Assembly (NCBI GenBank): GCA_019695295.1
Contig: JAIBAH010000025.1
Span: forward strand, 1-43,473
Length of the DNA: 43,473 bases
From: Bacteroidia bacterium
Lineage (GTDB): Bacteria > Bacteroidota > Bacteroidia > J057
Direction: 5' to 3'
Shown here: positions 1 through 43,473 of the stretch, in pieces
Layout: the number at the start of each line of letters is the position of its first letter
Numbering within the stretch: position 1 is the first letter of the stretch
Notes under the pieces: model-generated
Database searches by the model: none
The model's input: only the letters and a program-made list of their open reading frames with translations
Told to the model about the DNA's origin: nothing
Made by a program: the position numbers and the translations under genes

Positions 1-170
1 AGGGCTGAGGTTGATTCGCTAAATTAGTTTGAGTCCCTCGGTTTTTAAAACAAGAGCAAGGGCTGAGGTTGATTCGCTAAATTAGTTTGAGTCCCTCGGT
101 TTTTAAAACAAGAGCAAGGGCTGAGGTTGATTCGCTAAATTAGTTTGAGTCCCTCGGTTTTTTATTTATA
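1..170 (+). repeat. Tandem 58-bp repeat, each unit a hairpin followed by a T-tract
   Basis: Units begin at 1, 59 and 117 with an exact 58-bp period; the third diverges after its T-tract. In unit 1, CTGAGG (5-10) pairs with CCTCGG (36-41) and GATTC (13-17) pairs with GAGTC (31-35), leaving a TT bulge, and TTTTT follows at 42-46. Two of the pairs are G-U wobbles when read on the plus strand and would be A-C mismatches on the minus strand, so the structure is expected in plus-strand RNA. Each unit looks like an intrinsic terminator. The array continues past the left edge, so the total copy number is unknown. Confidence 0.85.
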
Positions 171-381
171 AACCTATCATTCAGACTCTTGTTGAGTTGG
201 TTTCCCGGAAGAACGGAATATATCCGAAACAAAATCAAACGACAAAGGAAGGTTGCACACGCCCCGAGAATTAAGCCATTGGCGATAATCAAACACTCCT
301 TACCCCACGAAAACAATAAATTATTTCTTTTTAAAAGAGAAAAAATCCTGAAAAGTTGTATTTTTTTGTAATTTCGCACAG
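171..381. other. AT-rich intergenic leader before the first kinase gene
   Basis: No convincing gene is seen here. Short open frames occur on both strands but have no family resemblance. The stretch ends with TAATTTCG (369-376), one base off the Bacteroidota -7 element TAnnTTTG, just upstream of the ATG at 382; no TTG lies at the expected distance. With the hairpin array it makes up 381 bp without a gene. Confidence 0.5.
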
Positions 382-2802
382 ATGAAAACGCTATTTTCTG
401 CGAAAGCACTTCAGAAAGTGCGGATAATATTTTATTTCCTGCTTACCCTTCTCCTTCTGGGAGTGGGGGTAACCCGTTATAAGATAGCTTCTTACTCTAA
501 ACATAATCCTACTTTTGCAGAGATTGGAGGGGATGACAGAGTAGTCTGGAAAAATACTCCTTCGGGAATTATCGCGGAAGACGTTCATCCGCTTCTGGGG
601 TATCAGCAGCAGGCCTATATAGATGCGAGGATTCCGGAGTACCTTTTAAAAGATGACCGGTTAAAAAAAATAGATTACATTGACATCTATAAAGCCGGAA
701 TTGTGGATACAATTACCAGAAATGCGCATCCGGGGAAAGTTTTTATTTTTCAGATTGAACGAAAAAACAAACAGGCTTTTACCACTGAAATGAATGAGCC
801 TTTTGTAGTAAATGCTTACAGACTTACCTTCTCATTTAATGAAAGGGGGGATTTCTGGCGGATTACGCTTTGGGTTACCGCTTTGGGGCTTTTCGGAATC
901 ATTCTGATTGTACTGATTCTTTTTCCGCTGATACAGGGAAAAAAAACAGAAAACCGCTTACTAAGAAGTCTGGAAATATCGGCAATCGTATTCTTTAGCC
1001 TTCAGCTTTTCCGGTATTTGTGGTGGATTATTCAGACAGACGCAACCAATTATCAGTTTGAAAAAATATACATTATAATATATTGTTTAGCGGGCGGGCT
1101 GTATGCTTTACTCTATTGGCTGTATGAATCCGAGGAAAACCGGCCTTTGTATATGATTATACATTGGGTTCCTTTATTATGGATTGGATTTGAAGTATTT
1201 CAGATTATTTACCAGCAAAAACAGTTAAAATACTATCATGAGTGGGTGGAGGCCGGCATGATGCTTTGGCTCTATTTTCATTTTTTTGCCGGCAATCTCT
1301 GGGCGTTGATTTTCCGGGAAAAAAGTTCGGTCAGGATGACAGTATTGCGGGTGGGCATGATTTTGTTTTCACTCGGAAATATAGTCTTCTGGGGTATTGC
1401 ACTACGCGGAGGAGGCGTAAGCAACGACATGACTGAAACCGCCTTGTTTTTATTCGGATTTGTGCAGTTTTTTCCGGCAGTGAGTGTGGCTTCTGTCCAT
1501 TTAAAATTCGGGAAAGTAAGCCTTGTCCTTACCCGGACTATGCAGTTTCTGATTCTGTTTGCAACGGTACTTTTTATATCCCTTTTCATCAATCAGCTGT
1601 TTGGGTACTTCATTCCCGGCAATCCCTACCGCCAGATTATGGAAATTATTGCGGATATTATTCTGGTAATAACGGCAAGAAGTATTTATCTCTCCAACGA
1701 ATCCAGTGTAAGAAAATACTTTATCCTTTCCCGGCAGCAGAAAGAAGAACAAATCCGCTTATTTTCGGCTCAGGTACCTCAGTTTACTTCTATTGAAAAG
1801 TTGCATCAGGCAACGCTCCGGCATATCATAACCTACCTTGAAACCGAAAATGTGTCATTATGGTGGAAGGGCGATCTGGAGTTCGGGGAGCAAAAGGACG
1901 ACAGCGAATTTGTAACCGAAGTATTTCACTTTCTGGAAGAAAACCAAATGATATGGTCTGCCAATAAGGAAGTATCTTCCTGCTATCTCCCTCAGCATCT
2001 GGAAATAAAAGCCTTGCAGTATGCCCTTATTTTTCCGGTCTTGGTAAACAACCAGAATTATGGGCTGCTCCTGATTGGAAAGAAGAAAAACAGCGTATAT
2101 AATCTTACGGATATCGAAGTAATCGGCAGTCTGCTTCAGCAAATACGACTTACCCTGAATGTTTTGCATCTTGTACAGAGAGAAAAAGATTTGCTTGCCC
2201 AGACCTTTCAGGCAAATCTTACGGTATTACGTTCTCAGATTAACCCTCACTTCCTGTTTAATACATTGAATACCATTTCGGCTCTGATTCATGAATCTCC
2301 CGACCTGGCAGAGCAGGCAGTGGAAAAACTTGCCTTTATTTTCAGATATACCCTCAAAACCTCTCATCAGAATTTTGTTCCTTTTTCGGGAGAAATGAAA
2401 CTGGTACGAACTTATTTAGACATTGAACAAATCCGGTTTGGCGAACGGCTCAAAATAGAAATCAGTATTGAAAAAGAAGCGGAAGAGGTAGAAATTCCGG
2501 CTTTTGTGATTCAGACTATTATAGAAAACTGCATCAAACATGGAATTGCAAAAATTGTGGCCAAAGGGATTATCCGGATAGATGCTTCCGTAGAAAAGGA
2601 TTTGCTGTGGGTCAGGGTATATGATAACGGACCCGGAATTGACCCGGAAAGAATCCGGAAAGGCACGGGGCTGAACAACATCATTACAAGAATGGAAAAC
2701 CTGTATCATTCTCCGGATACCCTGACATTCGAAAACACAGGAGAGGGTACACTCGTTACACTTAGGGTACCGGTTTCCCGCACGGATACTTCCAATGGAT
2801 AA
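382..2802 (+). CDS. LytS-family membrane sensor histidine kinase
   Basis: This 806-residue inner-membrane kinase has an N-terminal membrane segment (about 12-30), an extracytoplasmic loop to about 160, then a run of hydrophobic helices (about 163-440), a GAF-like region (about 455-600) and a His_kinase domain of the LytS/YehU type. The phospho-acceptor motif NPHFLFN places the His at residue 623; the N-box is IIENCIKHG and the G-box DNGPGID. Such kinases normally phosphorylate a LytTR or other response regulator, but none is present on either side within the window. The stop overlaps the start of the next kinase by 8 bp (ATGGATAA), implying translational coupling. The signal sensed cannot be deduced. 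Family assignment is firm; the helix count is approximate. Confidence 0.9.
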   Translation: MKTLFSAKALQKVRIIFYFLLTLLLLGVGVTRYKIASYSKHNPTFAEIGGDDRVVWKNTPSGIIAEDVHPLLGYQQQAYIDARIPEYLLKDDRLKKIDYIDIYKAGIVDTITRNAHPGKVFIFQIERKNKQAFTTEMNEPFVVNAYRLTFSFNERGDFWRITLWVTALGLFGIILIVLILFPLIQGKKTENRLLRSLEISAIVFFSLQLFRYLWWIIQTDATNYQFEKIYIIIYCLAGGLYALLYWLYESEENRPLYMIIHWVPLLWIGFEVFQIIYQQKQLKYYHEWVEAGMMLWLYFHFFAGNLWALIFREKSSVRMTVLRVGMILFSLGNIVFWGIALRGGGVSNDMTETALFLFGFVQFFPAVSVASVHLKFGKVSLVLTRTMQFLILFATVLFISLFINQLFGYFIPGNPYRQIMEIIADIILVITARSIYLSNESSVRKYFILSRQQKEEQIRLFSAQVPQFTSIEKLHQATLRHIITYLETENVSLWWKGDLEFGEQKDDSEFVTEVFHFLEENQMIWSANKEVSSCYLPQHLEIKALQYALIFPVLVNNQNYGLLLIGKKKNSVYNLTDIEVIGSLLQQIRLTLNVLHLVQREKDLLAQTFQANLTVLRSQINPHFLFNTLNTISALIHESPDLAEQAVEKLAFIFRYTLKTSHQNFVPFSGEMKLVRTYLDIEQIRFGERLKIEISIEKEAEEVEIPAFVIQTIIENCIKHGIAKIVAKGIIRIDASVEKDLLWVRVYDNGPGIDPERIRKGTGLNNIITRMENLYHSPDTLTFENTGEGTLVTLRVPVSRTDTSNG

Positions 2803-5800
2803 ACTATTTTATTTTCTGTTTAAGGCGTTTATCTGTATTTCCTGCTTCATTTTTACAGGAGGGGCTCTCCCCGCACAGGCTCCTCTTTTGCATTTTCAGC
2901 ATCTGGATATTCACTCCGGCCTTAGCAACAAAACTGTGTTTGCGATTGGTCAGGACGCCTACGGGTTTGTGCTTGTAGGTACAGCCAAAGGATTGAATCG
3001 TTTTGACGGGCTGAATGTCAGGCCTTACGGATCATTACAAAACCCTGATATCCGGGAACTGAATGCTTCCGAAATCACCTTCATACAAAAAGACTCCCTC
3101 CGGAACCTGTGGATAGGAACCGACAGGTCGGGATTGTATTGCTTCAGTCATTCAGGCAGTATTATTACCCGCTATCATTCACAAAGCAAAATCTCAACCC
3201 AAAAATTAAGCGGAGACAATATCCGAAGAGGACTGGGGCTCATGTCTTCAGGAAGTGTGTGGGTTGCTGACGGGAACGATATCCTCACCGAAATTCATCC
3301 CGACAAGAAAATCATTCGCCAAATCCGCGTATTTGAAGAGGGTGTTAAAGTTCGATATTTGACCGCAATTGCTGATAGCTTTCTTCTCATTGGTACCAGT
3401 CAACACGGTATATTTAGCTTTAATCCACAAACCCAATCTTTACGCAGGTGGAAGGAAAAAGATATTACGAATCAGGAAGTCAATGCTTTCTGGAAAGATG
3501 CAGAATCCGGTAAAATATGGGTTTGCAGCAATGCAGGACTCTTCCGTTTTGACTATAGTGGCAGAAAAGAAATACAATACACATTTAATCCGGGTAATCC
3601 TTACAGCATTCCCTCCAATAATGTAACCGGAATTATCAGGGATAAAAGCGGGCGTTTGTGGATTGCTACTTACGGAGGAGGGATTAGCTTTCTGAATGAA
3701 CAGCAAAACCGGTTTATTTCCTATCAAAACATCATCAGCAATACAGAATCCCTTTCCGGCAATGAGGCTCTGACTCTTTTTCAGGATGAATCCGGTAAAA
3801 TATGGGTTGGAACGCATAAATCCGGGCTGAGTTACTTCAATCCGGAATCCTGCAATTTTGAAGTAATCAATGATACTCCCAAAAACCGGGATGCTCCTGT
3901 ATTAAGCAATAATAATATCCGGCGGATGTTGGTTTTGCCGGGAAAAGAGGTGTTAATTCTGAACGAAAAAAATGTAGAACGCTATAATCCGGAAACCCGG
4001 ACTGTGACAAAATATCCTTTTCCTTCTCCGGAGCAAATCGGCTACACGCTTGCCCTTCTCAAAAACGGAAAAGTGCTTTTTGCTGCTGATAAAGGACTCT
4101 TTTATTTTGAGTCCGGACAATATACTCCTTTACTTCCGCCGGAAGAGAATGCACAACTCCGGAAAATTACTGCTATCCATGAAGATTTTCAGGGAAACCT
4201 GTGGTTTGGAGGGGATGACCCCAAAGGGTTGTTTGTTCTTTGGAAAGATTCCGGCAGGCTGAACCGTTTTGACTCCAGTCAGATTCCGGATGAACATATC
4301 AATACCTTTTTTGAAAATAAAAATCATGTATTCTATGCGGGTACCTGGATTGGTGCGTTCCGGTTTGATTATCAGTCCCGGAAATTTATCCCAGAAAAAG
4401 TGGGAAATGTATCTTTTTCTGTAATTTCTATGCTTGAAGATGCTTATGAAAATCTTTGGATGGGAACCTATCTGGAGGGGCTTTTTGTACTTAACCCCAA
4501 AACCGGAAAAGTACAGGCACTTACCCGTAAAAATTATATCCCGGACAATAATGTAATCAGTATTCAGCAGGATAGTGAAAATAAAATATGGATTGCAACG
4601 GACCTGGGACTGTGCCGGCTGATACCGGAGCAGGAGGCCGCAACGGACTCATTCCGCTTCAGGAGGTATAATTACAATACTAACAATGGTTTTCCCTTTA
4701 ATCAGACTACGGGCTTAGTGCAGGAAGGGGAGACCTTTTTTGCAGGGACTCTTAACGGGCTTGTCCGCTTTAACCGGGAAGACCTCACCGAAAAAACCGA
4801 AAACGCTCAGACCGTAATCACCAAAATCATGATTACAGACAAAGAGTATCCGGTCATGAATCAGGATAGCATTTTCCTTACATTAAATTATTTTCAGAAT
4901 TTCTTTTCCATCGAATATTCGCTGCTTAATTATGAAAATTCCCGCAATGAGTTTTCCTATTATTTAGAAAATTTCAATCAGAAATGGAATTATACTGAAA
5001 ACAAGCAATCGGTTTCTTTCAGTAATCTTGATGGCGGAATATACTATTTTTACCTTAAAGCCCGCAAACCCGACGGTACATGGACCGAAGCCCGGAAAAA
5101 AATCACAATCAGGGTTTTTCCTCCTTTCTGGAAAACCGGATGGTTCTTTCTTTTATGTATTTCTCTGCTGCTTGGAATCGTGTATTTTATTTATCAAAAC
5201 AGGGTTTCCGGTATTCGTGCTGAGGAAAAGCTAAAAACGGCCTATCATAAAGAAATTTCTGAAATGCAGGTGCGTTTACTCAGAAGTCAGATGAACCCTC
5301 ACTTCCTTTTTAACAGTCTCAATTCGATTAATCATTATATTCAATCCAATGAAGGAGATATTGCAAGTGATTATCTTGTGGATTTTGCAAAACTGATGCG
5401 GATGATTCTCGATAACTCACAGTATGCTTTTATCCCTCTGAAGGTGGAAACAGAGATGCTGGAACTCTATCTCAAACTGGAAAAAATGCGTTTTAGTCAG
5501 GGTTTTGACGCGGAAATCCGGATGGATAATGCGCTGAAATACACAGAATTGAGTATTCCCGGAATGGTAATTCAGCCCTTTGTGGAAAATGCAATCTGGC
5601 ATGGATTAAGACACAAACCAGAAAAGGGAAAAATAACGCTTACCTTTTCACTGGATGGCAAAGTGCTGACCTGCATTGTAAAGGATAATGGAGTAGGCCG
5701 TTCGAAATCCGCCGAACTCAATAAAAACCGGAAAAAACATCAGTCTCACGGGCAGAAAATAGCCGAAGAAAGACTCGATTTTCTCGCCAAAGAACATGGG

Positions 5801-5902
5801 TTACCTTTGGGCGTAACGATTACCGACCTTACTGACTCAGAAGGGGTGGCTTCGGGGACTCAGGTAGAAATCCGGCTGCCGGTGGAGACAGATGAAGAGT
5901 AA
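2795..5902 (+). CDS. Two-component-regulator propeller sensor histidine kinase (LytS type)
   Basis: This 1035-residue protein has a signal peptide or anchor (about 1-27), then roughly a dozen Reg_prop blades recognisable by repeats such as NLWIGT, RLWIAT, IWVGT and NLWMGT (about 30-665). A Y_Y_Y-like beta-sandwich follows (about 680-770), then one membrane helix (about 775-800) and a cytoplasmic His_kinase domain with NPHFLFN (His 836), FVENAIWHG and DNGVG. The large periplasmic propeller is characteristic of Bacteroidota polymer-sensing regulators, but this version ends in a LytS-type kinase and has no receiver or DNA-binding domain. It overlaps the upstream kinase gene by 8 bp. The downstream gene is convergent after only 13 bp, so no partner regulator follows. 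Confidence 0.9.
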   Translation: MDKLFYFLFKAFICISCFIFTGGALPAQAPLLHFQHLDIHSGLSNKTVFAIGQDAYGFVLVGTAKGLNRFDGLNVRPYGSLQNPDIRELNASEITFIQKDSLRNLWIGTDRSGLYCFSHSGSIITRYHSQSKISTQKLSGDNIRRGLGLMSSGSVWVADGNDILTEIHPDKKIIRQIRVFEEGVKVRYLTAIADSFLLIGTSQHGIFSFNPQTQSLRRWKEKDITNQEVNAFWKDAESGKIWVCSNAGLFRFDYSGRKEIQYTFNPGNPYSIPSNNVTGIIRDKSGRLWIATYGGGISFLNEQQNRFISYQNIISNTESLSGNEALTLFQDESGKIWVGTHKSGLSYFNPESCNFEVINDTPKNRDAPVLSNNNIRRMLVLPGKEVLILNEKNVERYNPETRTVTKYPFPSPEQIGYTLALLKNGKVLFAADKGLFYFESGQYTPLLPPEENAQLRKITAIHEDFQGNLWFGGDDPKGLFVLWKDSGRLNRFDSSQIPDEHINTFFENKNHVFYAGTWIGAFRFDYQSRKFIPEKVGNVSFSVISMLEDAYENLWMGTYLEGLFVLNPKTGKVQALTRKNYIPDNNVISIQQDSENKIWIATDLGLCRLIPEQEAATDSFRFRRYNYNTNNGFPFNQTTGLVQEGETFFAGTLNGLVRFNREDLTEKTENAQTVITKIMITDKEYPVMNQDSIFLTLNYFQNFFSIEYSLLNYENSRNEFSYYLENFNQKWNYTENKQSVSFSNLDGGIYYFYLKARKPDGTWTEARKKITIRVFPPFWKTGWFFLLCISLLLGIVYFIYQNRVSGIRAEEKLKTAYHKEISEMQVRLLRSQMNPHFLFNSLNSINHYIQSNEGDIASDYLVDFAKLMRMILDNSQYAFIPLKVETEMLELYLKLEKMRFSQGFDAEIRMDNALKYTELSIPGMVIQPFVENAIWHGLRHKPEKGKITLTFSLDGKVLTCIVKDNGVGRSKSAELNKNRKKHQSHGQKIAEERLDFLAKEHGLPLGVTITDLTDSEGVASGTQVEIRLPVETDEE

Positions 5903-5915
5903 CTCCCGTCAGTAT

Positions 5916-7622
5916 TTAATTCTTTTTCAGTACTATGGTTTTTCCGGGATGATGCTGAGGAGTAAGCTCAAGCCAATGAATCGTTTTGGCGTCAGGGCAG
6001 AAAACCTCAATACTCTCTGTAATGGTAGTCTGTGCCGGTACGGATAATACCTTTTTGGCGATGATCTCAGATTCCGACTTAATCACTGCGGAGTACATTT
6101 CCGGCGACATCCCGCTATTGGAAAGACTGAATGTGATTTTCTTTTTCTTTCCTTTCAGGCTTACCGCTTCGATTCCTGCTTCTGTCAGATAGGGATAAAG
6201 ACCTGATGTATAATGAGTTTTAAACTGAACGGAGGGAGAAAACTGTTTTTCTTCTTTCTTTTTTTGTTCCGTTTGAATACTCCATATCAGTTCTTTCGCT
6301 TCGTTTACCTCTACGGTTTTGGGAATTGCACCCATACAAATCAGATAATTACCCGACGGAATCAAATCTACACTTCCTCCCTTATAACTTTTTCCATCCG
6401 TTTGTCCATCAAAATCACAGGGCAGCGACCACATTATTTTGGGGTTCTCTCCCTGTGAAAAAACTACAGCCGATGATACAACCCCCGGATTTGAGATAGA
6501 ATCATTGTTAAATACCCCAATCAGCCCATTGGGAAATACATTTGCGTCGTGCTGATTTCTGAAAAAACCGGTACCCGAAGGCACTCCGGAATGTAATTTC
6601 TCCCCCCACTCTGCAACCACTTTTCCGGTTTTCTTCTCGATTTTTACAATTCGGTGGATATTGCGGAATCCTGCATACACAAACTCTCCGCTCACATCCT
6701 GAGAAGCAGCATTCATATGCGTTGAAAGAAGTGGTGCTCCGTTGGGGTAATGCTGGGAAAGTAAATCCGCAGGCTTAAAATAGGAGTTTGAGTTCCATGA
6801 CCATACGATTTCGCCCTTTGGATTGTATTCTATCAGCGTGCCAAATTCGGTTTTCATATAGTTTTTCCCGTTTTTTACACTGAGAAGAAGGTTGTTCTTG
6901 AAAATATGTTCGGGAAAGGTGTCAGGAATTTCTACCGGCAAATAGGCCGTTCCCATCGCGAGATAATTACCGGAAGGGAGTTTTTCGAAATAATGATGAT
7001 ATTCTTCCGTTGTATCTTTTGAAACTACCCCCTTATTCGGGCCTTTCCAGAGTATATTCCCATATAAATCCGTTTCAAAAACCTGCTTTTCTACCCAAAA
7101 AGTGACGGTATTGTCCTGAGTAACCCGCAAATCTCTGGGTCTGGCAGCTGCCGGAAACGCCTTTGAGTCCGGTAAATACCATACTACTTCGCCCGCCCGG
7201 TTTACAATCGCTCTGGGATAATCCAGTGTGACCAATCCGTCCCCGGCTTTTCCATTCTGACGAACGATTGTCCGGAATACCTCTGGCCTGAGCCATTCTG
7301 CGAGTACAGTAGTAAATGTATAAACCGGTGAGGTAAAAAGCACTTCTCCTTTTGTACCGGTGGCTTTATACCTCCAGTAATATTGTTTATCCCAGTCAAA
7401 CCCGGAAAGGATGATTTGTGTACTCTGACGGGTTTCGGGCACTGCAAACGATAAATCTTTATTCTCGCTGTATTCAACCGTATATTTTACTGCGGATGAT
7501 ACAAAAGGATACTCAAATAAAACCTGTGTAAAATTAAGTTTTGACTCATTTTCCGGCTTTATCTGAGAAAAAACAAACAGCGGAAGCAGTAAAAACAGAG
7601 GAATGAAAGTTGTTTTTATCAT
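5916..7622 (-). CDS. Secreted arylsulfotransferase (ASST)-family protein
   Basis: The protein is 568 residues from the ATG at 7622. The frame is open to 7679, but the later start gives a clean signal peptide (MIKTTFIPLFLLLPLFVFSQ) and lies just below a promoter. An N-terminal fibronectin-like segment (about 25-110) precedes a beta-propeller with the ASST-type motifs EYHHYFEKLPSGNYLAMG, STHMNAASQD and RNQHDANVFPNG. These hold the conserved histidines expected near the active site of this family, which transfers sulfate between aryl sulfates and phenols. A C-terminal beta domain follows (about 485-568). Substrate is unknown, and related propellers without sulfotransferase activity exist, so activity is inferred. 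The gene stands alone, divergent from 7775. Confidence 0.82.
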   Translation of the reverse strand: MIKTTFIPLFLLLPLFVFSQIKPENESKLNFTQVLFEYPFVSSAVKYTVEYSENKDLSFAVPETRQSTQIILSGFDWDKQYYWRYKATGTKGEVLFTSPVYTFTTVLAEWLRPEVFRTIVRQNGKAGDGLVTLDYPRAIVNRAGEVVWYLPDSKAFPAAARPRDLRVTQDNTVTFWVEKQVFETDLYGNILWKGPNKGVVSKDTTEEYHHYFEKLPSGNYLAMGTAYLPVEIPDTFPEHIFKNNLLLSVKNGKNYMKTEFGTLIEYNPKGEIVWSWNSNSYFKPADLLSQHYPNGAPLLSTHMNAASQDVSGEFVYAGFRNIHRIVKIEKKTGKVVAEWGEKLHSGVPSGTGFFRNQHDANVFPNGLIGVFNNDSISNPGVVSSAVVFSQGENPKIMWSLPCDFDGQTDGKSYKGGSVDLIPSGNYLICMGAIPKTVEVNEAKELIWSIQTEQKKKEEKQFSPSVQFKTHYTSGLYPYLTEAGIEAVSLKGKKKKITFSLSNSGMSPEMYSAVIKSESEIIAKKVLSVPAQTTITESIEVFCPDAKTIHWLELTPQHHPGKTIVLKKN

Positions 7623-7649
7623 TGACAAAAAATGAATAGATATTAATGG

Positions 7650-7681
7650 CAAATTTAAAGATAAAAATTGCAAATACACAA
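7650..7681 (-). promoter_or_regulatory. Predicted promoter of the ASST-family gene
   Basis: On the minus strand, TTG (7681-7679) is followed by 21 bp and TAAATTTG (7657-7650), matching the Bacteroidota TTG / TAnnTTTG pattern. It overlaps the divergent plus-strand promoter at 7668-7696. Confidence 0.5.
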
Positions 7682-7696
7682 AAAACAGTATCTTTG
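7668..7696 (+). promoter_or_regulatory. Predicted promoter of the 7775-8611 gene pair
   Basis: TTG (7668-7670), an 18-bp spacer and TATCTTTG (7689-7696) match the Bacteroidota consensus. It overlaps the opposing promoter of the ASST-family gene. Confidence 0.6.
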
Positions 7697-7774
7697 CCTT
7701 TCTTTTCTTTCTGAATACTTAAAAACGATAGTAAAGGGTCTCTCAGATTCCTCTCTATCCAGAACAAACATCTT

Positions 7775-8098
7775 ATGAATATCTTATTGCTGATTGTATT
7801 TCCCATTCTGATCCTGATTTTGATTGCAATCAATATTCAGGGAAAAACCAGAAACAGGGTACTGAATCTCGTAATCATTTCCGGGCTTATTTTGCTTTTA
7901 TTTCCTGTTTCCATGTCTTTTTTCAGCTGGGTTTCCTCCGGTTTTGAAGGAAGCATGTTCAGCGAAGGCGGTGCCGGTCATGCTACATGGATATGGTTTT
8001 ACTTTTATGTAGGACCTCCGGGTTTATTTCTGCTGGCCACAGGAAGTATCATTAAGCTTGTTTTAATATTAATGCAAAACCTCTCACAAAAACCATAA
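7775..8098 (+). CDS. Small hypothetical membrane protein
   Basis: I do not recognise this 107-residue protein. It has three hydrophobic stretches (about 2-20, 31-53 and 75-100) separated by a basic turn (GKTRNR) and a Gly-rich polar loop (about 57-70), consistent with a small inner-membrane protein. A predicted promoter lies at 7668-7696, leaving an untranslated leader of about 70 bases. The gene ends 3 bp before the acetyltransferase ATG, so the two are probably co-transcribed. No function can be assigned. Confidence 0.7.
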   Translation: MNILLLIVFPILILILIAINIQGKTRNRVLNLVIISGLILLLFPVSMSFFSWVSSGFEGSMFSEGGAGHATWIWFYFYVGPPGLFLLATGSIIKLVLILMQNLSQKP

Positions 8099-8101
8099 AA
8101 A

Positions 8102-8611
8102 ATGACTGTCATACTGGAAACAGAACGGTTGATTCTCAGGGAATTTACGCTGGAAGATACAGACTTTATCATCGAACTACTGAACAGTTCCGGGTGGATT
8201 CGGTTTATAGGTGACAGAAATATACATACTCAGGAAGCAGCGGGAAACTATCTCATTAACGGCCCCTTGAAAAGCTATCGGATAAATGGATTCGGGCTTT
8301 ACGGGGTAGAACTCAGGCACTCTCATGAACCCGTCGGTATGTGCGGTCTCATTCTCAGAGACTATCTGGAAACCATTGATATTGGCTTTGCATTTCTGGA
8401 TTCCTGTACGGGCAAAGGCTATGGAACCGAGATAGCCTCGGCTACTTTATCCTATGCTCAGAATCAGCTGAAGTTTGACAAAGTGCTTGCAATTACAACG
8501 GAAGACAATCAGGCTTCAATACGGCTGCTGGAAAAACTGGGTATGCAGTTTGATAAGGTTATCCGGATTCCCAATGACCCCGAACCGCTGAGGTTATACT
8601 TCACTCCCTGA
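8102..8611 (+). CDS. GNAT-family N-acetyltransferase (RimJ/RimL-like)
   Basis: This 169-residue cytoplasmic protein begins with the RimJ/RimL-type opening ETERLILREFTLEDTDFI. It has the acetyl-CoA-binding region around GKGYGTEIASATLSYA (about 102-117) and the late GNAT strand/helix NQASIRLLEKLGMQFDKV (about 140-157). Proteins of this subgroup acetylate ribosomal protein N-termini, antibiotics or small molecules; the acceptor here is unknown. Length is normal for the family. It lies 3 bp after the small membrane protein gene. Confidence 0.88.
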   Translation: MTVILETERLILREFTLEDTDFIIELLNSSGWIRFIGDRNIHTQEAAGNYLINGPLKSYRINGFGLYGVELRHSHEPVGMCGLILRDYLETIDIGFAFLDSCTGKGYGTEIASATLSYAQNQLKFDKVLAITTEDNQASIRLLEKLGMQFDKVIRIPNDPEPLRLYFTP

Positions 8612-8992
8612 TCTTCAATACCATACTTTTTATGGGGAAATTGTAAAAAAATAAATTTCAGGATATTCAATACCGTAAACCCGCTTTTACTCCGACTACC
8701 GGCAATAATTTACTGCAATTTAGGGCAGAGGGTGGGAATATTCTCTTTTTATAATCGCACAAAAACGATTTATTTTTTGAAATATTGTATATCCAAAGTT
8801 TTTTTAATATAATCACCGGTAAAAAAAATCTGATTTTTCAAACCATAAGGGCAATTTTATCGTTCAAGAAGATGTTACAAAAATATCGGGAATGGTCTTA
8901 CATAATAAAGTGATTGAAATTGTTTTATTTTCCGGAAAATATCCCGTTTACATCTAACTATCTTTTTATTTATAGTATTAAAAAATATAAAT
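8612..8992. other. AT-rich intergenic region, 381 bp
   Basis: No gene, tRNA or strong hairpin terminator is seen. The stretch is more A/T-rich than its surroundings, and I could not find a well-spaced TTG / TAnnTTTG promoter for the gene at 8993. It may hold a long untranslated leader, but nothing specific can be supported. Confidence 0.4.
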
Positions 8993-10552
8993 ATGCGTTT
9001 AGTGATTTTTATATATTCTGCATATTTACTGCTGCCATTTCATTTGTATGCACAAAAGCCTGATTTTTATGAAGACAGCCTCTTTGTAGTATCCGGTAAA
9101 GAGAACCTGCGCAACAAGTGGGACGCTCATGCTTCTGTAAAATTATTTTCAGACGGAGACTACCTCACCCTGACCGTGGATGTAAAAGACGATATCATTG
9201 AAAACAAGCCCGATAATCTGGAGACTGACCATATAGAAGTGTGGTTTGCTTTGCCCTCTTCTGCTTTTCCCAGAGATTTTGAATATAACTTTCATCCAAA
9301 GTATATTTATAGCGCTACCCCCTCAAACCCTTACGAAAAAACCCAGAAACCCCGTTTTTTCAGCGTATATTCAGAGTATGCTTCCAGTCTCGGACTTCAG
9401 TCTTTTTTATCCAGATACGATTATCCTTCGGCAAAAGATGTAAAGGGAAAAAGTATGGGTGTTCCTTACCCCGAGAACCTCAAAGAGTGCAGGCTGGATT
9501 ATGGAATTGTTCAGTTTGGGCTTTATCCTGATAAAAGGAACCCTGTTCAGCTCAACAAGGATAATTACAGGATACTGGAATCAATGTGGGGCAACAGAGT
9601 CGGGGATTTTACAGAAGGGGTAAAGTATGTGGTCGATAAAACGCAGTACGGATATATTATCAGTGCACAGTTTTCTGTGAAGGCACTGGGCTTCGTGCAG
9701 TTACCCAAAATGGAAGAACTCCGGGTTATGGTAGATATCATTGATAAAGACGGGCAGGGAAAAGCAAGCACTATCCTTTCCACTTCTCAGTACAGAGCCA
9801 AGGGAAGCCCCGTTACCTTTAATACAGTACGCCTGAAAAGGCCGCTGAGAACCAACTCCACTGAGGTACCGGATGCTGTTTACAATAAACTGGATTTTCA
9901 TCCTGTATATACCTATCTGGATAGTGGGTGGCTATCCACAAGCGTAGAAACCGACATGGTAGAGTACGGAGAGCAAAACCTGAGTAAATCGCTGCTGGAA
10001 ATCAAGTTTTCCAAACAGCCTATCCGTTATACCGCCTACGAAGATGTATCTAAAAATAATATTAAAAAACTGAGTGTAGATTCGGACGGAGTCAATACAA
10101 ATGCTAAAACCACAGAGTATTATATCATTAACGGTCAGGTTTTTGAATCAGAAGTATCAAAAATAGGAAAAAGCCGCCGTGAAGCCCTCTATAATCACAC
10201 TTTTTCATTTCCGGACGGCTCAGCGGGGCTCATTCTGAAAAACAAAACCGCCCAGAATCCTTATGGATGGGGTAATTGTAAAAATTGCTACGAAGAGGTA
10301 ATCTCTATTATTCGTCTGCAAAAAGGGAGTGCCAAAACGATTCTTGCAATCTATCAGGGAAATACCGGCAATCCTTACTGTCAGATAGGCGACAAAAACT
10401 ATAAAGGGTTTTATGTTTACAGCCTTGACTGGCTTAGGGAAGGGAAAATGCTGGTTTTTAGATTATCAAGCTGGGATAATACCGAGAAAAAAAGAGTGAA
10501 AATCACCTGGGAAGATGATGGGTCAAAGATAGCCCAGACCGAAACCCCGTAA
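8993..10552 (+). CDS. Exported protein of unknown function with a possible CBM9-like N-terminus
   Basis: The 519-residue product has a signal peptide (about 1-20, ending LYAQ). Residues about 30-110 contain the pattern DGDYLTLTVDVKDD...DHIEVWFALP. This resembles the CBM9-like carbohydrate-binding fold, where a tested ligand-binding beta-sandwich carries a 'D..EVWF' strand. Residues about 115-280 could continue that domain with long insertions. The C-terminal half (about 290-519) has no resemblance I recognise and includes a CKNC motif (near 431-434). No T9SS sorting domain or lipobox is visible, so a periplasmic location is likely. The domain call is from memory of the family pattern and is tentative. 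The gene ends 21 bp from the convergent SDR gene. Confidence 0.6.
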   Translation: MRLVIFIYSAYLLLPFHLYAQKPDFYEDSLFVVSGKENLRNKWDAHASVKLFSDGDYLTLTVDVKDDIIENKPDNLETDHIEVWFALPSSAFPRDFEYNFHPKYIYSATPSNPYEKTQKPRFFSVYSEYASSLGLQSFLSRYDYPSAKDVKGKSMGVPYPENLKECRLDYGIVQFGLYPDKRNPVQLNKDNYRILESMWGNRVGDFTEGVKYVVDKTQYGYIISAQFSVKALGFVQLPKMEELRVMVDIIDKDGQGKASTILSTSQYRAKGSPVTFNTVRLKRPLRTNSTEVPDAVYNKLDFHPVYTYLDSGWLSTSVETDMVEYGEQNLSKSLLEIKFSKQPIRYTAYEDVSKNNIKKLSVDSDGVNTNAKTTEYYIINGQVFESEVSKIGKSRREALYNHTFSFPDGSAGLILKNKTAQNPYGWGNCKNCYEEVISIIRLQKGSAKTILAIYQGNTGNPYCQIGDKNYKGFYVYSLDWLREGKMLVFRLSSWDNTEKKRVKITWEDDGSKIAQTETP

Positions 10553-10573
10553 TCCTCACTTTGCATACCCTTA

Positions 10574-11566
10574 TTATTCTCTCTCTTTTGGATTAGTCTG
10601 TGACAGGAAAATTGCGCCACACTCCCTGATTACTTCTTTTAATGGGGTATATTGAAAATTCAGTTTGCGGGTAATTTTGCTCCCGTCATAAAAATGCTGA
10701 TGCAGCGAGGTTCGTACTGTTTCTCTTGAAATCAACGTCTTTTTTCCGGTTATTTTTCCAATTAATTCAAATACAAATCCCGCCATTTTTGCCAGAAAGG
10801 GAGGAAGTTCCCACTGAGGCGGACGTTTATTCATACTGAGGGCAATCTCTGTAAATAAATCTTTCTGACTCATGTTTTCGCTTACAAGTACAAACCGTTC
10901 TCCGTTTTCGAGCGGGGTTTCCAGTACTAAACGAATCGCCCTTGCAACATCCTTTACCCCGACATAACCATTTACTCCTCTGTTATAAAATCTTAACCCT
11001 TTGTAAACCAGTTTAAAAATCTGACCCGAACTTCTGTTCCAGTCCCCTGCTCCCAGAATTACCCCCGGATTCAGAATTACGACTTCAAGCCCTTCTTCTT
11101 TGCCTCTGAGCACTTCGAGTTCCGCTTTTCTTTTGGATATAGCGTACTTTGAGTTGAGCGCATAAGGAACCCACCGGGTGTTTTCTGATATCATTCCCTG
11201 ATTTTCGGTACGTCCGAGTGCTGCAATAGAACTTACAAAAACGAGTTTTTTCACCTCTGCTTCCAGACAAAGATTTACAATATTTTCGGTTCCATTGATA
11301 TTTATCCGGTTCATTTCCTCTACATCTGAGGGCGAAAAACTCACCATTGCAGCAGCATGAATTACCCATTCCACCTCATTGATTACCTCATCCAGCACTA
11401 CAATATCCAGAATATCTCCCTCAACTATCGTTACGCCCGGAGAATCCCGGAATACACATTTAGACGGATTCCTTACGAGCAGCACCACCTCATAATGAAA
11501 AGACAGAAGTTCCCGCACTATATATTCCCCTAAAAAACCGGTACCGCCCGTAACTAAAACTTTCAT
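10574..11566 (-). CDS. NAD(P)-dependent epimerase/dehydratase (extended SDR)
   Basis: This 330-residue cytosolic enzyme opens with the nucleotide-binding motif MKVLVTGGTGFLGEYIV (GxxGxxG). It continues with GDILD, VIHAAAMVSF, FVSSIAALG and the catalytic pair in KYAISKRKAE (Tyr-x3-Lys), then LNPGVILGAGDW. This is the layout of extended short-chain dehydrogenases acting on nucleotide sugars, dihydroflavonol-like compounds or sterols; the substrate cannot be told. The start lies below the tRNA-His terminator, so it is probably transcribed separately from the tRNA. Confidence 0.88.
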   Translation of the reverse strand: MKVLVTGGTGFLGEYIVRELLSFHYEVVLLVRNPSKCVFRDSPGVTIVEGDILDIVVLDEVINEVEWVIHAAAMVSFSPSDVEEMNRININGTENIVNLCLEAEVKKLVFVSSIAALGRTENQGMISENTRWVPYALNSKYAISKRKAELEVLRGKEEGLEVVILNPGVILGAGDWNRSSGQIFKLVYKGLRFYNRGVNGYVGVKDVARAIRLVLETPLENGERFVLVSENMSQKDLFTEIALSMNKRPPQWELPPFLAKMAGFVFELIGKITGKKTLISRETVRTSLHQHFYDGSKITRKLNFQYTPLKEVIRECGAIFLSQTNPKERE

Positions 11567-11598
11567 AAGAATAATAATTAAAAACAGAAAGATTAAAC

Positions 11599-11637
11599 TA
11601 AAAAAAGCGTTTCAACACTAATGTCTTGAAACGCTTT
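11599..11637 (-). terminator. Intrinsic terminator of tRNA-His
   Basis: An 11-bp perfect stem pairs AAAGCGTTTCA (11604-11614) with TGAAACGCTTT (11627-11637) across a 12-base loop. Read on the minus strand, a seven-T run follows. It sits just 3' of the tRNA and before the SDR start. Confidence 0.8.
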
Positions 11638-11646
11638 CAGATTCTG

Positions 11647-11721
11647 GGAGAGTGATGGGGATCGAACCCACGACCTTCAGTGCCACAAACTGACATTCTA
11701 ACCAACTGAACTACACCCTCC
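11647..11721 (-). tRNA. tRNA-His(GTG)
   Basis: Read on the minus strand, the cloverleaf has an extra 5' G (position -1) facing C73, the hallmark of tRNA-His. It has a 7-bp acceptor stem (GAGGGTG / CACTCTC), D-stem GTTC/GAAT, anticodon stem TCAGT/ACTGA with loop TTGTGGC (anticodon GTG), and a T-arm GTGGG-TTCGATC-CCCAT. The 3' CCA is not encoded. It has its own predicted promoter and terminator. Confidence 0.97.
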
Positions 11722-11734
11722 GTAAAATGTGCTG

Positions 11735-11765
11735 CAAAGGTACGGGTTTATTTTTATTTTTTCAA
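11735..11765 (-). promoter_or_regulatory. Predicted promoter of tRNA-His
   Basis: On the minus strand, TTG (11765-11763), a 20-bp spacer and TACCTTTG followed by C (11742-11735) lie 13 bp upstream of the tRNA. The same TACCTTTGC -7 box precedes tRNA-Ser at 43252. Confidence 0.75.
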
Positions 11766-11852
11766 AAAAAACCACTTTTTTTTTGAAAAAAAGTTGATTA
11801 GTTGCACTGAATGGGGGTTTTCATGTATTTGTACTTTTTTTTTCTCAAAAAA

Positions 11853-11883
11853 TTGCCGGAAGAATAAATTTCTATTAATTTTG
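11853..11883 (+). promoter_or_regulatory. Predicted promoter of the universal stress protein gene
   Basis: TTG (11853-11855), 20 bp, then TAATTTTG (11876-11883) match the Bacteroidota consensus. They leave a leader of about 45 bases to the ATG at 11935. Confidence 0.65.
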
Positions 11884-11934
11884 TGATTATTATTTAAATC
11901 TTAGTATTGAAACTGTTAGCTTATCATTTTCTTT

Positions 11935-12795
11935 ATGCAACCAAATAAACAAAAAATTTTATTTCCTTCTGATTTTTCTGAATTTTCTATGAATGCGTGG
12001 AGCACCTGTGAAGCATTTGCCCGTGCATATGATGCAGAAATTGTCATTTTGTATATTGTAGAACCGCCTGCACTTCGTTTTGATTACGAAGAGGAACCGG
12101 AGGTGATGATAGCTCGAAAAACGGTTAATGAAAAAATATCTTCCATGAACCTGAGCGGAAGTTTAACGGTCAGTTCTTTGGTAAAGGTAGGGAAACCCTA
12201 TAAAAAGATTATTGAAGCCGCTTTGGAAATTGACCCGATTGCAATCATTATGGGAACACACGGTGCTTCCGGTTTTGAAGAGTTTTTTATTGGCAGTAAT
12301 GCTTCCCGCGTTATTCGTTCTGCTTCCTGCCCGATTGTAACGGTAAGAGAGCCTCAGCCCGACGGCGATTTCAAACGCATTCTTTTACCGTTGGATGTAT
12401 CAAAGGAAACCAAAGAAAAATTAGCAAAAGCACTTGAACTTGCCCAGAAATTCAATGCCACTATTCATGTTGCTTCGGTAGCAACTTCTGCTGCCGATGT
12501 AGAAAACATGAGTAAGCAACTGGAAAGCGTGGCTAATTATATTCAGAATCATGGCATATCTGTGGAAAAAACCCTCCTTGAAACCTCCGAAGATATCGGA
12601 AATGCTGTTTTAAAACACGCCGGTGAATGTGAGGCGGATTTTATCTGTATTATGACTCAGCAAGAGTTAAGCCTGAAAGAATATTTTATGGGTTCAGTGG
12701 CTGAGCACATTGTAAATCACGCTGTAATACCCGTAGTGAGTATCCGCCCTTCCAACTTGTATGTCTCAAAACGTTTAGGCTCTATTTTCGGATAA
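11935..12795 (+). CDS. Tandem-domain universal stress protein (UspA family)
   Basis: This 286-residue cytoplasmic protein contains two Usp domains (about 1-140 and 146-286). The first has KILFPSDFSEFSMNAW at its start and the ATP-binding-type sequence MGTHGASGFEEFFIGSNA near 106-123. The second has ILLPLDVSKETKEKL, then MTQQELSLKEYFMGSVAEHI, which departs from the G-x2-G-x9-G nucleotide motif, so only the first half may bind ATP. Usp proteins accumulate under starvation or oxidative stress. The gene is monocistronic, with its own promoter and a strong terminator at 12819. Confidence 0.9.
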   Translation: MQPNKQKILFPSDFSEFSMNAWSTCEAFARAYDAEIVILYIVEPPALRFDYEEEPEVMIARKTVNEKISSMNLSGSLTVSSLVKVGKPYKKIIEAALEIDPIAIIMGTHGASGFEEFFIGSNASRVIRSASCPIVTVREPQPDGDFKRILLPLDVSKETKEKLAKALELAQKFNATIHVASVATSAADVENMSKQLESVANYIQNHGISVEKTLLETSEDIGNAVLKHAGECEADFICIMTQQELSLKEYFMGSVAEHIVNHAVIPVVSIRPSNLYVSKRLGSIFG

Positions 12796-12818
12796 TTTCT
12801 GATAAATATCAGAACCTT

Positions 12819-12860
12819 ATTAAAAGGGATTCGTAGAAATCCCTTTTAATGCTTTATTTT
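12819..12860 (+). terminator. Intrinsic terminator after the universal stress protein gene
   Basis: A perfect 13-bp stem pairs ATTAAAAGGGATT (12819-12831) with AATCCCTTTTAAT (12838-12850) across a 6-base loop. A T-rich run follows. It isolates the gene from rpoD. Confidence 0.85.
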
Positions 12861-12999
12861 TTAAAACAATTCCTAACGATTTTTAGTTAGACATCATATT
12901 TCTTTTGGATAGTATTTATCAGAAAGAACGAATACGCTGATTCAAAAATCCTTCAGGAATTATTGAGTTTTTAATTAATCATATTTTTTCATATTTTTC

Positions 13000-13866
13000 A
13001 TGAGACAGCTAAAAATAAGTAAGCAAATCACGAACCGTGAGTCACAATCACTGGATAAATACTTACAGGAAATCGGTAAGGTGGAATTGCTTACTCCTGA
13101 TGAAGAGGTGGAACTGGCAAGAAGGATTCGTCAGGGAGATCAGGTTGCTTTGGAGCGACTGACCAAGGCAAACCTGCGTTTCGTTGTTTCTGTAGCCAAA
13201 CAGTATCAGAATCAAGGACTTTCCCTGGGAGACCTGATTAACGAGGGAAATCTGGGACTCATCAAAGCTGCACGCAGGTTTGATGAAACAAGGGGATTTA
13301 AGTTTATTTCCTATGCCGTTTGGTGGATTCGTCAAAGTATTTTGCAGGCTTTGGCGGAGCAGTCGAGAATTGTAAGGCTTCCTCTCAACAGGGTAGGCGC
13401 ACTGAATAAAATCGGAAAAGCATTCTCTAATCTTGAACAAAAATATGAAAGAGAGCCCTCTCCCGAAGAAATTGCAGAAGTGATAGAAGGAATGACCGAG
13501 GAGGAAATTGCAGAAACACTGAAAATCTCCGGAAGACATACTTCCATTGATGCTCCTTTCGTTCAGGGTGAAGAAAACAGCCTGCTCGAAGTACTCCGTA
13601 ATGACTCCGAAAGAGACCCCGACTCTATCCTGATTGATGAAAGTTTAAGCCGGGATGTGGACAGAGCACTGAATACACTTACGCTCAGAGAAGCTGAAGT
13701 AGTACGTTTATATTTTGGTATCAGTACGGAACATCCGCTTACGCTCGAAGAAATAGGCGAAAGATTTGACCTTACCCGCGAAAGAGTACGTCAGATTAAA
13801 GAAAAAGCCATCAGAAGACTACGTCATACCTCCAGAAGCAAAGGCTTGAAAGCATATCTGGGATAA
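13000..13866 (+). CDS. rpoD: Primary RNA polymerase sigma factor RpoD (short Bacteroidota form)
   Basis: This 288-residue sigma-70 factor has region 1.2 ([20 protein letters not shown]), region 2 with the -10-recognition segment ([15 protein letters not shown], about 100-114), region 3 ([16 protein letters not shown]) and region 4.2 ([24 protein letters not shown], about 246-269). Region 1.1 is absent, as is usual for Bacteroidota, whose housekeeping sigma is under 300 residues. It should direct transcription from the TTG / TAnnTTTG promoters seen through this window. The gene is monocistronic, with terminators on both sides. Confidence 0.95.
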
Positions 13867-13903
13867 TTTTCCTGATTATTTTTTCTCAGTAATTAATTAG
13901 AAT

Positions 13904-13939
13904 AAAAAAGAGGCTGTCCGAAAAGACAGCCTCTTTTTT
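13904..13939. terminator. Bidirectional terminator between rpoD and the CotH/T9SS gene
   Basis: A perfect 15-bp stem pairs 13904-13918 with 13925-13939 (core GAGGCTGTC / GACAGCCTC) around a 6-base loop. It is flanked by A6 and T6, so it should act in both directions for the convergent genes. A related core recurs at 28842. Confidence 0.9.
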
Positions 13940-13966
13940 ACATACTATACAAATCCTTTTCCGTAT

Positions 13967-16900
13967 TTATTCTTTTACAAAAGGTTGGTAGAATACTCCC
14001 TTTTCTGTCTGGAACTTCAGATAGTAAACGCCGGAAGCCAAATCCTGTAACTGAAATTCTTTGCGGAAAGCAGCAGGCACGTTTTCCAGCGTCAGTATTG
14101 TCCGGATGGTTTTTCCGGTAATGTCCCGAACTTCCACGGAAAGGTCATTCAGTTCACCGGGATTTTCCCACTCTATCCACAGACCTCCCTGAGACGGATT
14201 CGGATAAACCCTGAAATCCAAACCGTCCGCTCCTTCTTCTACCGAAACCCCAAAGCAGGGAATATATTCCGAGCCGGGAGAACCTCCGGGACATCCCGGA
14301 ATCCATGAGGCGGCACTGTTGGGGTTCAGATAGCTCAGGGTATCAATATACTGAAGGGTGTAGTTTCCTGTATCCGGCTTGATGGACCAGGGTGTATCGT
14401 CATCATAGAGCATACTGAACTGCAACGTCCCTGAATTATTGAATATCCGGATTACGTCCCCGCCTGCACCGTAACCATATACAAAAGGGCCGGATTTGTT
14501 CGGAATGCCGGGATGCTGAGCGTCAAATCTGGCAGCGTCCTGATACAGAACCCAATAGCCACCCGCCGGGATTGAAATGCCGGGAAGGGTAAAGAAATTC
14601 TGGTCTTTGGAATCCTTCAATACATATCCGGCAAGATTAATCGGAGCAGACGTATTGTTTTTTAACTCTATCCAGTCTCCTGCATCCACCAAAGGCAGGC
14701 TGTTATTGTAATTAATTTCTGAAACAATCAGCGGGTCATTACAATCTGAAAAGGCAACTCCCGGCGAACCTTCCATACATCCGCAAAACCAGTCTGCTCC
14801 GGTATAACCCGCAAGGTCATCTGTATGCTCAAGCGTTCTGCCCCAGCCGTCGGCGCATTTGGGGTAAGGGAGCGAATCTGCATACATTGCGAATTTCACA
14901 AGATTATGAGTCTTATCATATACTTTCACGCTATCCCAGGAATTGGATAACCCAAAAAGCAATTCTCCGGTAAAATTATTGACTCCGGGATGTCTTAGTT
15001 TAAAACGAACGGTATCTTCACACAATACGATATAATCATTGGGCGGGATAATTGTACCCGTCGGGAAAGTGAATTTATTGTAAAAGGTTTTGGTTTGAAC
15101 CTGCCAGTCAGAAATGTCCAGATTCTGATTGCTGTAGTTATGAAGCTCCACCCAGTTGCCGGAATTAAGGCTGGAATCACAGTTATACATGGCTTCACTG
15201 ACAGATAACTGAAGTGGAATACTGCTTCCTGAAAAGATAGCCTTAAACAATGTATCATAGGCAATATCATACGTAATAGACGCTTTACCGATATCGGAAG
15301 GCTGGATAATTCCATTTTGCTCCCATTTAAAAAAACTATAGCCGGGATTCGGAATAGCCGTAATTGTAACGGGAACTCCGTGAAAATAAACTCCCTGCCA
15401 GGGTAAATTATCTGGGATTATCGTAGAAATTTTAATATATCCCGCTCCGGGGGGCTGCACATTCAGCGTAACCACAACCGTATCTATCAACTGAAAGTGG
15501 CTCACCATCTGCTCCCTTACTTTAGGACAACGATTGTCAAACTGATCAATCATATAAGGAAGATAGTTGTTAAAAGTCTGCATGCTTTGAGCCACAGGGG
15601 TTGCCAGTGTATCTGTCCAGCGCGCAAACTGACGGGGCATTTCCGGCAAAAGCTGATTGTGCATCTGCAAGGCTACCGGATAATAATAATCATGCTTAAA
15701 AGTAGTATTCATCAAATCGGCATAACGATTGATAAAATAATCATGGAATTGTGTATTTTGAATCAGTGCCGAATAGATATCCCAGTAAGGATTGGGCTGT
15801 TGCTGCGTGGCAAAATAATCAAACATATTATCCTGCCAGCTTGTCCACTCACCGAGTCCGAGCTCCACATCCTGTATATAAAAACGCCAGCGGTTATCGG
15901 TAGTCCGGTTTCTTGCCATTTTCATATTATTGTAAAGCCAGTCCACATTCCCGTACCAGTTTTCTATTGAGAGGTAGTCTGTATAGTTTTTCAGGTCCAG
16001 CACCTTATCTGATTGCTCGTAAAAGGTAGGCGAAGCCGGGTTTCCAGTGGTAATAAAGTCATACATATTATAAAATGAAGTATCTGAACCCTCCAGTGTC
16101 CGGATAACCCCCGCACCGTAGAAATAGCTGACCGAGAGTAAATCAAGACTATCCGGATTATTCCCGTAGTTATTTTCAAAGTACAACTCATCGGTTTTTT
16201 CCCTGAATTCATATACCCCGAAATAATCTCCGTTCAGATAAACAATTACGGGAGTATAAGCGGTATAACCGGTGTGAGATTCCCGGATGATTCTTTCCAT
16301 ACAGGCCTCTTTCTGTGGATAAACATTCCACATATTACTTCCGTTTCTCAAATAAAATGCGCCGAATTTATCAATAAATGCTTTGTCCTGAATAAATGGA
16401 TAATTCACTACTCCGTCTCCGTAAAGTTTATTATCAGGCTCTACTGTAAAACTTCGCTGCGGATTGGAGCGGCTTCCTCCTGCTCCTCCGTCAATTTTGA
16501 CAGAAGCATTGGAAGCCAGTATTTTCACCCCGTTTTCATCAAAATATTCAAAATGACAGGGTTTTTTCCAGTCAGTAAAATAATTGTCATAAATTCCGTT
16601 ATTTCCGTAAAGATGTACGCTGTCCGTCGTCAGTGAAATAATCGGAAGCGTAAAATCATCCATGACAAAATACGTCTCAGTTGCCGTTTGGCTGGGCATG
16701 ATTGTGGCTGAAACCGGAAAACATCTTGCCCTCACCGGTTTGGACTGGGATACGCTAAAAGGTCCGGTATAGGGAATGTCGTTTATTGTGGGTTCTTCTC
16801 CGTCCAGAGAATAATAAACCTGCCCGCCGGTGGTGGAACTGTTGGTGATTGTGACGGTAACCGCTGATGAGTAAAATCCTCCCGAAGGAGTTATGACGGG

Positions 16901-17989
16901 TTTTGCTTCGTATCCGATAAAATACTGACTGGCATTATTGGTAGAGCCGGGTGTGAAATCAGCAAAATAAACTGGATTGGAAGCACCGTCAGGGAACAAC
17001 CCATAAGACATATCCGGGTCCAGATTCGGGAGCGTCAAAAAATGCAGGATTGTACCGGAGGGATTCGAGAAATATATACCTTCTCCTCCGTTGGCAAGAG
17101 AAAAATTAGTGTGGATTACATATCCGGTAAACTCCTGAAACCATGACGGCACCTGACCTCCAAAATAATTGGTGGGGTTATTAATCCCAAAGCTCAGGTA
17201 GGGAATCACTGTTAAGTCGGATGAATTTGGGGAGGTATTGTGCAACTCAATCGCCAGTACATTCAATCCGTTACTGATTACAGACTGTAAAAGTACAGGG
17301 TCAATTATAAACCGCTCTGGCAATCCGCCTCCATACATCTGCGCCTCGTGATCTCCGGCCAGCGCATCCCAGTCAGGTGGCGTTCCGTTTAATCCGCTTC
17401 GGGCAATCTCGACTCCGTTAAGATAAGCCACAAACCCGTCATCATAATCTATATGAAGAAGAGCATTTGCAATTGCCGTAACGTCTGAAATGACAAACGT
17501 TTTTCTCAAATAGACGGATAAAGCGCCGGTAGTTACTACGGTAGAATCATCTCCGTCGCCGTTTCCTACACTGCATTTGCCGGAGCTCCATGAATTGTCA
17601 TTGAAAAGCAGGCCTGTCCATCCGGATATATTTGCACCGGGTTCAATATACTTCCAGGGCGTTTCCGGAAAAACAGCCGTTTCGTAGTGGTCAATCAGGG
17701 TGTTCTTGTCTTTCCCTGACGCAAATACCATCACAAATGAATCGGGCAGAATCTGTACCGCCGGAAACTTCCATTTCAGGGTTTCTGTACTGTCATCGGA
17801 AAGCCCGTATCCGGAAAGATTTACCGGTGCACTTCCTGCATTGTAAATTTCTATCCAGTCTTTAAACTGATTGTCCTCATCTGCAATCTGAGTTACGTTT
17901 GCATTTGACGCTTCGTTTACATAAAGTTGAGAAAAAGAGTTTATTGTAAATGATAAACCTGCCAGAATTAACAGTAATTGCTTCGTCAT
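13967..17989 (-). CDS. T9SS-exported CotH-kinase/lamin-tail multidomain protein
   Basis: The 1340-residue product begins with a signal peptide (about 1-20) and a lamin-tail domain (about 22-110; DWIEIYNAGSAPVNLSGYGL). A jelly-roll-like segment (about 115-260) and a chitobiase C-terminal-type domain (about 358-425; YYSLDGEEPTINDIPYTGPF) follow. A CotH-type region (about 445-800) has GDYFGVYEFREKTDELYF and DVELGLG. Then come a bacterial repeat-like domain (about 835-915), two more lamin-tail domains (about 925-1025 and 1085-1190) and a T9SS sorting domain (about 1259-1340; FRVYPNPSQGG, then GVYYLKF). It should be released or anchored at the cell surface. CotH proteins can be protein kinases, but activity here is untested and the substrate unknown. 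The gene is monocistronic. Confidence 0.9.
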   Translation of the reverse strand: MTKQLLLILAGLSFTINSFSQLYVNEASNANVTQIADEDNQFKDWIEIYNAGSAPVNLSGYGLSDDSTETLKWKFPAVQILPDSFVMVFASGKDKNTLIDHYETAVFPETPWKYIEPGANISGWTGLLFNDNSWSSGKCSVGNGDGDDSTVVTTGALSVYLRKTFVISDVTAIANALLHIDYDDGFVAYLNGVEIARSGLNGTPPDWDALAGDHEAQMYGGGLPERFIIDPVLLQSVISNGLNVLAIELHNTSPNSSDLTVIPYLSFGINNPTNYFGGQVPSWFQEFTGYVIHTNFSLANGGEGIYFSNPSGTILHFLTLPNLDPDMSYGLFPDGASNPVYFADFTPGSTNNASQYFIGYEAKPVITPSGGFYSSAVTVTITNSSTTGGQVYYSLDGEEPTINDIPYTGPFSVSQSKPVRARCFPVSATIMPSQTATETYFVMDDFTLPIISLTTDSVHLYGNNGIYDNYFTDWKKPCHFEYFDENGVKILASNASVKIDGGAGGSRSNPQRSFTVEPDNKLYGDGVVNYPFIQDKAFIDKFGAFYLRNGSNMWNVYPQKEACMERIIRESHTGYTAYTPVIVYLNGDYFGVYEFREKTDELYFENNYGNNPDSLDLLSVSYFYGAGVIRTLEGSDTSFYNMYDFITTGNPASPTFYEQSDKVLDLKNYTDYLSIENWYGNVDWLYNNMKMARNRTTDNRWRFYIQDVELGLGEWTSWQDNMFDYFATQQQPNPYWDIYSALIQNTQFHDYFINRYADLMNTTFKHDYYYPVALQMHNQLLPEMPRQFARWTDTLATPVAQSMQTFNNYLPYMIDQFDNRCPKVREQMVSHFQLIDTVVVTLNVQPPGAGYIKISTIIPDNLPWQGVYFHGVPVTITAIPNPGYSFFKWEQNGIIQPSDIGKASITYDIAYDTLFKAIFSGSSIPLQLSVSEAMYNCDSSLNSGNWVELHNYSNQNLDISDWQVQTKTFYNKFTFPTGTIIPPNDYIVLCEDTVRFKLRHPGVNNFTGELLFGLSNSWDSVKVYDKTHNLVKFAMYADSLPYPKCADGWGRTLEHTDDLAGYTGADWFCGCMEGSPGVAFSDCNDPLIVSEINYNNSLPLVDAGDWIELKNNTSAPINLAGYVLKDSKDQNFFTLPGISIPAGGYWVLYQDAARFDAQHPGIPNKSGPFVYGYGAGGDVIRIFNNSGTLQFSMLYDDDTPWSIKPDTGNYTLQYIDTLSYLNPNSAASWIPGCPGGSPGSEYIPCFGVSVEEGADGLDFRVYPNPSQGGLWIEWENPGELNDLSVEVRDITGKTIRTILTLENVPAAFRKEFQLQDLASGVYYLKFQTEKGVFYQPFVKE

Positions 17990-18015
17990 AATTTATTGGG
18001 ATACTTAAATTTTAG

Positions 18016-18023
18016 CAAAAATA
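18016..18023 (-). promoter_or_regulatory. Possible -7 promoter element of the CotH/T9SS gene
   Basis: On the minus strand the sequence reads TATTTTTG, matching TAnnTTTG, about 27 bp upstream of the start codon. No TTG at the proper spacing was found, so this is tentative. Confidence 0.35.
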
Positions 18024-18087
18024 AGTTATTTTTTAATTATAAAAACTTATTGAATGGAAAATACTTCTAAAATGCCCTCTTTTTTCT

Positions 18088-18095
18088 TAATTTTG
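18088..18095 (+). promoter_or_regulatory. Possible -7 promoter element of folD
   Basis: TAATTTTG ends 22 bp before the preferred folD ATG at 18118. The expected transcription start, about 18100, leaves almost no leader for the alternative ATG at 18106. No well-spaced TTG is visible. Confidence 0.4.
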
Positions 18096-18117
18096 TCCCA
18101 TCAAAATGCTTTCATAT

Positions 18118-19005
18118 ATGCAGCTAATAGACGGAAAAAAAACGGCGAAGATTATTCAGGATGAAATCAGGACAGAAGTGGCCGGGTTTATAAACAAAGG
18201 CTTAAGACCACCGCATCTTGTGGCTATACTCGTTGGCAACGACGGAGCCTCTCAAACTTATGTCAGTCATAAAATGACGGCCTGTAAATATGTGGGATTT
18301 CTATCTACAAATCTGGTTTTTCCGGATGATATTTCTGAAGAAGCTTTGCTCGCCGAGGTAGAAAAATGCAATCAAAATCCGGAAATAGACGGATTGATTG
18401 TACAACTGCCTTTGCCCGCTCATATTGACTATATGAAAATTATTCTTGCGATACGTCCTGAAAAAGACGTAGATGGTTTTCATCCGGCTAATGTAGGCAA
18501 AATGGTGATGGGACTGCCCACTTTATTGCCGGCTACTCCCTATGGAGTAATGGAGTTGCTTAAAAGATACAAAGTGGAAACGAAAGGAAAAAACTGTGTA
18601 GTAATCGGAAGAAGTCTGATTGTGGGTACACCGATGAGTATTTTAATGGGACGGGTGGGAATTGATGGTACACCGGTGATGTGTCACAGGCATACGCCTG
18701 AGTCCGAAAGAAAAATCTTTACCCGAAATGCGGATATCCTGATTGTAGCAGTAGGGATTCCCGGATTTATCAAAGAGGATGATGTAAAAGAAGGCGTAGT
18801 GATAATAGATGTAGGTACAACAAGAGTAGAAGATACAACGACTAAAGCCGGATACAGGTTACGGGGAGATGTAGATTTTGAAAGTGTATCCCCTAAATGC
18901 GCAATGATAACCCCTGTTCCGGGAGGAGTTGGCCCTATGACTGTAACTATGTTGATACAAAATACGTTTAATACATACAAGGCACGATACACTTCCTCCA
19001 GTTAA
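18118..19005 (+). CDS. folD: Bifunctional methylenetetrahydrofolate dehydrogenase/cyclohydrolase FolD
   Basis: The enzyme interconverts 5,10-methylene-, 5,10-methenyl- and 10-formyl-tetrahydrofolate in the cytosol. From the ATG at 18118 it is 295 residues. The frame also offers an ATG at 18106 (MLSYM...), but family members begin at the MQLIDGKK segment and a -7 box sits at 18088. Signatures are YVSHKMTACKYVGF (catalytic Lys), QLPLP, KDVDGFHPANVG, PATPYGVMELL, IGRSLIVGTPMS and PVPGGVGPMTVTML, all intact. It is divergent from the CotH gene; the small Cys-rich gene follows after 69 bp and may be read through. Confidence 0.95.
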   Translation: MQLIDGKKTAKIIQDEIRTEVAGFINKGLRPPHLVAILVGNDGASQTYVSHKMTACKYVGFLSTNLVFPDDISEEALLAEVEKCNQNPEIDGLIVQLPLPAHIDYMKIILAIRPEKDVDGFHPANVGKMVMGLPTLLPATPYGVMELLKRYKVETKGKNCVVIGRSLIVGTPMSILMGRVGIDGTPVMCHRHTPESERKIFTRNADILIVAVGIPGFIKEDDVKEGVVIIDVGTTRVEDTTTKAGYRLRGDVDFESVSPKCAMITPVPGGVGPMTVTMLIQNTFNTYKARYTSSS

Positions 19006-19074
19006 AAATGGTTGTTGAGTGAATGTGTTTGGGTTTTGTTTTTTTTTAATATTAAATCATTAATTTTTTAGTCA

Positions 19075-19464
19075 ATGAAATCATTAATTTCTTTTTTGTT
19101 TTTTATCGTATTTGCGGTAACCGTTACATTTGCTCAGTCAGAAGCTACTGCTGTTAAGGGTTCTACTGGCTGCTCCAAAGGCTCTGAAGCAAAAGCTTGC
19201 TGCGCTAAAGGAAATGCTACAGCAACTGCTGCTACAGAAACCAAGGCCTGCTGTGCTAAAGGAGGTGCTGCCGCTACTTCTGCTACTGAAGGCAAAGCTT
19301 GTTGTGCCAAAGGAAAAGGCGCTGCTTCTTCCTGCAAAGGAGACAAAGCATCTGCTGACGTTTCGGGTTCTGCCGGAGAAGTGGTTGAAGAGCAGACAGC
19401 TCCTGTAAAAGTGGTAAGAAGAGTAACTCAGAAAGGAGTTCAGCCTAAGAGCGCACAGGATTAA
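19075..19464 (+). CDS. Small exported protein with 17-residue Cys-Cys repeats, function unknown
   Basis: I do not recognise this 129-residue protein. It has a clear signal peptide (1-20, ending TFAQ). Residues 41-91 are three consecutive 17-residue units, each beginning ACCAKG; the first is ACCAKGNATATAATETK. Single-Cys outliers CSKG (Cys 33) and SCKG (Cys 87) flank or fall within them, giving eight cysteines in total: 33, 42, 43, 59, 60, 76, 77 and 87. The remainder is Ala/Thr/Gly/Lys-rich. The tail (about 100-129) is acidic, then basic (VKVVRRVTQKG). Regular vicinal Cys pairs in an exported low-complexity chain suggest metal or thiol chemistry, but that is inference. It lies 69 bp after folD and ends at a strong terminator. 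Confidence 0.85.
   Translation: MKSLISFLFFIVFAVTVTFAQSEATAVKGSTGCSKGSEAKACCAKGNATATAATETKACCAKGGAAATSATEGKACCAKGKGAASSCKGDKASADVSGSAGEVVEEQTAPVKVVRRVTQKGVQPKSAQD
19195..19347 (+). repeat. Three in-frame 51-bp repeats in the Cys-rich gene
   Basis: The coding repeat of the ACCAKG protein has a 51-bp period and three units (codons 41-57, 58-74 and 75-91). The third is the most divergent. Codon choice varies between units, for example TGCTGC, TGCTGT and TGTTGT for the Cys pair. Confidence 0.85.
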
Positions 19465-19485
19465 TTCTGTTTTTTCATTACAGGC

Positions 19486-19521
19486 AAAAGGCAATATGTT
19501 TTCCGCATATTGCCTTTTTTT
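19486..19521 (+). terminator. Intrinsic terminator after the Cys-rich gene
   Basis: A 13-bp perfect stem (19486-19498 with 19506-19518; core GGCAATATG) is followed by a seven-T run. It lies between two convergent genes; on the minus strand the T-run is short, so it mainly serves the plus strand. Confidence 0.87.
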
Positions 19522-19543
19522 CTGTTTGTATTTAATAACTTGT

Positions 19544-20860
19544 CTAAATCCTGTCCAGCAACCGCTCCAGAGCCATTCCTCTTGAGCCTTTAATTAATAC
19601 AATTTCGGCACCGGTATCCCTGAGGAGAGAGTGTATATCCTGCGGTAAATCTTCATAGCCGTTAAAATGTATTTCTCCGGAAAAATCCTTATTGTATGCA
19701 TAAATCAACTCTTTTCCTACCCACAAAGTAATTACTGGCGAATATGTTCTGACAAACCGCCCTAAATCAGTGTGTTCTTTTTCGCTTTCTTCTCCCATCT
19801 CAAACATATCACCGAGAATCAGCGCAATTTTTTTCCCCGAATTGGTTTCAAAAATATTGCGGATTGCGGCTTTCATGGACGAAGGATTCGCATTATAGGC
19901 GTCCATCCATATCGTAAAGTCCGGTTTTTCTATGATTTGACTCCTGTGATTCACCGGGATATAGTCATAAATCCCCTTTTTTAAGTTCTCCGGAGAAATT
20001 CCGAAGTAATGTCCAATGGCAATTGCCGCTACAATATTGTGGGCATTGTAATCTCCCGTAATTCTGGCTTCAAATGACTCTTCCTTTTCCCAAAATATGG
20101 ACTTGACTGTAACTGTCATTTCATATAAAGACTGCCTTTCTATCCAGTAGGTAAAATCTGCATTTTCTGTTCCGAAAGTAATTGTATGATTGATTCCTTT
20201 CGCTACATCCACAACATTCGCATCACTGTTATTGACAAAAACAACCCCGTCATGGTTCCGGATAAAGTCAAATAATTGTCCTTTTACTTTCTTCACTCCC
20301 TCAATTCCTTTGAGTCTTTCGAGGTGTGCCTTCCCGATATTGGTAATAATTCCGTGAGTAGGCTCAGCAATCTCAGCGAGTTCCCTGATATCATCAGGCT
20401 GATTTGCTCCCATCTCAACGATTGCGATTTCAGTACCCTCAGGAATGGAAAGCAAAGTAAGCGGAACCCCAATATGATTATTAAGATTTCCTTTGGTTGC
20501 GCTCACTTTTTTCTCGGTTTTCAGCACCGAGGCGATTATTTCCTTGGTGGTCGTTTTTCCATTGGAGCCGGTTATCCCTAAAACCGGAATTGAAAGGGTG
20601 CGCCTGTACTCTCTTCCCAAAGACTGAAGTGCACGAAGGCTGTCAGCCACAAGAATATATCGTTTATCATCCGGGAGGAAATACGCTGGATTATCAATTA
20701 TGGCAAAAGCGGCTCCTTTGTCAAGTGCTTGCGCAGCGTATTGATTTCCGTCAAATTTTTCCCCCTTTAACGCAAAAAAAAGAGTACCTGCCGGCAGATT
20801 CCGGGTGTCTGTACTTACTGATTTGTTTACTAAAAATAAAGATAGTAAATCCTTTTCCAT
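19544..20860 (-). CDS. murF: UDP-N-acetylmuramoyl-tripeptide--D-alanyl-D-alanine ligase MurF
   Basis: MurF adds the D-Ala-D-Ala dipeptide to the UDP-MurNAc-tripeptide in the last cytoplasmic step of peptidoglycan precursor synthesis. The 438-residue protein shows the Mur N-terminal domain (STDTRNLPAGTLFFALKGEKFDG, about 16-38), the ATP-binding P-loop GITGSNGKTTT (about 95-105), the central-domain motif IVEMGANQPDDI (about 146-157), NHRSQII and the C-terminal AYNANPSSMKAAI and LGDMFEMG. It is not in a division/cell-wall cluster here; it lies downstream of nuoF on the same strand but separated by a terminator-like hairpin. Confidence 0.95.
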   Translation of the reverse strand: MEKDLLSLFLVNKSVSTDTRNLPAGTLFFALKGEKFDGNQYAAQALDKGAAFAIIDNPAYFLPDDKRYILVADSLRALQSLGREYRRTLSIPVLGITGSNGKTTTKEIIASVLKTEKKVSATKGNLNNHIGVPLTLLSIPEGTEIAIVEMGANQPDDIRELAEIAEPTHGIITNIGKAHLERLKGIEGVKKVKGQLFDFIRNHDGVVFVNNSDANVVDVAKGINHTITFGTENADFTYWIERQSLYEMTVTVKSIFWEKEESFEARITGDYNAHNIVAAIAIGHYFGISPENLKKGIYDYIPVNHRSQIIEKPDFTIWMDAYNANPSSMKAAIRNIFETNSGKKIALILGDMFEMGEESEKEHTDLGRFVRTYSPVITLWVGKELIYAYNKDFSGEIHFNGYEDLPQDIHSLLRDTGAEIVLIKGSRGMALERLLDRI

Positions 20861-20904
20861 TGATTCTCCTTTTACTCCGGAACTGTCCGGAAGATTAATA
20901 TTAC

Positions 20905-20943
20905 AAAAAAGAGCAGAATCAGTTTTTCTGTTTCTACTCTTTT
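20905..20943 (-). terminator. Predicted terminator of nuoF
   Basis: On the minus strand a long imperfect stem (20907-20922 with 20928-20943) closes a 5-base loop. It has one symmetric mismatch and one G-U pair and is followed by a T-run. The wobble is a G-U only in minus-strand RNA. Confidence 0.65.
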
Positions 20944-20994
20944 AATATTGTTTACAAAGGTTACCGAAAAACCATAAATTCCCTGTCGGAAAAA

Positions 20995-22284
20995 TTATGA
21001 ATTAATCAGCACCCCACTTCTTTTTATTTTTTTCTCGAATTCGTCACGGAAGCGGATAACGGTATTTCTTACAGGCCATGCAGCAGCATCAGCGAGTGCA
21101 CACACCGTTCTTCCTTCCATAGTATCACATAATTCCAGCAATAAATCCAGGTCTTTCATTTCTCCCATTCCGGCGTCGATTCTTTTCAGAATTTTCACAA
21201 ACCATCCGGTTCCTTCCCGGCAGGGGGTACACTGACCGCAGGATTCATGGTCATAGAATTTGGAAACCCGGATGAGGAATTTCACAATATCCGTATCTTC
21301 ATCGAGGATACACATTCCCGCAGTTCCCACGAAAGTACCTACTGTACGCAATGAGTCGGCGTCCATCGTAATCCCTTCCAGCTGATCTGCTCTGAGGATA
21401 GGAACGGATGAACCTCCCGGTACCACCGCTTTCAGTTTTTTTCCGTTTCTGATGCCTCCGGCTACATTATAGATTAAGTCGGTGAGCAGCATTCCGCTCG
21501 GGTATTCATATACGCCGGGGCGGTTTACGTGTCCGGAAATCCCGTAAAGGAAAGGTCCTGGATGCGTTGGCGCACCAATAGAACTCCACCATTTTGCACC
21601 GTTTTTGATTACAAGCGGTACATGCGCCAGCGTTTCGATATTATTGATTGTAGTAGGCTTGCCCCATAATCCGTACTGAGCAGGGAAAGGGGGCTTGGAG
21701 CGGGGATAAGGGCGCTTTCCTTCAAGAGACTCCATCAGGGAAGTTTCCTCTCCGCAGATATAGGCTCCTGCGCCTTTGTGTACATACATATGAATTGTTC
21801 TGCCTGAGCCAAGAATATTTTCGCCGATAAATCCTCTTTGATAGGCCTGATCAACGGCGGCCTGCATCATGTCAATCCAGTCGGCGTATTCTCCTCTGAT
21901 ATAAACATAAGCCGCATCCATTTCCATTGCATAGCAGGCAATAATCGCTCCTTCAATGAAAAGGTGAGGGTTATATTCAAAAATACGGCGGTCTTTACAG
22001 GTTCCGGGCTCGGATTCGTCACCATTACAGGCAAGATAACGGGGTAATCCATCTTTTTTGGGAGGCATAAAAGACCATTTGAGACCAGCGTTAAAGCCTG
22101 CTCCTCCACGGCCCCTGATATTGGCTGCCTTTACCTCGTCAATTACTTTTTTGGAATCCCATTTACCTGAAGTAAATACATCCCGAAGCGCTTCGTAGCC
22201 TCCGTTTCTTTCGTAAACATCGATGTTGTGCAGACCGGGAATATCCGGCAATAGCACTTTCTTATAGTCTCTCCAATTTTCCAT
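20995..22284 (-). CDS. nuoF: NADH-quinone oxidoreductase subunit F (NuoF)
   Basis: NuoF is the complex I peripheral-arm subunit that binds NADH and FMN and carries the N3 Fe-S cluster. From the ATG at 22284 it is 429 residues. The frame is open to 22332, but a TATCTTTG -7 box at 22313-22320 lies inside that extension, so the shorter start is preferred. Motifs are GRGGAGFNAGLKWSFMP (NADH/FMN site), CNGDESEPGTCKDR, GAGAYICGEETSLMESLEG and the cluster ligands CGQCTPCREGTGW near the C-terminus. No other nuo gene is in the window, and murF follows after a terminator, so the gene appears single. Confidence 0.95.
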   Translation of the reverse strand: MENWRDYKKVLLPDIPGLHNIDVYERNGGYEALRDVFTSGKWDSKKVIDEVKAANIRGRGGAGFNAGLKWSFMPPKKDGLPRYLACNGDESEPGTCKDRRIFEYNPHLFIEGAIIACYAMEMDAAYVYIRGEYADWIDMMQAAVDQAYQRGFIGENILGSGRTIHMYVHKGAGAYICGEETSLMESLEGKRPYPRSKPPFPAQYGLWGKPTTINNIETLAHVPLVIKNGAKWWSSIGAPTHPGPFLYGISGHVNRPGVYEYPSGMLLTDLIYNVAGGIRNGKKLKAVVPGGSSVPILRADQLEGITMDADSLRTVGTFVGTAGMCILDEDTDIVKFLIRVSKFYDHESCGQCTPCREGTGWFVKILKRIDAGMGEMKDLDLLLELCDTMEGRTVCALADAAAWPVRNTVIRFRDEFEKKIKRSGVLINS

Positions 22285-22312
22285 ATTATCGAAAATAGTA
22301 TTTTGGTCGCCG

Positions 22313-22320
22313 CAAAGATA
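22313..22320 (-). promoter_or_regulatory. Possible -7 promoter element of nuoF
   Basis: The minus strand reads TATCTTTG followed by CGGC, 28 bp upstream of the preferred nuoF start. No TTG is found at the usual spacing. It argues against the upstream in-frame start at 22332. Confidence 0.5.
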
Positions 22321-22504
22321 ATACTTTTTCAAATATTTAAACGACGTTTATAAATTTTTTGATTTTTTTATCGTTTTATGTAAAAAATACCGGGTGCTTT
22401 TTACTAAAAAAGGTCATTTGATTTTTTTTTATTCAGAAAAAAGTACTTACTGGCAGAATCTGTCTAAAAACCAATCTTTGGTAATTTATGTTTTGATTCC
22501 TTGC

Positions 22505-25054
22505 TTAAAAAGGATAACCAATCCCAATATTGGTATTCAGTGTGTCCAGATAATTCTCGTCAATTACATTCCAGAAGAAGGTTTTATACTGAGGAATATA
22601 CATTTGCTGTGCAAAATCCAGTCTTAAAATCAGGAAAGAAAAATCCAGGCGAAGCCCTGTACCCACATCCCATCCGGGAAGAAGATTCTCTTTTCTTAGC
22701 GTTGCTTCTCCTCCGTATTCATCTATCACGTACTGATTATTCGGGAGCCAGACGTTTCCGACATCCGTAAAAAAGGCGAGATTAATATAAGACCAAACTT
22801 TAAAACGAAATTCTGCGTTGGCTTCCAGCATAAAATCTCCTCCGGGAGGCAGAGTGTAGGGATTATAGGCCGCTTCTGAAGTGCCCGGCCCCAGCAAATT
22901 CGAACGCCATCCTCTCATTCCGTTGGTACTTCCGGCATAAAAACGGTTTTGAATGGGCAGAACGGGCGTATTTTTCATACGGATAGACCAACCGGCAAAA
23001 CCTCTCAGTACCATCTGGCCTGTACTCCATAGGGGGATGAATAGTTTGCCCTCCACCGTAGATTTGACAAACCGGCCGTAATCAATGGGGGTTGTCTGAC
23101 TAAATAATGTATGGTCTTTATACGAAGTATCCAATTGCGGGCTTTGTGTTATTCTGTCAATAAGGTAGGGCAAAGTTCCTCCTTCTTCCAGCGTAACCCG
23201 GAAAAAATGCGTAGGCTTGTGCGGGCTTCCCATATAGTCGGTATGGGTGTATGTATAAACGATACGGGAACTAAACCGGGGGAGAAAATCTCTTTTGAGC
23301 AGGGGCAGAGAATCTATCTGCTGGCGGAAGTCATCGCTCATCAATGCCTGAGGCACGCTGATAATATCCAGCGCAACCGGAGAGAATGTACTTGCCTCCA
23401 GTGTGCTGTACGGGATATGATTCCATTTATAGGTGTAATTGGAGCTCAGGGTAATCCGCTGATATTCCCTTCTGCTCTCAAACCTGAAAGAACCGGCAAC
23501 CGAGGTTTTGGGGTTAAGCATAGAGTAATCTCTGCGGTTGAATTTCGGGAGAGGGGTGATAAAACGGGGGAAGTCGATACTTGCCTTGCTTCTGACCTCA
23601 TACAAAAAACGAAGCCTTGCGCTGTCGGTGCCGGCATTGGTCTGGTATAAACCCACAAGAAAAGCACCGGACAACTCCGATTGTTCTGAGTGAGTGAAGG
23701 TGTTTCTGTCCCTGAGAGAGCCGTTTATACCCATACTGATATTGAAAGCCGAGTTGATTGTACTATTGTCATTCACGACATTGGTAAAAGATTCGGCTCC
23801 CGCCTTTAGCTGAAAGCGCGGTGCGAGTTTCCCCGTAATTTTTACATCCAGTTTCTGAAGGGAGTCGTTGGGGGTATAGGTAATCGTTACGTACTGAAAC
23901 ATGGTGAGCGCCTGCATCCCTCTTTGTGTTCTCACCGCTTTGTCCCGGGAATATAAATCTCCTTCAGTAAGTTTTACCTTTCTTCCGAGAAAGTCAAAAT
24001 TCAATTCTTTGAGAAGGCTTCGGGAAACACTGTACCGGATATGCAAAGTGGTATCCTGCAAATGTGCAGGCGGGATTTCGAGGTGTCCGAGCAATTGAGG
24101 GGTAATTTTATCTGTCCGGAAATTGGCAAACAAATCTTCCTGAGTATTATAGGCTGAAATAATCGAGTCCTTGATTTCCCCGATTCTGTACTGAATCAGC
24201 GTATCTTTTATGATTGTATTTACTTTCAGATACCTGTCCCAGTATTCCAAATTGGTTTTTTCGTTTTTGAAAGGAGGGGCAGTTCTTTTGGTACTTGTAT
24301 CCACCTGAAAAGTAATCATTGATGGCGAAAAATTAAAGTATCCTTCATTCCGCATAATCGCTGCGATTCGTTCCCTTTCTTTTCCCATTTTATCGTGGTT
24401 GTAATTTTCACCTTTGTTGAGAAAAGACCCGGATAAATGCCTTAAATAGATATCTTCTACTTGTTTATCATTAATAATAAAACTCAGGGAATCAATAATA
24501 CTGGCAGGCCCTTCGGTAATTTCAAAAGTAACCTTTGCTTTAGGATAGTAAAAAGGATTGGATTTATAGGCTGTGTCTTTAACGACAATCTTTATTTCGG
24601 GTCTGAAAAAACCATTTGCAAAATACAGGTTCCGTAAATTGATACTATCCTGCTGTAATGAAGGATAGTTATATAAAACAGGGGGTTCTCCTATATCTCT
24701 TGTCAAAACCTTCAGTATTAGCGGGTAATAGTAACTGCTGACACTTTCGCGGGAAAGCAGTATTTTTTTCACCAAAGAGCTGTCTGTTTCAAGCGCTTTT
24801 CCTAAATTATAAATGTATAAAAAAGTTTTGGGGCCCATCAGCATCCGCCGGTTGGCCTTGGTCCGGATAGCATAATAAGTATCCACAGATTTAGCTCCCT
24901 TTACGGAAGGGTCCTTTTTTAGCAGAAATTTATCCTCCGGAACAAACCTCATGGAACTACACCCGGAAATCAGCAGCCCCATACTAAGCATAAGACACAT
25001 CAGAACGGATACATTTCTCTGACAACCTTTTACTAAATAATCACACCGTTTCAA
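22505..25054 (-). CDS. TamL-type BamA/TamA-family outer-membrane lipoprotein
   Basis: The 849-residue precursor has a lipoprotein signal with lipobox LISGC (Cys 32). POTRA-like periplasmic modules follow (about 45-430; for example KVTFEITEGPASIIDSLSF and YYSVSR-like strands). A C-terminal 16-strand barrel of the surface-antigen (Bac_surface_Ag) type contains the barrel-loop region GSTNGMRGWRSNLLGPG (about 710-726). Lipidated TamA homologues (TamL) are typical of Bacteroidota and are thought to help insert or transport outer-membrane components, often with TamB; no tamB is seen nearby. The gene is divergent from the M48 lipoprotein gene. The lipidation and barrel calls are strong; the exact role is inferred. 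Confidence 0.88.
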   Translation of the reverse strand: MKRCDYLVKGCQRNVSVLMCLMLSMGLLISGCSSMRFVPEDKFLLKKDPSVKGAKSVDTYYAIRTKANRRMLMGPKTFLYIYNLGKALETDSSLVKKILLSRESVSSYYYPLILKVLTRDIGEPPVLYNYPSLQQDSINLRNLYFANGFFRPEIKIVVKDTAYKSNPFYYPKAKVTFEITEGPASIIDSLSFIINDKQVEDIYLRHLSGSFLNKGENYNHDKMGKERERIAAIMRNEGYFNFSPSMITFQVDTSTKRTAPPFKNEKTNLEYWDRYLKVNTIIKDTLIQYRIGEIKDSIISAYNTQEDLFANFRTDKITPQLLGHLEIPPAHLQDTTLHIRYSVSRSLLKELNFDFLGRKVKLTEGDLYSRDKAVRTQRGMQALTMFQYVTITYTPNDSLQKLDVKITGKLAPRFQLKAGAESFTNVVNDNSTINSAFNISMGINGSLRDRNTFTHSEQSELSGAFLVGLYQTNAGTDSARLRFLYEVRSKASIDFPRFITPLPKFNRRDYSMLNPKTSVAGSFRFESRREYQRITLSSNYTYKWNHIPYSTLEASTFSPVALDIISVPQALMSDDFRQQIDSLPLLKRDFLPRFSSRIVYTYTHTDYMGSPHKPTHFFRVTLEEGGTLPYLIDRITQSPQLDTSYKDHTLFSQTTPIDYGRFVKSTVEGKLFIPLWSTGQMVLRGFAGWSIRMKNTPVLPIQNRFYAGSTNGMRGWRSNLLGPGTSEAAYNPYTLPPGGDFMLEANAEFRFKVWSYINLAFFTDVGNVWLPNNQYVIDEYGGEATLRKENLLPGWDVGTGLRLDFSFLILRLDFAQQMYIPQYKTFFWNVIDENYLDTLNTNIGIGYPF

Positions 25055-25082
25055 TAGAGTATTTTTTTTTTGGGAATTCGCA

Positions 25083-25090
25083 CAAATATA
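25083..25090 (-). promoter_or_regulatory. Possible -7 promoter element of the tamL-type gene
   Basis: On the minus strand the sequence reads TATATTTG, matching TAnnTTTG, 28 bp upstream of the start codon. No well-spaced TTG is visible. Confidence 0.4.
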
Positions 25091-25158
25091 GTGAAAATAT
25101 TTTCATTCCGCAGATAACCCAAAAGTATATCAATAAGATTATTACTTTATTAACATTT

Positions 25159-25189
25159 TTGCAAAAACAGCGTAAATTTTTTAATTTTA
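25159..25189 (+). promoter_or_regulatory. Predicted promoter of the M48 protease gene
   Basis: TTG (25159-25161), 20 bp, then TAATTTTA (25182-25189, one base off consensus). Its position rules out the in-frame ATG at 25159 and supports the start at 25216. Confidence 0.5.
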
Positions 25190-25215
25190 CCGCATCAAAA
25201 TATAATTCAACCCGG

Positions 25216-26043
25216 ATGAAGCGTTTTTTAATATTTGTATTAGCTATAGTGATTCTTTCAGGATGTCTCAAAAGTCCGAAAAGGAAAGGAGAAGTCTATC
25301 ATTTTCCTGAGAAAACCATCATCTCTGAAGTGGAAGACAAGTGCTTTGAGGACGAAAGCGGGAAATGGCTCAAGAAAGGAAACAAAGCGGAAGAAGCCAT
25401 TATGAATGTGTTAACAGATGACGTTACTGTTGAACAACAAAAAGAGGCCGGAAAAGAAATTTTTGAAGAATTAAAGTCAGAATATTCCTTTCTGGAAGGA
25501 GAAGACCTGAAAAAGCTCAGAAAAATCCTCGGAAAGATGAGGCAATATATTTCCAGAAAAGAACTCACTTATCAGGTTTTTCTTATTGAGGACAAGGAGA
25601 ACGTAAATGCTTTCACTGTCCCTGGCGGAAATATTTATGTAACAGATGCTCTGATGCGTTTTGTAGAATCCGATGATGAACTTGCTGTAATTCTCGGGCA
25701 TGAAATCGGGCATAATGAGAACCAGCATACCAACCGGTTTCTGAGAAAACAAAATGCTGCCGCCAAAATCGTTGGGAAAGAAGCCGGCACAATTGTAGCG
25801 GGAATAACCTCTATGCTTACGATGGCATTCGGGCAACCGCAGGAACTGGAAGCGGACCGTTGCGGGCTTTATCTGGCTTACAGTGCCGGTTACAATCCCA
25901 TGAAAGGGATTGATTTTTTTAAAAGACTGGGTAAAAACAGTGAAAGCACCCAAACTATCCGTTTTATCTCTACTCACCCTTTTCCTTCGGAGCGGGCAGG
26001 CTGTATGGAGAGCTACCTCAGTCAGGCAAAAAACAATCAATAG
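25216..26043 (+). CDS. M48-family metalloprotease lipoprotein
   Basis: The protein is 275 residues from the ATG at 25216. An earlier in-frame ATG at 25159 would add 19 residues ahead of the signal and overlaps the promoter. The lipoprotein signal ends at the lipobox ILSGC (Cys 17). The zinc site is HEIGH (162-166), with a third ligand expected in the ELEAD segment (210-214). The preceding NAFTVPGGNIYVTDALM is typical of LoiP/BepA-like M48 peptidases, which act in periplasmic protein and outer-membrane quality control. It has no TPR tail, so it is closer to LoiP in layout. The gene is divergent from the TamL-type gene, which may share an envelope role. Confidence 0.9.
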   Translation: MKRFLIFVLAIVILSGCLKSPKRKGEVYHFPEKTIISEVEDKCFEDESGKWLKKGNKAEEAIMNVLTDDVTVEQQKEAGKEIFEELKSEYSFLEGEDLKKLRKILGKMRQYISRKELTYQVFLIEDKENVNAFTVPGGNIYVTDALMRFVESDDELAVILGHEIGHNENQHTNRFLRKQNAAAKIVGKEAGTIVAGITSMLTMAFGQPQELEADRCGLYLAYSAGYNPMKGIDFFKRLGKNSESTQTIRFISTHPFPSERAGCMESYLSQAKNNQ

Positions 26044-26139
26044 TCGTTTTTTTATTCTGTAAATATTGACCCGTGTCAAAAAATGTCAATAGTGTGTCAT
26101 TTTTTCAGTCAAAACAGGTGTTTCCTAAACAACATTTGG

Positions 26140-26147
26140 TAGTTTTG
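26140..26147 (+). promoter_or_regulatory. Possible -7 promoter element of the TlpA-like gene
   Basis: TAGTTTTG followed by C lies 44 bp upstream of the ATG at 26192. A well-spaced TTG is not seen. Confidence 0.4.
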
Positions 26148-26191
26148 CAGCGTATAAAGTGTACATTTAAAAATTAACTAAATAAAATATC

Positions 26192-26695
26192 ATGAAACAG
26201 TTCGCTACAACCGTATTTTTTCTTTTCTGTCTGCTTTCTTTTGGGTTTGCACAATCGGATTCCGGGATTCCTGACGTAGAAATCAGAACCTTGGACGAAG
26301 ATGTATTCAGTACATCTTCTATTGACAATGACGGCAAACCAATTATCATCAGTTTCTGGGCTACGTGGTGTAAACCCTGTATCAAAGAACTGAAAACGAT
26401 ACAGAAAGTATATGATACCTGGCAGGCAGAAACCGGAGTGAAGTTAATAGCAATCGCCATAGATGATGAAAGAACAAAATCTGCCGTTCAGCCTTTTGTT
26501 GCTACAACCGGATGGACATGGGACGTTTATACAGACGCCAACTCCGATTTTAAAAGAGCGATGAACGTGGTAAATGTGCCTCATACTTTTCTTCTGGACG
26601 GAAATAAAAAAATTGTTTCTCAGCATACTTCTTTTGCTCCCGGAGATGAACTCCACTTATATGAGCAAATCAAGGCACTAACAGAAAAAAAATAA
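26192..26695 (+). CDS. Exported TlpA-like thioredoxin
   Basis: This 167-residue protein has a signal peptide (about 1-20, FGFAQ) and one thioredoxin fold of the TlpA/ResA group. The redox motif WCKPC has Cys 60 and Cys 63 after the strand PIIISFWAT, and the cis-Pro segment is NVPHTFLLDG. Such proteins reduce disulfides in the periplasm, for example in cytochrome c maturation or general thiol repair. No cytochrome biogenesis genes are adjacent, so the partner is unknown. It is a single-gene unit with a strong terminator at 26724. Confidence 0.92.
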   Translation: MKQFATTVFFLFCLLSFGFAQSDSGIPDVEIRTLDEDVFSTSSIDNDGKPIIISFWATWCKPCIKELKTIQKVYDTWQAETGVKLIAIAIDDERTKSAVQPFVATTGWTWDVYTDANSDFKRAMNVVNVPHTFLLDGNKKIVSQHTSFAPGDELHLYEQIKALTEKK

Positions 26696-26723
26696 CCCAA
26701 TTTTGCAGTTCAATGCATAATTT

Positions 26724-26768
26724 CAGGGCAGATAAGGACAATATCTTTATCTGTCCTGATTTTTTTTG
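26724..26768 (+). terminator. Intrinsic terminator after the TlpA-like gene
   Basis: CAGGGCAGATAA (26724-26735) pairs with TTATCTGTCCTG (26748-26759) with a single G-U wobble. An eight-T run follows. Confidence 0.85.
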
Positions 26769-26779
26769 AATTTTTTCCT

Positions 26780-26787
26780 TAGATTTG
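26780..26787 (+). promoter_or_regulatory. Possible -7 promoter element of the lipase gene
   Basis: TAGATTTG followed by C lies 25 bp upstream of the ATG at 26813. The upstream TTG at 26766 is too close for the usual spacing. Confidence 0.4.
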
Positions 26788-26812
26788 CAGCCTAATTTTT
26801 TATAATTAAAGT

Positions 26813-28807
26813 ATGATTAAACAAATTTTTACTGCTTTACTGTTGATGCTGGGGCTTCAGACTTTTGCTCAGTGTCCCTGTGATTGTCCCTATCCTGTAC
26901 TTTTTATCCATGGCTGGACAGGCAGTTATGAAAGTTGGGACGGAGTTACCGGTAATCCTGATTTTGCTTCGGTATGGGGTGGAAGAGTGGATATTTTTCA
27001 TGCGGCCCCCAATGCCACCACAAGTTCCAATATTGCAGGAAGTGACGGGTTAATGGGAACCGCCGATGATGATATTCAATGGGTATTTACAAATGAGAAC
27101 AATGTACTCAATGCCGGCTGTATTTATGCCATGAATTTTGATGTAAGTGTCGGTAGTAACGGCAGTCTGGGTATTTTACCCCTTGCGGGTGGTGCTCCCG
27201 GATTGACTCATTCCGATAATAATGAATCCGCAATCACCAAACAGGGCGCACTGGTCGGAAAAGCGATTAATGCGATACTTGCTGCAAATCCGGCCAAGAA
27301 AAAAGTGATTCTTGTGGGTCACTCCATGGGTGGGCTGGCGAGCAGAGAATACCTGCAACGCAGAGCCGGAAATACCGCCACAGGCACTCCCAGATGGTGG
27401 GTACAGCCTGCTGCCGCTGATGGTCATAAAGTGGCCAAACTCCTTACTGTAGGAACTCCTCACAGAGGCTCCAATACACTGGGGAATTTATCTAATATTA
27501 AATCCGCAGACCCTAACGGAAACCCGGGAGACAGCCTGGTAAACGGGGTCCCTTCTTCTGCAAAAGTCGAAAATATCCTTCCGGATTTATCCAGCGAGTC
27601 GGTAAGGGATTTGAGATACAGTTATGATAATATCAATCTTTTTCAGCAAGACTATCCGGGAGTATATCTCTTCGGCGGAAAAGAAACAGATATTCCTACT
27701 TTTCCTTACTCCTACTGGAATAATGATGTCAACTGTGACGGTGCTACCACTTCTGCTGTTCAGGTTGGAGTCAATCAAAATGGTAAAACTGCCGGATTCG
27801 CCTATGAGTGGGATGGAACAAGAGATAACCCTAATATGCCTCTCCCTACCAATGTACGTTATACCTATTATGTATCCAACACCCTTAGCGGGGGATCTCT
27901 TAGCGGGGGGGACTTAGTCGTGGACGATCAGAGACAATGGCTTTTTACTGGTGGTACAGGAACAGGAAGCGGTGCAAGCGCAGGCACTCCTGCTCCTTCT
28001 GATGGTACGCCCAACCGTCTTTCAGACAGAATATACTTATCCGGAGGCCCTGACCACTTATCAGAAACCTCTGACGTGGCAAATGTAGTAAGGGGATTAG
28101 ATGAAGGGGATTATCCTGTTTTTGCACATGACATCAACAAAAATGTAACGTATGCCGGAATGGCACAAATCCGTGCCAGTATTGTTCCGGAAGGCCCCAA
28201 TACTACTGACGCAGACTGGTTTAAGTTTACCATTACAGCGGCATCTCCGGTTTCTATTACTATTAATTCTACCCCGGGACTTGCAGGAAGACTGGACTTT
28301 TATGGTACTACTCCGGCAAGTTACGCAGCACTTACAGTAAACGGAAGTCAGAATAAAACTTTTACAGCCGGCAGTACTTCTCAAACGAAAACCATTTCCT
28401 TGTCAAATCTTAACCCCGGAACGTATTACGTAAGAGTAAGACATAATGCAGTAACAGCCAATAACTGGAAAAACCCGTACCGCCTCACCGTTACGGCCAA
28501 CTCCAATGCCAAAACCGGCACAATTGGTCAGGATAATCCGATTACTTTCCTTTCCTCTGCTCCCAATCCGGTACAGGGAGAAGGGAAAATTCAGGTTGCG
28601 GTTGCAAGAGAAGCTCAATTTACTGTAGTGATGAGAGATATCGCAGGAGCTCAGGTGGGCGCACCTTTATTTGAAGGAGAATACAGAGATACCGAGAATA
28701 TTCTGAATATTCCTTTCAATGTAAGTGATGTTCCTGCGGGGGTTTACTTTATTCAGGTAAACGGAGACGGATTTACACAGACTATGCGCATGATGGTAGT
28801 AAAATAA
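26813..28807 (+). CDS. T9SS-exported lipase/esterase with a PPC-like domain
   Basis: The 664-residue product has a signal peptide (1-20, QTFAQ), then an alpha/beta-hydrolase with an HGWTGSYESWDG opening (oxyanion region) and the nucleophile elbow GHSMGG (Ser 171). The LTVGTPHRGS segment (about 216) is typical of triacylglycerol lipases. Residues about 455-560 form a pre-peptidase C-terminal-like beta domain (DADWFKFTI ... LNPGTYYVRVRHN). Residues about 580-664 are a T9SS sorting domain (SAPNPVQGEGKIQVAV ... VPAGVYFIQV). It is therefore likely cell-surface or extracellular. Cys 21, 23 and 25 lie at the mature N-terminus, but the context (FAQC) is a poor lipobox. Confidence 0.9.
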   Translation: MIKQIFTALLLMLGLQTFAQCPCDCPYPVLFIHGWTGSYESWDGVTGNPDFASVWGGRVDIFHAAPNATTSSNIAGSDGLMGTADDDIQWVFTNENNVLNAGCIYAMNFDVSVGSNGSLGILPLAGGAPGLTHSDNNESAITKQGALVGKAINAILAANPAKKKVILVGHSMGGLASREYLQRRAGNTATGTPRWWVQPAAADGHKVAKLLTVGTPHRGSNTLGNLSNIKSADPNGNPGDSLVNGVPSSAKVENILPDLSSESVRDLRYSYDNINLFQQDYPGVYLFGGKETDIPTFPYSYWNNDVNCDGATTSAVQVGVNQNGKTAGFAYEWDGTRDNPNMPLPTNVRYTYYVSNTLSGGSLSGGDLVVDDQRQWLFTGGTGTGSGASAGTPAPSDGTPNRLSDRIYLSGGPDHLSETSDVANVVRGLDEGDYPVFAHDINKNVTYAGMAQIRASIVPEGPNTTDADWFKFTITAASPVSITINSTPGLAGRLDFYGTTPASYAALTVNGSQNKTFTAGSTSQTKTISLSNLNPGTYYVRVRHNAVTANNWKNPYRLTVTANSNAKTGTIGQDNPITFLSSAPNPVQGEGKIQVAVAREAQFTVVMRDIAGAQVGAPLFEGEYRDTENILNIPFNVSDVPAGVYFIQVNGDGFTQTMRMMVVK

Positions 28808-28841
28808 AAGAATACTCCAAAAGTAAAAATAAACAAAAAAG

Positions 28842-28874
28842 GAGGCTGTCTAAAAAAGGCAGTCTCTTTATTTT
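28842..28874 (+). terminator. Predicted terminator after the lipase gene
   Basis: GAGGCTGTC (28842-28850) pairs with GGCAGTCTC (28858-28866) with two G-U wobbles that exist only on the plus strand; a T-rich run follows. It overlaps the 3' end of the opposing LptF/G gene and shares its core with the rpoD terminator at 13904. Confidence 0.7.
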
Positions 28875-30343
28875 TTCCCACTTCTGAGCCGAAACAGGTT
28901 TCTGAAAAAATCAGCAATCCGGTCTTTCCACATATCTCTCACGCTTTCATCAAAGACAGACGCGTCGGTTGTGGCCTGATATAAAGCGATGATAGCAGCA
29001 GGAGAGAGAATAATAAGAGAAAGCATTGCACCAACCATAGGGCTGATGACACCGTCTTTTGACAGCTTCCGCCCCTGCATAATGAGTACGTAGAACAACA
29101 CAAAGAAAGCAATGGAAATCAGAGAGGGAAGCCCAAGCCCACCCTTGCGGATAATCGCCCCGAAAGAAATACCAATAAGCATAAACAAAAGACAATTGAA
29201 GGGAAGGGCATACATTGAATATAATTCATACTGATATCCATTGAGTTGCTTACGGTCTTCTTCTATCTCGGATAGCCTGAAATTGATATTATTCCTGAGA
29301 GAACGGATATTTCCGATAGCCCTGTTGATGACATCTACCGTATTCACTCCTTTCAGGCTGTCCAGCAGATTGCTTCCGGAGGGAAGGGTAACCGGATAGA
29401 TGAGCGTATCGGTAACGGTTAGCTCAGGTTTTTTGAAAAGGGTTGCAGTATCAAGGCCATTATAAGCCCTGAGGTTATTGGCAAAGCTGATTTCATCTTT
29501 ATCTATATTCCTCATTACTTTTTCCTGAGCGGTAATCAGGCTATCCCGGATCATCGTTATCTGATGACGGGCAAAAAGTCCTTCATCCGTTCTTTCCAGC
29601 CCAAACCCGGAAAGCGTCATACGGTAATACAGAGAGTCAAAGTACGTTCTGCCAAATCCATAATTGTTTTTCCCGGCTTCGGGGCGGTAATCTTCATATC
29701 TTGAACCGTGATATAACGTAAGGCGAAGTTGCTGATATCCGGGCTCCATCATCATTTTGGCAGAATCCGCAGAGATTACATCCACATTCCCTCTGTTTTC
29801 AGAATGATTATACAATAAAAATCCATACATCATCCCGGTTTGTTTGTTTTTGTCTGCCACCCGGATTGTATAGCCGTCAATATCATAATAAAAATATCCG
29901 GGCTGAATCGCTACCTCGGCTTTTTTACGCTGTACGTCATACAAAAGGCTGAAAAACTTAAGGTTTGCGAGGGGAATCGTATAAAAACAAAAATACATAC
30001 TTGCCGCAGTCAGCAGTAGCGAAAATATAATCAGAGGAGTAGATAAACGGAATAAATTGATTCCGCATGCCTTTATTGCTGCTAACTCATAGTGTTCTCC
30101 CATACTGCCAAACGTCATTAATCCGGCGGCAAGCAAAGAAACCGGCATTGCCATTACCAGAAGCCTTGCCCCTGCATAATAAAACAACCGGGCAAGAATA
30201 TCAATGGTAAGACCTTTGCCTGCAATATCCGGCATATAAATCGCCATAAACTGCATCACGAGCAGAAACAGAATAATAGCAAAAGCCATGATAAAAGGGC
30301 CAAGATAAATTCTTAAGACCAGTAAATGCAGTTTCTTAAGCAT
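28868..30343 (-). CDS. LptF/LptG-family lipopolysaccharide export permease
   Basis: The 491-residue inner-membrane protein has the YjgP/YjgQ layout: two N-terminal membrane helix pairs (about 8-33, 50-75 and 95-125), a large periplasmic beta-jellyroll region (about 130-345) and a C-terminal helix group (about 370-460, including MLIGISFGAIIRKGGLGLPSL). LptF and LptG pair with LptB to extract LPS and push it to LptC/LptA. Whether this is F or G cannot be told from sequence by eye; the second copy is outside the window. It is divergent from the LpxL-like gene, another LPS gene, with promoters on both sides. Confidence 0.88.
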   Translation of the reverse strand: MLKKLHLLVLRIYLGPFIMAFAIILFLLVMQFMAIYMPDIAGKGLTIDILARLFYYAGARLLVMAMPVSLLAAGLMTFGSMGEHYELAAIKACGINLFRLSTPLIIFSLLLTAASMYFCFYTIPLANLKFFSLLYDVQRKKAEVAIQPGYFYYDIDGYTIRVADKNKQTGMMYGFLLYNHSENRGNVDVISADSAKMMMEPGYQQLRLTLYHGSRYEDYRPEAGKNNYGFGRTYFDSLYYRMTLSGFGLERTDEGLFARHQITMIRDSLITAQEKVMRNIDKDEISFANNLRAYNGLDTATLFKKPELTVTDTLIYPVTLPSGSNLLDSLKGVNTVDVINRAIGNIRSLRNNINFRLSEIEEDRKQLNGYQYELYSMYALPFNCLLFMLIGISFGAIIRKGGLGLPSLISIAFFVLFYVLIMQGRKLSKDGVISPMVGAMLSLIILSPAAIIALYQATTDASVFDESVRDMWKDRIADFFRNLFRLRSGKK

Positions 30344-30364
30344 AATATATTATAAATGAAAGCA

Positions 30365-30394
30365 CAAAGATAGAACAGATTCAATTCTTTTCAA
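30365..30394 (-). promoter_or_regulatory. Predicted promoter of the LptF/G gene
   Basis: On the minus strand, TTG (30394-30392), a 19-bp spacer and TATCTTTG (30372-30365) lie 21 bp above the start codon. Confidence 0.65.
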
Positions 30395-30534
30395 AGAAGA
30401 TTGAGACAAAGCGCTTCGTTTTTATGAATATGTTGCATCCCTGACTACAAGCGTGTCGAAAGGAATAGCATTCCCGTTTTTCAGTACAGGAGCCTGATTC
30501 CTTTTCTATTATTATTGTCCGCAGATAAAAGTAT

Positions 30535-30565
30535 TTGGAGAATTGAAGTCATAGTCCTACTTTTG
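30535..30565 (+). promoter_or_regulatory. Predicted promoter of the LpxL-like gene
   Basis: TTG (30535-30537), 20 bp, then TACTTTTG (30558-30565). It falls inside the longest reading frame (open from 30515), which argues for the start at 30599. Confidence 0.65.
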
Positions 30566-30598
30566 ATTTGCGAAAGCCAAATAATTCATTTTTATCTG

Positions 30599-31522
30599 AT
30601 GTTTAACCTTACATTTAGTATTTTTTATCACATTATCTACCTGATAGCCTGCCTTCCCACCCGGGTTTGGTATTTTATCAGTGATTTTGTGTTTCTGATT
30701 TTGTTTTATGGGATAAAATACCGGAAAAAAGTAGCGTATGATAATCTGAAAAGATGTTTTCCGGAAAAAGAGGAAGCAGAACTGCAAAGAATCCTGAAAG
30801 CGACTTTCCGGCACCTGAGTGATGTGTTTGTGGAGTTTTTCAGAGAAATCGGAATTTCAGAAAAAGAACTGAAAGAAAGGATGACCGTAATGAATCCGGA
30901 GGTTTTCCGGCAGATTGAAGCAAAAGGAAAAGGCGTTTTGTTTCTGGCCAGCCACTACGGCAATTTTGAATGGATGACTACCCGTACCGTTACCGCAACC
31001 GATATGTTTTGCTATGGAATTTACGCTCCCCTTAAAAACCGCTATCTTGAAACGCTTGCCCTAAAAACACGAAAACGCTGGGGCGGAGATTTGCTCCCTG
31101 CAAGAAATGCCATTAAAAACTCGCTTGCAAAACTCGACGAACGTACAATTATCGGATTTGTCTGTGACCAGACACCTTCAAGACGGGAAGTGCTGTACTT
31201 TACGGATTTTATGGGTCAGGTAACCGCTGTGCATGACCGTTTTGCACACCTCGCGCTGATGAAAGGAGCAGATGTATATTTTGTAAAGGTCAATAAAATA
31301 AAAAGAGGATATTACACGATGGAACTGATTCCGCTGCCTGTCCGGGATTATCTGCCCTATTCGCCCGAAAGTGCCTGCCGGTTTACGGATTTGTACATTC
31401 GTTTACTGGAAGACAATATCCGGGAATGTCCGGAATACTGGCTTTGGACACACAGAAGGTGGAAACATAACCCTGAGGAGAAAGATATTCTGAGCGAAAG
31501 CCTGAGAAAAAAAGCAACCTGA
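30599..31522 (+). CDS. LpxL/HtrB-like lipid A acyltransferase
   Basis: The protein is 307 residues from the ATG at 30599. The frame is open from 30515, but a good promoter at 30535-30565 lies within that stretch. One N-terminal membrane helix (about 21-38) precedes the acyltransferase domain with the H-x4-E catalytic motif HYGNFE (His 119, Glu 124). Later motifs are FVCDQTPSRRE and the C-terminal YWLWTHRRWKHNP, which is diagnostic for Kdo/lipid A late acyltransferases. It adds a secondary acyl chain to lipid A at the inner membrane. It is divergent from an LPS export permease gene, a coherent LPS context. Confidence 0.92.
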   Translation: MFNLTFSIFYHIIYLIACLPTRVWYFISDFVFLILFYGIKYRKKVAYDNLKRCFPEKEEAELQRILKATFRHLSDVFVEFFREIGISEKELKERMTVMNPEVFRQIEAKGKGVLFLASHYGNFEWMTTRTVTATDMFCYGIYAPLKNRYLETLALKTRKRWGGDLLPARNAIKNSLAKLDERTIIGFVCDQTPSRREVLYFTDFMGQVTAVHDRFAHLALMKGADVYFVKVNKIKRGYYTMELIPLPVRDYLPYSPESACRFTDLYIRLLEDNIRECPEYWLWTHRRWKHNPEEKDILSESLRKKAT

Positions 31523-31667
31523 ATTTTTCATTAAACCCGTTTTAACTGTAAAAAATGGTATGACTACTGTTTTTGGGGAGTAAATTCCGGGTATAAAATA
31601 TTTGTATTTTTCCCTGTTTTTTATTTTCTTTGTATGCAGTTCAACATTCCCAACCCGTGAGTATTAT

Positions 31668-33242
31668 ATGAATTTTTCCAAAATCTATACCCTGATACAA
31701 AAAGGCCAAATAGCAAAAACGCTGAATGCCCTTGAACAAATAGTTGGCGGTAAGAGCAATGAAGAAGTGCAGCAAATAAAGGCAGAATGGAAAAAAAATA
31801 AAACGGAAATCCTTTCAGACCCGCTAAAGAAAACCGCTTTTATTACGCATTTGCTTAGCCTGATAAAAAAGCTGGAGGAAAAATATCCGGAAGTGCCCAA
31901 AATGGAGGAGAATTCCTCTCTTCCGGTAAGTATTGAGAAACTGCTGGAAGGTCTGAATCCGGATGTGTTTGAAGGCCTCAATTTAAAGGAGCTCAATCTC
32001 AGTAATCTGGATTTGAGCCTGAATGAAAAGGAGTTGAACAGAAATCCCGGCAAAGAAATTTCATTGGGGAAAAACACGCTTTCGTGGATGAATACTTATG
32101 ATATCCTCAAAGAAAGAGTGATTGCCCCGGCAGAAGGGCCGGCAACGGCCGGCGATGAGCCTCCCGAAGCAGAAGAGGAACTTCCGGTGGGGGTATTACT
32201 GCATTGTATTCCCCGGAAAATGCAGGTTGGAACGGCTCACCGGTGTATTATCCGGATTGCGCAGGATGAAAAAAAAGTGCGGATTGGTTTGCCGGATTAT
32301 GCAGAAAACGAGGAACTAAGAGAAATAGAAATCAGTGAAGAAATGGAAGTAACCTTTATTCCTACTCATCATTTTGAGATTACTCCCATCAATTCCGCCA
32401 AGCAAAAAATCCTGAAAAAATATCATACGGAATGGAATTTTGATGTAACCCCGAAATCAACGGGAACCTTCCCCCTTAATTTTGTAGTGTCTGTCATTTA
32501 CTATGAAGACGGAGAACAAATAAGAGAAGTAACGCTTACAGAAAGAGTGATGGTAAGTACTGAGCCGGTAGCCTCAACCCTTGAATATGTTCCTTCTTCT
32601 CCGAAACCGTATGAGCCTGAGGCAAAACCCTTTCCGGTATTAATGCTCACGGCAAACCCGGCAGGAACTACACAATTGAATCTCGACAAGGAACACAGCA
32701 GAATTGCGGAGAAATTGCAGAATCATCCTCTGTATTTTCCCCTGATTGTAAAACGGGCAGTAGATAAAGTAACTTTCAGGGAGGAAATCATTGAGGAAAA
32801 GCCGGGATTCCTTCATTTTTCGGGACACGGAACACTTCCCGAAAGCGAAACCGGCTCATCCGCCCATCAGGGAGGAATTGTGCTTCAGAATGAAGAACAT
32901 AACGGATACGAACAGATTAGTGCTGAAGCACTGGGGATTCTTTTTGAATACTTTAAAGAGGAAGGGATTCCGCTTCAGGCAGTGATTCTGAATGCCTGTT
33001 TTTCGGAAGAGCAGGCTTGCGCAATCGCTGCTTATGTCCCCTACGTCATCGGTACAACCCAAAACATCAAAGACACACATGCAATTGCATTCAGTGTGGG
33101 GTTTTATTTCAGACTAATGGAGAATTATCCCGGGACAGATATAGAAATGGCTTTTAAGTCCGGCAGAACCTCCGCTGTACTGGAAGGAGCCCCCAAGCAT
33201 TCTTTCGTTATCTATAAAGACGGTATGAAAGTATCCGGATAA
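31668..33242 (+). CDS. CHAT-domain caspase-like protein with possible effector-associated N-terminus
   Basis: The protein is 524 residues from the ATG at 31668. An earlier ATG at 31602 would add a hydrophobic 22-residue lead that looks spurious. Residues about 1-75 are helical (IYTLIQKGQIAKTLNALEQI) and resemble small effector-associated (EAD11-like) domains. A Leu/Asn-rich linker (about 85-130; LNLKELNLSNLDLSLNEKEL) and a beta-sandwich-like region (about 160-310; WNFDVTPKSTGTFPLNFVV) follow. The CHAT protease domain (about 325-524) has HFSGHGT (His 387) and LNACFSEEQA (Cys 444). CHAT proteins act as proteases in bacterial conflict systems such as TPR-CHAT. No gasdermin, NTPase, CRISPR or other partner is adjacent, so target and trigger are unknown. 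Confidence 0.85.
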   Translation: MNFSKIYTLIQKGQIAKTLNALEQIVGGKSNEEVQQIKAEWKKNKTEILSDPLKKTAFITHLLSLIKKLEEKYPEVPKMEENSSLPVSIEKLLEGLNPDVFEGLNLKELNLSNLDLSLNEKELNRNPGKEISLGKNTLSWMNTYDILKERVIAPAEGPATAGDEPPEAEEELPVGVLLHCIPRKMQVGTAHRCIIRIAQDEKKVRIGLPDYAENEELREIEISEEMEVTFIPTHHFEITPINSAKQKILKKYHTEWNFDVTPKSTGTFPLNFVVSVIYYEDGEQIREVTLTERVMVSTEPVASTLEYVPSSPKPYEPEAKPFPVLMLTANPAGTTQLNLDKEHSRIAEKLQNHPLYFPLIVKRAVDKVTFREEIIEEKPGFLHFSGHGTLPESETGSSAHQGGIVLQNEEHNGYEQISAEALGILFEYFKEEGIPLQAVILNACFSEEQACAIAAYVPYVIGTTQNIKDTHAIAFSVGFYFRLMENYPGTDIEMAFKSGRTSAVLEGAPKHSFVIYKDGMKVSG

Positions 33243-33262
33243 AGTTTTTTTTACTTTACCAC

Positions 33263-33952
33263 TTACATACTCAGGTATTTCAGGAACTCATTTCTGGTAC
33301 TTTCTTCCCCGAATTTTCCGGAATATTCAGAAGTAATCGTTCTGCTGTTTACGTCCTGCACTCCTCTGGAAGATACACAAAGGTGCATTGCGTCAATCAC
33401 AACGGCTACATCTTCCGTTTGCAATACTTCTTTCAGGTATGAGGCTATCTGAATTGTCAGACGCTCCTGAACCTGAGGGCGTTTGGCATAATACTGAACG
33501 ATACGGTTGAGTTTAGAAAGGCCGATTACCTTGCCGTTGGAAATATAGGCAATATGCGCTTTCCCAATAATGGGCACAAAATGGTGCTCACAATTGGAGT
33601 AAAACGTAATTTCTTTTTCGACAAGCATCTGATTGTACTGATACTTATTATCAAAAAGCTTTACTTTCGGTTGATTCTCCGGATGTAAACCGCTAAAGAT
33701 TTCATTAACGTACATTTTTGCGACCCTGTGAGGAGTGCCCTGAAGACTGTCATCGGTTAAGTCCAGTCCCAGAATGTGCATGATTTCGCGAAAATGTTTT
33801 TCTATTAATTTGATTTTCGTAGAATCATCTATATCAAAAGCATCCGGACGCAGCGGGGTATCATGAGAAGTGCCTACATGCTCATCTCCTATAGCGTCAT
33901 GGTCGATGGTTTGATTAAGCGGGAAATTCGACGTAATTCCGTTCTGTTTCAT
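33263..33952 (-). CDS. folE: GTP cyclohydrolase I (FolE, type IA)
   Basis: FolE converts GTP to 7,8-dihydroneopterin triphosphate, the entry to folate and to queuosine precursors. The 229-residue protein has the zinc and active-site residues in FYSNCEHHFVPIIGKAHIAY (Cys 121, His 124), GLSKLNRIVQYYAKRPQVQERLT and AMHLCVSSRGVQD (Cys 192). The disordered N-terminus (about 1-45) is longer than the core and typical of Bacteroidota. Its start overlaps the 3' end of queD by 38 bp, indicating co-expression; the pair is transcribed queD then folE. Confidence 0.95.
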   Translation of the reverse strand: MKQNGITSNFPLNQTIDHDAIGDEHVGTSHDTPLRPDAFDIDDSTKIKLIEKHFREIMHILGLDLTDDSLQGTPHRVAKMYVNEIFSGLHPENQPKVKLFDNKYQYNQMLVEKEITFYSNCEHHFVPIIGKAHIAYISNGKVIGLSKLNRIVQYYAKRPQVQERLTIQIASYLKEVLQTEDVAVVIDAMHLCVSSRGVQDVNSRTITSEYSGKFGEESTRNEFLKYLSM

Positions 33953-34325
33953 ATAAAATTATCGTTAATTCTAATGCAGCATTAATTTTACTGCGTAATA
34001 TATTCCAGATTACAAAAGCGATATTTTCAGCCGTTGGATTCAGGTTTGCAAACTCAGGAACTTCCAGATTCAGGTTTTTGTGGTCAAAACGTTCTATAAC
34101 GTACTCATCCACAATGTCCTTCAGTACTTTCATGTCCATTACATACCCTGTTTCCGGGTCAATCTCTCCTATTACTTTCACAATCAAATCATAATTATGA
34201 CCATGAAAATTAGGATTGTTACATTTTCCAAAAATTTTTTGATTTTTCTCTGAGTCCCAGGCCGGATTATGAAGCCGGTGGGCAGCGTTAAAATGCGATT
34301 TCCTGTATACGGCTGTTTTCATCAT
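33915..34325 (-). CDS. queD: 6-carboxytetrahydropterin synthase (QueD/PTPS family)
   Basis: This 136-residue enzyme converts dihydroneopterin triphosphate, the FolE product, into 6-carboxy-tetrahydropterin for queuosine synthesis. Zinc ligands are His 16 (FNAAHRL) and His 41/43 (NFHGHNYDL), with the catalytic Cys 35 in FGKCNNP. Other motifs are ETGYVMDMKVLKDIV, ERFDHKNLN and PTAENIAF. A mammalian-type pyruvoyl-tetrahydropterin synthase role is possible, but the Cys-x3 spacing and the overlap with folE favour QueD. Two adjacent ATGs exist; the second is equally plausible. No queC, queE or queF is in view. Confidence 0.93.
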   Translation of the reverse strand: MMKTAVYRKSHFNAAHRLHNPAWDSEKNQKIFGKCNNPNFHGHNYDLIVKVIGEIDPETGYVMDMKVLKDIVDEYVIERFDHKNLNLEVPEFANLNPTAENIAFVIWNILRSKINAALELTIILYETERNYVEFPA

Positions 34326-34453
34326 GTAACTTTAACGTAGAAAAAATGATTTTGTTTAGTTTTTGATGTAAATAAGTTGTACATAAAAACAACCTCATGC
34401 GAACAAAGCAAACTATTACCCGGTACATTTGTTTTAGGATTGCTATAAAAACG

Positions 34454-34484
34454 TTGGATTTAAACTTTTAATCCCGTATTTTTG
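34454..34484 (+). promoter_or_regulatory. Predicted promoter of the NifU-like gene
   Basis: TTG (34454-34456), 20 bp, then TATTTTTG (34477-34484), with a leader of about 20 bases to the ATG at 34511. Confidence 0.65.
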
Positions 34485-34510
34485 TATTCTTATTATATCA
34501 GAAAATATTT

Positions 34511-34768
34511 ATGCAAACTATATTGACAGAAAAGGTGAATGTCGCACTGGACAGTATCAGAGATTACCTTAAATCCGACGGGGGGGACGTACGCATTCAT
34601 GCAATCCGGGAAGACATGGTGCTGGAACTGGAACTTCTGGGTAATTGTGAAAACTGCAGTATGAGCGGAATGACCCTTAAGGCAGGAATAGAAGAGGTAA
34701 TCAAAAGGCATGTACCCGAAATTGTGCGGGTAGAGGCCGTTAAGAAAACAACTGTTTCCGAAGAGTAA
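34511..34768 (+). CDS. NifU-like Fe-S scaffold protein (Nfu C-terminal domain only)
   Basis: This 85-residue stand-alone Nfu domain has SIRDYLKSDGGDVRIHAI at the start and the cluster-binding CxxC in LGNCENCSMSGMTLKAGIE (Cys 46 and 49). It should receive and pass on [4Fe-4S] clusters in the cytosol. The usual loop is GxCxxCxxSxxT; here it is GNCENCSMSGMT, essentially intact. The protein lacks the degenerate A-type domain of NfuA. It is a single-gene unit; a weak 7-bp hairpin (34777-34801) follows before the convergent propeller gene. Confidence 0.92.
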   Translation: MQTILTEKVNVALDSIRDYLKSDGGDVRIHAIREDMVLELELLGNCENCSMSGMTLKAGIEEVIKRHVPEIVRVEAVKKTTVSEE

Positions 34769-34837
34769 GAGAACTGCTTCCTTCTTGTTTTTGTAAGGAA
34801 GAGTGCTTTTCTGCGTTTTACCCCAAAATGCAACTGA

Positions 34838-35887
34838 TTAGTCTTTCCAGTCCGCAATAAAGATGTTGGTATCTCTCGTGCCGTGATTATTTCTGTTGGA
34901 AGACCAAACGAGTTTTTTACCGTCCGGAGAAAACATAGGAAATGCATTGAATTTACTTTCTTTAGTGATTGCTTCAAGTCCGGTACCATCCAGATTAACC
35001 ATATATAACTGAAAATCATACCCTTTCTCGGAAGCGTGATTGGAAGAGAAGATGATTTTTTTCCCATCAGGAGTAAAGAACGGTGCCCAGTTGGCTTTTC
35101 CCAGGCGGGTGATTTGACGAAGGTCGCTTCCATCCGCATTACACACATAGATTTCCATATTGGTAGGGGCTACGAGTCCCTGCTGAAGCAGTTCTTTATA
35201 TTCCTTTACTTCTTCCGGAGTTGTAGGCCGGGAAGCGCGAAATACTAATTTTGACCCGTTGGGAGAGAAAAATGCTCCTCCGTCATAACCCAGGTCGCTT
35301 GTGATTTGCTTTACATCGGTTCCGTCCATCTTCATGGTATAAAGTTCGAGGTCTCCGGAGCGGGTGGAAGTAAATACAATCCGGTCTCCTTTGGGGGAAA
35401 CGGTGCCTTCTGCGTCATAGCCCGGAAGGTCTGTCAGCTGCTTTGTAATATTTCCCTTGAGGTCAGCTACAAAAATATCAAACTCCGGATAAATTGCCCA
35501 CAAATACTTGCGGTCTGCTCTGGGTGCAGGCGGTGGAGGGCAGGCCTTTCCGGCTTTGTGCGTAGAAGCATAGAGTACAGACTTCCCGTCAGGCATATAG
35601 TAGGAGCAGGTAGTCCGGCCGTCTCCCGTACTGATAAGACGGGGAACATAAGTCGTGTCCTTTGACGCTTTTTTGATGTCTATGGTATAAATCTGGTCAC
35701 AGGGGATATTTCTTTTGGGATTCGTAATCTGACAGGTGAGCGATTTCCCGTTCGGACTGAAATAAGCCTCGGCATTGTCTCCTCCGAATGTAAGCTGCCG
35801 GATATTGGTCAGATGTTTTTCAGAAGATTGTGCATTCAGACTAAAGCCATAAATCAAAAACAGAGAGAGGCAGATAAATTTGTTCAT
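34838..35887 (-). CDS. Exported TolB-like WD40/PD40 beta-propeller protein
   Basis: The protein is 349 residues from the ATG at 35887, which starts a proper signal peptide (NKFICLSLFLIYGFSLNAQ). The frame is open to 35932. The rest is a six-bladed PD40 propeller with repeating cores such as EAYFSPNGKSLTCQ, EGTVSPKGDRIVFTSTRSGD, GAFFSPNGSKLVFRASRP, WAPFFTPDGKKIIFSSNH and FPMFSPDGKKLVWSSNR. These resemble TolB and related exported proteins, but there is no TolB N-terminal domain and no Tol/Pal gene nearby, so a TolB role is unlikely. A Pro-rich loop with CPPPPAPR interrupts the second blade (about 120-145). The binding partner is unknown. Confidence 0.88.
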   Translation of the reverse strand: MNKFICLSLFLIYGFSLNAQSSEKHLTNIRQLTFGGDNAEAYFSPNGKSLTCQITNPKRNIPCDQIYTIDIKKASKDTTYVPRLISTGDGRTTCSYYMPDGKSVLYASTHKAGKACPPPPAPRADRKYLWAIYPEFDIFVADLKGNITKQLTDLPGYDAEGTVSPKGDRIVFTSTRSGDLELYTMKMDGTDVKQITSDLGYDGGAFFSPNGSKLVFRASRPTTPEEVKEYKELLQQGLVAPTNMEIYVCNADGSDLRQITRLGKANWAPFFTPDGKKIIFSSNHASEKGYDFQLYMVNLDGTGLEAITKESKFNAFPMFSPDGKKLVWSSNRNNHGTRDTNIFIADWKD

Positions 35888-35974
35888 TGAAAAGATTGTT
35901 TTATTTTTGGAGTAAAAACTAAAACCATTCAAAATTTGTTAAGCGTAAGATTTTAATTAAATAAATTCATTGCA

Positions 35975-37015
35975 ATGGATTCACTTACGCAGATAGTTTT
36001 AGGAGCAGCAGTAGGAGAAGCTGTTTTAGGTAAAAAAGTGGGGAACAAAGCCGCTTTATGGGGAGGAATCCTGGGTACAATTCCGGATTTGGATGTTCTG
36101 GCCAATCCTTTTCTGTCTGAACTGGGAGGGTTGATTTTTCATAGAAGTTTTACGCATTCCATTTCGTTTTCTGTGTTGTTTGCTCCTGTTTTTGCCTGGC
36201 TGATTTATAAGATTATTTACAAAGAAAAACAGGATACTTTCCGGGGATGGCTTTCTCTGTCATTCTGGGCACTTTTTACCCATCCTTTGCTGGATTGTTT
36301 TACAAATTATGGTACTCAGCTTTTTTATCCTTTTTCAAACTACCGGGTTGCGCTGAGCAGTATTTTCATTGTGGATATGGTTTATACGCTACCGTTTGCG
36401 GTTTGTCTGATTATTGCGTTGTTTCTGAAGAGAGAAAGCGTCTGGAGAAAAAGATGGAATACTATCGGTTTGACTTACAGTACTTTACTTTTGGCCTTGA
36501 CACTTGTAAATCAGGCTTCGGCAAGAGCTGCCTTCAAAATTCAGTTACATGAGAGAGGGAGCAGCGTGGAAAGAATGACGATTCAGCCTTTTCCTTTTAA
36601 TATGTTGTGGTATTGTGTGGCAGAAGAAACCTCCGGCTATCAGGTAGGGTTTCATTCGGTGCTGAGCGATATGTCAGACATTTCGTTCCGTTATATCCCC
36701 AAGAACGACACCCTCAGGGAAAAATACGTAAACCCCGAAACGATGGAGAAACTCTCATGGTTTTCCAACGGATATTATATTCTGGAAGAGAAAAACAAAG
36801 ATACGATACTGTTTTATGATTTACGGTTCGGGTTTCTGAATATGGAAACGGATACAAGCAGTAAACCCGCCTATTTTTTTACCGTAGAGTTACCCAATCA
36901 AAAAGGAGCCGATATCCACCAAAGGCCGCCGTCCGGTGAAGATTTTAAAGGGGAAGCATTCAGTTCCTATTTACGTGACTTCTGGAAACGGAGCTGGGCA
37001 ATTAAAGACCGGTAA
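35975..37015 (+). CDS. YdjM-family membrane-bound metal-dependent hydrolase
   Basis: The 346-residue protein opens with MDSLTQIVLGAAVGEAVLG and has the YdjM/LexA-binding family motifs IPDLDVLANP (about 36-45) and HRSFTHSISFSVLFAP (about 57-72). Further His/Asp positions fall in THPLLDCFTNYGTQLFYPFSN (about 107-127), which form the presumed metal site. Membrane helices lie at about 63-80, 90-108, 133-152 and 161-180. The C-terminal half (about 185-346) is a soluble region of unknown fold. Despite the hydrolase name, no substrate is known for the family. The stop lies just before a repeat and terminator cluster. Confidence 0.88.
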   Translation: MDSLTQIVLGAAVGEAVLGKKVGNKAALWGGILGTIPDLDVLANPFLSELGGLIFHRSFTHSISFSVLFAPVFAWLIYKIIYKEKQDTFRGWLSLSFWALFTHPLLDCFTNYGTQLFYPFSNYRVALSSIFIVDMVYTLPFAVCLIIALFLKRESVWRKRWNTIGLTYSTLLLALTLVNQASARAAFKIQLHERGSSVERMTIQPFPFNMLWYCVAEETSGYQVGFHSVLSDMSDISFRYIPKNDTLREKYVNPETMEKLSWFSNGYYILEEKNKDTILFYDLRFGFLNMETDTSSKPAYFFTVELPNQKGADIHQRPPSGEDFKGEAFSSYLRDFWKRSWAIKDR

Positions 37016-37028
37016 GGTCTTTGATACC

Positions 37029-37091
37029 TAAACCTATAAGGTCTCAAAGACCTTATAGGTTTTTGCTTATAATAGTCTTTTATTCCTCTAT
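37029..37091. repeat. 63-bp direct repeat, copy 1 (palindrome plus gene-end relic)
   Basis: Identical to 37147-37209. It contains a palindrome and ends with 12 bp (37080-37091) that read Ile-Glu-Glu-stop on the minus strand, matching the C-terminus of the gene that ends at 37198. The TTGATACC motif at 37021, 37091 and 37130 marks further related sequence around it. Confidence 0.9.
37030..37064. terminator. Palindromic terminator, copy 1
   Basis: A perfect 15-bp stem pairs AAACCTATAAGGTCT (37030-37044) with AGACCTTATAGGTTT (37048-37062) over a 3-base loop, followed by T-residues. It follows the YdjM-family stop by 14 bp, so it likely ends that transcript. Confidence 0.8.
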
Positions 37092-37146
37092 TGATACCAA
37101 AGCCTATAAGGTCTTGAAGAATACAACCTTTGATACCAAAACCTAT

Positions 37147-37209
37147 TAAACCTATAAGGTCTCAAAGACCTTATAGGTTTTTGCTTATAATAGTCTTTTA
37201 TTCCTCTAT
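37147..37209. repeat. 63-bp direct repeat, copy 2 (overlaps a gene end)
   Basis: Second identical copy, 118 bp after the first. Its last 12 bp (37198-37209) are the final codons and stop of the minus-strand L,D-transpeptidase-like gene. Confidence 0.9.
37148..37182. terminator. Palindromic terminator, copy 2
   Basis: Same 15-bp stem as copy 1 (37148-37162 with 37166-37180), placed 15 bp past the minus-strand stop codon. It likely ends that gene's transcript. Confidence 0.8.
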
Positions 37210-37755
37210 CAAAATATAGGGAATCTCCGCCTGATTAAACCTCGTCATTTGCTCATAGACAAGATTGATAAAGCTGGGCCACTGTGGGTAATAGATAGTC
37301 TGACAGCCTTCTGAAGTGGTGGTTTTCAGTCCGCCTTTATGGATATTGATACCAAAGAAACCGGTGTCCTCCCCTTTTTTCTCCCGCTTAACGGTCACTT
37401 CCTTCGCCTGAACGAGTGCGCTGTACGGACGTTTTTTGCTAATTCCGTGTTTTCCTTTTTTATACATCCAAACTCCCGTTTTAAGGGTGGCTCTTCCTAT
37501 TTTGTCATTATTGCTCGGGTCGGTATTGGCATTATAGGATGCAAAAGCTTCTGTACTCAATACAAAAATAGCGTCATCATACAGTCCGATGTCATTTTTA
37601 TCAGGATTTCCCATTGTTCTTTTGTAATATCCTCTCATGCCCAGCAATACTACTTTATACTGAGAGAGGATTTCAGGGTATTTTTCATTAATAATTGCTC
37701 TGACCTCGTCATGCGTTTTCTTTGGGGTGGACGCAGGTACCATTTTCTTTGTCAT
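37198..37755 (-). CDS. Small L,D-transpeptidase-like protein without signal peptide
   Basis: I recognise only the C-terminal half of this 185-residue protein. Residues 133-155 contain FGINIHKGGLKTTTSEGCQT, with His 139, Ser 148 and Cys 151. This resembles the YkuD-type L,D-transpeptidase signature (H-G...S-x-G-C) and similar short proteins found in phages and bacteria. YkuD enzymes use the Cys to cut or form peptidoglycan cross-links. The N-terminal half (LLGMRGYYKRTMGNPDKNDIG, then DAIFVLS) is not familiar. There is no signal peptide or membrane helix, which is odd for a wall enzyme. Its last 12 bp lie in a duplicated repeat. Enzyme activity is inference. Confidence 0.75.
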   Translation of the reverse strand: MTKKMVPASTPKKTHDEVRAIINEKYPEILSQYKVVLLGMRGYYKRTMGNPDKNDIGLYDDAIFVLSTEAFASYNANTDPSNNDKIGRATLKTGVWMYKKGKHGISKKRPYSALVQAKEVTVKREKKGEDTGFFGINIHKGGLKTTTSEGCQTIYYPQWPSFINLVYEQMTRFNQAEIPYILIEE

Positions 37756-37913
37756 AATTTAAGGATATTAAATGTGTTAGTGTAAAAACATACGCAATAT
37801 AAAAATATTTGTTTATACAAAAATAATTTTCTGACTGATTTTTTCAGAAAGTATCCGTAAACACTCTGTTTTTAGGCCTGCCAATGATTGCTGGCCAGAG
37901 GATTCGCTCTTTT

Positions 37914-38567
37914 TTACTCTGTAAATTCGAAACAAACGTATTTCGTAGCGATTCCTTCGCTGAGAAAGCGTTCTTCATAAGCCGTTTTAATTCTGTTTTC
38001 TTCGTTCAGCACCGGACTGTGATGTAAGTCAAACGTAAGGGCATGAAAACGGATATTTTTTTCGCTCACAAATACCTCAAGTGCATACTGAAATAAATCC
38101 GGATTGTCGGTTTTAAAATGGACTTTCCCTCCTTTTTTGAGGATTTTACGGTATAGTTTCAAAAAAGGCGGGTTAATCATTCTGTGTTTGGCCTGCTTAT
38201 TTTTGGGAAAAGGATCAGGAAAAGTAATCCATAACTCATCGGCTTCCCCTTCCGCAAAATATTCATCTATCTTCAGAAGGTGAATCCCAAGGAAAGCGAT
38301 GTTTTTTTGTCCGTCTTCGAGGGCTTTCCCTGCGGGTTTCCATAATCTTGCCGGCTTCAGGTCAATTCCTATGTAATTTTTATCCGGAAAAAGGGTAGCA
38401 AGACCAAAACTCAGGGCGGCTGTACCACACCCCAATTCGAGAATCAGGGGATTCTGGTTTTGAAAATGTTTTTCTCTCCAGATACCTTTCAGGTTTTGGG
38501 ATTCTGCACCAAAGCAATTGTCAAAGATTAAAAACTCCGCTTTTTTAAGTTGTTTTCTGCGCGCCAA
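37914..38567 (-). CDS. trmB: tRNA (guanine-N7-)-methyltransferase TrmB
   Basis: TrmB makes m7G46 in the tRNA variable loop using S-adenosylmethionine. The 217-residue protein shows the SAM-binding motif LILELGCGTAALSFGLA (about 42-58), NYIGIDLKPARLW and the family signature WITFPDPFPKNKQAKHRMIN (about 122-141). It also has LKKGGKVHFKTDNPDLFQYA and a C-terminal region ending TAYEERFLSEGIATKYV, all typical of TrmB. It is on the same strand as the subtilase gene upstream, but a strong terminator at 38607 separates them. Confidence 0.95.
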   Translation of the reverse strand: MARRKQLKKAEFLIFDNCFGAESQNLKGIWREKHFQNQNPLILELGCGTAALSFGLATLFPDKNYIGIDLKPARLWKPAGKALEDGQKNIAFLGIHLLKIDEYFAEGEADELWITFPDPFPKNKQAKHRMINPPFLKLYRKILKKGGKVHFKTDNPDLFQYALEVFVSEKNIRFHALTFDLHHSPVLNEENRIKTAYEERFLSEGIATKYVCFEFTE

Positions 38568-38606
38568 TGTATGATAGATTTAGAAGTTCGGAGGCAAAAA
38601 TAAGGA

Positions 38607-38649
38607 ATAAAAAAAAAGAAATGGCATTTTTCGTAAAAAATACCATTTC
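38607..38649 (-). terminator. Intrinsic terminator of the subtilase gene
   Basis: On the minus strand, 38649-38636 pairs with 38631-38618 (14 bp, core AAATGG/CCATTT). There is one wobble that is G-U only in minus-strand RNA, a 4-base loop and a nine-T run. It lies between the subtilase and trmB genes. Confidence 0.88.
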
Positions 38650-38715
38650 CTGAGCGTTTATATAAAAAAACGGGTTCCCATTTCCTGAGAAAATGTTCCC
38701 CCAGAGAAAAAAAAA

Positions 38716-40308
38716 TTATTTCTTTTTGGCCATTTCTACAGCTTTTGCAGCGTTTACAATCCCGCCCGAAACACAAAGTTCTGAAAACTTCGTTTTCTTT
38801 TTACTTCCGGGGATTTTTACTTTTTCTGTAACCGGAACAGCAGATTTGATAATGATTTCTTTTACTTCCGAAGCAGAAAGAGCAGGGAAATAACTGCGGA
38901 TAAGCGCTGCGGTTCCTGCTACTATCGGAGAAGCCATACTTGTACCCGGATAAGAATCGTATTTATCGCCTTTGGTGCTGGAGAAAATATCTACTCCCGG
39001 AGAAAACACATCTACTCCTGTTTTGCCATAGTTGGAGAAATTCGCTGTTCTGTCTGCGCCGGGTTTCCAGTTGGAGGCTCCTACTTCAATCCAGTTGGTC
39101 GCTTCGCCTCCTCCTTCAAATTTATCATTGGGAAAATTGTTGCTTTTATCGTTGTTTTTTCCGTCGTTTCCGGCAGCGTGTACAAGCAATACGTCTTTTG
39201 AAGCTGCGTATTTTACTGCGTCATCCACTACTTTTTTATTCAGCGCATAGGATTTTCCAAAGCTCATATTGACCACTTTGGCGCCGTTATCTGCTGCATA
39301 ACGAATGGCATTGGCCACATCTTTGTCTCTTTCGTCTCCGTCGGGAACCACACGGATTGCCATGATTGCTACATTATCGGCTACTCCTTTTCCGCCGATA
39401 TCATTTTTTCTGTCGGCACCGATAAGCCCGGCTACGTGGGTTCCGTGGTCACCGTTGTGGCTGATTACCCGGTTATTTCCGTAAATACGCTCATTTACAT
39501 TCACATAGTCATCGCCTACAATTGCTCTGGGGTCGTAGTTGACGTTGAGGTGATAATCCGTAAAGGAAGCCATCTGCTCTTTTGCTTCTGCAAATATCTG
39601 ATCTACCGGCAGAACGTTATCGCCTTTAGCGGCCATCAGTTGCAGTTTCAGGATGGTTTTGGCTTTTTTCTCAGCCGGAGTAGCGGGCTTGAAGGTTTTG
39701 AGGTAAGTTTTTACCTGAGAAAGGGCAACCATTGGATTGCCTTTTGCTGCTCCTTTGAAAATGCCTTCCATTGCATTGACCATGTCTAACTGAGACTGAG
39801 CGTCTTTCAGTTCTTTTTCAAAGTCTTTTTTGATAGACAGATAACGGTCGTATTCTGCCTTATCGGTTACTTTTGCCGGGTCTGCATTTTCGTATTTCGT
39901 TTTCAGGGAACGATACAGCCGGGTGATTTCCTTGCTGTCGTGATCAATGTCTTCTGCTTTTCCGCCGATGAAGTTCCATCCGTGAATATCATCCACATAT
40001 CCGTTTTTATCATCGTCTATTCCATTGTCTGCGATTTCTTTCGGATTGGTCCAGATAACCGATTTTAAATCTTCATGGTTGATATCCACCCCGTCGTCAA
40101 TTACCGCAACCACTACTTTCTGAGATTTCATCCCTTTGAGTTGCTCGTAAGCCTGCTCAGTACTGATACCGAATTGCCCGTCTTTTTTCATATCAAGGTG
40201 ATGCCACCCAACCGGTGCTTTCGCGGGAGCTTCTTTTTGTGCCTGAGCTACCCCAAAGCTACCCAACATAAGTGCGAATGATAATAATTTAACCTGTAAT
40301 TTGAACAT
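38716..40308 (-). CDS. Exported subtilisin-like (S8) serine protease with a large insertion
   Basis: The 530-residue product has a signal peptide (about 1-23, GVAQAQ). The catalytic triad is Asp 71 (VVAVIDDGVDINHED), His 288 (NGDHGTHVAGLIGA) and Ser 457 (PGTSMASPIVAG), with the oxyanion Asn near 381 (HAAGNDG). Between Asp and His lie about 217 residues instead of the usual few dozen; about 122-275 is a Lys/Asp/Glu-rich, probably helical insertion. There is no T9SS sorting domain and no clear pro-domain of the I9 type, so export to the periplasm is likely. The gene has its own possible promoter and a strong terminator. Confidence 0.92.
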   Translation of the reverse strand: MFKLQVKLLSFALMLGSFGVAQAQKEAPAKAPVGWHHLDMKKDGQFGISTEQAYEQLKGMKSQKVVVAVIDDGVDINHEDLKSVIWTNPKEIADNGIDDDKNGYVDDIHGWNFIGGKAEDIDHDSKEITRLYRSLKTKYENADPAKVTDKAEYDRYLSIKKDFEKELKDAQSQLDMVNAMEGIFKGAAKGNPMVALSQVKTYLKTFKPATPAEKKAKTILKLQLMAAKGDNVLPVDQIFAEAKEQMASFTDYHLNVNYDPRAIVGDDYVNVNERIYGNNRVISHNGDHGTHVAGLIGADRKNDIGGKGVADNVAIMAIRVVPDGDERDKDVANAIRYAADNGAKVVNMSFGKSYALNKKVVDDAVKYAASKDVLLVHAAGNDGKNNDKSNNFPNDKFEGGGEATNWIEVGASNWKPGADRTANFSNYGKTGVDVFSPGVDIFSSTKGDKYDSYPGTSMASPIVAGTAALIRSYFPALSASEVKEIIIKSAVPVTEKVKIPGSKKKTKFSELCVSGGIVNAAKAVEMAKKK

Positions 40309-40360
40309 AATGATTATTAGTAAATTTTAATAATAAGTCTTTAAAACTGAAAATCGGTTA

Positions 40361-40368
40361 CAAAATTA
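40361..40368 (-). promoter_or_regulatory. Possible -7 promoter element of the subtilase gene
   Basis: The minus strand reads TAATTTTG about 52 bp upstream of the start codon. No well-spaced TTG was found. Confidence 0.4.
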
Positions 40369-40547
40369 CAAAAAATCTCCTTGTTTATGCAGGGGTAATT
40401 TCTTTCTGTTGTTTTTGCCTGCCGGAAATGAAGGGTTTTCAAAAAAGAAAATACTGTTCCTCTTTTCAGGAAACCCCTCAGGATAAAGAATGAGGAATGA
40501 AAGCAGAAATTCTCATTTATTTTATGGGGAGTTTGAATGAAAAACCG

Positions 40548-40555
40548 TAATTTTG
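40548..40555 (+). promoter_or_regulatory. Possible -7 promoter element of the helicase gene
   Basis: TAATTTTG followed by C ends 4 bp before the ATG at 40560, so the transcript would have almost no leader. The nearest TTG is too close for standard spacing. Confidence 0.4.
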
Positions 40556-40559
40556 CGGT

Positions 40560-42776
40560 ATGGATACATCATTGAAATTTTTAGATGGCTTAAATTCTGC
40601 ACAACGGGTTGCTGTGGAAGATGTGGAAGGGCCACAGTTGATTGTGGCGGGTGCAGGCTCCGGAAAAACGAGGGTGCTTACCTTTCGTCTGGCTTTTATC
40701 CTTACTCAGGGGCTTGCAGAGCCTCATGAGTTGCTTGCGCTTACGTTTACCAATAAAGCCGCCAAGGAAATGAAGGAACGGATTGAGAAGGTGGTTGGAA
40801 CGGAAGCCAAATCTATTCAGATGGGCACTTTTCACTCAGTTTTTGCCCGTTTGCTCCGGATTGAAGCAGAAAAATTAAATTATACCCGGAATTTTACCAT
40901 CTATGATGATGATGATTCTCTTTCGCTCGTCAATTCTATTATAAAGGAACTGAAATACGATGATAAGGTTATCAAACCCCGGAATATCCTGAGTTTTATT
41001 TCCAACTGCAAAAACGAGTTGCTTACTCCGGCGATGGCCAAAGAACGGGTTACGGATGATTTCCAGCTAAAGGCGGTTACGGTATATCAGATTTATCAAC
41101 TCCGATGCGTAAAGGCAAATGCAATGGATTTTGCGGATTTGCTGATGAAGCCGGTGGAGTTGTTTCTGAGCCATAAGGAGGTACTTACCAAGTATCAGAA
41201 CCGGTTTAAGTTTATCATGGTGGATGAGTATCAGGACACCAATCATGCTCAGTACATCATCACAAAGTTGCTTGCCGCCAATCACAGAAATATCACGGTT
41301 GTTGGGGACGACGCTCAAAGTATTTATGCTTTCCGGGGTGCCAATATCCAGAATATCCTGAATCTCAAAAAGGACTATCCGGAGATGAAAATTTATAAGC
41401 TGGAACAAAATTACCGTTCTACCCAGAATATCGTGGAGGCAGCCAACAGTGTGATTAAGTTCAACCGGGATCAGATTCCGAAAAATGTATTTACTGAAAA
41501 TGAAACAGGGGAACTGATAAACCTGATTGAGTCGGATACGGAAAATGATGAGGCCAAAAGGGTATGTGATAAAATCCGGGAAGTAAAACAGGTGCAGCGG
41601 TTTTTTAATCAGGATTTTGCGATTCTTTACCGGACCAATGCCCAATCGCGAGCCATGGAGGACGCTCTGAGAAGGGCCGGGGTAAAGTATAAAATTTTTG
41701 GAGGCTTGTCTTTTTATAAAAGAAAGGAAGTAAAGGACCTCGTGGCCTATCTCCGGATTTCGGTAAACCCGGCAGATGAGCAGGCACTCGTGCGGATTAT
41801 CAATTATCCTACCCGCGGTATCAGTGATGCTACGGTGAAGACGATGATTGCGTATGCATCTGCCAGTAATCTTTCTTTATGGCAGGTGATTCAGAACCCT
41901 GAGCATTCAGGAATTAATGCAAGGGCGGTTACGTCGGTAAGGGCTTTTGTGCAGAAAATCCATCGTTTTCAGGTGCTTGCTTCTACTCAGAATGCGTTTA
42001 ATGCGGTGAAGACTATCGCAGATGAATCGGGACTTCTGAAAGAGCTTCATACCGAGGGAACGGCTGAGGGGCTTGCCCGGTGGGAAAATGTTCAGGAGAT
42101 GATTAATGCAGCAAAGGAGTATTCGGAGTCCACGAATCCTGAGGCGGATATGCTGGAGGCTTATCTTGCAGAAATTTCTCTTTTTACAGACCTCGATGAT
42201 GCCGATAAGGAAACGGATTATGTTACCCTTATGACGATTCATGCGTCCAAGGGACTGGAGTTCAAGGCGGTGTTTTTGGTCGGTCTGGAGGAAGGGCTTT
42301 TCCCCGGCTTTAATTCTATGGAGTCCCGAAAGGATCTGGAGGAGGAAAGGCGATTGTTTTACGTTGCAGTAACAAGGGCAGAGAAAATGCTGTTTATTTC
42401 TTTTGCGAAATCCCGCCTTCGTTATGGCCAGCTTCAGTATAATGAACCCAGCCGCTTCCTGAATGAGATTGACCCCCGGTTTATCACGGTTTCCCGCTCT
42501 AAAGGAGGCGGAAGTGCCGGCTCTTTCAAAACAACCCCCAATCTTCCTCCTCAGTATGTCCCGGTGAATAACCCGCTGGAGAAAAGTGTGCCTTTTGTGG
42601 CGGATGACCCCGAAAAAATTGCTGCGGGACAAAAGGTATTCCATCAGAAGTTTGGGCCGGGTACTATCATCAATGTGGAAGGAATGGCGGATCAGCGCAA
42701 AGCGCATGTGGAGTTTGAGCAGGGAGGCTTACGGGTACTGTTGCTCAAATACGCTAAACTTCAGATTATGCCTTGA
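40560..42776 (+). CDS. UvrD/PcrA-type superfamily 1 DNA helicase
   Basis: This 738-residue 3'-5' helicase acts in DNA repair and in clearing replication or transcription blocks. It shows motif I AGAGSGKT (30-37), Ia TFTNKAAKEMKERI, II VDEYQDTN, III GDDAQSIYAFRGA, IV LEQNYRST, V VTLMTIHASKGLEF and VI FYVAVTRAEK. The C-terminal tail (about 690-738; KVFHQKFGPGTIINVEG) is the Tudor-like module known from PcrA/UvrD to contact RNA polymerase. Length and order match PcrA. The vanZ-like gene follows after 11 bp, so the two are likely one transcript. Confidence 0.93.
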   Translation: MDTSLKFLDGLNSAQRVAVEDVEGPQLIVAGAGSGKTRVLTFRLAFILTQGLAEPHELLALTFTNKAAKEMKERIEKVVGTEAKSIQMGTFHSVFARLLRIEAEKLNYTRNFTIYDDDDSLSLVNSIIKELKYDDKVIKPRNILSFISNCKNELLTPAMAKERVTDDFQLKAVTVYQIYQLRCVKANAMDFADLLMKPVELFLSHKEVLTKYQNRFKFIMVDEYQDTNHAQYIITKLLAANHRNITVVGDDAQSIYAFRGANIQNILNLKKDYPEMKIYKLEQNYRSTQNIVEAANSVIKFNRDQIPKNVFTENETGELINLIESDTENDEAKRVCDKIREVKQVQRFFNQDFAILYRTNAQSRAMEDALRRAGVKYKIFGGLSFYKRKEVKDLVAYLRISVNPADEQALVRIINYPTRGISDATVKTMIAYASASNLSLWQVIQNPEHSGINARAVTSVRAFVQKIHRFQVLASTQNAFNAVKTIADESGLLKELHTEGTAEGLARWENVQEMINAAKEYSESTNPEADMLEAYLAEISLFTDLDDADKETDYVTLMTIHASKGLEFKAVFLVGLEEGLFPGFNSMESRKDLEEERRLFYVAVTRAEKMLFISFAKSRLRYGQLQYNEPSRFLNEIDPRFITVSRSKGGGSAGSFKTTPNLPPQYVPVNNPLEKSVPFVADDPEKIAAGQKVFHQKFGPGTIINVEGMADQRKAHVEFEQGGLRVLLLKYAKLQIMP

Positions 42777-42787
42777 TTTTTTTACTT

Positions 42788-43219
42788 ATGTCAAAAAAAA
42801 CACTGGGTTATTTTTTGCCTGTTTTGTGCTGGTGTCTGCTGATTTTTGTGCTTTCCCATCAACCCAAGGAAGAGTCAGAACAGTATAGCGCACTGGCAAT
42901 ATGGATTCTGAAACTGCTGGGCATTGACCTGAATGAATGGACAATGGGCAATGCTACCCTTGTCATCCGGAAGGGAGCACATATTACGGAGTATTTTATT
43001 CTTACAGTCCTGACTTTACGCTGGATACGGGCTGAATGGGGACTGACTCAAAAAAGGTTACTTTTGGGTGTTTTATTCTGTGTACTGTACGCCGCAAGCG
43101 ATGAGTTCCATCAGACTTTCATCTCCGGGCGGGTAGGCTGTACCGAGGATGTTCTCATCGATAGTATCGGAATCGCCCTCGCCGGAGGATTGTTTTCTCT
43201 CTTTGGTCAAAAAAAATAA
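42788..43219 (+). CDS. VanZ-like membrane protein
   Basis: The protein is 143 residues from the ATG at 42788; an in-frame TTG at 42773 overlaps the helicase stop and is less likely. It has membrane helices at about 5-22, 73-90, 93-110 and 118-138. Motifs common in the VanZ family are VLSHQP near the start, IRKGAHITEYFILTVL (about 59-74) and AASDEFHQTFISGRVGCTEDVLIDS (shortened here as SDEFHQTF..R.....DVLID). The name comes from teicoplanin resistance, but most chromosomal members have no known role and no resistance genes are nearby. Probably co-transcribed with the helicase. Confidence 0.88.
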   Translation: MSKKTLGYFLPVLCWCLLIFVLSHQPKEESEQYSALAIWILKLLGIDLNEWTMGNATLVIRKGAHITEYFILTVLTLRWIRAEWGLTQKRLLLGVLFCVLYAASDEFHQTFISGRVGCTEDVLIDSIGIALAGGLFSLFGQKK

Positions 43220-43229
43220 CTGTTTTTTG

Positions 43230-43259
43230 TTGATTATTCAAAAAATCTCTTTACCTTTG
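43230..43259 (+). promoter_or_regulatory. Predicted promoter of tRNA-Ser
   Basis: TTG (43230-43232), 19 bp, then TACCTTTG (43252-43259) followed by C, 15 bp before the tRNA. The -7 box is identical to that of tRNA-His. Confidence 0.75.
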
Positions 43260-43274
43260 CACTCCATTTCCCAA

Positions 43275-43362
43275 AGAGAGGTGTCCGAGCGGTTGAAGGA
43301 GCACGCCTGGAAAGTGTGTATAGGCCAAAAGTCTATCGAGGGTTCGAATCCCTTCCTCTCTG
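43275..43362 (+). tRNA. tRNA-Ser(GGA)
   Basis: An 88-base class II tRNA. The acceptor stem is AGAGAGG (43275-43281) with CCTCTCT (43355-43361), discriminator G 43362. The anticodon stem CACGC/GTGTG closes loop CTGGAAA (anticodon GGA). A long variable arm follows, then the T-arm with GGTTCGAATC. The 3' CCA is not encoded. Confidence 0.96.
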
Positions 43363-43400
43363 CAAGTGTGTGTAACTAATTGATACACAAATAATTACAT

Positions 43401-43437
43401 AAGTCATAGACAACAACCATGTGTCTATGACTTTTTG
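43401..43437 (+). terminator. Intrinsic terminator after tRNA-Ser
   Basis: AAGTCATAGACA (43401-43412) pairs perfectly with TGTCTATGACTT (43422-43433) over a 9-base loop, followed by a T-run. Confidence 0.8.
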
Positions 43438-43473
43438 AGTAAGGTAGTACAGCTAACCGTATCCAAAAAAAGT

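Follow-up and report, generated by a model that had tools for sequence, protein, structure and literature searches.

A predicted secreted vicinal-cysteine repeat protein from a Bacteroidia bacterium with a putative role in soft-metal binding outside the cytoplasm

We describe here a small protein, predicted to be exported, in which a seven-residue core, KACCAKG, recurs three times at a spacing of exactly 17 residues (starts at residues 40, 57, and 74). From its sequence and from the genes that adjoin its distant relatives, we consider it probable that this is a secreted, disordered thiol protein whose vicinal cysteines bind soft metal ions, Cu(I) being the most plausible, and that it serves as an extracytoplasmic sponge. 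The window, that is, the whole stretch of 43,473 nucleotides that was analyzed, contains the following features of interest.

18106 to 19005, forward strand: folD, upstream of the repeat gene, with Pfam domains THF_DHG_CYH and THF_DHG_CYH_C
19075 to 19464, forward strand: gene for the exported CC-repeat protein, 129 amino acids plus stop, from the list of open reading frames
19075 to 19137, forward strand: signal peptide, residues 1 to 21, MKSLISFLFFIVFAVTVTFAQ, seen in the sequence, conserved in the homolog and the only well-predicted helix of the structural model
19171 to 19182, forward strand: CSKG flanking motif (within GCSKG), residues 33 to 36, seen in the sequence
19192 to 19242, forward strand: unit 1, KACCAKGNATATAATET, from the repeat comparison
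19243 to 19293, forward strand: unit 2, KACCAKGGAAATSATEG, from the repeat comparison
19294 to 19344, forward strand: unit 3, KACCAKGKGAASSCKGD, core identical, linker diverged, SCKG at 19330 to 19341
19345 to 19461, forward strand: Cys-free tail, partly conserved in the homolog by alignment (VKVVRRVTQKG and TKAVRRVTHAG)
19486 to 19518, forward strand: intrinsic-terminator-like hairpin, 14 pairs followed by a T run, ending the transcription unit

A repeated KACCAKG core in a predicted exported, Cys-rich chain

The initial annotation had described an open reading frame with a signal peptide, eight cysteines, and flanking CSKG and SCKG motifs, all of which are present in the 129-residue product. 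The N-terminal signal-like helix appears to end in ...TFA-Q, where we would place the cleavage site, and no other transmembrane helix is found in the protein. By composition count, the mature part (108 residues) is dominated by Ala (24), Lys (14), Gly (13), Ser (11), and Thr (10); it holds all eight cysteines, six of them as three CC pairs, and neither His nor Met. An AlphaFold model, for which the two sequences of the genus were the only alignment, has a mean pLDDT of 43.5, with nothing confident apart from the helix at the signal peptide. The mature chain is thus probably disordered according to the model, a two-sequence alignment being a weak basis for such a prediction.

GCSKG precedes the three KACCAKG cores, and SSCKG, which gives the linker of unit 3 its extra SCKG, follows them. 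The repeat had been called an exact one of 17 residues, which holds for the seven-residue core and for the spacing, whereas whole units match at only 8 to 13 of 17 positions (13 for units 1 and 2, 8 for units 1 and 3, and 10 for units 2 and 3). Tandem Repeats Finder (TRF) delimits the array at 19192 to 19316, with a period of 51 bp, 2.5 copies, and a 75% match. DNA encoding ACCAKG occurs three times in the 4.9-Mb genome, each time within this gene. The mature protein was shuffled 20,000 times for comparison: a seven-residue word was never found three times at equal spacing, the longest such word being of six residues, in four shuffles, and 0.3% of the shuffled sequences had at least three CC pairs. 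The repetition of KACCAKG therefore exceeds chance for this composition.

Synonymous differences between the units had been taken as a sign that the repeat is under selection, and the codon comparison bears this out for the core. Five of the seven core codons vary from unit to unit, always synonymously, for a core in which only 13 of the 63 possible single changes are synonymous; in the linkers, the three unit pairs differ by 4, 9, and 7 replacement codons versus 2, 1, and 2 synonymous ones. Since the core changes silently and the linkers change mostly by replacement, it is reasonable to conclude from the sequence that the core motif is maintained by selection.

Two further features of the window were noted. 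Its first 162 nucleotides, at the start of the contig, form a perfect tandem repeat with a period of 58 bp and 2.8 copies, which could be either a genuine array or an effect of the assembly edge. The open reading frame at 31602 to 33242 encodes a protein whose C-terminal part, following an N-terminal helical region, resembles by eye a CHAT-type protease (FSGHG ... LNAC).

Conservation in the genus and in more distant relatives

A homolog with 54 to 55% identity was found in a second genome of the genus, directly downstream of folD, on a contig that matches CAUJFT010000334.1 (Bacteroidota bacterium isolate KLAP112). Its motifs are KACCKG, SSCSKG, KSCCSKG, and ACKGG: two Cys pairs are retained, and the 17-residue period is absent. 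Over 113 aligned codons, dN is about 0.36 and dS about 1.0, in a low-complexity alignment that is rough in its middle part, and the corresponding values for the signal peptide are 0.12 and 1.17. No match was obtained in the third genome of the genus or in the ten remaining genomes of the family, which makes the gene dispensable. The position downstream of folD is occupied by such a gene in 2 of 13 family genomes, a count in which two contigs (L074 and L084) end soon after folD or inside it and are not conclusive for that position. A scan of the contig collection returned the same-genus homolog as its only match, and no relative was found among the plasmid records.

In both genomes of the genus, the gene lies on the same strand as folD after a short gap (69 bp in the window and 32 bp in the second genome), suggesting that the two are probably cotranscribed. 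Terminator-like sites number two in the search that found the hairpin, versus a mean of 0.9 in shuffles. Beyond the hairpin, murF is encoded on the opposite strand, so the immediate neighbors, folD and murF, include no metal gene and offer no clue to function. A link of the Cys protein to folate metabolism was considered and rejected, the association with folD being merely positional.

A profile search of a class-wide sample matched 19 of 395 genomes in a patchy distribution. A good part of these 19 are genuine small exported CC proteins (L010 to L017, L020, L024, and L027) and the rest is low-complexity noise. Candidates whose translated open reading frame had no CC pair were dropped; among the false positives obtained in the profile searches with low-complexity alignments were L039, L040, L089, and L007, and the first two contain no Cys at all. 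Exported Lys/Ala-rich proteins devoid of Cys also occur in the same match lists. A phylum-wide search with a larger alignment contributed no more than a few weak candidates containing Cys (L092, L097, and L100). The relatives have in common a signal peptide, [KAE]CC[SAK]-type motifs, single cysteines in SC-type contexts, and a Lys-rich basic tail. KxCCSKG and SC motifs also mark the looser ones, and several have additional His residues beside Cys (GHGH, CHQ, and CSHG). We group these proteins as exported CC[AS]KG proteins, defined by a signal peptide, at least two Cys motifs of the KxCC[ASK]K or SCK type, and a Lys/Ala-rich chain, and the window protein fits this grouping. Their common descent beyond the genus is plausible from the sequences, although not provable given the low-complexity composition. 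The view that a 17-residue period is the essential design, as had been supposed, is not supported: the same-genus homolog and all the distant relatives use other CC spacings.

The most informative context comes from another family of the same class (f35), in which the CC protein was found in 11 of 16 genomes. In ten of these 11 (the exception being G185), its gene is divergent from an adjacent gene for an exported HMA-domain protein. The ten pairs come from three genera (six from g45, two from g78, and two from g174) and represent retention across these genera rather than independent events. Two of them (G089 in L110 and G327 in L111) came to light blind, when the HMA protein was searched for in genomes where the CC profile had no match. 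The neighbors beyond the CC gene vary, comprising a TPR-like gene and secG in g45, a pheT-like gene in g78, and another gene in g174, whereas next to the HMA gene there is often a galE-like gene (names read from the translations). The HMA partners match the Pfam HMA family and are MerP/CopZ-like, with scores against the MerP and CopZ models that fall below the cut-offs of those models. In four other genomes, the relatives L029, L030, L033, and L034 have no adjacent HMA gene. Two of these, which belong to different families, have a conserved gene order in which a phosphatidylserine-decarboxylase-like gene immediately precedes the gene for the CC protein (L030:4291-5277 and L033:3845-4810).

Exported HMA proteins with a C-terminal CC[KQ]-type tail ([LP/LH]xCC[KQ]) are widespread in Bacteroidota. 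We collected 37 HMA proteins with a CC[KQTHRY] tail from many families (e.g., LPACCQ and LHACCKK) in a search that required the tail, and the number therefore gives no frequency. Across the phylum, such proteins often have as neighbors CzcA-like pumps, proteins resembling outer-membrane (TonB) receptors, and HYC_CC_PP proteins, all probable metal genes. The genome of the window itself encodes one HMA-CC protein on another contig (C46; L052:3551-3904). In another family, an exported-looking, metallothionein-like peptide of 62 residues and 12 Cys, DSCCCSTCDCQTCECSDCNDCSNCGSAGCGECSK, adjoins an exported HMA gene (L117:1879-2067 and L068:3006-3194); it is unrelated to the CC protein and belongs to no Pfam or NCBIfam family.

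Comparison with known metal-binding proteins

The initial annotation could name no family for the protein, and this holds for Pfam, NCBIfam, and PDB, none of which contains a relative. No Pfam family was matched at an E value of 1 or below, hence no metallothionein, Csp, or HMA model, and the sole NCBIfam match was an irrelevant beta-lactamase (E value of 0.35), with no metallothionein model. The protein has no CxxC motif and no HMA domain, and its relatives scored above the cut-off of no Pfam or NCBIfam family. Our literature search found no described counterpart in Bacteroidota. Among the matches listed, text searches for CCSKG and CCAKG gave unrelated text only, and those for KLAP112 and HYC_CC_PP gave no mention.

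Csp proteins are four-helix bundles, whereas the window protein is predicted to be unfolded, with no confident helix past the signal peptide and no Pfam match. Csp copper storage proteins are otherwise described as Cys-rich and in some cases periplasmic. Classical bacterial metallothioneins are cytosolic. SmtA, PmtA, and MymT are comparable to our protein in being small and Cys-rich and in the metal-thiolate chemistry that we presume, but the latter has 8 Cys in 108 mature residues, a signal peptide, and no match to the metallothionein models of Pfam and NCBIfam. PmtA is reported on the cell surface (PMC11237414). The repeat protein SilE is periplasmic and disordered; it binds six to eight Ag+ ions through His/Met motifs and acts with an efflux system (PMC5008109). 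The window protein resembles SilE and PcoE in being small, predicted to be exported and disordered, and based on a repeated motif, with cysteines as putative ligands spaced along the chain, but SilE relies on His and Met, both of which our mature protein lacks, and no sequence match emerged in the searches made. Since it fails the defining sequence features of SilE and of metallothioneins, we do not file it under either, though we propose that it works alike.

Transfer of Hg(II) has been proposed from the CxxC motif of MerP to the adjacent Cys24 and Cys25 of MerT (PMC5715351). The CC proteins and the exported HMA proteins likewise would bring vicinal CC pairs together with CxxC sites in one compartment of the envelope, and the CC[KQ] tail of the HMA proteins resembles CC[AS]K; the window protein differs in having no HMA domain and no transmembrane helices past its signal peptide. 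HYC_CC_PP proteins (NF047658) are also small, exported-looking CC-motif proteins of Bacteroidota that, in related loci, are encoded close to HMA genes and CzcA-like ones, yet the window protein does not match their model, while L120 and L069 from such loci do.

Proposed function and competing explanations

Our working hypothesis is that proteins of the window type would buffer soft metal outside the cytoplasm in the manner of SilE or a metallothionein, binding it in the periplasm or at the cell surface through the repeated K-A-C-C-[AS]-K-G and S-C-K-G motifs. The metal might be taken from, or given to, exported HMA proteins of the MerP/CopZ-like kind; with their CxxC site and the CC[KQ] tail at their C terminus, these could form a CxxC-to-CC relay analogous to the one proposed for MerP and MerT. 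Our analysis establishes the open reading frame, the repeated cores, the retention of Cys pairs in homologs, selection on the core, the prediction of export and disorder, and the HMA neighbor conserved in f35; from these we infer metal binding, the choice of metal, reduced thiols in the envelope, and any partner of the window protein.

A soft-metal role is the most likely one because distant relatives adjoin the gene of an exported HMA protein, a metal carrier. It is further supported by the survival of CC pairs in the same-genus homolog and in distant exported relatives while the rest diverges, by the sparing of the KACCAKG core in the substitutions between units, by the His residues beside Cys in several relatives, by the HMA-CC protein of the same genome and the 12-Cys peptide next to an HMA gene, and by the predicted lack of structure of the mature chain. 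SilE (PMC5008109) and MerP/MerT (PMC5715351) offer precedents for such a role. The suggestion of periplasmic or surface thiol/metal binding in the initial annotation is supported indirectly by the retained CC pairs and the HMA neighbor in f35. Against the metal role stand the neighborhood of folD and murF and the four relatives with no HMA neighbor, the dispensability of the gene, the uncertain homology beyond the genus, and the weakness of the disorder prediction. Cysteines in the envelope may moreover be oxidized, which counts against metal binding.

Such oxidation is at the heart of the strongest alternative, which we nevertheless regard as unlikely: that the Cys pairs form disulfides within or between chains, making the protein a metal-free thiol buffer or a cross-linked component of the envelope or matrix. 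An exported, Lys/Ala-rich protein with evenly spaced cysteines and with gene neighbors that have no direct tie to metals would suit this role, but it accounts poorly for the divergent HMA pairing conserved in three genera of f35 and for the His-Cys motifs, and the proteins carry few CC pairs each rather than long cross-linking arrays. We give still less credence to the idea that the protein is secreted and of low complexity but under weak constraint and devoid of a specific role, an Ala/Lys/Cys-rich segment having been duplicated in tandem in this lineage. The patchy distribution, the variable length and period, and the Cys-less exported proteins among the matches are as this idea would have it; the exclusively synonymous core changes, the dN/dS relative to the homolog (about 0.36 for the whole protein and 0.1 for its signal peptide), and the retention of Cys pairs while linkers change are not. 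The least probable is a binder that serves assembly rather than buffering (e.g., Cu delivery to envelope oxidases) or whose metal or metalloid is one other than Cu (Zn, Hg, or As). In its favor, several soft metals are bound by CC pairs and by CxxC partners, and some HMA relatives adjoin CzcA-like pumps or outer-membrane receptors, which handle various metals. None of our results tells this reading apart from the favored one; an oxidase assembly gene was seen beside no copy.

Coming back to the metal sponge that we favor, a wider and more tentative possibility, which we hold with some doubt, is an undescribed relay of Bacteroidota in which an exported HMA protein (CxxC plus CC[KQ] tail) would exchange soft metal with a disordered CC[AS]KG-repeat protein, an envelope counterpart of metallothioneins, of which the window protein would be a tandemly expanded member. 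If the metal role is true, a Cys-based envelope metal sponge would join the known type based on His and Met, and a function with a testable partner would be provided for small exported proteins unnamed in curated libraries, as well as for the widespread HMA-CC proteins.
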